In this document: positions 1 through 35,418 of the stretch, piece after piece
Layout of the letters: each line of letters opens with the position of its first letter
How positions within the stretch are numbered: position 1 is the first letter of the stretch
Virus record (IMG/VR): IMGVR_UViG_3300042309_001637
Span: 1 to 35,418 of that record
From: a virus
Strand: one strand, 5' to 3'
Length of the DNA: 35,418 nucleotides
Notes under the pieces: generated by a model
Seen by the model: only the letters and a program-made list of their open reading frames with translations
What the model was told of the DNA's origin: nothing
Database searches by the model: none
Translations under genes and position numbers: made by a program

Positions 1-413
1 CGAAAGTTCTCCCAGCTTGGCTCTGACATGGCCATACGAAGCGTCTGAGCGGCCTCCTTGAAGGTTTTTGGCCTTTCCATGGAAAATCCGAAATATGAGC
101 ACATTATCGATATGTCGTACAAGCGGTCACATATCTCGAGACTTATTTCCGTACGACCCTTGAGATATGTAAAAAGATCCTTAACTCCCCAGCATATGAC
201 TAAGCTATTTTCATCTATAAAGTGATAAAGAGAGGATGCGAGATAAGACGCACTTTCATCATCTGCTAAGGAGAGGGAAGCCTTCTTGCCGCCATAGTGG
301 AGAACCAGTTCCACCTCGACATCCAAATCAACCCAGTCGGGATTGTCCTTGGAAAGGTACATGTAGATGTCCTTTCCCTTGAGTTGCGGCAGTATCTCGG
401 CGAATTCGGTCAT
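1..413 (-). CDS. Partial CDS (N-terminal ~137 aa), unknown; possibly an exonuclease-like domain of a phage DNA polymerase
   Basis: An uninterrupted reading frame runs leftward from an ATG at 413 to the window edge, so only the N-terminus is visible. AGGA lies about 7 bases upstream of the start. The peptide begins MTEFAEILPQLKGKD and includes a hydrophobic stretch LVICWGVKDLFTYL followed by an RLYDISIMCSYFGF segment and a RPKTFKEAAQTL segment. A strand ending near the word 'W/D-x-K-x-L', followed by 'YD' and a helix, recalls the degenerate 3'-5' exonuclease-like N-terminus of family A polymerases in large phages. That is an impression from sequence style only; no catalytic DxE motif is visible. 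It sits downstream of a small basic gene on the same strand, separated by a weak terminator-like hairpin. The reading frame is solid, the function is not. Confidence 0.6.
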   Translation of the reverse strand, partial: MTEFAEILPQLKGKDIYMYLSKDNPDWVDLDVEVELVLHYGGKKASLSLADDESASYLASSLYHFIDENSLVICWGVKDLFTYLKGRTEISLEICDRLYDISIMCSYFGFSMERPKTFKEAAQTLRMAMSEPSWENF

Positions 414-437
414 CTCATTATCCTATCTGAATCTAAA

Positions 438-455
438 ATAAAAATCCATACGGAT
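438..455 (-). terminator. Possible weak intrinsic terminator
   Basis: Read on the minus strand, two bases after the TAA of the small basic gene there is a 4-bp stem (ATCC, loop GTAT, GGAT) followed by TTTTATTTT. The stem is short, so efficiency would be low. A very similar word (AAAAATCCATAC) occurs in the hairpin at 12400-12423. Confidence 0.35.
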
Positions 456-456
456 A

Positions 457-666
457 TTAGTTCTTCAAAAGAGAGAATACCAGATGCTTGTCCAGTTCCT
501 TTAAGGATTTGACTTGATAGAAATGAAGTATTCCCATCTCGTAGGATATTCCCTTCCTCTCTGCCATTCTCCTTATATTTCTCCTCAAAGACTTATTTGT
601 CTTTTTCTTGGCTTGAACCTTGCTCCAAAGAAACTTAGGAATCAACTTCTTGATGTCTTCTCTCAT
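457..666 (-). CDS. Small basic hypothetical protein (69 aa)
   Basis: Starts MREDIKKLIPKFLWSKVQ and contains a strongly basic stretch (residues about 19-36, many K and R, including SLRRNIRRMAERK), which suggests nucleic-acid binding; no family is recognised. ATG at 666 is preferred over a TTG six bases further upstream because AGGAAA lies six bases before the ATG. The gene is read toward the partial gene at the left edge, with a weak hairpin between them. Function unknown. Confidence 0.55.
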   Translation of the reverse strand: MREDIKKLIPKFLWSKVQAKKKTNKSLRRNIRRMAERKGISYEMGILHFYQVKSLKELDKHLVFSLLKN

Positions 667-1158
667 GTTCAATTTCCTATGTGTAGAAAAGGGGCCATCC
701 CTTAGGGTACCCTCTATTAGAACTACTATATTCTATTGAATACTAGTACATTCTATTAGATTGCGCACCCGTCCGAGTTCACTCTTCTGATTGCTGTCCT
801 TTGCAAGTCCCCCGCTTTGAATTATACGACTTTTTATTCAGTACCCATTACGGACCGTGACCCAGGCCCCATGACGCATCAAACTAGCGTCGGGTTACAC
901 GGCTAAAACGTATGGCTTTCACCATACCAAAAAGTCTTTCATCAAGCAGTTCTGCCCCTTAGTTATTTCATACGCATCTCAGCGTAAGGCATAGGACTAC
1001 ATGGTCATATAGGACCATGCGTTCGTGAATCAACACGATGACAAATCAGTTTTGCAGTTTTCAGTTGAAGTTTTTGGTTTCTTAGGTTATAGTAGTTGAG
1101 GTTGAGGTTTTCGTTGGCGGGAATCATACTAGATTCCAAAAAGAATGCAAGGTCAAAA
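667..1158. other. Long gene-free stretch
   Basis: About 490 bases between the divergent starts at 666 (minus) and 1159 (plus) contain no convincing coding frame; the open frames here have no ribosome site and look like chance. The left part (about 712-762) is AT-rich with the word ATTCTATT repeated twice (730-757) and may hold promoters. The right part holds a cluster of hairpins, listed separately at 855-1019. No tRNA T-loop (GTTCRANNC) is present on either strand. Confidence 0.6.
855..1019. ncRNA. Candidate structured RNA: four closely spaced hairpins
   Basis: Four inverted repeats lie within 165 bases. (1) 855-902: CCGTG/CACGG and CCC/GGG closing over GACGC-9 nt loop-GCGTC. (2) 910-927: GTATGG, 6-nt loop, CCATAC. 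(3) 971-986: TACGC, 6-nt loop, GCGTA. (4) 1000-1019: CATGGTC, 6-nt loop, GACCATG. None is followed by a T-run on either strand, so they are not ordinary terminators. The transcribed strand cannot be decided because each repeat is symmetric. It could be a non-coding RNA, a leader regulating the gene at 1159, or a replication-related structure. It matches no RNA family I can name from memory. Confidence 0.35.
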
Positions 1159-1842
1159 ATGAAAGAACTTGAACCCATCTTGAAGTACAAGATGAATGAC
1201 ATGGAGTCCAAGGCCTATAAAATAGCAATAATGTGGCAAGAAGAGTGCGAAAGAGAACTTCCAAAAGAGCAAACCGTAAAACTCAAAAGAAACTCAGATC
1301 CTAGAAAATCCACCCTTTTTAAGTACTGCTACAAACTTGCAAAGGAAATGAACGGCATAATCCCAGACAGTGAATTCAGGCTATACGTCAGGGCTCAGAT
1401 TCAAATATTAAAAAGCATAAGAGAAGGCGAGATTCACGCTCTGGTAGAGCCGCATTGTTTGGTTGGCGAAAAAGCTTGGATGAGATGGAAGGTGTGGAAG
1501 CGAAAATATCAGAAAAAACTCGGTCAAGCGTTAACCTCCGACCAAATAGGGATTTCAGCTAAAAATTCAAAGGTCATAGCCGAATTAGAAAACTCGCACG
1601 GTCTTCTCACCCGCAGAAAATGCCTTTCTTATGATGAATTAGAAAATAACCGAGAAAACATAATGAGATGGGTGGGAAACGGCGAGCTCTCATGCTACTA
1701 TATCGTCATTTCCCCATGGATAAGGAAAATATTTAAGGAAAGCTTGGACTGCTTTAATTTTGACAAGACCTACTACAGGTCGTCCATAAACCCACAAGTA
1801 GAGCAGTTCTTTAGAGAAAAGTTCTCCCATGAGTATATTTGA
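1159..1842 (+). CDS. Hypothetical protein (227 aa)
   Basis: The frame is open from a TTG at 1096, but the ATG at 1159 (MKELEPILKYKMNDMESKAY) is preferred because AAGG lies nearby upstream and the preceding residues look non-coding. The protein is charged and helical, with a Trp-rich basic stretch (EKAWMRWKVWKRKYQKK) around residues 111-127. No family is recognised and no catalytic motif is visible. It overlaps the next gene by 14 bases, so the two are probably one transcript starting in the gene-free stretch upstream. Confidence 0.6.
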   Translation: MKELEPILKYKMNDMESKAYKIAIMWQEECERELPKEQTVKLKRNSDPRKSTLFKYCYKLAKEMNGIIPDSEFRLYVRAQIQILKSIREGEIHALVEPHCLVGEKAWMRWKVWKRKYQKKLGQALTSDQIGISAKNSKVIAELENSHGLLTRRKCLSYDELENNRENIMRWVGNGELSCYYIVISPWIRKIFKESLDCFNFDKTYYRSSINPQVEQFFREKFSHEYI

Positions 1843-2239
1843 AAAAGACGAGCCTAAATCAGACGGCAAACTTAGGGTTCAAATATTCAGCAAGGGGGGT
1901 AATATGTTCGTCATGCGACGAGGATGGGCATATAACCTCGCGCCGCCGCCAACGACACAAGCCAACCTCTCACCAGTCATTCTGGGAGTGGATGTTTTCC
2001 TAAAAGAGGGGTCGAAAATCAAGGGATTAGGCGAGAGTTTTGTTTTGGCCAGTTCGACCGAATGGTTTTTAGGATGTGACGCGAGAATAGAATTTGAGGA
2101 GATTTTATTTGACGGCTGGACTTACTCCCTCTATCCCGAGTCACTTAGCGTCAAAAACTTCCACAAGGTTTGGGTGTGTCAGTACTTGAAGTTCTTCTTT
2201 GATAATCCACCGCCCAAGTTATTTCTTTCCTTGGAATGA
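1829..2239 (+). CDS. Hypothetical protein (136 aa)
   Basis: Begins MSIFEKDEPKSDGKLRVQIF, overlaps the end of the preceding gene by 14 bases with GAGAAAAG upstream, and ends 21 bases inside the convergent gene at 2219-2587. Mixed alpha/beta composition, no signal peptide and no recognised motif. Cotranscribed with the gene at 1159 by position. Function unknown. Confidence 0.55.
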   Translation: MSIFEKDEPKSDGKLRVQIFSKGGNMFVMRRGWAYNLAPPPTTQANLSPVILGVDVFLKEGSKIKGLGESFVLASSTEWFLGCDARIEFEEILFDGWTYSLYPESLSVKNFHKVWVCQYLKFFFDNPPPKLFLSLE

Positions 2240-2587
2240 TGCTTCTACAAGGTAGGCCTCGTCGGCAACGGTTAGATATATCGAATCTTCCTTTATTGCG
2301 CCGCATAGATTAGACAAAAAATCCACAAAAGCCTTGAATTTGTCGTCTCCGTGAAAGGCTACTTCGTATCTTTCGTGCTTGTCTCTTACTATTTCGCCGC
2401 CGGTCACCCAATAGCCTCTTATTTCGCTGCATTCGTGGGTGTAGGCGCAGTATTCGGACACAAAGAATTCGTGAATGTTGTTTCTGACTTCTTCTGTTAA
2501 TTTTTCGACGGGAACATAGAACACAGCCACCTTGCCGACATGTTTGATGTTCTTATGCCCCACCCAGCCCTCAAAAGATTTTGTCAT
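2219..2587 (-). CDS. Hypothetical protein coupled to the serine protease (122 aa)
   Basis: Starts MTKSFEGWVGHKN at 2587; its ATG overlaps the protease stop as ATGA, which implies translational coupling. The frame is open further upstream, but that part lies wholly inside the protease gene and is spurious. The protein has VGKVAVFYVPVEKL and a later LTVADEAYLVE segment, no signal peptide and two cysteines near residues 46 and 52. Coupling suggests it works with the protease or limits it, for example as a cytoplasmic inhibitor; this is inference from position only. Confidence 0.6.
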   Translation of the reverse strand: MTKSFEGWVGHKNIKHVGKVAVFYVPVEKLTEEVRNNIHEFFVSEYCAYTHECSEIRGYWVTGGEIVRDKHERYEVAFHGDDKFKAFVDFLSNLCGAIKEDSIYLTVADEAYLVEASFQGKK

Positions 2588-3342
2588 TTTACTGGTTCTT
2601 TTGTTTTTTCTCGAACCCAACTTGCATAAAGGCTGATTCGCGTATGCGCGCATTCGTCTCCATAATCTGAATTGGACTTTCCGTCCGTTGCCATGACGAA
2701 CGAGTTTATCCCGGCCAGTTTGTTGTCTATAAATAGCCCTCCACCACTGTCTCCGCTCGCTATCATGTATTCTAACTGGGTTCTCCTTCCCCCTACATTG
2801 GAACATACAATAACATTTCTTTCTATTCTCTCTACTACGTTCGACCCTGCTCTTCTGATTCCGTCTGACTTTGTGTATCCCGTAGAAAATGTTCCTGTCA
2901 TTCCGTACCCGGCCATACTCACCACCTTGGAGACTTCATCATCTTTTTCATATAGTTCCGGATAGAAATCCAGACCAAGATCGCTTTCGCAATATCCCAA
3001 AGCTATGTCGTGATATCCTATTTCGTCTTCTTTGTAGTCCTTGTGTATTATTACTTTTTTAATCTCGTAATCATTTCCGTCAACTACGACTTTGACGCCG
3101 TCCGCACCGTTAACGACATGGGCGGCAGTAAGTATCCAATGAGGACTTATCGCTACTGCGCTGGCGTGGAAAAGATGTTCGTTCTCTTTTTTTTCACAAT
3201 TGCAAATGCCTTTTAAACTGAGAACATATTTAAAATTTGATCCATATTCCTTGTATTTAGAATCAGGCACAGAAGGGTCTATCGTGCCCCCGAGCGAAAA
3301 TGAACTCATCACCAACAAGATTAACATCCATGAGTATCGCAT
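2584..3342 (-). CDS. Secreted trypsin-like (S1) serine protease, 252 aa
   Basis: The first 19 residues form a signal peptide: MRYSWM then a hydrophobic core LILLVMSSFSLGG. The mature part has the chymotrypsin-fold triad in the usual order: His75 in LTAAHVV, Asp112 in HDIAL, and Ser199 in ASGDSGGG. Cysteine spacing (residues 47, 49, 118, 180, 231) would allow disulphides, consistent with action outside the cytoplasm. S1 proteases hydrolyse peptide bonds; the target here is unknown and might be a host envelope protein or a phage virion precursor. Serine proteases of this class with a signal peptide are not part of the T4 core set, so this is an accessory gene. The downstream gene is coupled by ATGA. 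No strong ribosome site precedes the ATG. Confidence 0.88.
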   Translation of the reverse strand: MRYSWMLILLVMSSFSLGGTIDPSVPDSKYKEYGSNFKYVLSLKGICNCEKKENEHLFHASAVAISPHWILTAAHVVNGADGVKVVVDGNDYEIKKVIIHKDYKEDEIGYHDIALGYCESDLGLDFYPELYEKDDEVSKVVSMAGYGMTGTFSTGYTKSDGIRRAGSNVVERIERNVIVCSNVGGRRTQLEYMIASGDSGGGLFIDNKLAGINSFVMATDGKSNSDYGDECAHTRISLYASWVREKTKEPVK

Positions 3343-3392
3343 GGGAATTATCTATGTTCCCAATGGCCTACAATGTTATTAAATTTTTCCAA

Positions 3393-3647
3393 TCACTCCG
3401 GCACACCAGCGTCGGCTTTTTCAAGCCATTCTTTGAAGGATTCGTTTTTTGTCGCCAGTTTTTGAAAAGTATTTATCTGTCTGGTAGGGTCGTTTAATAT
3501 CTTCTTGACTTCTTTCTCGCCTGCCTTGCTGGTTATCTTTTCCCAAGCCTTTACTCTGGTCTGCCTACTATATTTTTTAAAAACTGATTCGAGGCTCTTT
3601 GCTATATCGACTACTGCACCTCTAACATTTGTTTTGTTTGAATCCAT
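3393..3647 (-). CDS. Small hypothetical protein (84 aa)
   Basis: Begins MDSNKTNVRGAVVDIAKSLE, is charged (many K and E) and predicted mostly helical, with the tail ATKNESFKEWLEKADAGVPE. It follows the 50-aa gene at 3652-3804 by a few bases on the same strand, so it is part of a minus-strand run that begins at 4789. A purine-rich AAGGAG lies upstream of the ATG. No family recognised. Confidence 0.6.
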   Translation of the reverse strand: MDSNKTNVRGAVVDIAKSLESVFKKYSRQTRVKAWEKITSKAGEKEVKKILNDPTRQINTFQKLATKNESFKEWLEKADAGVPE

Positions 3648-3651
3648 GCTA

Positions 3652-3804
3652 TTAAACTCCTTCCGAAATTTCAGTGAACGAAACGGTTATTTCTTCTTTA
3701 TTGTCCGGATATAGAGCCTCCGCTCTTTCTTCAGCTTCGCTTAGGGATTCGGCTATTATGTATCCTCTATCCTCTTCTCCCACATATACCCCATAAGTTT
3801 TCAT
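3652..3804 (-). CDS. Very small acidic protein (50 aa)
   Basis: Reading the minus strand from ATG 3804 gives MKTYGVYVGEEDRGYIIAES and ends with TAA at 3652-3654. It overlaps the stop of the gene at 3801-3986 as ATGA, and the next gene begins five bases after its stop. The protein is very acidic (EAEERAEALYPDNKEE). The tight fit on both sides is the main argument that it is real. The beta-strand/helix start and short length resemble small phage proteins of unknown function. Confidence 0.6.
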   Translation of the reverse strand: MKTYGVYVGEEDRGYIIAESLSEAEERAEALYPDNKEEITVSFTEISEGV

Positions 3805-3986
3805 TTTTTTCTTTTCCTACTCCTTGACCAATCATTGAATTTCATCTTTGGAATTTTGCTTGACTCGTCCGAACAGCCGCAGTCCGACATCGCTCCCCAG
3901 ACTTGGAAGTCGGGATTTTTCTTGTCCTTGCAAGATACTATTCCGAAAGTACCAGCCATCTCCATGAATTCTCTGAATTTGATCAT
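3801..3986 (-). CDS. Small protein with capsid-signal-like start (61 aa)
   Basis: Begins MIKFREFMEMAGTFG, resembling the 'F-x-x-F/W-L/M' N-terminal word shared by several proteins in this window. A middle segment has a small cysteine cluster (SDCGCSD) and the tail is basic (SRSRKRKK). It begins just downstream of the stop of the 266-aa gene at 3989 and ends in an ATGA overlap with the 50-aa gene. Function unknown; a packaged head protein is possible but weaker than for the better matches. Confidence 0.55.
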   Translation of the reverse strand: MIKFREFMEMAGTFGIVSCKDKKNPDFQVWGAMSDCGCSDESSKIPKMKFNDWSRSRKRKK

Positions 3987-3988
3987 GA

Positions 3989-4789
3989 TCAGTACGTGCT
4001 CAGAGCCGCTCCTATAGCCTCGGTTATTTCATTGGGCGATTGCGAAGGAGAGAAGTACTCCTCCCACTCCGAGGGCTGCGGATACCATACATGGCCCTTT
4101 ATCGGGGACTGAACATCATGACCGAAACTTTTTACCATGCCTGTTTCAGGATTGTAACTCATGTCAATAATGAACTGCTCTAATCTGGCAGACCCAGGAG
4201 TTTCCACGCCTTGTCCCCTAGGCTCGAAGAATATCAGATAGTTCTCGTTTTTCTTTATTTGTTTTATTCCTCGAAACATGAATATCTCTGGAATTATATC
4301 CTTACGTCGGCAGTAGTTAGCAATTTTGATGGTCAATGAGTCAAGTTTGATATAGTTGTTCAAAGGGGCCTCTAAGTCTCCCTTGCTGACCTTCTCTATT
4401 TTCTCAAAAAGTTCTGACGCAAATGCCTCGTCGAATTGCTTGCTGGCGTGCAATATTTCCATGTATGGTATGATTTTTTTACATATCCATACGCTTTCTC
4501 CCTTTAAGTTCGTATGGAGTTTTCTTACTATGCTTTTGAACGATCCGAGGGGGCTTATGACCATTTGGATCGCACCTGGCTCCCTTCCCCACTGTATCTG
4601 ATCGGGAAAATCAGAGAAGGCCTTGTGACCGCATAAATTCGTCTCAAGCATGGTGTCTATAAGCACATCTGGGTTGATGGGGATTATCGGACTTTCGTCA
4701 ACGACTTTTCTCGGAGCCGTCCGCTCTTTTTCAAATCCAAATATATCCTTACCTTCCTTGAGAATAAGCCATTTTCTAAATGTTTTCAT
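3989..4789 (-). CDS. Hypothetical protein with capsid-targeting-like N-terminus (266 aa)
   Basis: The start MKTFRKWLILKE|GKD closely resembles T4 internal-head-protein signals, which begin M-K-T-Y-x-x-F-I-x-E and are cut by the gp21 protease after L/I-x-E; here L-K-E falls at residues 10-12. The rest of the protein (starting near GKDIFGFEKERTAP) is a soluble domain with no motif I recognise. There is no Shine-Dalgarno site; instead a CTATATA box lies six bases before the ATG, the same arrangement as at 11217 and 12054. It heads a minus-strand run (3986, 3804, 3647, perhaps 3342). If processed and packaged it would be delivered with the DNA; that part is inference. Confidence 0.7.
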   Translation of the reverse strand: MKTFRKWLILKEGKDIFGFEKERTAPRKVVDESPIIPINPDVLIDTMLETNLCGHKAFSDFPDQIQWGREPGAIQMVISPLGSFKSIVRKLHTNLKGESVWICKKIIPYMEILHASKQFDEAFASELFEKIEKVSKGDLEAPLNNYIKLDSLTIKIANYCRRKDIIPEIFMFRGIKQIKKNENYLIFFEPRGQGVETPGSARLEQFIIDMSYNPETGMVKSFGHDVQSPIKGHVWYPQPSEWEEYFSPSQSPNEITEAIGAALSTY

Positions 4790-4814
4790 GTCGTGTATAT
4801 AGATTTGAGGCTTT
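4790..4814. promoter_or_regulatory. Short divergent promoter region with TATATAG/CTATATA box
   Basis: Only 25 bases separate the divergent ATGs at 4789 (minus) and 4815 (plus). The box at 4796-4802 reads CTATATA on the minus strand, six bases before the minus ATG, which would make that mRNA leaderless if it is a gp55-type late promoter (T4 consensus TATAAATA, start about 6-8 bases downstream). The plus gene has GAGG five bases before its ATG. Confidence 0.45.
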
Positions 4815-5279
4815 ATGATTCACAAATTTAACAAGTGGCTGAATAATAATCATCCCGAGGTCGTGGCTGAAGGATCAAACCCAGGCTCTAAAACTGGCTT
4901 GTATCCTTTAGGATACGGCGGCATAGGGCTATACCCACCAGCGTGGTACTTAACGAGAAGCGCGGACGCCATATTCTACTTGTCTATAGACGAAAGAATA
5001 TACAAGGGCGACGACGGGGGAGATTTTGATATAACCAAGATGCCAAGATCTCCCAAGAAAGAGTTCAACTCTGGCGAGTCCGGTCTCTGGGACATAACCC
5101 ACTTGAAAGGAAAGCCATCCCACGCCGCAAAAAAAGACTATGCGGCCAAAAATGGCGAAAAGTCTCCATGGAACATAACCCACCTTGACGGCAAACCGAC
5201 TTACAAAAAAAACAAGGACTTCATTCCTGACGGCGGAGACAATGGAGGAGTGTGGGACATAGGCCACATCCCGTCCTAG
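4815..5279 (+). CDS. Repeat-containing hypothetical protein, possible packaged protein (154 aa)
   Basis: Starts MIHKFNKWLNNNHPEVVAE|GS, a looser version of the capsid-targeting-like start with V-A-E before Gly20. A Gly/Tyr/Pro segment follows (GLYPLGYGGIGLYPPAWY, residues 28-45). The C-terminal half carries four imperfect copies of a short unit centred on W/F-D/N-I-T/G-H/K at residues 71, 92, 119 and 147, each but the last followed by a K/P-rich linker (for example HLKGKP, HLDGKP). Spacing is 21-28 residues. The units look like binding or linker repeats; function unknown. Its stop overlaps the convergent glycosyltransferase gene by four bases. Confidence 0.7.
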   Translation: MIHKFNKWLNNNHPEVVAEGSNPGSKTGLYPLGYGGIGLYPPAWYLTRSADAIFYLSIDERIYKGDDGGDFDITKMPRSPKKEFNSGESGLWDITHLKGKPSHAAKKDYAAKNGEKSPWNITHLDGKPTYKKNKDFIPDGGDNGGVWDIGHIPS

Positions 5280-5971
5280 GCCAAACCGATTGATTTCAAT
5301 TTTTCATTGACCATTTTGAACTGATTAAATTTATCCTCTTTTGATATGGCGCAATTCGCGTGATGAAGTGCGATTTCACCATCTATCACGCCTATGCTCA
5401 TGTTCCATATGCTTTTCGGGAATCTGCTCCATCTTATCTTACGTTCGTCCTTGTACTCGACTAAGTCGTCCCCTATTCCGGCGATATTCTGGTACAAAAC
5501 CTTGTTGGCAACCAATTGATCCCACTCCCCTTTACCCAAAGATACCTCATAAACTTCTCCCCAGAAGTCCTTGACTCTTTCGTTGTTCTTCATCGCCATA
5601 AAGCCCATGTTCACCATGCTTTCTATGTGCTCCATCTGTGCGACCAGATCTATTTCCTTTTCATGCAAGCAGTCGCCTACCTTCACGCGCTGCCTTTTTA
5701 GAAATTCCCCCATCACTATCGGAAAACACGGCTTGTAGAATATGATATCCACATCGCACATAACGAATATTTCATTTTCATCCGTTGATTCGAAAGCCCG
5801 CCGCAAGAGGTTCCATCTCATATTGTCCCCGGCAGAGCCGCCAGCCAATTCATTCTTCACGGCAAAATTTTCTATCTTAGACGGCATCAATTCCCATCTA
5901 TCCTTCATTGAGGCAATGAAGTTGTCGTGCATGTCTTTGAAGTCTTCGTTGTGGCTGTAAAAAAGTTTCAT
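5276..5971 (-). CDS. Glycosyltransferase-like protein, GT-A fold (231 aa)
   Basis: Begins MKLFYSHNEDFKDMHDNFIA. The DxD-type metal and nucleotide-sugar site is visible as CDVDIIFYKP (residues about 72-81), followed by VNMGFMAMKNN and a late ALHHANC segment; such an 'N-x-G' strand and a distal His are common in nucleotide-diphospho-sugar transferases of this size. It would transfer a sugar from a nucleotide sugar to an unknown acceptor, perhaps phage DNA, virion protein or host surface glycan. It is the last gene of a minus-strand run rich in sugar-related genes (8993, 9816). Family assignment is at fold level only. Confidence 0.65.
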   Translation of the reverse strand: MKLFYSHNEDFKDMHDNFIASMKDRWELMPSKIENFAVKNELAGGSAGDNMRWNLLRRAFESTDENEIFVMCDVDIIFYKPCFPIVMGEFLKRQRVKVGDCLHEKEIDLVAQMEHIESMVNMGFMAMKNNERVKDFWGEVYEVSLGKGEWDQLVANKVLYQNIAGIGDDLVEYKDERKIRWSRFPKSIWNMSIGVIDGEIALHHANCAISKEDKFNQFKMVNEKLKSIGLA

Positions 5972-6051
5972 AATTTTGCGATTTCTAAATTCTCAATTTT
6001 CGCCAATTCAAACCACCCGCTAAAGCAATTGGTATTTCTTGGCTAGATCAA

Positions 6052-7566
6052 TTAGAAAATCATTGTCCATCTCTTTTTTCCGCAGTCCCATATTCTTACA
6101 AAACCATTTTTTACCGCCCATTCCTTTTCTGTAGTTCCTTTAGGACAGAGCGTATTAGATTTTTTCATGGACTGTTTTGATATTCTCATTGCTCTTTTTT
6201 TCAAACAAACATAACTGTAGTCTGGGGCAAGTTGCGTATCTAATGCAAATCCATTCTTATAGTACACATTTCCTTCTGACCATCTGTTGTCGCTCCAAGT
6301 AGTGATCTTGCGTATTTCATTTTTTAAACACCAATTTTTACACTCAACAAAAAGCCTACTTGCTCCTCCATTTATTCTTATTCCATTCTTGAAGCACAAT
6401 CTGTTTAAGATTATTTTATCTTTAATTCTATGGTGATTTCCTAAACTAACGCAACCTAAAAGTTCTTTTTCATAAAATATTCCAAATGAAATCTTGGTCC
6501 CATATGGTTTTCCTTGTATGTGATAATCTTCATAGAATTTGTTTGATTCTTTCTTGCTTATCTCTATTATTTTACATTTCCTAGCATGAAATTTATTCGA
6601 AAAAGTTCCAATGAAAGAGTTTAAATAGTTTTTGCATTGAAAGTTTCTATAAATCCACTCATCTTCAAATATTGTTATTAGCCTTATTCCTAGAGACTTG
6701 CAAATTTTGTATTTTTTCTCATGATACTTTGAGTCTCTTGGAGATGGAGATGTTTCATTGTGCCAATACAAACCACAATACTCTACAGCAACAGACAAAT
6801 CTTCATTGAAAATGTCAAGTTCTAATCTACCGATATGCTTTGATTTAAATTCTTTTCCGGAAATATCTTGTAAGAATTCTCTTACATCGCTTTGAGTTCT
6901 TCCATATTTGGTTTGTTTGCCTTCCTTTGAAGCAAGTATCTTCTCCATTACCTTGTCATTCTGGGAGGGGTACTCATGTCCGTATTTTTTTAAATTGGTT
7001 TTTCTTCTTTTCTCTTTCACAAAATTAGACATTGAAGAGTGTTCTGTTCCGTATTTTTTTAGATATGTCTCCTTAGATTTTTTCTTGTACTCTTCTGTCT
7101 TGGTGAAGTACGATCCGTAGCGCATCTCCATCGTCGACTTTGATTTTTCTCTTACCGCTTCAGAAGCAAATGGATGATCGCATCCATATTTCATCAACCA
7201 TGTCTTTTTGGTTTTGTCTGCCACGTCTTTTCCGTGCAAAGAACATGTATTTCCATACTTTTTTAGGTTAGTGCCAGACATTTTTTCCAAAATGGCTTTA
7301 CTCTTAGCAGGCACTAATACCCCATGGTTTTTGAATAGCGTATCTTGTTGTTTTTTTCTGATGTGTTCATTTTGATATACGTTAGCAACACCATACTTTT
7401 TTAAGTTGGATTCTTTTCTTTTGTCAGAAGCACACTTTTTTGATCCACAACTGTCTTTTTCTATTATTTTTCTTGACTTGAGCACATCGTATTTTATTCT
7501 AGAGAAAGCACATCCGCAGTAGTCGCACTTCAACTGAAATATCTTATTTTTATCATCAACTATCAT
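6052..7566 (-). CDS. Free-standing homing-endonuclease-like protein with KYG repeats and Vsr-like nuclease (504 aa)
   Basis: Four parts are visible. Residues about 14-45 hold a zinc-binding cluster (CDYCGCAF ... CGSKKC). Residues about 55-225 contain about eight copies of a ~25-residue unit ending K-K-Y-G, a DNA-reading repeat seen in phage mobile endonucleases. Around residues 240-315 is a Vsr/EDxHD-type nuclease: LELDIFNEDLSVAVEYCGLYWH, then KKYKICKSLGIRLITIFEDEW. The C-terminal part, including FGIFYEKELLGCVSLG and ITTWSDNRWSEGN, looks like a GNAT-type fold common in these proteins. Its start overlaps the helicase stop by 11 bases. The gene is visibly more AT-rich and lysine-rich than its neighbours, which fits recent arrival. 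It presumably cuts a related genome lacking it and spreads by repair. Confidence 0.85.
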   Translation of the reverse strand: MIVDDKNKIFQLKCDYCGCAFSRIKYDVLKSRKIIEKDSCGSKKCASDKRKESNLKKYGVANVYQNEHIRKKQQDTLFKNHGVLVPAKSKAILEKMSGTNLKKYGNTCSLHGKDVADKTKKTWLMKYGCDHPFASEAVREKSKSTMEMRYGSYFTKTEEYKKKSKETYLKKYGTEHSSMSNFVKEKRRKTNLKKYGHEYPSQNDKVMEKILASKEGKQTKYGRTQSDVREFLQDISGKEFKSKHIGRLELDIFNEDLSVAVEYCGLYWHNETSPSPRDSKYHEKKYKICKSLGIRLITIFEDEWIYRNFQCKNYLNSFIGTFSNKFHARKCKIIEISKKESNKFYEDYHIQGKPYGTKISFGIFYEKELLGCVSLGNHHRIKDKIILNRLCFKNGIRINGGASRLFVECKNWCLKNEIRKITTWSDNRWSEGNVYYKNGFALDTQLAPDYSYVCLKKRAMRISKQSMKKSNTLCPKGTTEKEWAVKNGFVRIWDCGKKRWTMIF

Positions 7567-8968
7567 TTTGTTCCTTTATTGTTACTTCATGACCTTCGGT
7601 CTTGAGTATTTTAACCCTTTTCTTGCTATGCTGTAGAAGATAATCATTGTTCTCAAACATAAAATCGTAATAGTTGAGAATGCTTTTATCCTCTGCGGTT
7701 CTCAAACCTCTTCCCACCCTCTGGATGATATGATGATCGGCTTGCCCCCCGGCAGCATTTATTACATTATGTACCATTATATTTATGCCCGCGTTGAAAA
7801 TTTGTTGGGTCGCTATTCCCACAATTTTTTCCTTGCTTGTCTTCAATTTGTCTATGACCAACTTTCTGGTCTCCAAGTCGTCCTTGCCTTGTACCCAAAG
7901 AGCACCAGGAATAAGAGACGCTAAACTGTCTCCGTGGGCTATTCTGTCGACTAGTATGAGCGTTCGTCCCTCAAGCTTATTGGTGAGATTGACGACTATC
8001 TCATGGAAGTGCCAGTTCTCGGCTATTCCTCTTGTGACGGCATCCATGTATATCTCGTACTTGAGCTCTGGCTCCCGTACAGGATAAAAAGTGCACTTGC
8101 TCTTCGCGAGCATTCCCCTTTCTTGAAGGTGGCTAGTAGTGAGCACTCCTCCCGCACTCTTAGACTTCAAGGCTGGGCCGAAGTAGCCTTTTACGAGCCA
8201 TTTCTGGCACAAGTCTTTTCCTCCAAACTTAAACGGGGTTGCGCTCACTGCCGCCCTCACTGCGCAACTCTTCATCTTGTTGAAGTACTTCTTCGGCTCC
8301 TTGCTCATGTTCTCGTGTATCTCGTCGACTACAAGTGCCTTAATTTTATCTAGGAGCGGCTCCATTTTGTGTAGGCTCTGCACAGTAGCACACGTGATCA
8401 CGCTTGGTTTATTGTATTTTCCATAGAGTCTTCCGACATTGGGAAATCCCCATTTTACGATCTCCTCGTAGTTCTGCTCTACTAGGCTCTTCTTGTTCGC
8501 AAGCACGAGAGTTGGGCAATTTTCGGGCAAGGCCTTGAGTATGGATATCATCACGGCCGTCTTACCCGCGGCGGTAGGCGCGCATATCACGCCCCTCTTG
8601 TGCTTGATTAAGGCGTTGGTCAAATCAACTTGGTAGTCATAAAGATTGAAACTGTCGCTAAGAAAATTCTCCCCGATCTCATTGTGTTTAAACTCAAAAA
8701 CTCCCCTTTCGTCCATCGTCTTGTACTCTTCCCCGATGTGAGCTAGAGCCGCCTTGACCTCGGGAAGCAAGCCAGTGAGAAACCTTCCGGTCTTCTTGCT
8801 GAAGAATTCCGTGTATCCATCCCATAGTTTCTGCTTGTAGAGTCTGCTGTGGAAGTAGCCCTTCTCTCTAAACCTCATGTTTTCATGAAGTACGTTCAAA
8901 ACCTCGGGCTTCTCACAATAGAGCCATGAATAGCAATTCTGAATTCTTAGTATCGTTTCCTTCATCAT
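7556..8968 (-). CDS. uvsW: UvsW-type SF2 DNA helicase (470 aa)
   Basis: T4 UvsW is a 3'-5' SF2 helicase that unwinds R-loops and branched DNA and switches replication from origin- to recombination-dependent mode. The visible motifs are Walker A APTAAGKT (residues 130-137), DEIH box (215-218), motif III SAT (242-244) and motif VI QRVGRGLRT near residue 422. The ~110-residue N-terminal domain before the helicase core matches the UvsW layout, and the length is close to T4 UvsW (about 500 aa). ATG at 8968 is followed by a second ATG; AAGG is upstream, with TACAAT just before it. It works with gp46/47 encoded further right. A homing endonuclease follows directly. Confidence 0.9.
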   Translation of the reverse strand: MMKETILRIQNCYSWLYCEKPEVLNVLHENMRFREKGYFHSRLYKQKLWDGYTEFFSKKTGRFLTGLLPEVKAALAHIGEEYKTMDERGVFEFKHNEIGENFLSDSFNLYDYQVDLTNALIKHKRGVICAPTAAGKTAVMISILKALPENCPTLVLANKKSLVEQNYEEIVKWGFPNVGRLYGKYNKPSVITCATVQSLHKMEPLLDKIKALVVDEIHENMSKEPKKYFNKMKSCAVRAAVSATPFKFGGKDLCQKWLVKGYFGPALKSKSAGGVLTTSHLQERGMLAKSKCTFYPVREPELKYEIYMDAVTRGIAENWHFHEIVVNLTNKLEGRTLILVDRIAHGDSLASLIPGALWVQGKDDLETRKLVIDKLKTSKEKIVGIATQQIFNAGINIMVHNVINAAGGQADHHIIQRVGRGLRTAEDKSILNYYDFMFENNDYLLQHSKKRVKILKTEGHEVTIKEQNDS

Positions 8969-8992
8969 GACCTTATTGTATCAAAAAATTCA

Positions 8993-9814
8993 TCATTCTG
9001 GAACATCGGCCACGAGTACGTTTTTGCCTCCGGGGCTATGTACGCAAGTCGCCTTGACGAGGGTTGATCCGCTAGAGTTAAACCACGGATCGTACATAAA
9101 AGACTTGTTTTTTCTTATGGTTCTCGGGTCATAATGCATATTCAATTGGCATATTCCGTTCCGACAAATGTCAGGAGTCTCGTACCTAGGATACATCTCC
9201 GCGAGGATCAAAGACATCACAAGTTCATCGTTCCCTGCGTTCTTGCTGTAGAACGAATTGATCTTTTCCATCCAAATTCTGAATTTTTCACAAATAAAGT
9301 CTATCTTTTCACAACTGACGACTATCAATCCTCCGTTGACATTTTTCCACTCTTTAATTCCGTTCTCCAGAGCAAAATCAGTATATTTTCGGAAACTTTG
9401 CCCCAACCAGTTCCATTCGGGGTTTATCTTTGATTTGACGCTTGGGTTTTCCGTCACTATAGACTGGCACCACGCGGAGTAGAAATCCGAATTGTATATG
9501 CTTTCGTCAAAATGCATTTTATCCACGCATTCTGAGTCGCTGTCTATGTATATCAACTTTTTGAAGTCTTTTAGGACATTCTTCATGTGGGGCAAGATCC
9601 CAAGTTTAAAAGAATAAGACTGGCCCCCTATGCAGAACTCGTTAACATCCTTGTCGAGAGGGATATGTATGTCGCAAAAATTAGGACAATTTTTTGACAA
9701 GCACGCCGTCGTCGCATCTTCATGGAATGTCTTTATGCTTCTTAAAAGGTTTGAGGCAAGGCGTTCGTAAAGTTTTCCTTGTGCGACAGTGAATATTAAT
9801 GTGTCTTTTTCCAT
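8993..9814 (-). CDS. Glycosyltransferase-like protein, GT-A/GT8-like (273 aa)
   Basis: Begins MEKDTLIFTVAQGKLYERLA. A DxD-type site is present as KKLIYIDSDSEC (residues about 84-95), followed by a conserved-looking VNGGLIVVSCEK strand and a distal CVHSPGG segment with a His, the usual layout of retaining GT-A enzymes of the GT8 type. Substrate unknown. The ATG overlaps the end of the upstream glycosyltransferase-methyltransferase gene closely (GATATG), so both are one operon. It probably modifies the same glycan or nucleic-acid target as its neighbours. Confidence 0.65.
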   Translation of the reverse strand: MEKDTLIFTVAQGKLYERLASNLLRSIKTFHEDATTACLSKNCPNFCDIHIPLDKDVNEFCIGGQSYSFKLGILPHMKNVLKDFKKLIYIDSDSECVDKMHFDESIYNSDFYSAWCQSIVTENPSVKSKINPEWNWLGQSFRKYTDFALENGIKEWKNVNGGLIVVSCEKIDFICEKFRIWMEKINSFYSKNAGNDELVMSLILAEMYPRYETPDICRNGICQLNMHYDPRTIRKNKSFMYDPWFNSSGSTLVKATCVHSPGGKNVLVADVPE

Positions 9815-9815
9815 A

Positions 9816-10985
9816 TCACTTTTTTCTGATTAAAAGCATGACGCTGTCGTACGTGCCCTTGTTGTTCCTTTGATCCACGACCTCAGCATTCAAGAACTTC
9901 CAATGATCTGACCACTCCTTAAAATTTTGAATGTCTTCTATTACGTAGATGCCGTCTTGCTTCAATAGCGGCCAAAGGTTCCAAAGAGATATCAGTTGTG
10001 AGTAGGGGTGGTGATCGGCGTCGTCCACTATGATGTCAAAGTTTTTGCGACCGAGAAGATCACAGACGTTTATGTTCTGAGTGTTCGCTTTGACTATCCT
10101 CGTGTTCGGGAGGTTTATCTGCGGGATCATGCTCAAATCCGTCCCGTTTTCCACTCCGTATATTTCGGCCTTGGAGAACCATTCCCTCCACATCATGATT
10201 GAACTTCCCTTGAAAACTCCAAGTTCTAAAAATGATATGTCCTTGTGTCTGTAGGGTTCAAAAATCTTTTCGTAAACTTCGCAATAGTTGTGTCTTGCGT
10301 GCTTGTCGGTTCCGAAACGAACGGCCAATTTTGTTAATTCTCCGACATCTGCTATTTTTGAATCTTCCTTTATTTTGTTATAGAAACACAAGTCCCTCTG
10401 TTCTAGCCATGCGTTCGAATTGGGGCTTTCTACCATCCTCTGCACAAACTCACCGTCTCCCCCATAGGTCAGAGGATAGTCTATACCATCGCAAGCTTTC
10501 TTGTTAAATATGTACATAGCGGCGTCGACGACGCCCACGCGAATATCACTCAATTTTTTTGGTGAATATCTTGACTTCTGCCAAAAGCAAAAAAGATTGC
10601 AATCGGAATGTTCGAACAACATTTTTTTGAAATGCTTAACAAAGCCTGGGAACAACTCGTTGTCGTCGTCTATCTGGTACATCCAACCTGACTTTGTAGA
10701 TTTGATGAGTGTGTCTTTTCCGTGATTGCCTCCCGACCACTTGTTTGCCTCGTGCCTCAAGAATTCAAAACTCACCCAATCCGAACGGCTGGATAGAAAG
10801 TCCTCCACTTCCTTGCTTAAAATACCCTCCTCTTTTTCAAAATCGAATATGATACGCCAGAAGTACCCTCCCGCCCAGTCGGATCTTTGATTTTCTATCT
10901 CCTTGGCCACGATCGGCAAGTTTTCCGGTCTCGCGGAAACAGTGATAAATGTCAAATCCGAAACGGCGATGAATGTCGAGTTCAT
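9816..10985 (-). CDS. Fusion of a GT-A glycosyltransferase domain and a SAM methyltransferase (389 aa)
   Basis: The start at 10985 (MNSTFIAVSDLTFITVSARP) follows the stop of the membrane-protein gene by a base; the frame extends further upstream but that part lies inside the neighbour. Residues 1 to about 200 form a GT2-like domain: ITVSARPENLP, then WMYQIDDDNELFPGF with the DDD metal site, and PLTYGGDGEFVQRM. Residues about 215-389 form a class I methyltransferase: SFLELGVFKGSS (SAM loop), FDIIVDDADHHPYSQ and GIYVIEDI, the layout of the CmcI/rhamnosyl-O-methyltransferase type (Methyltransf_24). The pairing suggests adding a sugar and O-methylating it. Acceptor unknown. Confidence 0.75.
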   Translation of the reverse strand: MNSTFIAVSDLTFITVSARPENLPIVAKEIENQRSDWAGGYFWRIIFDFEKEEGILSKEVEDFLSSRSDWVSFEFLRHEANKWSGGNHGKDTLIKSTKSGWMYQIDDDNELFPGFVKHFKKMLFEHSDCNLFCFWQKSRYSPKKLSDIRVGVVDAAMYIFNKKACDGIDYPLTYGGDGEFVQRMVESPNSNAWLEQRDLCFYNKIKEDSKIADVGELTKLAVRFGTDKHARHNYCEVYEKIFEPYRHKDISFLELGVFKGSSIMMWREWFSKAEIYGVENGTDLSMIPQINLPNTRIVKANTQNINVCDLLGRKNFDIIVDDADHHPYSQLISLWNLWPLLKQDGIYVIEDIQNFKEWSDHWKFLNAEVVDQRNNKGTYDSVMLLIRKK

Positions 10986-10986
10986 A

Positions 10987-11196
10987 CTAAAAAACCCAGC
11001 GGAACAAGAAGTTGAGTATGCTGCATATCCCAGACAAAAAACACACTCCATAGAATATGGTCAATAAGCATCCTGTGACGACAAATTGAGCTTTAAATTC
11101 TTCTTTTCTAGACCTATTCTTGGCCCACAAAATATAAGCCAAAGATACCAGAAACGAACTAACCGAAATCGCAAGATAAACATTCAAACTATCCAT
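10987..11196 (-). CDS. Small two-helix membrane protein (69 aa)
   Basis: Starts MDSLNVYLAISVSSFLVSLA with AGGAG before the ATG. Two hydrophobic segments, residues about 5-24 and 40-62, flank a basic loop (KNRSRKEEFK), so both termini lie on the same side of the membrane. The stop is one base from the next ATG, so it leads the glycosyltransferase operon. No holin or lysis partner is nearby. Function unknown. Confidence 0.6.
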   Translation of the reverse strand: MDSLNVYLAISVSSFLVSLAYILWAKNRSRKEEFKAQFVVTGCLLTIFYGVCFLSGICSILNFLFRWVF

Positions 11197-11204
11197 TTCG
11201 ACTC

Positions 11205-11211
11205 CTATATA
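11205..11211 (+). promoter_or_regulatory. CTATATA box five bases before an ATG
   Basis: CTATATA at 11205-11211 is followed by CGAGC and the ATG at 11217, with no Shine-Dalgarno site. The same box and spacing occur before 4789 (minus) and 12054. The box overlaps the AGGAG of the divergent membrane-protein gene. Likely a late-type promoter with a leaderless start; unproven. Confidence 0.45.
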
Positions 11212-11216
11212 CGAGC

Positions 11217-11819
11217 ATGGTTGAATTCAAGGAATGGCTCGCAAACACCGTTGGCACAGAGAATGTAGACAGCAAGATAGATGCCTTGTACAACAAGGCC
11301 AAATACGCTGTCAAACTCGTGCAATTATATGATAGAAAGACTAATCAGAAATTGCTGACAAATATAAGCACAATAGCAGACCTCAACAGGGCCGGAGTCT
11401 ATGGACTCTACAACTCGTCCGAAAATAAGGACGTCATAGGTCCCAAAACAGCCGCAAGAACAAAATTCATGTTCGGACAAGGCACCTACGACCAACATAA
11501 GAATAATTTGAGAAATTTGCCGCCCGCCGTTATTAATCAGTATAAACCAAATGTAGATCCGAGCCGACTTGCCCCCTCAGACGTCATACACGTCAATGTG
11601 CGTGCAATAGTGTCCCGATTAGGAGATACTAAGGAGGCAATAATAGAGATAGCGAGCACTATAGTTCATGAATGCACGCACCAAATGGAGTTCAGAGAAA
11701 AAGGCAAAACCACCGAAGTCGGCCCGGAACAAGCAGAGAAGGCCTTTAAGGTTTGGGCCGACCCGGCCGGCCCAAACTGGAAAATGATAATAGCGGCAAT
11801 CCCGCAGTTAAATTTTTAG
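11217..11819 (+). CDS. Putative zinc metalloprotease with capsid-signal-like start (200 aa)
   Basis: Starts MVEFKEWLANTVGTE, a variant of the F-x-x-W/F-L start of the supposed packaged proteins. The catalytic word HECTH is at residues 151-155 inside the hydrophobic-flanked AIIEIASTIVHECTHQMEF, the HExxH zinc site of gluzincin-like peptidases; E171 or E174 in VGPEQAEKAF is the likely third ligand. The domain before it (residues about 20-130) is not recognised. If packaged, it would enter the cell with the DNA and cleave a host protein; this is inference. The stop overlaps the convergent Pmp3-like gene by four bases. Confidence 0.72.
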   Translation: MVEFKEWLANTVGTENVDSKIDALYNKAKYAVKLVQLYDRKTNQKLLTNISTIADLNRAGVYGLYNSSENKDVIGPKTAARTKFMFGQGTYDQHKNNLRNLPPAVINQYKPNVDPSRLAPSDVIHVNVRAIVSRLGDTKEAIIEIASTIVHECTHQMEFREKGKTTEVGPEQAEKAFKVWADPAGPNWKMIIAAIPQLNF

Positions 11820-11995
11820 TTCTTGAGAACCACGTAGATTCCGTGAATGAGTCCGGCAACGTAAAATCCGAACACCGTCAGTGCCAAATTTACCCAAAAA
11901 TGAACCCCAAATCCCATCTTGAGCGCCACGCCAAGAGGAGGAATAAAAAGAGTCACCAAAAGAGTCACAATATCTTTATTATCCAAATCTTCCAT
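11816..11995 (-). CDS. Pmp3/YqaE-family small membrane protein (59 aa)
   Basis: The segment IVTLLVTLFIPPLGVALK, then GFGVHFWVNLALTVFGFYVAG and LIHGIYVVL is the family pattern: helix with the PPL motif, short polar turn, second helix, G-x-I-H. Pmp3 (yeast) and YqaE (bacteria; UPF0057) are two-helix membrane proteins linked to membrane potential and stress. The start MEDLDNKD at 11995 is fixed by AAGGAGG six bases upstream; the frame further upstream is not coding. A phage copy may adjust the host membrane during infection or resist superinfection, which is inference. It is divergent from the Pro/Gly-rich gene at 12054. Confidence 0.8.
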   Translation of the reverse strand: MEDLDNKDIVTLLVTLFIPPLGVALKMGFGVHFWVNLALTVFGFYVAGLIHGIYVVLKN

Positions 11996-12040
11996 AAAAA
12001 ACCTCCTTGTTAAACTGTTCCACAATTATCTATTCGCCAA

Positions 12041-12047
12041 CTATATA
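12041..12047 (+). promoter_or_regulatory. CTATATA box six bases before an ATG
   Basis: CTATATA at 12041-12047 continues as AATCCG to the ATG at 12054; the overlapping word TATAAATC (12044-12051) is one mismatch from the T4 late promoter box TATAAATA. No Shine-Dalgarno site is present. Same arrangement as at 4796 (minus) and 11205. Confidence 0.5.
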
Positions 12048-12053
12048 AATCCG

Positions 12054-12401
12054 ATGAAGACCTTTCACCAGTTTCTTATATCCGAAGCCACTCCCGCCCC
12101 TCCAAGCGCTCCCGGAGGCCCCGGCGGCTCGCCACCCCCATCAGCACCCTCAGGACCTCCAGGTGGCCCTCCGGGGCTCGGCGGGCCACCTATGGGCGGC
12201 GGCGGGCCGCCTATGGGCCTTGGTGGTCCACCCGGAGGCGGAATGTCCATGGGGCCAGGCCCAGGAATGCCCGGAGAGGGTCAGCCACAAGCCCAAGCGG
12301 TGCCGGTCAAAAGAGTTGGATCCCATGATCTATGGAGTCTTCTAAGAAAATCCTTAGACAAGAAAGCATCTGGACAGAAGCAGAAGAATGCATTAGAATA
12401 A
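12054..12401 (+). CDS. Pro/Gly-rich protein with clear capsid-targeting-like N-terminus (115 aa)
   Basis: The start MKTFHQFLISE|ATPAPP is very close to the T4 internal-protein signal, with I-S-E before Ala as expected for the prohead protease. Residues 12 to about 80 are a low-complexity Pro/Gly tract with units such as GGPPMG and GGPPG; the tail (GSHDLWSLLRKSLDKKASG) is a basic amphipathic helix. The ATG at 12054 is chosen over upstream in-frame codons because those run through the Pmp3 promoter region. The stop lies in the hairpin at 12400. Role unknown; a flexible packaged head protein is plausible. Confidence 0.7.
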   Translation: MKTFHQFLISEATPAPPSAPGGPGGSPPPSAPSGPPGGPPGLGGPPMGGGGPPMGLGGPPGGGMSMGPGPGMPGEGQPQAQAVPVKRVGSHDLWSLLRKSLDKKASGQKQKNALE

Positions 12402-12423
12402 AAATCCATACTCACGGATTTTT
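12400..12423 (+). terminator. Terminator-like hairpin overlapping the gp47 start
   Basis: AAAAATCC (12400-12407), an 8-nt loop and GGATTTTT (12416-12423) form a perfect 8-bp stem ending in a T-run, right after the TAA of the Pro/Gly gene and directly before the gp47 ATG at 12424. Only three pairs are G-C. It may end the upstream transcript, or hide the gp47 start, which lacks a good Shine-Dalgarno site. Confidence 0.45.
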
Positions 12424-13515
12424 ATGGAAATATTAGTATTCAGCGATCTGCACATCCATCCTCACAAGAGATCGGCCGAAAGGCTGGAGGATTGTTTGAG
12501 GGTTCTGGACTGGTCCTTTCAGACCGCTCTAGATAGAGGCATAAAAAACATAGTTTTTTTGGGTGATCTCTTCCACGACCGCCAGAAGATAGATGTCCTC
12601 ACGTACCAGAAGACATTTGAGATATTTGAGAAATATCTGTGTAGCCTCGAGTTTAATGTCATCCTCCTTCTTGGCAATCATGACCTTTGGCACTACGAGA
12701 AGTTGGACGTCTCTAGCGTCAACCCTCTCAGAAACCTTCCTGGGGTGCGTGTCGTCAATAAGCCATGCGTCACAAAAATAACTGATGGCGCCGAGCAATT
12801 CTTCTTAGGACTCCTCCCCTACACGCACAATCCCATAGAGGATCTGAAAGTCATAGAGAAAGATTGGGAGCAGAATGTCCCCAAAGAACAAAAGAAGGTT
12901 TTGGGCGGCCACATATCCGTAGACGGCGCAGTTTGGAACGTTAAATACAACACCATGTCCGAGGTGACGATAGAGCATGACGGAGACATGATCAAGGTAG
13001 GTCCCGACATATTTAAAAAATGGGACAAGGTATTTCTCGGCCACTACCACGCCGAACAGAAACTGAACGACAAAGTAGAATATGTGGGATCACCCCTCCA
13101 ATTAAGTTTTGGGGAGGCATTCCAAAAAAAACACGTGATAATATTTGAAACCGACACAGGAAAATTGGAATACATAGAGAACAATTTCAGCCCAAAACAT
13201 TACATTTTGAACCAAGAACAGCTTGATGATTACGACCTTGAGGGACAGTTCGTTCGCCTTGAGGTTGAAGACATATCTAGCCGAGAGATGAGTGATATCC
13301 GACAAAGGCTTGTGGAGTCATCAAAAGTTTCTTCGCTGGAGATCAAGCAGACCCAGAAGAAAGAGGATCATGTTGTAAAAGACGCGAAGGCCATCTTGTA
13401 CAAGGAAGAAGAGATGCTTGAGAAGTATGTTGATCAAGCCAATGTCGACAACCTTGATAAATCAACCTTGATCAAGATTGGAACTGCCATCTGTCACCAA
13501 AGTGAATCAGAATGA
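12424..13515 (+). CDS. 47: Recombination nuclease subunit gp47 (SbcD/Mre11-like), 363 aa
   Basis: A calcineurin-like phosphoesterase that, with gp46, forms the Mre11-Rad50-type complex resecting double-strand ends to start recombination-dependent replication. Metal-binding motifs are in order: SDLHIH (residues 7-12), GDLFHD (47-52), GNHD (84-87), then GGH and GHYH further on. Length fits the family (T4 gp47 is about 340 aa). The C-terminal part is rich in charged helices for contacting gp46. The stop overlaps the gp46 start by four bases, so they are coupled. No Shine-Dalgarno site is evident; a hairpin sits directly before the ATG. Confidence 0.93.
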   Translation: MEILVFSDLHIHPHKRSAERLEDCLRVLDWSFQTALDRGIKNIVFLGDLFHDRQKIDVLTYQKTFEIFEKYLCSLEFNVILLLGNHDLWHYEKLDVSSVNPLRNLPGVRVVNKPCVTKITDGAEQFFLGLLPYTHNPIEDLKVIEKDWEQNVPKEQKKVLGGHISVDGAVWNVKYNTMSEVTIEHDGDMIKVGPDIFKKWDKVFLGHYHAEQKLNDKVEYVGSPLQLSFGEAFQKKHVIIFETDTGKLEYIENNFSPKHYILNQEQLDDYDLEGQFVRLEVEDISSREMSDIRQRLVESSKVSSLEIKQTQKKEDHVVKDAKAILYKEEEMLEKYVDQANVDNLDKSTLIKIGTAICHQSESE

Positions 13516-15515
13516 AAAGCCTAGACATTAAGTACATTTACGCACAGAACTTTTTGTGCTTCGGTCCCGATGCCTTTGAGATGAATCTCAAGAAGCATGG
13601 CAATATAGTCCTTGTCAAAGGAAGCAACTTTGATGTCGTGGACAGCGAATCGAAAACGGCTAGCAATGGTGTCGGAAAGAGCAGCATACCCGAGATAATA
13701 GTCTACACATTATTTGGAAAGACAATAAAGCATCCCAAGAAAATAAACCACAAAGATGTAATAAACAACCAAGTCGGCAAGGGACTCAAGACAGAGGTCA
13801 GATGGGGCGACTTCAGGGTCGTAAGAACAAGAAAACCCGATACCTTGAGGCTTTGGGAGAGCGCGAAAGGAATATGGGACGACAGTACAGAGATCACCTT
13901 GGGAGGCCAGCCTGCCACGCAAAAACTCCTAGAAGAAAAGTTGGGCTTGAATTATGAGACATTCGTCAACGTAGTCATTTTCACAGACAATAATGCTGGG
14001 AGTTTTCTGGAGTGCGACGCTTCCAACAAAAGAGAGATAGTCGAAAATCTTCTTTCGCTTGACAAGTACAAGTCCTTCGCCGAAAGAGCCAAGAATTTAA
14101 AGAAAGAGAAGAAGGATGCTATAAAACTCCTTCAGAACGACTACGACAACGCCCGTCAGCAGTTAGAACAAGCAAAGTTAAAGATGAAGGCAGCCAAAGA
14201 GCAAGAGTCTTCATGGAAGGAAAATCGCTCGTCGGAATTGGAAGTGCTTCTTTCCAAGATCAAAGCACTTAAAAAGCAACTGGAGTCCACTTCCGAAGGC
14301 GCCGAACTGAGCAAGTACCAAGAGGCCCAGGCCAGAATAGAATCGTTAAATGCTGAAATTCCCGAGATAGAGGAAAAGCAAGTAAAAATCCAAGAAATAT
14401 TGGACTTGGCCCAAGAGAAACTTAATTCCATAAAGCAGAAGCAGAATGAGTGCCAGATAGGTATCAAGAGCCTCGACTCTTCAATTAAAAACTTGGCAGC
14501 CAAGATTTCAGAAAACCAGAAGGAAATCACCAGACTTGAGAACAACGAGGGGGCGACATGCAAATTCTGCTTGGGGACTGTGTCAAAAGAGAACTATAAA
14601 AAGTACACCGACCAATTGCTCGGCAAGATAAAGGAAATCCAAGAAGAGTCGGATTCCGAATTGTCCGAAAAGTCAAAGATTTCAGCCAAGGTCAAAGAAC
14701 TAGAAGCGACTGAGAAGAAGATTTCTGCCGGCCTTGCCGCAGCAAAAAAGAACATTCTCGACACCTCCGCTGATCTCGCACAGAAAAGAAAAGAACTTTC
14801 TGAGATGAACAAGGTTCAGAAGCCGCAAAATAAGAACATAACGAATCAACTTATAGAGCAGCAGATAGAAAGCGTGTCCGAGCAAGCAGCCGACAAAAAG
14901 AAAGAGATCGAGTCTCCTACTCCGTTCGAAAGCATAATACAGTCGCTATCAGAGGAAATAGAATCAAAGACGACAGAATTCGAAGCGAAGAATAAGAAAC
15001 TCGACGAACTAGACGGCGAACTTCCCTATTATGAATTCTGGGCTACCGCGTTCGGCGACTCCGGCATCAGAAAGTTCGTCGTAGACGGCATAATACCAGC
15101 TTTAAACTCTAGGGTCGCCTACTGGCTCCAGTTCCTCATAGATGGCAAGATCAGCCTTGAGTTCAACAACGAACTAGAGGAGAAGATAGAGCGCAGCCCG
15201 TCCGACGGAGATCCGTTCGTCTATTATGCAATGAGCGGTGGGGAGAGAAGAAGACTCAACCTCGCAGTGTCCCAAGCCTTTGCACACGTCATGATGCTAA
15301 GTTCAGGCATGTCCCCTAGTCTAGTTTTTCTAGATGAGGTCACAACCAATATTGACCAAATAGGAGTAGTTGGGGTATATAATATGATCTTGGAATTGGC
15401 GAAGGACAGACAAGTTTTCATAACCACTCACGACCAAAATCTGCTTGATATGCTAGAGGGATGCGAGTCGATAAAATTGGAAAAAAGAAAAGGCTTCACC
15501 AGCATGAAAAAATAA
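13512..15515 (+). CDS. 46: Recombination nuclease subunit gp46 (SbcC/Rad50-like ATPase), 667 aa
   Basis: An SMC-type ATPase partner of gp47. Walker A is SNGVGKSS (residues 51-58). A long coiled coil runs from about residue 185 to 500, interrupted by the zinc hook CKFC (350-353), through which two molecules join. The ABC signature is MSGGERRRLNLA near residue 574 and Walker B is LVFLDEV near 604-610, followed by the D-loop and a TTHD H-motif. The length is slightly above T4 gp46 (560 aa), mostly in the coiled coil. The start overlaps the gp47 stop (ATGA). Confidence 0.95.
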   Translation: MKSLDIKYIYAQNFLCFGPDAFEMNLKKHGNIVLVKGSNFDVVDSESKTASNGVGKSSIPEIIVYTLFGKTIKHPKKINHKDVINNQVGKGLKTEVRWGDFRVVRTRKPDTLRLWESAKGIWDDSTEITLGGQPATQKLLEEKLGLNYETFVNVVIFTDNNAGSFLECDASNKREIVENLLSLDKYKSFAERAKNLKKEKKDAIKLLQNDYDNARQQLEQAKLKMKAAKEQESSWKENRSSELEVLLSKIKALKKQLESTSEGAELSKYQEAQARIESLNAEIPEIEEKQVKIQEILDLAQEKLNSIKQKQNECQIGIKSLDSSIKNLAAKISENQKEITRLENNEGATCKFCLGTVSKENYKKYTDQLLGKIKEIQEESDSELSEKSKISAKVKELEATEKKISAGLAAAKKNILDTSADLAQKRKELSEMNKVQKPQNKNITNQLIEQQIESVSEQAADKKKEIESPTPFESIIQSLSEEIESKTTEFEAKNKKLDELDGELPYYEFWATAFGDSGIRKFVVDGIIPALNSRVAYWLQFLIDGKISLEFNNELEEKIERSPSDGDPFVYYAMSGGERRRLNLAVSQAFAHVMMLSSGMSPSLVFLDEVTTNIDQIGVVGVYNMILELAKDRQVFITTHDQNLLDMLEGCESIKLEKRKGFTSMKK

Positions 15516-15563
15516 TCTAATAGGCTTAGATACACTCGCATCAAACAACAAGCAGGAGTTTTT

Positions 15564-16535
15564 ATGATTTTCGACGAACAGATCAGCCGCAAGCCCGACA
15601 ACTATCCTTGGACCCAAGATTTCATAGAAGCGATGCACAATGGCTTCTGGACAGACAAGGAATTCAACTTCTCCAGCGATGTCCAAGACTTCAGAGTTTC
15701 TCTCACCGAGCAAGAAAGAGAGATAATAATCAGGGCCTTGGCAACAATCGGCCAACTCGAGATCAGCGTTAAGAAGTTCTGGGCAAAACTGGGCGACAAC
15801 CTTCCTCATCCAAGCATGAACGACATGGGCTACGTCATGGCGAACACGGAAGTGATTCACGGGGACGCCTACGAGCGACTCCTCGAAGTCCTTGGTATAA
15901 CGGACGCGTTCGACAACATACTAGAACTAGACATCATAAAAGGCCGCGTCAACTATCTCAGAAAGCACCTCCACAAGTTTCACGCAGACAACAAGAGGCA
16001 GTTCATATACTCTCTCATACTTTTCACCCTCTTCGTAGAGAACACGGCTCTCTTCTCTCAGTTTTATACGATAAGTTGGTTTGGCAGGTATAAGAACCTC
16101 CTCAAGGACACTAACAAGCAAGTAGAGTACACGAGCAGAGAAGAAAACCTTCATGCCATGATCGGCATAAAAATTATCAACGTCATCCGTAAGGAACATC
16201 CCGAATTTTTCGATGAGGCACTCGAAGAGAAGATACTACACGAGGCGAAGGACGCGCTGAAGTACGAGATGCAGATCGTGGAGTGGATCGTCAACGGCTA
16301 TGGTGCAGAGAAGTTGAATTCAGACATACTCAAAGAGTTTATCAAGAACAGGTTGAATGAATCGCTCCAGCAGATCGGATATAAGAAAATATTCGAGGTC
16401 GACAACGAAATGCTCGCAAAAACGACTTGGTTCGACGAACAAGTTCTTGGAAACAATTCCACTGATTTTTTCCACGCAAGACCCGTGGAATATTCAAGAA
16501 AATCAAAGAGTTTTGCCGAAGAAGATCTGTTTTAA
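15564..16535 (+). CDS. nrdB: Ribonucleotide reductase class I beta subunit NrdB (323 aa)
   Basis: Carries the diiron-tyrosyl radical cofactor that starts ribonucleotide reduction in NrdA. Ligands match E. coli NrdB spacing: E66 (in place of Asp84), E96 and H99 in NTEVIHGDAYERLL, radical Y103, E159 in FVENTALF, and E194/H197 in REENLHA. The C-terminal tail SKSFAEEDLF resembles the peptide that docks in NrdA. AGGAG lies before the ATG. It is shorter than E. coli NrdB (376 aa) but complete. Followed after 50 bases by nrdA. Confidence 0.94.
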   Translation: MIFDEQISRKPDNYPWTQDFIEAMHNGFWTDKEFNFSSDVQDFRVSLTEQEREIIIRALATIGQLEISVKKFWAKLGDNLPHPSMNDMGYVMANTEVIHGDAYERLLEVLGITDAFDNILELDIIKGRVNYLRKHLHKFHADNKRQFIYSLILFTLFVENTALFSQFYTISWFGRYKNLLKDTNKQVEYTSREENLHAMIGIKIINVIRKEHPEFFDEALEEKILHEAKDALKYEMQIVEWIVNGYGAEKLNSDILKEFIKNRLNESLQQIGYKKIFEVDNEMLAKTTWFDEQVLGNNSTDFFHARPVEYSRKSKSFAEEDLF

Positions 16536-16585
16536 AAAAACACACTCCATTATCGTAACATACAAAGAAAGACAAGAAAGATAAG

Positions 16586-18667
16586 ATGAGCAAAGAATAC
16601 TATTGGCTAAACTCCCACAGCCGCCTCTTCCTTGAGAGAGGCTATTTGGAGCCGGAAATAACCCCTGAGCAGAGAGTTAGACAGATAGCCGAAAACGCAG
16701 AGAGGATCCTCAGCATAAAAGGTTTTGCCGACAAGTTTGAGGATTATATGAGCCGGGGCTTCTACAGCCTCGCTACGCCCGTGTGGACCAACTTCGGCAA
16801 CAAGCGTGGACTACCCGTGAGTTGCTTTGGCTCTTATGTTAAAGACAACATGGAAGCCATCCTCACCAAGGCCGCCGAGGTCGGAATGATGAGCAAGATG
16901 GGGGGAGGCACAAGTGGCTACTTCGGAGACCTCAGACCCCGAGGCACCAAGATCAGCGTGGGTGGAGAGAGTTCCGGGGCTGTCCACTTCATGGAGATCT
17001 TTGACAAGGTGTCGGAGGTTATAAGCCAAGGAAGCGCCCGACGAGGATCGTTCGCGGCCTACATGCCGATCGAGCACGACGACATTGACGAGTTCTTGCA
17101 GATCAGGAGCGAAGGCCACAGTATCCAAAACATGAGCATCGGCGTGACTGTGACCGATAAGTTCATGAAAGAACTTATCGAGGGAGACAAGGACAAGAGG
17201 AAGATATGGGCCAAGGTGATTCAGAAGAGGTTTGAAACCGGCTATCCATACATTATGTTCGTGGACACGGTCAACAAGAATGCGCCGAAGGTTTACAAAG
17301 ACAAGAAACTGAAGATCAAGGCTAGCAACTTGTGTGTATCTCCCGACACCATGCTTCTCACCAGAGAAGGAGAATTGAGGATCGGGGATCACGAAGGTCG
17401 GCTCGTGAAAGTTTGGAACGGCAAGCAATGGTCAGAGACTACGATTGTCAAGACAGGAGAAAATCAAAAACTCCTCAGAATCGCCATCATAGGTAGGGAA
17501 TTCGACGACTACGACACAGAGACGTTTTTCAGGACAAACTTGAAGGTCACCGAATACCACAAGTTCTACATGAAGGATGGATCGGAAATCCGAGCAGGAG
17601 AGTTGAAGCCAGGCGACATGCTCTTGCCCTTCTCCAATGCCAGAGGCAGAGTATTCAGGCCCGAAGTCCTTGAAATCAACGAGGAGTCCGAATTAAGCGA
17701 CACCTACTGCGTGAACGAACCTCTTGAACACAAGGCAGTATTCAACGGAATACTCACGGGAAATTGCTCAGAAATCAATCTCTATTCGGACGAAGAAAAT
17801 TCGTTCGTCTGCGTTCTATCAAGCCTCAATCTCCTTCACTGGGACGAGATCAAGGAAACAGACGCCGTGGAGACCATGGTTAGATTTCTTGACAGCGTTT
17901 GTGAAGAGTTCATCGTCAAGACAGAGGGCTCCAAGTATCTCGAACCAGCCAGGAATTTTGCAGCCAAACAGAGAGCCCTTGGTATGGGTGCTCTTGGATG
18001 GCACTCATACCTCCAGAGCAAGATGATTGCCTTTGAGAGCATGCAAGCAAAGTTGCTCAACGCAGACATATGGAAGACGATAAGAGAGAGGAGCGACAAG
18101 GCCACAGAAGATATGGCCGCTGAATACGGAGAACCTGAGCTCCTCAAGGGCTGCGGCCGGCGTAATGTAACCACTCTCGCCGTCGCCCCGACCACTAGCA
18201 GTAGTTTCATCCTCGGTCAAGTCAGTCCGAGCATAGAACCCCTCAACAGCAACTACTTCGTCAAGAGTTTGGCCAAGGGCAAGTTCGCCTACAAGAACCC
18301 CTATCTTAAGGAAATATTGAAGAAGTACGAGAAGAACAACGAAGATATTTGGAAGAGCATTCTGGTCAAAGGAGGATCAGTCCAACACCTGGATTTCCTT
18401 ACAAAAGAGGAAAAGGATGTGTTCAAAACTTTCGGCGAAATCAGCCAGAAAGAGATTGTTATTCAAGCCTCACAAAGACAAAAATACATAGACCAGTCGC
18501 AGTCTTTGAACCTCATGATTCCACCTTCCGCTTCTCCCAAGGATGTCAACAGCCTGCTCATAGAAGGCTGGAGGATGGGCATCAAGACCTTTTACTATCA
18601 AAGAAGCGCCAATCCGGCGCAAGAATTGGCCAGATCAATTCTCTCGTGTTCCTCTTGCGAGGCTTGA
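16586..18667 (+). CDS. nrdA: Ribonucleotide reductase class I alpha subunit NrdA with an intein (693 aa precursor)
   Basis: Reduces ribonucleoside diphosphates to deoxy forms. Catalytic residues are present: C80 in LPVSCF (E. coli C225), N248 before and C394/E396 after the intein (E. coli N437-x-C439-x-E441), C409 in FVCVLSSLNL (C462), the tyrosine pair in TFYYQRS, and the C-terminal redox pair CSSC (residues 688-691). A 144-residue mini-intein separates N-L from the radical cysteine. The spliced protein is about 549 aa, much shorter than E. coli NrdA (761), because the N-terminal ATP-cone is missing, so the activity switch by dATP is probably absent. The nrdB-nrdA order is reversed compared with the common nrdA-nrdB. 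Confidence 0.93.
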   Translation: MSKEYYWLNSHSRLFLERGYLEPEITPEQRVRQIAENAERILSIKGFADKFEDYMSRGFYSLATPVWTNFGNKRGLPVSCFGSYVKDNMEAILTKAAEVGMMSKMGGGTSGYFGDLRPRGTKISVGGESSGAVHFMEIFDKVSEVISQGSARRGSFAAYMPIEHDDIDEFLQIRSEGHSIQNMSIGVTVTDKFMKELIEGDKDKRKIWAKVIQKRFETGYPYIMFVDTVNKNAPKVYKDKKLKIKASNLCVSPDTMLLTREGELRIGDHEGRLVKVWNGKQWSETTIVKTGENQKLLRIAIIGREFDDYDTETFFRTNLKVTEYHKFYMKDGSEIRAGELKPGDMLLPFSNARGRVFRPEVLEINEESELSDTYCVNEPLEHKAVFNGILTGNCSEINLYSDEENSFVCVLSSLNLLHWDEIKETDAVETMVRFLDSVCEEFIVKTEGSKYLEPARNFAAKQRALGMGALGWHSYLQSKMIAFESMQAKLLNADIWKTIRERSDKATEDMAAEYGEPELLKGCGRRNVTTLAVAPTTSSSFILGQVSPSIEPLNSNYFVKSLAKGKFAYKNPYLKEILKKYEKNNEDIWKSILVKGGSVQHLDFLTKEEKDVFKTFGEISQKEIVIQASQRQKYIDQSQSLNLMIPPSASPKDVNSLLIEGWRMGIKTFYYQRSANPAQELARSILSCSSCEA
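17333..17764 (+). other. Mini-intein in NrdA (144 aa), no homing endonuclease
   Basis: Block A is CVSPDTMLLTREGE (first residue Cys1). Block B is around LKVTEYHKFY, with T-x-x-H. Block F/G is ELSDTYCVNEPLEHKAVFNG followed by ILTGN and then Cys+1. The inserted piece lies exactly before the radical cysteine, a known RNR intein site. No LAGLIDADG or HNH motif is present between blocks B and F, so the endonuclease has been lost or was never there. The penultimate residue is Gly, not the usual His, leaving an N-terminal-to-C-terminal splice word of GN|C; splicing may rely on another residue such as the block F His. Confidence 0.9.
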
Positions 18668-18668
18668 G

Positions 18669-19040
18669 ATGATCTACGACCAAAGAAAAACTTGGTTCTT
18701 GGATTTTGACGGCACTCTTGTTGAACACAAAAGTCATCGTGGGGACAAGGATCATATTCTCCCGAACACAAAAGACTTCTTTGCGAATGTCGTAAAAGAC
18801 AACGACTTTGTAGTAATAACCACTGCCCGAGAAGGAAAAGAGCATAAGGATAGAATCTCACTCTTCATGAAGGCCCATGGCCTCAAGTGCGATATGATAA
18901 TATGCGATCTCCCCTCCGGGCCAAGAGTAATTATAAACGACAAGAAGCCCGACGGCACAGAGACGGCATACTCCTTAAACATAACGAGAGATTCTGGAAT
19001 TGACATCAATACTTGGAGCAAAAATGAATATCAAGATTAA
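18669..19040 (+). CDS. HAD-like phosphatase (123 aa)
   Basis: Motif I is FLDFDGTL with nucleophile D12 and D14; motif II is VVITTAR near residue 55; the late IINDKKPDG segment supplies motif III/IV acidic residues. This small cap-less form resembles phage and polysaccharide-locus HAD hydrolases that remove phosphate from sugar or nucleotide phosphates. The start is one base past the nrdA stop, and its end overlaps dUTPase by 17 bases, so it belongs to the nucleotide block; a nucleotide phosphatase role is inference. Confidence 0.75.
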   Translation: MIYDQRKTWFLDFDGTLVEHKSHRGDKDHILPNTKDFFANVVKDNDFVVITTAREGKEHKDRISLFMKAHGLKCDMIICDLPSGPRVIINDKKPDGTETAYSLNITRDSGIDINTWSKNEYQD

Positions 19041-19446
19041 AAAGACCCACATCTTAGCCGTCACGCCCACTAGATCTAATCCTACCGACGCCGGAGCAGA
19101 TCTCCACGCTGTCGAAGACTGCGCTATTCAGCCCATGGAAAGACTTGTCGTAAACACTGGTTTATGTGTGGAGATACCCGAAGGATATTACGGGAGAATA
19201 GCTCCAAGGTCTGGCCTCGCCGCCAAGCGGGGAGTGGACGTTCTCGCGGGTGTAGTAGACTCCAGTTACAGAGGAGAGTTAAAGGTCGTCCTTTTCAACT
19301 CAGACAAGAATATGCCGTTCCACATAGAGGCTGGAGATAGAATTGCTCAGCTCATAATTGAGGACCACTTCAATTTTGAATTTATAGAGACTGAACTGTC
19401 GGATTCCGACAGGGGACTTGCCGGCTTCGGATCGACCGGCAAATGA
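19024..19446 (+). CDS. dut: dUTP diphosphatase (140 aa)
   Basis: Hydrolyses dUTP to dUMP and pyrophosphate, protecting DNA from uracil and feeding dTMP synthesis. All five trimeric dUTPase motifs are visible: DAGADLHA, PRSGLAAK, GVVDSSYRGELKV, GDRIAQLII and the C-terminal RGLAGFGSTGK arm. ATG at 19024 (MNIKIKKTHILAV) is preferred to an upstream in-frame ATG at 19000 because motif spacing from the N-terminus then matches the family. The gene overlaps the HAD gene at its start and the SET gene at its end (ATGA). Confidence 0.95.
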   Translation: MNIKIKKTHILAVTPTRSNPTDAGADLHAVEDCAIQPMERLVVNTGLCVEIPEGYYGRIAPRSGLAAKRGVDVLAGVVDSSYRGELKVVLFNSDKNMPFHIEAGDRIAQLIIEDHFNFEFIETELSDSDRGLAGFGSTGK

Positions 19447-19826
19447 ATGAATACCTTCCTTTCATAGACTCACGCTTGCGCGTGGGGTGGATTGATGGGC
19501 TAGGCCATGGAATATTCACGGCTGCCGACATAGAAAAGAACACCTTTATCGAGGTGTCCCCAGTCGTGATCTGTCAGCCCGAGGCCATGAAAGATCCTGT
19601 CCTTTCAAAATATGTGATTCTGTGGTCCGATAATGTTGCCATGGGTCTCGGATGGACTATGATGTACAACCACAGCGATGAAAACTGCTGCGAGTTCTCT
19701 TGCAACCAGCACGATAACCTAATGGCGATCTTAACGATAAGAGACATAAAAGCCGGAGAACAACTGACTGTTAACTACGGGCCGAACTGGTTCTCCTCCA
19801 GAGGAATGGAAAAGGTAAAACTATGA
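19443..19826 (+). CDS. SET-domain protein lysine methyltransferase-like (127 aa)
   Basis: SET domains transfer a methyl group from SAM to protein lysines. The visible elements are the entry GLGHGIFTAADIEKNTFIEV, the pseudoknot-forming MYNHSDENCCEF (N-H-x-x-x-x-N equivalent) and the IRDIKAGEQLTVNYG strand with its catalytic Tyr near the end. The protein is a minimal SET domain without pre-SET or zinc parts, similar in size to viral vSET. The start overlaps the dut stop as ATGA and its own end overlaps the zinc protein gene likewise. Target unknown. Confidence 0.85.
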   Translation: MNEYLPFIDSRLRVGWIDGLGHGIFTAADIEKNTFIEVSPVVICQPEAMKDPVLSKYVILWSDNVAMGLGWTMMYNHSDENCCEFSCNQHDNLMAILTIRDIKAGEQLTVNYGPNWFSSRGMEKVKL

Positions 19827-20164
19827 AAAACTGCCCCTTGTGCGGACAAAAGATGGATTTGTTCACCACCTCCCATAAGAACTCTCCCTTCGTAGACAAC
19901 AAAAATTACGCCACGCTTTGTTTCACTTGCTACTTTGTCCCAAAGGTTCTAGAGCAAGTTTACGCACCTGACGGATCCGTATCCGAAGAGAAAATGTTGG
20001 ATTATTCTTGCGAAAACATGTGCTCCGCAACCGAACTTCATGAACGCGGCACCGCAGACACGATCAGGCAAGCCAGAAGGTGCGTGGAGGCCGTAAAGGA
20101 GTCTTGTAAGGGATCAAAAAACCACCAAAAACATAGGCCCAAGGCTACATGGAATATTTGCTGA
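19823..20164 (+). CDS. Zinc-ribbon hypothetical protein (113 aa)
   Basis: The N-terminus MKNCPLCGQKMD and a later CFTCYF pair form a CxxC...CxxC zinc ribbon (cysteines near residues 4, 7, 33 and 36). The middle holds a helical segment (ELHERGTADTIRQARRC) with several further cysteines, and the tail is basic (KGSKNHQKHRPKATW). The ATGA overlap with the SET gene implies coupling, so it may act with the methyltransferase. No family recognised. Confidence 0.65.
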   Translation: MKNCPLCGQKMDLFTTSHKNSPFVDNKNYATLCFTCYFVPKVLEQVYAPDGSVSEEKMLDYSCENMCSATELHERGTADTIRQARRCVEAVKESCKGSKNHQKHRPKATWNIC

Positions 20165-20213
20165 TAAATCGATACATATGATCGACGGCCATCCTCACAA
20201 AATCACACAGAAC

Positions 20214-20585
20214 ATGGAATTCCGAGATTTTTTACTGAATGAAAACAAGGCGAACCTCGCTCAAAGGGTGGCCGACATACTTAGTGCGGTCCAAGACCTC
20301 AACGACACAGCATCTAATATGGGAACAAGATACCTCGTATCCAATGCCCAAGCCATAGTCAATCAGATTAGAAGGGTGATCCATACCCACTGGCCCCAAA
20401 GCGAGGAGTCAAACCTTCTGACTCTCCAGCGATGTGGCGTGGCAATAATGAAAACCATAGACGAGAAGGGAGATCTCGTGGAAATACTGAAATCTTGCCA
20501 GCAGCACCTTTCAAGGATATCCGGAAAGAACGAGGCTCCCATAAACGATTTGGGCGCTGCCATAGAACCAGAAAATCAGAACTGA
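20214..20585 (+). CDS. Hypothetical protein with capsid-signal-like start (123 aa)
   Basis: The internal ATG at 20214 gives MEFRDFLLNE|NKANLAQRV, matching the capsid-signal-like pattern with L-N-E at residues 8-10; the frame also opens at an earlier ATG (20178). No Shine-Dalgarno site helps to choose. The rest (about residues 15-110) is helical, with VADILSAVQDLNDTA and a region ending IEPENQN. It lies between the SET-zinc genes and a sigma70-like promoter. Function unknown; it may be packaged in the head. Confidence 0.55.
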   Translation: MEFRDFLLNENKANLAQRVADILSAVQDLNDTASNMGTRYLVSNAQAIVNQIRRVIHTHWPQSEESNLLTLQRCGVAIMKTIDEKGDLVEILKSCQQHLSRISGKNEAPINDLGAAIEPENQN

Positions 20586-20589
20586 GCCT

Positions 20590-20618
20590 TTGACAACAGC
20601 CCAGATCTTTTGTAAAAT
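20590..20618 (+). promoter_or_regulatory. Strong sigma70-like promoter
   Basis: TTGACA (20590-20595), a 17-base spacer and TAAAAT (20613-20618) match the bacterial sigma70 consensus in 11 of 12 positions. The start would lie near 20625, about 14 bases before the GNAT ATG, with AGGAG at 20628-20632. Points to host-polymerase (early) expression. Confidence 0.7.
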
Positions 20619-20638
20619 GCCGCCCATAGGAGATAACC

Positions 20639-21073
20639 ATGGATTCCTTGAAGGTTCGGTGGATGAAGCGTGACGACTTGAAGTCTGTCATGAGAATGCA
20701 AAAAATGAGCGGAGAGTTTTCTAAAAATCATACGCAAGAGTTCATCAACAAGAACAACGCGATTTGCAGCGTGGTAGAGGTTGAAGGCAAGGTGGTAGGA
20801 TTCATCTTCTACGAGATAGATGCCTCTTCTATAGAAATAGATAGTTTGCTTGTAGACACCGCATTCAGAAGGCGCGGTATAGGAACAGAACTCTTGTCTA
20901 AACTCATCGCTAAACTCAACAAGAAGAGACGCGAAATACGATTCAAAGTCTCAGAATACGATCTGCCTTCTCATCTTTTGCTCAAGAAGTGCGGTTTCAA
21001 AGCAACAGAAGTGATTAAAAATTCAGAAGCCAGTGACTACTTATTTTCTTTTTCATCCCCAATCAAAAAGTGA
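20639..21073 (+). CDS. GNAT-family N-acetyltransferase (144 aa)
   Basis: Transfers an acetyl group from acetyl-CoA to an amine, often a protein N-terminus or antibiotic. The acetyl-CoA-binding motif A is visible as DTAFRRRGIGTELLSKLI (residues about 77-94), preceded by the beta-4 strand SIEIDSLLV, and followed by a KKCGFKATEV segment typical of motif B. Driven by a near-perfect sigma70 promoter and TAGGAG site, so likely expressed early. The 3' end overlaps a convergent gene by 37 bases. Substrate unknown; RimI-like protein acetylation is one possibility. Confidence 0.85.
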   Translation: MDSLKVRWMKRDDLKSVMRMQKMSGEFSKNHTQEFINKNNAICSVVEVEGKVVGFIFYEIDASSIEIDSLLVDTAFRRRGIGTELLSKLIAKLNKKRREIRFKVSEYDLPSHLLLKKCGFKATEVIKNSEASDYLFSFSSPIKK

Positions 21074-21366
21074 CCGCTGCAATCGCGTAGCCGCTCTATC
21101 TCCAAGTCTATAAAGTAAAGTTTGTAGTCGAGTTCAGCCTCAAGTACATGCTTGTCTTGATTTGAATAAACGGATGAAATCTTCTCATACCTTGCCTTGT
21201 AGAATTCGGCTCTAAGTTCCGCCTTGCGAACTCTGAGTTTTTTTATTTGGTCTTCCTTGTCTTCTTTCTTGGCCAAAAAAGGTTTTTGAGCCTTTGGATA
21301 TTGGGATTTTGAGTCCCAAGCCAAGAATATCATCAACGACAAGGTTATTAGTACTATTTGGCGCAT
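21037..21366 (-). CDS. Exported or membrane-anchored coiled-coil protein (109 aa)
   Basis: The start MRQIVLITLSLMIFLAWDSK at 21366 gives a short basic n-region and a hydrophobic core like a signal peptide or anchor; residues upstream of this Met are not needed and lie over the divergent gene's leader. The rest is highly charged and helical (KKEDKEDQIKKLRVRKAELR and further), a probable coiled coil. The layout (N-terminal hydrophobic, then coiled coil) resembles an Rz-type spanin, but no lysis cassette is nearby, so this is only a suggestion. Its end overlaps the GNAT gene. Confidence 0.55.
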   Translation of the reverse strand: MRQIVLITLSLMIFLAWDSKSQYPKAQKPFLAKKEDKEDQIKKLRVRKAELRAEFYKARYEKISSVYSNQDKHVLEAELDYKLYFIDLEIERLRDCSGHFLIGDEKENK

Positions 21367-21412
21367 AAAATATGTACTGGTGGGGATTAATATTTGAAAC
21401 CATGGAGAATTT

Positions 21413-21919
21413 GTGAATTTTAATGGCAAAAAATTAGTCTACGCACTGAGGCATTCCCCGGATAAATTTGGACTCGCCCCGGACCAATACGGATGGGTAT
21501 ATTTGCAATCTTTTCTTGATGCTATGAACATAACAAAAGAACAGCTTGATTTGATTGTCGCCAATATGGATAAGAAAAGATTGGAGATTCAAGGTGATAA
21601 AATAAGAGCCGCATACGGCCATTCTTTTGCCAATAAAGTCCAACAAACAGAGGCCCGCCCGCCGGATATTTTATATCACGGCACCCCTTCCTTTAGCGCC
21701 TTCGTGATCAAGAGAGAGGGCCTAAAACCCATGTCCAGACAGTATGTTCATTTGTCCACAAGTCCGAAAACGGCCAAGACGGTCGGACAAAGAAGGCACT
21801 CTGAACCAATCATCCTAACTATAGATTCAAAAAAAGCATTTGAAGACGGAATTAAATTCTATCACGGAAATGAGGATATTTGGTTAGCAGATCACATACC
21901 TCCCCAATATATTGCGTGA
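21413..21919 (+). CDS. kptA: KptA/Tpt1-family RNA 2'-phosphotransferase (168 aa)
   Basis: Tpt1/KptA removes an internal RNA 2'-phosphate by transferring it to NAD, releasing ADP-ribose 1'',2''-cyclic phosphate. The family pattern is complete: KKLVYALRHSPDKFGLAPDQ, GWV, KKRLEIQGDKIRAAYGHS, ILYHGTPSF, GLKPMSRQYVHLS, VGQRR and the tail IWLADHIPPQYI. The catalytic Arg-His-Arg-Arg set corresponds to R13-H14, the Arg in KIRA, and the Arg in GQRR. The start is GTG with GGAGAA six bases upstream. In bacteria its role is unclear; here it may repair RNA or undo an ADP-ribosyl or 2'-phosphate mark. Stands alone between a divergent gene and a nuclease gene. Confidence 0.9.
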   Translation: MNFNGKKLVYALRHSPDKFGLAPDQYGWVYLQSFLDAMNITKEQLDLIVANMDKKRLEIQGDKIRAAYGHSFANKVQQTEARPPDILYHGTPSFSAFVIKREGLKPMSRQYVHLSTSPKTAKTVGQRRHSEPIILTIDSKKAFEDGIKFYHGNEDIWLADHIPPQYIA

Positions 21920-21950
21920 AAATAGATTGAATAGTCCTAATATATAATGA

Positions 21951-22499
21951 ATGGAAGAAGACGCAGAAGTAGAAGACATATTCAATAAGAAGCCAAAAAA
22001 AATAAAGTCTGGAAAAAAAGGCAAGCGTGTTGAACTAGAACTGGTAAAGGCTTTGAACCAAAGGTTTCAGAAGACACTTGCCGCCAATCCCGATCTCGGG
22101 AGCTTCAGCCGCTCGATTGGCAGCGGAAATAGATGGGGTCAAAATGTTCATCTTTCAAGAACGGCAAACAACACCTACTCCGGCGACATCGTATGCCCAG
22201 ACAACTTCAAATTCGTCCTTGAGTCAAAGGGCGGATACAACGACATAGACTTGTGCTCGGTTTTCGGCGGAGGACAGTCGGAACTGGACGGTTTCTTGGA
22301 TCAGGTCACTTCGGACTCGGAACGATGCGGACGCAAACCGCTCCTTTTGTGGAAGAAGGATAGAAAACCAAGACTTGCCTTTTTGAAGGCGGAAGATTTG
22401 CCTTCTATGGACTTAAAGTGCTCAATGAAATATGGCGAATGGATCGCTCTCAACTACGAAGATCTTATGAGCCTAGACGACAGTTTCTTCTTCTCTTAA
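21951..22499 (+). CDS. PD-(D/E)XK nuclease-like protein (182 aa)
   Basis: Core pattern: an N-terminal Glu in GKRVELELVKALNQRF, Asp in SGDIVCPDNF and the E-x-K of FVLESKGG (about residues 85-92), with a helix carrying FGGGQSELDGFLDQV. This is the layout of Holliday-junction-resolvase-like and phage PD-(D/E)XK nucleases that bind a metal and cut DNA. The N-terminus is acidic then basic (NKKPKKIKSGKKGKR). A TATATAAT box lies only two bases before the ATG and no Shine-Dalgarno site is seen. It could resolve recombination junctions with UvsW and gp46/47. Confidence 0.72.
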   Translation: MEEDAEVEDIFNKKPKKIKSGKKGKRVELELVKALNQRFQKTLAANPDLGSFSRSIGSGNRWGQNVHLSRTANNTYSGDIVCPDNFKFVLESKGGYNDIDLCSVFGGGQSELDGFLDQVTSDSERCGRKPLLLWKKDRKPRLAFLKAEDLPSMDLKCSMKYGEWIALNYEDLMSLDDSFFFS

Positions 22500-22503
22500 T
22501 CCC

Positions 22504-23253
22504 TCAAAACACTTGGAGTTGCAAGTTTTCTGATATGTACGTGCTCTCGCCGAAATCAAGTTCAAACCAGACATCATAAATTCCGTAATCCATGTCCAGA
22601 TCCACAGTGTCAAGGAAAAAATATCCTTCGGCATCCCGTCGGTACTCAACTTGGCCTCCTGAGACCACCGTTCTTAAATCCTTTTCCGCCGGCACGCATT
22701 CGCCGCATTTCTTTTCTATGTGAATCTTAACCGGGCTCGCAACAGCCAGATTCATATAGTACCTCTGCAAATCGGACGCATTAGGCACGTTCGGCACGAC
22801 CTCCACAGTCAGCCAGCGTCGTTCCCCTTTTCTTATCCTGTTCGGTCTGAATCCGTACGAGAAGTCGTAAACTATTGGCATGTCCGAGGCATACCATAGA
22901 TCTGATATCACCTTGAATTCGTTCGTTACGGTCCCCGACTGGTTCTCGTTGAACTGAACATACCAGACGTCCAAGTAGTTCCCGATGGTATAAACTTGGT
23001 CCACCAAACCGATCGCCACCTTATAATGCCCGCCGAAAGAGTCTGGGACTATTTCTATATCCGTTGGCTCTATGGTTCCTATTAGCCTTCTACCCTCTGG
23101 ATTGTCTTGTGTGATGCAAGTATCATCCAGTTGGTATATCTCTACTTTGGCTACATTTTGGACGCTTTGGCGGTGATTAGAGTTGTAAGTGAACATTCTG
23201 AGGTTCAAAATGTCACCCACGACCGGATTTTGGTTTCTTTCCTTTAATGCCAT
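22504..23253 (-). CDS. Probable virion structural protein (249 aa)
   Basis: Begins MALKERNQNPVVGDILNLRM. Long beta-rich protein with no membrane segment and the tail DFGESTYISENLQLQVF; there is an isolated cysteine pair (KKCGEC). It starts three bases after the stop of the frameshift reading frame and follows the gp26-like gene, so it is in a late minus-strand operon with baseplate genes. It may be a tail or baseplate-associated protein; the family is not recognised. Confidence 0.6.
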   Translation of the reverse strand: MALKERNQNPVVGDILNLRMFTYNSNHRQSVQNVAKVEIYQLDDTCITQDNPEGRRLIGTIEPTDIEIVPDSFGGHYKVAIGLVDQVYTIGNYLDVWYVQFNENQSGTVTNEFKVISDLWYASDMPIVYDFSYGFRPNRIRKGERRWLTVEVVPNVPNASDLQRYYMNLAVASPVKIHIEKKCGECVPAEKDLRTVVSGGQVEYRRDAEGYFFLDTVDLDMDYGIYDVWFELDFGESTYISENLQLQVF

Positions 23254-23256
23254 GTA

Positions 23257-23492
23257 TTATCTCTTCGTTTTGGCCTTTCTTCGCGCGGCTTCCATTGCCT
23301 CGTTTTCCTTTTCCTTTTGCTGGATGAATCTGCTGATTATCCACTTTCTCTCATTGATGGGCAAAGACATGAAGTTCTCCCGGCTCTGGTGCATGTGATA
23401 GATGAAGAAAAACATCTCCTCCATCAAGTTGCTCCAAAGTTCTAGGCTTGAGTCCTCGATATCGTATTTTTCTTTCGCTTTGCCCGCGGGAA
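23257..23492 (-). CDS. Downstream -1 frame extension of the gp26-like gene (78 aa)
   Basis: Reading in the -1 frame from the slip site gives LPAGKAKEKYDIEDSSLELW and continues past a helical segment (LMEEMFFFIYHMHQSREN, FMSLPINERKWIISR) to a basic Lys/Arg/Ala-rich tail, ending at TAA 23257-23259. It reads like genuine protein: a helix of 'MSLPINER' type is common at the end of phage baseplate hub chaperone proteins. Fused to the upstream 359 residues it would give a 437-residue protein. An internal ATG could also make a separate 55-residue product. The next gene starts three bases after its stop. Confidence 0.6.
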
Positions 23493-24569
23493 GAAAAAAT
23501 TTGATTCAAGCGGAAGTTCTATCTCAAAGTCCCGCATTGTATATGGGTTGGTTATGTTTACCTTGGTATCAACGCCGAAGGGCGGCTCATTGACCACTGT
23601 CCTCAAATAAGCCACGTCTTGAATAGGCAACTTCTTCAATAGCGTCTGAATCTCAAGTTTATCCGCTAGGCCCTCTATCTCTTCTATGAGGTGCGCCGTA
23701 CGGAACAACAAGGTATCGTCTGCCTGTCCCGAAAGGTCAAAATTCTTCGCCCTTCTTTCTCTGTATTCTTGTATCAACTGCTCATCCTTGCCCACTGCCA
23801 ATCTGTATCGGAACCTGTATTCCGTTGTGGGCAATACGTCTTCAAGACTTTCGGGACCGAAATCATCCGTACAGTAGTCAACATATAGGTCGTTGAGGTT
23901 GATCGTCGTCGCAAATGTCTGATCAGATTCGGGATCCTTTATTTCCACATCATACTCTGGGGTGTATGATATGCCTCTAAGATAGATGAGCATATATGTT
24001 CTGTCTTGTGTGAGGAAATTGGACGAGTCGTAATTGTCCCTCATACACCTGTTGAAAATCATATTTATCGCTTGGCCCTTCTTGACGAAGCGAGGGGTCG
24101 CCAATATTTCTTCCTCTTCGCCCGTCATCGGCCTAAGATGGATGATTCCGTCCTTTGGTCCATTTTCGCCGTCATAGAACTTTCCCTTGGAAGGAAGTTC
24201 TATCGGCTCAAACACCATCGTTCCCTTGGTGCCGATTCCTGCGATCAATTCCTCCAGTTTGCCGCTTCCCGTGACCCTCATCTCGGACTTCTTACCCTGA
24301 GCAGGCTTCTGCCCGCCCCTTGTCTCTATCTTCTTTGACGCCACCGCTTGCTTGAAGGCCTCCGGAACCCTACCGCTGATCTTCACTCCGGCCTCCGCTG
24401 CCGGGTTTTCGAACTCTTTATTCACTTCTGCCGCTGCGTTCTGCCTCATCTGGGCCATACGAGCCAACTGCTCGGCAGCATTTTCAGCATCGCCGTGCTG
24501 TGCCTCATCTCCATCTATTTCCTCTTGGGAAATGCTTCTTTTCTGCGGTCTGAAAGTCTCGTCGGCCAT
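23442..24569 (-). CDS. gp26-like baseplate protein, zero-frame product (375 aa)
   Basis: The ATG at 24569 (MADETFRPQKRSISQEEID) has AAAGGAGAA upstream; earlier in-frame codons are not coding. Residues 1 to about 130 are polar and probably disordered. From about residue 135 (EPIELPSKGKFYDGENGPKD, then LRPMTGEEEEILATPRFV) to the end is a domain typical of T4-type baseplate hub gp26 proteins, including YMLIYLRGISYTPEYDVEIK and TTEYRFRYRLAVGKDEQL. The frame then ends in a short basic tail, FPRAKRKKNTISRTQA, which looks unrelated to the preceding domain and lies just past a slippery heptamer. Assignment to gp26 is by style. Confidence 0.6.
   Translation of the reverse strand: MADETFRPQKRSISQEEIDGDEAQHGDAENAAEQLARMAQMRQNAAAEVNKEFENPAAEAGVKISGRVPEAFKQAVASKKIETRGGQKPAQGKKSEMRVTGSGKLEELIAGIGTKGTMVFEPIELPSKGKFYDGENGPKDGIIHLRPMTGEEEEILATPRFVKKGQAINMIFNRCMRDNYDSSNFLTQDRTYMLIYLRGISYTPEYDVEIKDPESDQTFATTINLNDLYVDYCTDDFGPESLEDVLPTTEYRFRYRLAVGKDEQLIQEYRERRAKNFDLSGQADDTLLFRTAHLIEEIEGLADKLEIQTLLKKLPIQDVAYLRTVVNEPPFGVDTKVNITNPYTMRDFEIELPLESNFFFPRAKRKKNTISRTQA
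23493..23499 (-). promoter_or_regulatory. Slippery heptamer for -1 frameshift (T TTT TTC)
   Basis: On the minus strand the zero-frame codons AAT TTT TTC contain T-TTT-TTC, a classic X-XXY-YYZ slip site; A-AAT-TTT overlaps it. Slipping back one base joins the 375-aa frame, 16 codons before its stop, to the 78-codon downstream frame. A homopolymer sequencing error of one base is the alternative. Confidence 0.55.
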
Positions 24570-24614
24570 TTTTTCTCCTTTAGATTTTACGAGTTCGTAG
24601 TCTATTAGAGAGCG

Positions 24615-24974
24615 ATGAGAATAAATTTTCAAAATGTGGAAGACCTTATTTTCCACGATAAAAGCGTATGGAAAAACATCCCAGATCTGATCCACTTGCG
24701 CGACCAGTGGCGAATAAGCAAGATGAGCCCCATGCTCAGAGCCCTCGGCAGAAAATCTCTTTTAGACTTTCTGAGATCCGCCAAAAGGACGCATGAGGAC
24801 GCCTTGTCTATGCACTTTAATGAAACGGTCACTATTGATAAAATAGACCGACATCTTGTGAAAAACATAGAATTTGGATTAGAAGACGAGGCTGAACTTG
24901 AATTTAACGACACGTATTCGGGTTTTTCCGTGTTCAGAAAAAAAGACAAGATAAATATAACATTCTGGAGATAG
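24615..24974 (+). CDS. Hypothetical protein (119 aa)
   Basis: Begins MRINFQNVEDLIFHDKSVWK, soluble, helical in the middle (RISKMSPMLRALGRKSLLDF) and beta-like at the end (FSVFRKKDKINITFWR). A GAGAG element precedes the ATG. First of four tightly packed plus-strand genes (24615-25949), divergent from the gp26-like gene. No family recognised. Confidence 0.6.
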   Translation: MRINFQNVEDLIFHDKSVWKNIPDLIHLRDQWRISKMSPMLRALGRKSLLDFLRSAKRTHEDALSMHFNETVTIDKIDRHLVKNIEFGLEDEAELEFNDTYSGFSVFRKKDKINITFWR

Positions 24975-24975
24975 T

Positions 24976-25296
24976 ATGGATTCCTTTTCGTCCCTTTTGC
25001 TTTTTGCCCTGGCAGTTATAGGCATGACCAACATCATAGTCGACCCAGCCACCATTATGCAGCCGACAAGGGATTTCATAGAAAAAAGGTTCCATCCATG
25101 GATAAACAAACTAGTGTCTTGCTACCAGTGCTCTGGAACTTGGGTGGGTTTTCTTTTCGGATACATCCTTGTCGGAAAGGATCCCCTCGTAGTGTTCTCG
25201 TGCGGAATGGCAGGAAGTTTTCTCGCCACTGTTTCGGCCACATACATGAACTACCTAGAAGCAAAAAGTATCATAGGAACGGATCTTGATGAGTAA
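24976..25296 (+). CDS. DUF1360-type small membrane protein (106 aa)
   Basis: Two hydrophobic segments at residues about 4-24 and 56-85 frame the family's hallmark C-x-x-C-x-G-x-W-x-G: CYQCSGTWVGFLFGY (residues 49-63). DUF1360 proteins are short phage and Bacillus proteins of unknown role. The gene starts one base after the previous stop, with TGGAGA before the ATG. Its end overlaps the next gene by eight bases. Confidence 0.75.
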   Translation: MDSFSSLLLFALAVIGMTNIIVDPATIMQPTRDFIEKRFHPWINKLVSCYQCSGTWVGFLFGYILVGKDPLVVFSCGMAGSFLATVSATYMNYLEAKSIIGTDLDE

Positions 25297-25573
25297 GAAG
25301 AGAATAGTGCTTTGCGACTATTGTGGATGGAAGAAGGTTTGCGACCCAGATGAGTCCGGGCTGCATGAACTAAAAAGCGACACGCTCAGTAACAAAAAAT
25401 TCAGGTGTCCCGGTTGCGGCCGAGCCATTTCCGCGAGGCCATTCAAAGATCCGCAAGGCGAAGCAGACAGAAAATCACAAGAAACAAAGATGGAAGAGGA
25501 AAATAAAAAGTGGATAGAAGAACACATCCAATTCCAAGAAAAATTCCTAAAGGAGAGAGACGATGAGCAGTGA
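25289..25573 (+). CDS. Zinc-ribbon protein (94 aa)
   Basis: ATG at 25289 lies inside the end of the DUF1360 gene; an upstream in-frame TTG is not needed. CDYCGWKKVC (first pair) and CPGCGRAISARP (second pair) make a zinc ribbon, followed by a strongly charged helical tail (KMEEENKKWIEEHIQFQEKF). The small ribbon-plus-helix layout suggests binding of nucleic acid or protein. It overlaps the next gene by 11 bases. Confidence 0.65.
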   Translation: MSKKRIVLCDYCGWKKVCDPDESGLHELKSDTLSNKKFRCPGCGRAISARPFKDPQGEADRKSQETKMEEENKKWIEEHIQFQEKFLKERDDEQ

Positions 25574-25949
25574 CAAGAAAATAAGTCTAATGGATGTAAA
25601 GAAGGCTCTAAAAGACTCCAGATTCAGACTCACGCTTCCCAAAGAAATGGAAAAAGAAGTTGATGAATTTTTAAACAATCCGGGGTGTGCTTGCCACATA
25701 CCATTGTATAGAAAAGTAGTCAAGGACTGCAAGGATCAACTTCGCAAGTACTACCCCAATCTAGAGGTCCCAGATCACGAGGAAGAAGTTAAAAAACTTG
25801 CCGAAAACAACTGGTCTGTGATCAGCTGCCATATAGACGAACTTGAGAAAAGACTCAGCAAACTCGGCCCAGGAAGAAAGCAACTAGATGTCGCCAGATG
25901 GGAAGACCAAGTCACCGTTGTAATTAACGACTTGGATATAATTTTTTAG
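25563..25949 (+). CDS. Hypothetical protein (128 aa)
   Basis: Begins MSSDKKISLMDVKKALKDSR and has a conserved-looking segment NNPGCACHIPLYRKVVKDCK near residues 38-57 with two closely spaced cysteines and a His, then a charged region and a beta-strand end (VTVVINDLDIIF). Good ribosome site GGAGAGAG upstream within the previous gene. Cotranscribed with the three genes before it. Function unknown. Confidence 0.65.
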   Translation: MSSDKKISLMDVKKALKDSRFRLTLPKEMEKEVDEFLNNPGCACHIPLYRKVVKDCKDQLRKYYPNLEVPDHEEEVKKLAENNWSVISCHIDELEKRLSKLGPGRKQLDVARWEDQVTVVINDLDIIF

Positions 25950-26197
25950 TCTTTGGGCTCAAAATCTCCCAAACAAGCTCTTAGTTCTTCCCGCCAATCC
26001 GCGGGGTGAAGAAAGCATTCTTTGATCTTTCTGCTTATGAAGACATTTTTTTGGGCCGCCGATTCCAAAAAAATGTGATTTTTATCGACGATCTCTTGGC
26101 ATTTTTGTCTCGCCAGTTCCGATCTTTCGGCTTCTATTTCAATATTTTCCTCAAGATAACTGCCGAAGTATGTTATGGAGACTTTGAATTTATTCAA
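25946..26197 (-). CDS. Small hypothetical protein with TTG start (83 aa)
   Basis: The start codon is TTG at 26197, fixed by AAGGAGG six bases upstream. The protein begins MNKFKVSITYFGSYLEENIE and is mostly helical and acidic. A TATATAA box lies further upstream (about 26215-26221), leaving a leader of normal length, unlike the boxes that sit next to ATGs elsewhere. Convergent with the gene at 25563 (four-base overlap). Function unknown. Confidence 0.6.
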   Translation of the reverse strand: MNKFKVSITYFGSYLEENIEIEAERSELARQKCQEIVDKNHIFLESAAQKNVFISRKIKECFLHPADWREELRACLGDFEPKD

Positions 26198-26230
26198 ATA
26201 GAACCTCCTTGTACAGTTATATATTCTGTT

Positions 26231-27160
26231 TTAAGAAACTTTTTGACCTAACAAGTTGGCTCCATCCATCAACTTTCTGATATTTTCTATCATCTTTACT
26301 GGGTATTCCTTGTACTTTGATATTTCCACCGGAAATGCATCTTTGCTGAGTCTCCTTTTTCCGATGATCATTGCGTTTTCATACATGCGTCTCGCCTTGT
26401 CGTACCTTTGACACTTATACAATACGTCGCCAAGCAAGCACCAGAATTCGGCAAAGACAGGACAAACGGACAAGCACGACAATGCGTTCCTAGCCGCTGA
26501 CTCAAGTTCTCCTGTGTGGAGTTGAACTTGAGCCATGTTGTATCTGAGAAGAATTCCTGAAATACCCGCTTTCGGATCCATAACCAAATACTGCTCGGCA
26601 AGCGATAAGAATTCTTTGTACTCTCTGTTGGCAAGATGAGAACAAGCCATGTAATAGTATGGATCAGGCGAGGTGGGTTTCTTTGCCATCCATTCCTTGC
26701 AGATGGATGCTTTCTCCTTTCTGCTGTCCGGCTGTCGTCCAGAAATAAGAATCACGCTTGGATCGCACTCGGCTCTGTCATCCACCAATGTCTCGTAGAC
26801 TGGATTGACAAACTTTATGTCTTTCCAGATTCTAATCTCCTTAGAAACGATTCCTCCTTGGATCGCATATACCCTCGTCGTCTTGTCTGCGGCCTCAAGC
26901 CTCTCTCGTCCACTCGCCAAAACCTCCCAAGGCTCTACGTAAAAATTCATGCCGGACCCAATAAGGCCGTTTCTGGCTTTTGAATAGTCGCCATCCCACC
27001 TTGTTTTTACGACCTCCGCCCCGTATTTGGCACAAATCTGGGGTGTTCCATCGGTAGATCCCAAGTCCCCGACCACAATCCTTCCGACCCCCGACAGCGA
27101 CGTTAGAGTTTTTTCAATCGTCGCCGCGTTGTTTTTGACAAGAATTTGTACCGTTAACAT
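26231..27160 (-). CDS. Glycosyltransferase family 2 domain with TPR repeats (309 aa)
   Basis: The start LTVQILVKNNAATIEKTLTS, then IVVGDLGSTDGTPQI (residues about 29-43) is the GT2 nucleotide-binding pattern (here D-x-G-S-T-D-G-T). The metal site DxD is not obvious in the middle (VEPWEVL replaces the usual D-x-D), so activity is uncertain. Residues about 165-285 form TPR-like helical repeats with W/Y and A/G spacing (PYYYMACSHLANREYKEFL; AEFWCLLGDVLYKCQRYDKA). Such GT2-TPR proteins bind and glycosylate protein or glycan. It begins 47 bases inside the end of the small gene at 27114. Confidence 0.75.
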   Translation of the reverse strand: MLTVQILVKNNAATIEKTLTSLSGVGRIVVGDLGSTDGTPQICAKYGAEVVKTRWDGDYSKARNGLIGSGMNFYVEPWEVLASGRERLEAADKTTRVYAIQGGIVSKEIRIWKDIKFVNPVYETLVDDRAECDPSVILISGRQPDSRKEKASICKEWMAKKPTSPDPYYYMACSHLANREYKEFLSLAEQYLVMDPKAGISGILLRYNMAQVQLHTGELESAARNALSCLSVCPVFAEFWCLLGDVLYKCQRYDKARRMYENAMIIGKRRLSKDAFPVEISKYKEYPVKMIENIRKLMDGANLLGQKVS

Positions 27161-27320
27161 TGGATCTTTCGCTCAAAAGGAATTCCACGGCCTCAGCCTC
27201 CCTCGTCATCCCCAAGACCGAATAGTGCCTTTTTAAATCCTCGTAACCCTTGTCTGCGAAAGGGTTTTCCATGATGAACAAGAGGGCCGACAAAACGCCC
27301 TCGTATCCTGATTCTTCCAT
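27114..27320 (-). CDS. Small hypothetical protein (68 aa)
   Basis: ATG at 27320 gives MEESGYEGVLSALLFIMENP; an upstream GTG at 27341 is unlikely, because the promoter at 27343-27371 would start transcription near 27336. AGAGAG is just upstream of the ATG. Its helical content (ALLFIMENPF, KRHYSVLGMTREAEAVEF) resembles a TPR-like helical pair. It overlaps the glycosyltransferase-TPR gene by 47 bases and is probably its operon leader gene. Confidence 0.55.
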   Translation of the reverse strand: MEESGYEGVLSALLFIMENPFADKGYEDLKRHYSVLGMTREAEAVEFLLSERSNVNGTNSCQKQRGDD

Positions 27321-27342
27321 TTTTCTCTCTAGTGGCCTCACT

Positions 27343-27371
27343 ATTATAGGATTGCCCGAAAAACTTTTAAA
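27343..27371 (-). promoter_or_regulatory. Sigma70-like promoter
   Basis: On the minus strand, TTTAAA (27371-27366, 4 of 6 with TTGACA), a 17-base spacer and a perfect TATAAT (27348-27343). The start would lie near 27336, in front of the small gene at 27320 and the GT2-TPR gene. Confidence 0.55.
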
Positions 27372-27396
27372 TTAGCCATCCGGTATTTGGGGGACA

Positions 27397-27930
27397 ATGA
27401 ATGAGTATCTGAATAATAAGACCTTTGAAAGTATCATAAACCAATTCCAAGACTCTAAGAGGGAAAGACAAAGACTCCTCATAATAATGGACGAGATAAG
27501 AGGAACAATAGAAAGAAAAAAGACTAGAAAAGTTAAAAGCAACGAAAACAAGTCGGCACTCAAAGAAAAGGAAGAACTTCTCAAGAACACAGATAAAAGC
27601 CACGAGGAGTCCAAGCAGAAACTTGCCTACGCTTTTTTCACCCTCTCCGAGAACATAGTGCGATATGCCAAGTTTCAACTCATAGACTCCGACGATGCTA
27701 TTCAAGAGGGCGTAATGATATGCTTTGACAAGATAGGGAGGTTCGACTCTAGGAAGGGAAAAGCCTTTAATTACATGACGACTTGCATATTAAATCACTT
27801 CAGACAACTATACAGAACTGCAAGAAACTACAACGAACTAAAGAAAAAATACCTGAACCACATGCAGATACTTGAGGGCAACTCTTCATTCAACAATGGA
27901 AGAGTTATGTTTGAAAATGGCCAATCGTAA
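27397..27930 (+). CDS. 55: Late sigma factor gp55-like (177 aa)
   Basis: T4 gp55 is the small sigma that directs host polymerase to late promoters (TATAAATA). Region 2 is visible from about residue 80: AYAFFTLSENIVRYAKFQLI, DSDDAIQEGVMICFDKI (the D-A-x-Q-E-G of sigma 2.1/2.2) and FDSRKGKAFNYMTTCILNHF, RQLYRTARNYNELKKKY (2.3/2.4). The length is close to T4 gp55 (185 aa) and there is no region 4, as in gp55. GGGGG precedes the ATG. It should drive the tail genes on both strands, and possibly the CTATATA-box genes. Confidence 0.9.
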   Translation: MNEYLNNKTFESIINQFQDSKRERQRLLIIMDEIRGTIERKKTRKVKSNENKSALKEKEELLKNTDKSHEESKQKLAYAFFTLSENIVRYAKFQLIDSDDAIQEGVMICFDKIGRFDSRKGKAFNYMTTCILNHFRQLYRTARNYNELKKKYLNHMQILEGNSSFNNGRVMFENGQS

Positions 27931-27972
27931 AGTGATGTTGATTTTTTTTAAACAATCTGTAACACTTATTTC

Positions 27973-28197
27973 ATGAGCAATATAGATCATATTGAAAGAC
28001 AAGAGCTTATAAAGAAGCTCATAGACAACGGATACGAAGATATAGTCAACGCCCTTCTGGACGATGAAAAAAAGGTTTATACCAAGAAGGGAAGATTAAA
28101 TAAGAGTGGCGCGTGTAGGAAGTTAAAACTGAAAGCCAAACAGCTTGAGGATAAACTTGCGGAGATGCGCGAACTACTCAAGAAAGATATAGAATAA
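27973..28197 (+). CDS. Small charged protein next to gp55 (74 aa)
   Basis: Begins MSNIDHIERQELIKKLIDNG and has a Lys-rich segment, KKGRLNKSGACRKLKLK, then a helical tail (KQLEDKLAEMRELLKKDIE). No ribosome site is evident. In T4 the partner of gp55 is gp33, a small protein bridging it to polymerase, but I cannot show that this is a gp33; position alone suggests it. The stop abuts the convergent tail-tube gene. Confidence 0.55.
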   Translation: MSNIDHIERQELIKKLIDNGYEDIVNALLDDEKKVYTKKGRLNKSGACRKLKLKAKQLEDKLAEMRELLKKDIE

Positions 28198-28770
28198 TCA
28201 CGCAAACCCAGCGCCACCGCCCGGATTTATATCTCCCGTGAACGATGAACCGCTGTCGGAACAATCTTTGGTGTACGCCCTGTCGTACCTCAAAGTCATC
28301 TCCACCGTAACGACATCTTGGTTACTCATGTCAAGATCTCCCCACTCTATGTTATTGGGCCATATATTGCTGTATACCCATTCTTCCATAACATCGCCGC
28401 ACCCGCTGTACATCTTGAGTCTTCCGGTCTTCTTGAAGGCCCCCGGCGCAGGTGCTCTCCAAGTTCCTTTGTCGTCGCACGGCTCGTAAATCTGTTTTAG
28501 CCACTGAAATATGGGATTCTTATTCCCCTTCAATTCGTAAAGGGTCAAGTTTATAGGCTTCCAGTCCGGCTTTCCGGGAAAGTATATCGTCTCGTTGAGG
28601 TGCTGGGCCTCGATTTCTTTAAAACTGAGACTAGGCCGCGCAGCCTTATCTGGAGGCAAGGCGCTAGTTCCGTCATCACAGATCTCGTCTATGAAGAAAA
28701 GCCATCGGAACTTTCTCATCAGACACAAGTCTTCGCCCCCAAGCCTCCCCAGCCCCATTCTTTGTTCCAT
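28198..28770 (-). CDS. Tail tube protein paralogue, gp19-like (190 aa)
   Basis: Begins MEQRMGLGRLGGEDLCLMRK and follows the T4 gp19 layout: RKFRWLFFID, ARPSLSFKEIEAQHLNETIY, then VVTVEMTLRYDRAYTKDC near the C-terminus. It shares words with the 222-aa paralogue directly upstream: MY(S/T)GCGD-x-MEEW/MERW. It is shorter and lacks the Gly-rich tail. A strong bidirectional terminator separates it from the paralogue, so it may be made at another level. T4 has one tube protein, so two suggest different tube segments or a minor variant. TTGGAGGATAGAG precedes the ATG. Confidence 0.85.
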   Translation of the reverse strand: MEQRMGLGRLGGEDLCLMRKFRWLFFIDEICDDGTSALPPDKAARPSLSFKEIEAQHLNETIYFPGKPDWKPINLTLYELKGNKNPIFQWLKQIYEPCDDKGTWRAPAPGAFKKTGRLKMYSGCGDVMEEWVYSNIWPNNIEWGDLDMSNQDVVTVEMTLRYDRAYTKDCSDSGSSFTGDINPGGGAGFA

Positions 28771-28782
28771 CTCTATCCTCCA

Positions 28783-28790
28783 ATATAAAT
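28783..28790 (+). promoter_or_regulatory. Exact TATAAATA late-promoter word, pointing at a terminator
   Basis: TATAAATA (28783-28790) equals the T4 late consensus on the plus strand, but the only thing downstream is the terminator at 28805. It may be chance in an AT-rich spacer, or a short attenuated transcript. Confidence 0.25.
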
Positions 28791-28804
28791 AGAGTCATCA
28801 AACG

Positions 28805-28834
28805 AAAAAGGCCAGCGTTTCCGCTGGCCTTTTT
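28805..28834. terminator. Strong bidirectional intrinsic terminator
   Basis: AAAAAGGCCAGCG, the 4-nt loop TTTC and CGCTGGCCTTTTT form a perfect 13-bp stem (8 G/C-rich pairs and 5 A-T), with T-runs in both orientations. It lies between the two tube paralogues and should stop minus-strand transcripts coming from the sheath operon. Confidence 0.9.
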
Positions 28835-28857
28835 GTTTGATTTCCTTTTTGTTAGTC

Positions 28858-29526
28858 TTAGCGGACGGCGTCGCCAGAGAAACCAACGCTCGGTAGCGAT
28901 GTGGTTGCACTGTCTCCCCCTGCACTCATGCCCAAGACGCCACCAGCGCTCGTGCTGCAAGGGCAGCACGTAGAGGTGGGATCCCTTCCGCACAAGTTCT
29001 TGTACGAGACATTCGCGTACCTTACGGTAACTTCTACCGTTGCCTCTTCCGAAGAAGAATAATCCAGTTCGCCAAAGTTGACGGCTTGGGGCCAGCAGTC
29101 ACCCAGAGTCCATCTCTCCATGGGATCTCCGCAGCCTGTGTACATAGTACAGATTCCAATTCCGGCGTAGCAACTCCTTCTCGAGTTCTGCTGGAGACCC
29201 AGCGGATCGGTGAAATTATAGACATCGGCGAGCCAGTCCCACAAGGCCATGTTGTCGTCGCCGCTCACATCATAATACGTGACGGTGATCGTTTCCCAAG
29301 TGCCCTTTCCGGGAATGTAGGTCTTTCCGTTGAGGAAGTTTATTTCTGTTTCCTCTATTGAGATGTTTGGACGAGCAGCCATTTTGACAAAGCTCGCCGG
29401 AACATCTGCCGACACCGTTGACGCGGCACCGGTGTTGTTCCTTCTGACCTCAAAAGTCCATCTAAACTTCCTCTTGTGGGTGACTTGATCTCCACCCAAC
29501 TTTCCCAAACCCATTTGAATCGCCAT
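28858..29526 (-). CDS. Tail tube protein, gp19-like (222 aa)
   Basis: Begins MAIQMGLGKLGGDQVTHKRK, then RKFRWTFEVRR, ARPNISIEETEINFLNGKTY and the late EEATVEVTVRYANVSYK, the usual tube layout. It would form the inner tube within the sheath. Unusually, it has ten cysteines, including GIGICTMYTGCGDPMERW and a C-terminal CGRDPTSTCCPC cluster; a Gly/Ser-rich tail follows. The paralogue downstream keeps the MYxGCGD word. GAGGAG lies upstream of the ATG. Expressed from the sheath operon just before the terminator at 28805. Confidence 0.9.
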   Translation of the reverse strand: MAIQMGLGKLGGDQVTHKRKFRWTFEVRRNNTGAASTVSADVPASFVKMAARPNISIEETEINFLNGKTYIPGKGTWETITVTYYDVSGDDNMALWDWLADVYNFTDPLGLQQNSRRSCYAGIGICTMYTGCGDPMERWTLGDCWPQAVNFGELDYSSSEEATVEVTVRYANVSYKNLCGRDPTSTCCPCSTSAGGVLGMSAGGDSATTSLPSVGFSGDAVR

Positions 29527-29556
29527 GTTAATCTCCTCTTTTTATGATTTCACTTA

Positions 29557-32283
29557 TCAGAAGGTGTTCGAACCGGCATCGAAACTTCCGGTTCTGTGGA
29601 TGCTGAACTCAAGGAACATGAACTCTACGGCCCTTGTCGGCTGAACGCCGATTCTGGCTCTGAATTCGTTCCTGTCAATCACGTCAGGCGTATTCAGTTC
29701 TGTGTCAGCCTTGATGATGAATGCCGTCAGACCTCTCGCTATCTGAACCTCGCGCAGAATTCTTGTGGCTATCTCGATGAACTTCTGGCGGAAGATGTCG
29801 TCGTGCGGTTCGAACAAAAGTGCCCTGGACGCAGATCTGATTCTCTTCTCTATCGCAAACATTAGCCTTCTCACGTTCACACGATCCAAAGCGGTCGGCT
29901 TGCGTTGCAAGGTCTTCTGGCCCCACACGACGAAGTCTTGGAAGTCCGCGTACTGGACGATCGGGTTGATGGCGTTCCTGTTGCCGTACATCAAATCCCT
30001 TTCCTCCAAGGTCGGTCTGCTGAACACGTCTGTGATTCCGGGCACCACGCCACGGTTCACGCCAGCCGGGGCGAACCACGGAGCCGCAAGGGCGTCGTTC
30101 CTGGCGTATACCGCCATGATTGAGCCCGAAGGCGGAACCCAAACGTCAACATTATTGAACGTGTCGCGAATCTTGACCCACGGCCAGTAGAGAGCCGCGA
30201 AGTCTGAGTCGAAACGAGTTGTGTTCAGCGGATGGGCGCCGTTCTGCCAGTGAATTATTTCCTTAACTGTAAGGCCGAATGGTGCGTCCACTATAGCCAT
30301 GCAATCCATTCTCATGTTCTGACACATGTCAATCATCGCCAGAACTACGCCCGTAGAGGTGTGTCCTGGAACAGCGATCAAATCTATGTCTATCTGCTCC
30401 GGCTCGCTCAAGGCGTAGATGCCGGTGTAGCCCACGAGGTTTCCGATGAGGAAGTAATCTTGGTCGTCCGGATCCGAGGGGATGCCGTCTGAGCCGCCAG
30501 CCAAGGAATAAGTTCCATCGAGCGGAGGCGCTGGGTTTCCTACGTTATCCACAGCCCTCACGTAGTCCGAAACCAAGCTCAAGAATGTCTCAACGTAGAA
30601 CCTGCTGGTCTCGTCCTTGGTCAAGTTGCCCCAAGATTCGACTTGCACGCCGTTGTTGTAGACCTCCATTATGAAGTTACCCTCGCGAACATTGTTTCTC
30701 ACGACAACCTGGGTTGCGTTACCATCAATGCCCGGCGAGTCCGCTGTGAGCGTCACAGAGACGTCGCCGAATCTGTTGGAATCGCCATTTACAACGCCGA
30801 AACTGGAAATTGCCGCCGCACCACTGACACCCCTCGGAGAAAATCCGGAAGCCGTTATGTACATTCCCTTGTTAGATCCATTGCTACCGACGACAGATGG
30901 ATTCGCAGGGTCCAGAAGCGGAGCGTCGAATCCAAGAAGCGTGAAGGTGGAACTTTCGTTCTTGACAATGAGCCTTGCGTCGTTGCCGGAGTGGAGCGTC
31001 CTTAGGGACACATAATTTCCGACGGCGACAGCCAAAAAACCTCCCGGCACGTCACCGTCTGAAATTCTTGAGTTGATCGCATTGACGACGTTGGCGACAG
31101 TCGCTGCACTATTGGTCGACAAACTCGATAGATCAATAACTTGAACAACATTATCCACAAGTACATTGTCGGTTCCGTCAAGTACAACTTGAAGGTCATA
31201 TTCGTCAAGCTTGGTGAAGTCAAACGTGGCAGCCGCGCTGCCCGTGAACTGCGCACGGGTCATGCCGCTACCCAATCCCGTCACTCCCCCAAATCCGTAC
31301 AAGGCATCTTGAACAGATACGAGTTCTAGCTGGGCCCTCGGACCAAATGAGAACGTTGTCCTCAATCCTATCCTTGATACGCCGTATGTGGAGGTATACT
31401 TGTAGTCCACCGAAATTCTGTTAACGCCCGCGGCGAGATTGCTCTGGTAGGTCAGCGTTATGGTTCCGCCCGGATTATCTATGGCGCCCGCTATGGCCTT
31501 GTTCGCCGGGGATGCCACGATGGTCTTGAACGAGAAAACTCCTTGTTCGTTAACCTTGAAAGTCTGAACCACCGTTCCGCCTATCACCACGCGTCCGGTC
31601 ACCGAACCCGCAACAAGGTCTCCGTTGCCCAAACTGAACGTCACTTGATTGTCGGTTTCTGTTGTGGTCTGCAACTCGGATTCTATTAGGCTGGTTTTCT
31701 CCATTGTTGAGAAGAACTCTATGCCGTCGACCGCCGGATCGAGCTGCATATTGAGGTCGTCAGCCAATTGGGAGGCTGTGTATCCACCGCTGTTGACTAG
31801 CGGATCGGGATGGTTTTCGTTAGAAAGGGCGACGAGAGTCTTCGAAGCAAGGACTCCATTGAGCCTCCATCTGAAGTACATGTCTTTGCTTAAATTGTAA
31901 GGCCCGGCCTCGCTTGAGACTATCATAACATCGCCACCGGCCGAAGGAAGTTCGACTTGGGCTGAACGAGCACGTTCCCAACTCACGGCGTCGGTATCGG
32001 CGACGCGAACCACATAAAGTTCCGTCGCGACGAGCAAATACTGCTGAGCCGCATAGATGAGGTAAGGATCGCCCGCCTCGGGATGAGGATAGCCGAACAC
32101 TGTGTTCAACTGTCTTGTGGATTGGATCACTGTCGGAATGTTAATCGGACCCTTGCTCGCAAAACCAACCAAACCAGCCCTGTGGAAGGTCTGATCCGGA
32201 GCAATGTAGCTCAAGTCTTTCTCGGTTATTCTTACCGACGGTGAAATTGTATTGGACGGCGGAAAGCCCTTTAGGATTGCCAT
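29557..32283 (-). CDS. 18: Tail sheath protein, gp18-like (908 aa)
   Basis: Forms the contractile outer sheath. The N-terminus SPSVRITEKDLSYIAPDQTF, then RAGLVGFASKGPINIPTVIQ is the classic sheath entry. The last ~200 residues, with FVVWGQKTLQRKPTALDRVN, RRLMFAIEKRIRSASRALLF and RPTRAVEF-like ends, make the conserved C-terminal domain. At 908 aa it is larger than T4 gp18 (659 aa); the extra length is a long beta-rich region (about residues 195-490, with TFKVNEQGVFSFKTI). GGGAG is upstream of the ATG. It follows a small gene and gp15, and precedes the tube genes. Confidence 0.95.
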   Translation of the reverse strand: MAILKGFPPSNTISPSVRITEKDLSYIAPDQTFHRAGLVGFASKGPINIPTVIQSTRQLNTVFGYPHPEAGDPYLIYAAQQYLLVATELYVVRVADTDAVSWERARSAQVELPSAGGDVMIVSSEAGPYNLSKDMYFRWRLNGVLASKTLVALSNENHPDPLVNSGGYTASQLADDLNMQLDPAVDGIEFFSTMEKTSLIESELQTTTETDNQVTFSLGNGDLVAGSVTGRVVIGGTVVQTFKVNEQGVFSFKTIVASPANKAIAGAIDNPGGTITLTYQSNLAAGVNRISVDYKYTSTYGVSRIGLRTTFSFGPRAQLELVSVQDALYGFGGVTGLGSGMTRAQFTGSAAATFDFTKLDEYDLQVVLDGTDNVLVDNVVQVIDLSSLSTNSAATVANVVNAINSRISDGDVPGGFLAVAVGNYVSLRTLHSGNDARLIVKNESSTFTLLGFDAPLLDPANPSVVGSNGSNKGMYITASGFSPRGVSGAAAISSFGVVNGDSNRFGDVSVTLTADSPGIDGNATQVVVRNNVREGNFIMEVYNNGVQVESWGNLTKDETSRFYVETFLSLVSDYVRAVDNVGNPAPPLDGTYSLAGGSDGIPSDPDDQDYFLIGNLVGYTGIYALSEPEQIDIDLIAVPGHTSTGVVLAMIDMCQNMRMDCMAIVDAPFGLTVKEIIHWQNGAHPLNTTRFDSDFAALYWPWVKIRDTFNNVDVWVPPSGSIMAVYARNDALAAPWFAPAGVNRGVVPGITDVFSRPTLEERDLMYGNRNAINPIVQYADFQDFVVWGQKTLQRKPTALDRVNVRRLMFAIEKRIRSASRALLFEPHDDIFRQKFIEIATRILREVQIARGLTAFIIKADTELNTPDVIDRNEFRARIGVQPTRAVEFMFLEFSIHRTGSFDAGSNTF

Positions 32284-32287
32284 GACT

Positions 32288-32512
32288 TTATTCTCCCTTG
32301 TTCAATTCTTTTTTTGTTACATGCCTTGTCGAAATCAGCCCCATCTTTTCTGCTCTCTCGACATATTCTGTACTTCTCTCATCCTCTAACATATAGATGT
32401 TGTTTCCACCACCTATGCCAGGAACATTCAGTGTCGTGAAAGCCTTGGGTGACCTTCTGGATCTTATTAGTATCTGAACTGGACCCCTCGTCTTGTTCTT
32501 GATCTCAATCAT
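32288..32512 (-). CDS. Small protein between gp15 and sheath (74 aa)
   Basis: Begins MIEIKNKTRGPVQILIRSRR, then LNVPGIGGGNNIYMLEDERS and AEKMGLISTRHV; beta-rich then helical. Its ATG overlaps the gp15-like stop as TAATG. Small proteins of this look lie beside tail genes in related phages. Possibly a minor tail or assembly protein; function unknown. Confidence 0.65.
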   Translation of the reverse strand: MIEIKNKTRGPVQILIRSRRSPKAFTTLNVPGIGGGNNIYMLEDERSTEYVERAEKMGLISTRHVTKKELNKGE

Positions 32513-33486
32513 TAATTTTGCCTTTCTATTTTATCAACACTGTCTTCCAATTTGTCTAACGCCTCAGTAATCTTGTCCTCATTGACATTGTTGTAAAAAT
32601 CCGTTTTTGTTGCGAGAACTGACTTGTTTCTGACAATCGGCTGTGGTATATATGCCTTGGCCGTCAAATTAAATTCGAACTTGATTATTCTTTGGTTTTG
32701 ATCGCCTGGTTCATAGTCCACATTGTTCGCTATGGAATCTAGGTTGACCGCGGTCTCCCAGTTGATTCCCCTAACCTGTATATATGCAATCGGAGAAAAT
32801 TTTAGCATGATCTGCTCGAGAATTTGATCCATGTCTTCCATGTACATGGTCCAAGCCGTAAGAGTGTAGGTCTTGTTAATCGGTATGCCCCTTGCCACCC
32901 CGAACACCGTATCTCTCTCAAACTTCTCCTTGGCGGTGAACCCAGGCTTGTTGTCGGGTCTAAGTCTCCTCATGTAATCAAGGGCTTTGTGGTACGTATA
33001 CCTAGTCTGGTCGAAGTCCATGCCGCTTGAATATATGGCAAGTACCGGAAGTCTGATTCGCTCCACGACGAGGCTCCCGTCCTTCCTGACGTTGTCTTGT
33101 AATATCCACGTCACGGCTCTTTCTTGTGTGCCCCACAGTATCGGAACCTTGTGGGCTTTGCCGTCCTCGTCAATCACGACTAATTTGGAAAACATATCGA
33201 CCATCGCCTCGTCGCATCCGCGAAGGCTCTTAGAATATCTGTAGAGCACTTGGCGTTCCGGGTCGTTCATGTCGTCGACAATTTGTCCGGTTTGCATAGG
33301 ATCGCACTGCGCGTCTTTTCCAAGGCCGACCTTCGACTTGGCCGCCTCTTCGACCCACCCAGTTCCCATGCCCGGACCCGAGCAACTTTTAGCAGCCTTT
33401 TCTTTATTTCTGCTGGTCTCTGCTGGCGGTATTGGATTGCAGTCGTTCAAGCCCTTGCTCTGGTGGTTGCCCGGATTGACGTTCAT
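32512..33486 (-). CDS. 15: gp15-like tail sheath stabilizer/terminator (324 aa)
   Basis: T4 gp15 caps the sheath and attaches it to the neck. Residues 1 to about 75 are polar and low-complexity, then come KVPILWGTQERAVTWILQDN, VVERIRLPVLAIYSSGMDFD and IPINKTYTLTAWTMYMEDMD, QILEQIMLKFSPIAYIQVRG, the fold-defining segments of the gp15 family as I recognise them. A gp14-like gene lies near the right edge, as 14-15 are neighbours in T4, which supports the call. GAGAGG precedes the ATG. It leads the tail operon and is divergent from the gene at 33558. Confidence 0.65.
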   Translation of the reverse strand: MNVNPGNHQSKGLNDCNPIPPAETSRNKEKAAKSCSGPGMGTGWVEEAAKSKVGLGKDAQCDPMQTGQIVDDMNDPERQVLYRYSKSLRGCDEAMVDMFSKLVVIDEDGKAHKVPILWGTQERAVTWILQDNVRKDGSLVVERIRLPVLAIYSSGMDFDQTRYTYHKALDYMRRLRPDNKPGFTAKEKFERDTVFGVARGIPINKTYTLTAWTMYMEDMDQILEQIMLKFSPIAYIQVRGINWETAVNLDSIANNVDYEPGDQNQRIIKFEFNLTAKAYIPQPIVRNKSVLATKTDFYNNVNEDKITEALDKLEDSVDKIERQN

Positions 33487-33557
33487 GATTTTCCTCTCTT
33501 GTTCTATGTAGACGAGTGGAGATTGATCTGCTTGTGTTTTTGCGATATATTCATTGA

Positions 33558-34409
33558 ATGATTCTCGTCAAATACAGAAACTGGCACCTCGGCACGCCGC
33601 CCTCTCCCATCAAACTCCAGATACCGGGCTGGGCAGGAAACGACAGAAACCACGGCAACGGGGCCATCCCGCAGCCATGGCACTGCCCTCCGTTTGTCGA
33701 GGGAAGCACCTACGGACACGAACTCATATACCCTTTCAAGAGCGAGTGTCGCGTCACAAGACGCCACGGCCAGATCGCGTTTGATGGGGATTTCTCGGGC
33801 GAGGAATGGAACTTAAACGAGGAAGCCAAGACGATCTCGGGCGACGAACCTAAGAAGAAATCCCCTCCGATGATGACCTTCGCAACAGGACATTACGGCA
33901 TGTCGAGCGCTCTGGATATGGAGCCGCCCGAAGGATATGTCCTCAGAACTGAGCCCCACCCAAGATTCTTCACCGACGAAACCGGCACTGTACCTTGCCT
34001 CTTGCCCGGCCACATACAAAGGTGGTGGTCTAGAATATTCTTCGTGGTATTCAAGGCCCCAAGGGAGGGCGAGACTCACATCTTCAGAGCCGGCGAGCCG
34101 TACGGCCAAGTTTTGTTTGTGCCGCAGAAGAACGAAGTTCAGTTCACCCCCTTCACCGAGGAGGAGCGAATAGAGAGAGAAAATAGGGAGAGAAGAATAA
34201 ACGACCACGGCTTAAAAATCGCAAGCCACTCATGGACGGCCGACTCGCGACTGACCTTCGACGACAAATACAAAGTCCTCGGGAGAGCCTATTCCCGAGG
34301 AGGGTACGGGGACGTAGATAAGATGATCTTAGACAAAATATCTGCTGCCTCCACTCCGATAGAGATAAAGACGAAGATACCCAAGCGGCTTTTCTCCGCA
34401 AGAAGATGA
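33558..34409 (+). CDS. DUF6065-like hypothetical protein (283 aa)
   Basis: Begins MILVKYRNWHLGTPPSPIKL. A segment like MTFATGHYGMSSALDMEPPE, GYVLRTEPHP and RWWSRIFFVVFKAPREGETH, IFRAGEPYGQVLFVP recalls the DUF6065 family ('HYG...PPGY...W...F...P-G...F-x-x-GEP'); function of the family is unknown. A TATATT box lies about 12 bases before the ATG and there is no Shine-Dalgarno site. Its stop overlaps the next short gene by four bases. Confidence 0.65.
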   Translation: MILVKYRNWHLGTPPSPIKLQIPGWAGNDRNHGNGAIPQPWHCPPFVEGSTYGHELIYPFKSECRVTRRHGQIAFDGDFSGEEWNLNEEAKTISGDEPKKKSPPMMTFATGHYGMSSALDMEPPEGYVLRTEPHPRFFTDETGTVPCLLPGHIQRWWSRIFFVVFKAPREGETHIFRAGEPYGQVLFVPQKNEVQFTPFTEEERIERENRERRINDHGLKIASHSWTADSRLTFDDKYKVLGRAYSRGGYGDVDKMILDKISAASTPIEIKTKIPKRLFSARR

Positions 34410-34549
34410 AGCACTACCCCATAAAAAAAGCAGAAACTAAGAAGACGCCGTACATGCCGGAAGGAATAAGGATTCCGCTCCCGAAGCCAAAACTGCCGAA
34501 GGTTGTCTTGTGGAAAGTAAACGAAAACAAAAACATTGATTTTGTCTGA
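34406..34549 (+). CDS. Short hypothetical protein (47 aa)
   Basis: ATG at 34406 overlaps the previous stop as ATGA, giving MKHYPIKKAETKKTPYMPEG, then a Pro/Lys-rich IPLPKPKLPK region and TGA at 34547-34549. The overlap supports a real, translationally coupled gene. A meaningful -1 frame follows directly (next entry), so this may be the first half of a longer protein. Confidence 0.55.
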   Translation: MKHYPIKKAETKKTPYMPEGIRIPLPKPKLPKVVLWKVNENKNIDFV

Positions 34550-34635
34550 TAGAGTCCGACCTTGAACTTCAAGAGAGCATCAAGTACAATCAGAAGATAT
34601 TCGCCAAGAAATACCTCACAAGGGAGGCGGCATAA
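34546..34635 (+). pseudogene. -1 frame continuation after the short gene (28 aa)
   Basis: From CTG at 34546 the -1 frame reads LIESDLELQESIKYNQKIFA, KKYLTREAA and stops at 34633-34635. It joins without a gap to the end of the 47-aa frame and looks like one protein split by a single-base change. No slippery heptamer or start codon is obvious, so a mutation, sequencing error or chance all remain possible. Confidence 0.35.
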
Positions 34636-34705
34636 AATATTTGAAATCATCAAGGAGATAATGTAATACAAAAAAATGGATGAACGACGCAGTTGTTAAC
34701 ATATC

Positions 34706-34776
34706 GCGGGTGTAGTGTAGCAGTAACACGGAATACTTCCAATTTTCAATCACCGGAGCGTAACCGGTCACCCGCT
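34706..34776 (+). tRNA. tRNA-Gly (UCC), atypical elbow
   Basis: Acceptor GCGGGTG/CACCCGC is perfect. D-stem GTGT/ACAC; anticodon loop CTTCCAA with anticodon TCC at 34738-34740; stem pairs GAATA with TTTTC (one T-T mismatch). T-stem ACCGG/CCGGT. The D-loop is AGCAGTA, lacking G18-G19, and the T-loop is AGCGTAA, not TTCRANN, so the D-loop/T-loop contact of normal tRNAs cannot form. No encoded CCA. It could be a non-standard or degenerate tRNA. Confidence 0.75.
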
Positions 34777-34801
34777 CTTGATTTTGATCAAGGTATAACG
34801 A

Positions 34802-35071
34802 TCCGAGATAGTTAAACGGTATAACAGCAGACTTCAAAATCGGAGTGCCTAAAGGGAAACTTTTAGAGTAGAACCTCTCAAATTCGGTGAAGCCTTTAAA
34901 ATGGTAATACCGAGCCAAGCCCAAGCAATTGGGAAGGTGTAGAGACTTGATGGGAGGCACCTAAATCAAAAGATATGGTGAAGGTAAAGTCCAGACCACA
35001 AACAGTAATGGTAGTGAAAACTATAGTGGCAAGTGGATCTGCTTTTCTAGGTTCGAATCCTAGTCTCGGAA
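34802..35071 (+). tRNA. tRNA-Gln (UUG) split by a group I intron
   Basis: 5' exon 34802-34834 and 3' exon 35034-35071 join to a 71-nt cloverleaf: acceptor TCCGAGA/TCTCGGA, D-arm GTTAAACGGTATAAC, anticodon stem GCAGA/TCTGC, loop CTT|TGGA, T-arm CTAGG-TTCGAAT-CCTAG, discriminator A. The split lies between anticodon bases 34 and 35, so the anticodon (TTG) is only made on splicing. Without splicing the loop would not form. No encoded CCA. Confidence 0.88.
34835..35033 (+). ncRNA. Group I intron ribozyme (199 nt), no ORF
   Basis: Conserved core elements are in order: P/Q region GGTAATACCGAGCCAAGCCC (34903-34922), R region with AGAGACTTGATGGG (34941-34954) and S region AAAGTCC (34986-34992); GACTT (34944-34948) pairs with AAGTC (34987-34991) as P7. 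The 5' exon end ACTT pairs with GAGT inside the intron (P1), with U.G at the splice site, and the intron ends in G at 35033 as required. The core resembles the small tRNA-Leu introns of cyanobacteria and plastids. It encodes no endonuclease. Confidence 0.9.
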
Positions 35072-35077
35072 TTTTCC

Positions 35078-35418
35078 CTAGCCCCTCTGATTTAAATCAT
35101 TCAGATCAAAGTCGGGCTTCTTCTGCGACGCTTTGCCCTCGCCGGTTGTAACGCTTTCTTGGAAACGCTGGCAGAGTATCTGTATTCTCATCTGACTCCA
35201 GAGCATGGTCTCGCCTATGTTCCTCTGGATTATGACCCAGTCCTCCTTTCTGTGAGGGCTGTGTATCCTGGAGCCGACTTTAGGGGGATGTCCGAGCCTT
35301 TTCAGAACGTCCTTGTAGTTGAGGTCAAACACTACCTCGTCGGGCGAGTCTATGCCGAACGCGTTTTGGTAGTTCTGACCGACCACCGGCTCGTATGATG
35401 CGTAGAGTGTTATAGGGT
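35078..35418 (-). CDS. gp14-like neck protein, C-terminal part (partial)
   Basis: The frame is open through the right edge, so the N-terminus is missing; the visible end is about 112 residues. It reads YASYEPVVGQNYQNAFGIDS, PDEVVFDLNYKDVLKRLGHP, RKEDWVIIQRNIGETMLWSQ and ILCQRFQESVTTGEGKASQK. The gp14 assignment rests on the position next to the gp15-like gene (as in T4) and a memory of this motif set in neck proteins; it could be another neck or tail-connector protein. The stop at 35078 is just seven bases from the tRNA-Gln. Confidence 0.5.
   Translation of the reverse strand, partial: PITLYASYEPVVGQNYQNAFGIDSPDEVVFDLNYKDVLKRLGHPPKVGSRIHSPHRKEDWVIIQRNIGETMLWSQMRIQILCQRFQESVTTGEGKASQKKPDFDLNDLNQRG

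Follow-up and report, generated by a model that had tools for sequence, protein, structure and literature searches.

A viral tail assembly chaperone gene that very probably uses a programmed -1 ribosomal frameshift to yield a short and a long product

On the minus strand of the IMG/VR virus record IMGVR_UViG_3300042309_001637 (positions 1 to 35,418, a stretch of 35,418 nucleotides that is referred to here as the window), a gene with a match to phage 'baseplate hub' proteins is overlapped at its 3' end by a second, protein-like frame. Such an arrangement raises the question whether one continuous gene has been split, two adjacent genes overlap, or a single gene is read in two frames. A preliminary description of the locus, made from the sequence alone, proposed a probable programmed -1 frameshift in a baseplate gene, as in tail assembly chaperones. 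The present analysis indicates that this is very probably a tail assembly chaperone (TAC) gene in which a programmed -1 ribosomal frameshift yields a short and a long TAC; the evidence for recoding, which comes from sequence comparison, is very strong, and the case for the TAC assignment is strong.

The zero frame opens with an ATG at 24569 and encodes 375 aa up to a TAG at 23442-23444. At the junction, the minus strand reads ...GAA TCA AAT TTT TTC TTC CCG CGG..., where AAT TTT TTC are codons 357-359 of the zero frame; TTC, codon 359, is followed by 16 more zero-frame codons. This places the heptamer T_TTT_TTC (23499-23493) in the codon phase that a -1 slip requires, and the -1 frame, starting from the re-read C at 23493 that is the last base of the heptamer, continues for 78 codons to a TAA at 23257-23259, so that the two parts together would make a 437-aa fusion; the ATG of the next gene (23253) lies 3 nt beyond this stop. 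The lengths of both frames, of the tail and of the fusion, the heptamer and the 3-base gap given in the preliminary description are all confirmed from the sequence. The features of the locus are the following.

24575..24580, minus strand: probable ribosome-binding site AAGGAG, 5 nt before the ATG (direct sequence reading)
23442..24569, minus strand: zero-frame ORF, 375 aa, PF12322 / phrog_150 (T4 gp26-like 'baseplate hub'), putative short tail assembly chaperone, TAC-N (phrog_150 5e-14; PF12322 1.5e-11; structure matches)
23493..23499, minus strand: in-phase T_TTT_TTC, candidate slippery heptamer (unchanged in 31 distinct relatives; zero synonymous change)
23442..23492, minus strand: zero-frame tail, 16 codons and TAG, overlapping the -1 frame (a tail of 11-16 codons and the stop are kept in close relatives)
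23257..23493, minus strand: -1 extension, 78 codons and TAA, putative C-terminal part of the 437-aa fusion, TAC-NC (conservation, coding pattern)

Taken alone, the heptamer is not improbable: it arises in 17% of synonymous recodings of the gene, and in-phase TTTTTT[CT] is present in three genes among the 7,667 codons of the window, the other two instances opening -1 frames of only 1 and 28 codons. The significance of the heptamer comes from its conservation, without exception, in 31 distinct related sequences. With the zero-frame protein as query, IMG/VR yielded 24 relatives (57-97% identical), and all 23 with a complete junction contain the in-phase site, a stop 11-16 codons further on and a -1 extension of 73-82 codons. 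Two additional scans and a scan of genome contigs extended the set down to ~43-48% identity, and all the added relatives have the split layout; the single one from the genome contigs is located in a contig of a Neisseriaceae MAG that is probably a binned phage contig. Beside the window, all 31 distinct sequences with a complete junction (about 43-97% identical) carry in-phase TTTTTTCTTCCC at the junction and likewise retain the nearby zero-frame stop and the -1 extension; no uninterrupted copy of the gene was found among them. The preliminary description had reasoned that uninterrupted relatives would indicate an error and a conserved slip site a programmed event, and the relatives came out on the latter side.

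The pattern of substitutions points in the same direction. In a codon alignment of 20 distinct sequences, no synonymous differences were observed over AAT-TTT-TTC-CTT-CCC, compared to ~512 pair differences expected from the rest of the gene, and the nine-codon windows that cover the slip site are the lowest in the gene for synonymous change. Among the overlapping candidate heptamers, T_TTT_TTC is the sole element that is constant across the relatives; A_AAT_TTT was ruled out as the slip site by GAATTTT in three relatives (L010, L015 and L024) and by AGT or GGT before TTT TTC in three others (L064, L085 and L026). The invariant TTCCC that follows the heptamer is read as FP or LP, depending on the frame, and this dual coding may be enough to fix it. 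No conserved downstream stimulatory RNA structure was found (z from -1.1 to +0.6), and no conserved Shine-Dalgarno-like element was seen upstream by eye. Beyond the zero-frame stop, the -1 frame shows 0.16, 0.10 and 0.46 differences per pair at codon positions 1, 2 and 3, respectively, resembling the main coding region (0.17, 0.09 and 0.60), a pattern that shows this frame to evolve as protein; in the overlap, the values are 0.29, 0.18 and 0.29, as would be expected under constraint on both frames. The extension carries the motif FFFxYH...PINERKWxxxRF.

Three other explanations of the junction have to be weighed. The downstream frame could be a separate small gene with its own start or expressed by coupled reinitiation; it is annotated in this manner in several phages (for example, as a 46-aa-scale 'baseplate hub assembly catalyst' in S-RS29), and a conserved ATG is present near extension codon 24. 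However, conservation of the -1 frame begins at the slip site, the invariant residues S16, L19 and W20 precede this ATG, and most relatives have no start codon up to extension codon 20; a small protein with its own initiation is therefore insufficient by itself. The absence of synonymous change at the slip site itself and the fusion of the extension to the PF12322 domain in T4 gp51 also count against this explanation, which we consider very unlikely, even if separate initiation could add a minor product without replacing the fusion. Transcriptional slippage, whereby a base added on the T run of some mRNAs would produce the fusion with no ribosomal frameshifting, would fit a homopolymer site at which one added U gives the -1 frame, but what is conserved is T_TTT_TTC at a constant codon phase, a constraint that slippage by the polymerase does not need, and six T's are short for efficient polymerase slippage, making this route more doubtful still. 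Finally, the preliminary description held a single-base error in the T run to be the competing view. An error of this kind, made in sequencing or assembly, or else a recent frameshift mutation, would split one continuous gene, but this has a negligible probability despite the error-prone nature of homopolymers and the derivation of the window from one metagenomic contig: errors would have had to arise independently at one and the same base in all samples, and the relatives refute this view, with exactly six T's and the same split in 31 distinct sequences from many contigs, constraint on the zero-frame tail and the -1 extension alike, and the same split in isolate genomes of distant relatives.

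With the programmed -1 frameshift thus being the preferred reading, the identity of the product has to be considered. The 375-aa protein has a match to PF12322 (the gp26 family, T4 base plate protein; 44.9 bits against a curated cut-off of 24.5, 1.5e-11, residues 125-359) and phrog_150 'baseplate hub' (5.3e-14), with the first ~120 residues lying outside the family-model match. The -1 extension yields weak matches to DUF6760 (PF20546; 7e-4, 20 bits, below the cut-off of 27) and to phrog_20255 (5e-4); no DUF6760 match above the cut-off was detected in three related records and 14 control genomes, and the extensions of the relatives are below it as well. The predicted structure is modest (mean pLDDT 56.5) and, among predicted viral proteins, matches gp26-type 'baseplate hub' proteins. 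A search of solved structures by sequence produced no match, and a Foldseek comparison of the predicted model with the PDB gave nothing significant. Among PDB chains re-aligned by VIA-align, only 3klu (YqbN of B. subtilis; Z 6.5) and 2ob9 (the HK97 tail assembly chaperone; Z 5.1) reach a Z of at least 5 against this model of pLDDT 56.5, the next value being 2.8; both are far smaller and only about 9% identical, and Z values of 5-6.5, which can come from a common arrangement, are too low to prove homology by themselves. We take YqbN to be a phage-element protein of the XkdN-type TAC family.

The position of the gene is also informative. The interval between the tail tube and tape measure genes is the classic location of tail assembly chaperone genes, and the phages SP-15, immuto and LIS04 show the order sheath, tube (or a gene annotated in its place), PF12322 gene, in some cases a small ORF, and tape measure. 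In the window, the gene comes after those for the sheath stabiliser, the sheath and two tube-like proteins on the same strand, with other genes intervening; no tape measure gene adjoining the frameshifted gene was recognised in the window or in close relatives. The 'baseplate' label of the preliminary description stands as the legacy annotation of the gp26 family, whereas the gp26/gp51 pair of T4, the structure matches and the position in relatives point to a tail assembly chaperone itself and support the comparison with such chaperones made there.

Several other observations on the window can be recorded. Directly after the fusion gene, 22504-23253 (minus strand) encodes a 249-aa protein without any family match, and three relatives (L059, L060 and L061) have an ORF of nearly equal length at this place (249, 245 and 248 aa, respectively). 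Two adjoining genes at 28198-29526 (minus strand) match the tail tube family phrog_4542 and represent a duplicated tube protein. The tail sheath (29557-32283, minus strand) is unusually large, at 908 aa; two related contigs and the 595-kb phage LR756511 have a separate ORF (about 480-500 codons) that matches its residues about 174-297, which suggests that this segment is a shared inserted domain. At 6052-8968 (minus strand), ORFs for a DNA helicase (470 aa) and a homing endonuclease (504 aa, phrog_3339) share 11 bases at the end of the former; a mobile element has possibly split the helicase gene. A tRNA-Gly(tcc) gene (34706-34777, plus strand) has a group I intron (34825-35014, plus strand; Rfam RF00028, 68 bits) just downstream of it.

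Both gp26 and gp51 of T4 match PF12322 (8.8e-64 and 3.9e-52, respectively). In gp51, the match spans residues 1-201, with about 48 residues beyond it, and phrog_634 'baseplate hub assembly catalyst' matches residues 147-246 of gp51 as well as the -1 extension of cyanophage S-RS29; therefore, in T4 the short and the long form are the products of two genes, gp26 being the short and gp51 the long one. Direct profile comparisons that set close-family alignments against single T4 sequences were uninformative: the extension aligned with the expected segment of gp51, but with an E value of 0.027 and a probability of 1.8%, so that the link to T4 rests on the Pfam and PHROG models. Presumably, with the support of the PF12322 and phrog_634 matches, gp26/gp51 is the T4 short/long pair treated by Vladimirov and colleagues. 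As it is related in later papers, that study (Vladimirov, Gautam and Davidson 2022, Virology 566:9-15) named T4-like TACs; by these accounts, some T4-like phages have one short gene and one longer fusion gene with no frameshifting (PMC10885494), and poly-T slip signals are present in TAC genes of T4-like phages (PMC12846349). The occurrence of the short and long forms as two genes in T4 agrees with the study as so described. T4 and the window are alike in that the short forms belong to the same family and the long form consists of the short-form domain with a C-terminal extension; they differ in that the two T4 forms are encoded, without a frameshift, by separate genes, 26 and 51, that are divergently placed, whereas in the window both would come from one gene, and in that the T4 gp26 family model leaves the first ~120 residues of the window protein unmatched.

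Recoding of PF12322-type genes appears to extend well beyond the close relatives. A -1 extension at T_TTT_TTC or T_TTT_TTT is present in 14 sampled distant phages (121Q, GAP32, RaK2, PA5oct, Munch, Vibrio 2.275, Phosso, Atu_ph07, SCTP-2, XaC1, XacN1, RAS14, S-RS29 and LR756511). Seven others (SP-15, LIS04, GXN1, immuto, Mel-JY01, RM378 and LR756508; L028-L032, L047 and L048 in our set) have a +1/-2 extension, and their shift occurs at the corresponding point of the gene, close to a TTT TTT-like stretch, +1 and -2 being indistinguishable from sequence. No joined annotation of both parts was found among the annotated records examined, and the +1/-2 genes have no recoding annotation. We lean towards the view that the means of producing the long form of PF12322 chaperones has switched repeatedly at one position of the protein: this uncultivated lineage, a cyanophage and the majority of jumbo phages would use a -1 shift, phages of the SP-15, Flavobacterium and Rhodothermus types a +1 or -2 shift, and T4 a duplicated gene (gp26 and gp51), with annotated genomes largely mislabelling the products as a 'baseplate hub' and a small hypothetical gene.

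From the evolution of these sequences, we infer frameshifting at T_TTT_TTC and the ribosomal nature of the slippage. Most ribosomes would end at the zero-frame TAG and release the 375-aa short chaperone; a fraction would slip back one base at the heptamer, where the two Phe-tRNAs on TTT-TTC would re-pair with TTT-TTT, and then read 78 more codons to make the 437-aa long chaperone with an extra, presumably helical, C-terminal domain. By analogy with gpG/gpGT of phage lambda, the N-terminal part that both products have in common would coat the tape measure protein, and the C-terminal extension would recruit tail tube subunits. The lambda system and the TAC frameshift of long-tailed phages (Xu, Hendrix and Duda 2004; PMC5009743) similarly have one gene for a short and a frameshift-extended protein, with a slip near the 3' end and a position between tube and tape measure (seen in relatives of the window gene); the window site is T_TTT_TTC, and the likeness is one of layout. 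TACs of different phages use -1, -2 or +1 shifts (PMC5009743). The TACs of Vandenendeviridae and Andersonviridae, including that of phage Adele (PMC12846349), are myovirus TACs whose conserved -1 slip likewise occurs on a T run close to the 3' end, and the extension in Adele is annotated as a separate hypothetical gene; they too are likened to the window gene by layout, with the conserved motif GTTTTT as opposed to T_TTT_TTC.

The window gene is a previously unannotated case of a known TAC recoding mechanism and, by itself, an ordinary, well-supported instance. For jumbo and T4-like phages, the recurring annotation of a 'baseplate hub' followed by a tiny hypothetical protein is corrected to one recoded chaperone gene, and the two recoding directions together with a duplicated-gene form in one family make a natural series for the evolution of frameshift direction.

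Follow-up and report, generated by a model that had tools for sequence, protein, structure and literature searches.

A phage tRNA-Gln gene split within its anticodon

The window analysed here, a 35,418-base virus record taken at its full length, carries T4-type structural genes (tail sheath, tail tube, sheath stabiliser and a T4-type baseplate protein), in keeping with the phage context proposed in an earlier, sequence-only reading. Other genes encode an SbcC/SbcD-like nuclease pair, ribonucleotide reductase subunits and a DNA helicase. Near the right end, a tRNA-Gly(UCC) gene lies 24 bases before a tRNA-Gln(UUG) gene that spans 34802-35071 on the plus strand and is interrupted between anticodon bases U34 and U35:

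34706..34777 (+): tRNA-Gly(UCC), found by ARAGORN; RF00005, 49.4 bits
34802..34834 (+): tRNA-Gln(UUG) 5' exon, 33 nt, tRNA positions 1-34, last base U34; supported by ARAGORN on the joined exons and by intron-free family members
34835..35033 (+): group I intron without an open reading frame, 199 nt, terminal G; RF00028, 68.2 bits; covariation in 30 relatives
35034..35071 (+): tRNA-Gln(UUG) 3' exon, 38 nt, tRNA positions 35-73, starting UGG; supported by ARAGORN and the block-removal control

When joined, the exons give a 71-nt tRNA-Gln(ttg) with a full cloverleaf, all four stems being paired (ARAGORN), as expected if a 199-nt insert separates anticodon bases 34 and 35; the gene does not encode CCA. 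The Rfam group I model RF00028 matches positions 34825-35014 significantly (68.2 bits, E 1.9e-15; gathering score 50), which, together with covariation in 30 relatives, upholds the group I identity first suggested from the letters of the window. The intron ends in ...GCAAG and thus has the terminal G. As a control for chance, a 199-nt block was deleted at 70,216 start positions over both strands and ARAGORN was run on every product: a tRNA spanning the join arose solely at the 34802-35071 locus and nowhere else in the window. At the locus itself, the predicted cut alone reads Gln, whereas adjacent cuts read Arg, His or SeC. The window therefore carries a real tRNA-Gln(UUG) gene split by a group I intron. 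Plain ARAGORN overlooks this gene and its intron mode mislabels it as tRNA-SeC(tca) with a 199-nt insert; since a plain tRNA finder misses or misnames split genes, phage tRNA sets are probably undercounted.

Several further features are recorded as observations in their own right. The T loop of the window tRNA-Gly(UCC) (34706-34777) is non-canonical, AGCGTAA against TTCRANY, and a relative (L014:4990-5062) has the odd T loop ATCGTGG, with the A54/U58 swap present in both copies; these loops recall the non-proteinogenic tRNA-Gly of staphylococci. A gene for a KptA/Tpt1 RNA 2'-phosphotransferase is found at 21413-21919 (+) (PF01885, E 1e-36); such enzymes work after enzymatic tRNA splicing or repair and would not be needed in group I splicing. 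The large subunit of ribonucleotide reductase (16586-18667, +) has an apparent small intein after the Cys of NLC (a weak Pfam intein match), which would give this genome a second self-splicing element. The gene at 2584-3342 (-) encodes a trypsin-like protease (PF00089, E 5e-17) that seems to carry a signal peptide; such a protease is uncommon in phage.

Fold of the intron and its covariation

The window intron has every core helix from P3 to P9, including the conserved guanosine-binding helix P7, and its core presumably resembles those of known tRNA introns, whose tRNA-Leu(UAA) type is placed in subgroup IC3. At the 5' splice site, ACUU/C faces G-GAGU, so that P1 includes the U.G pair. The P1 with its U.G splice pair, the core words, the P7 pairing and the terminal G that had been picked out from the sequence were all found:

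34831..34846 (+): P1, exon ACUU (34831-34834) with guide GAGU (34843-34846), U34.G at the 5' splice site
34840..34842 (+): candidate P10, guide UCG (34840-34842), just before GAGU, which can pair with 3' exon UGG
34874..34957 (+): P3, 34874-34879 with 34952-34957; compensatory change in 6/6 pairs
34884..34938 (+): P4, 34884-34889 with 34908-34913; P5, 34893-34894 with 34903-34904; P6, 34914-34916 with 34936-34938; P6a, 34920-34923 with 34930-34933
34942..34992 (+): P7, guanosine-binding helix and pseudoknot, 34942-34948 with 34987-34992, one base bulged
34958..34980 (+): P8, 34958-34961 with 34977-34980
34995..35030 (+): P9.0/P9 region, 34995-34999 with 35026-35030 and 35011-35015 with 35020-35024, GAAA loop

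The fold was examined by aligning 30 introns of the family; their hosts, in virus contigs and phages, are genes for tRNA-Gln, -Leu, -Ile, -Arg and -Ser. Of the 49 nested pairs returned by RNAalifold, 32 show compensatory change. With the P7 pseudoknot then put in by hand, 96.9% of cells are paired and both sides change in 36 of 55 pairs. The covariation score is 0.516, compared with 0.169 for shuffles, of which none of 500 reaches the observed value, and at most 0.112 for slid partners. In P7 itself 100% of cells are paired and four of the six pairs show compensatory change: the outer pair goes from G-C to A-U in five rows, and the inner pair is A-U in fifteen and U-A in fifteen.

A guide sequence that follows the host tRNA

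The three bases before the splice-pair G differ with the host gene. They are mostly UUU in Leu introns, pairing with exon AAA; CUG, CCG or UCG in the ACUU-type Gln introns, pairing with exon UGG; the two Ile introns have guide bases that match exon AUA. When 22 distinct combinations are taken together, the intron's own 3' exon pairs at 52 of the 66 P10 positions against a shuffled mean of 31.1, and none of 20,000 shuffles reaches 52, a count that is not a strict probability because the shuffles ignore kinship among introns. The junctions had been chosen without reference to P10. In the window, P10 consists of only three pairs, two of them G.U, which weighs against the splicing model. The P1 side changes in the same manner: where the Gln 5' exon ends in GATTT instead of GACTT (L200, L201, L202), GAGT in the guide is replaced by GAAT or GGAT. 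The guide is thus retuned to each host tRNA.

Distribution in phages, virus contigs and bacteria

In Rfam searches at E up to 0.01, only two of the first relatives (L006 and L009) were matched. RF00028 gives low scores to much of the family, and the relatives' membership was therefore decided by alignment and covariation. By DNA search, the core recurs in the tRNA-Leu(UAA) genes of the huge phage LR756501 (735 kb; 79% identity to the window intron over the matched part) and of Agrobacterium phage Atu_ph07, and in a tRNA-Leu of LR756511, where a gene lies inside the intron; in further phages it is found within or next to protein genes.

Virus contigs scanned with a pattern for the intron 3' end and a T arm after it gave at least 118 stretches, whose junctions were checked by ARAGORN and P1; part of these matches yielded no tRNA. 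Calls with introns >300 nt were kept out of the statistics, as there were spurious junctions among them (SeC, Thr, some Asn, Stop). Together with the window and phage records, the scans contributed to a tree set of 69 distinct introns <300 nt, which among the matches listed comprises 40 Leu(UAA), 11 Gln(UUG), 7 CAU, 5 Arg(UCU), 3 Asn(GUU), 2 Ile(UAU) and 1 Ser(UGA). The family thus occupies phage tRNA anticodon loops, mostly those of tRNA-Leu(UAA), and group I introns in phage tRNAs are common and have been overlooked.

A Gln-specific scan of virus sequences returned 12 loci, of which 11 are true split tRNA-Gln(UUG) genes; their introns measure 195-225 nt and their contigs 9 to 459 kb. The remaining match (L196) contains no tRNA and was rejected. 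One of the 11, L010, has a tRNA and intron identical to the window's, so that window and L010 count as one locus and, with the ten others, make 11 distinct loci. L077 is probably another split tRNA-Gln, with a longer intron. Insertion between anticodon bases 34 and 35 is common to the 11 Gln loci and most Leu loci. The view that a tRNA-Gln host in a phage is unusual stands in part: the host is real, but with 11 distinct virus loci it is no one-off, and among the matches listed from the sampled virus contigs the tRNA most often split is tRNA-Leu(UAA). In species genomes of bacteria and archaea (84,980 scanned), the Gln junction pattern had three matches and zero tRNAs; the pattern is fitted to the 3' end of the window-intron family, and bacterial tRNA-Gln introns ending otherwise would escape it. 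The three matches, in Lutispora, Paenibacillus and a SAR116 MAG, were rejected as not being tRNAs.

A related intron splits a tRNA-Leu(UAA) gene on many resistance plasmids, which makes the intron family common to phages and bacteria. An intron-like sequence with about 72% identity to the window intron stands unannotated in 1,266 plasmid records (Enterobacteriaceae, Acinetobacter and others), L213 among its carriers. On plasmid pCTX-M3 (NC_004464; L212:2470-2770) it is a 213-nt intron that splits tRNA-Leu(UAA) near aac(3)-IId. It scores 36.8 bits in Rfam, below the gathering score, and pipelines would therefore overlook it.

Relatedness and mobility

A tree was built from 71 introns, the 69 tRNA introns and two capsid-region introns, with P1 and the guide excluded. 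It requires at least 15 changes of isotype against a shuffled mean of 29.7. Among the matches listed, the nearest to the window intron is 87% identical and sits at the same position of a phage tRNA-Leu(UAA). Gln introns are scattered over several places in the tree, whose deep branches are weak and which is compatible with more than one direction and number of moves; a single Gln clade is not rejected (AU p 0.25). In contig L161 a Leu and an Ile intron, 82% identical, group as sisters (99/81), the pattern that a jump inside one genome would leave. The capsid-region introns form a separate branch (100/100). The introns seem to move between phage tRNA genes.

Intron-free alleles bear on the same point. 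In virus contigs L204, L205, L207 and L210, an uninterrupted tRNA-Gln agrees at 71/71 bases with the joined exons of a split gene (L194), giving the family the intron-plus and intron-minus alleles of a mobile intron; the adjoining tRNA-Leu(UAA) is likewise intron-free in L204, L205 and L207. Comparison of L194 with these copies pins down the junction for the family and shows that the presence of the intron varies. For the window's own tRNA-Gln, no exactly matching intron-free copy was found, and relatives whose neighbouring protein is 81% identical to the window's have the tRNA-Gly and lack the tRNA-Gln. The window intron has no homing endonuclease of its own, its 199 nt leaving no room for a gene. 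HNH proteins are encoded within related tRNA introns of about 690-700 nt, so the family has the means for enzyme-driven homing, which the window copy lacks. The window intron may have moved by homing with an HNH enzyme acting in trans, or by reverse splicing and recombination.

Discussion

Fold, size and position place the window intron among the group I introns found in the anticodon loops of bacterial tRNAs. In tRNA-Leu(UAA), too, the intron splits the anticodon, with U34 on one side and A35 on the other. Cyanobacteria and plastids, in tRNA-Leu(UAA), and bacteria, in tRNA-Ile(CAU), tRNA-Arg and tRNA-fMet, likewise have small group I introns of the anticodon loop with like core words, whereas the host here is a tRNA-Gln and the carrier a phage. 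Reviews list tRNA-Leu, fMet, Ile and Arg as the bacterial tRNA hosts, in cyanobacteria and proteobacteria, and name only cyanobacteria and alpha- and beta-proteobacteria as bacterial carriers (PMC4033280); a 2014 review placed all phage group I introns known to date in protein genes, despite the many phage tRNA genes (PMC3984707). The ribozyme described here is of a known kind, but for its host tRNA and its carrier the 2014 review had no example. A literature search that covered few subscription journals turned up neither a phage tRNA nor any tRNA-Gln with a group I intron, which is no proof that such reports do not exist. The tRNA-Leu introns of LR756501, Atu_ph07 (both Leu(UAA)) and LR756511 share the phage carrier, the 34/35 position and the core; they differ in having a Leu rather than a Gln host and, in LR756511, in an HNH gene inside the intron. 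The main texts of the LR756501 and Atu_ph07 papers make no mention of an intron. Phage protein-gene introns, in the Pelagibacter phage capsid region and the crAss-like phage DNA polymerase, have a homologous core with high identity in P4-P7, but their host is a protein gene and not a tRNA.

Taken as a whole, the evidence is very probably best explained by a pre-tRNA whose intron excises itself in the two group I steps to give tRNA-Gln. The split gene would be transcribed as a pre-tRNA, probably on one transcript with the adjoining tRNA-Gly(UCC). A compact group I ribozyme would use its guide to pair with 5' exon ACUU (P1) and 3' exon UGG (P10). A guanosine at the P7 site would attack after U34, and the freed U34 would attack after the intron's terminal G, creating the U34-U35 bond and the anticodon UUG. 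We infer that the product is charged with glutamine, and the phage would thereby gain a tRNA-Gln for CAA and CAG codons. The window's larger genes use these about equally (CAA 131, CAG 126 of 7,660 codons), so that the tRNA could be useful with no tie to a skewed codon. It is reasonable to suppose that its function depends wholly on self-splicing, which a protein could assist.

A stronger version of that last point, in which the intron is a true group I intron but needs a host or phage protein to splice, the RNA alone making no tRNA, is unlikely. An intron of 199 nt has little peripheral structure to steady its core, and some other group I introns do receive help from proteins (PMC3984707). 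Covariation, on the other hand, keeps all core helices. Self-splicing is also known among small group I introns of tRNA genes, Azoarcus tRNA-Ile being one example.

Two further readings would deny the gene its product or its identity. Phage tRNAs are often dispensable, and the intron might have decayed to leave a pseudogene that produces no tRNA; we regard this as quite improbable, given that the window copy pairs in every core helix, P1 and P10 fit, the tRNA stems are complete, and tRNA and intron recur unchanged in contig L010. That the gene is instead a selenocysteine or opal-suppressor tRNA (anticodon UCA) with its intron after position 37, as the output of ARAGORN's intron mode would have it, is scarcely credible: the U.G splice pair and terminal G arise solely with the CUU/...G/UGG cut, and intron-free phage tRNA-Gln reads CTTTGGA at the junction, with which 11/11 family members concur.

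Returning to a self-splicing intron in a functional tRNA-Gln gene, we envision that it probably entered tRNA-Gln via the 5' target ACUU common to tRNA-Leu, its guide then being retuned to the new 3' exon. A broader reading, which we hold tentatively and as somewhat less than an even chance, is that phages form their own reservoir of tRNA group I introns that switch isotype (Leu, Gln, Ile, Arg, Ser, Asn, CAU) by means of a shared ACUU-type 5' target and a retuned guide. One might speculate further that an anticodon kept split until splicing shields the pre-tRNA from anticodon-cutting host defences. If the reservoir exists, isotype would change by retuning of the guide to every new 3' exon. Matched split and intact tRNA-Gln alleles, together with a guide that tracks its host, make the change of host gene by a self-splicing intron directly testable.
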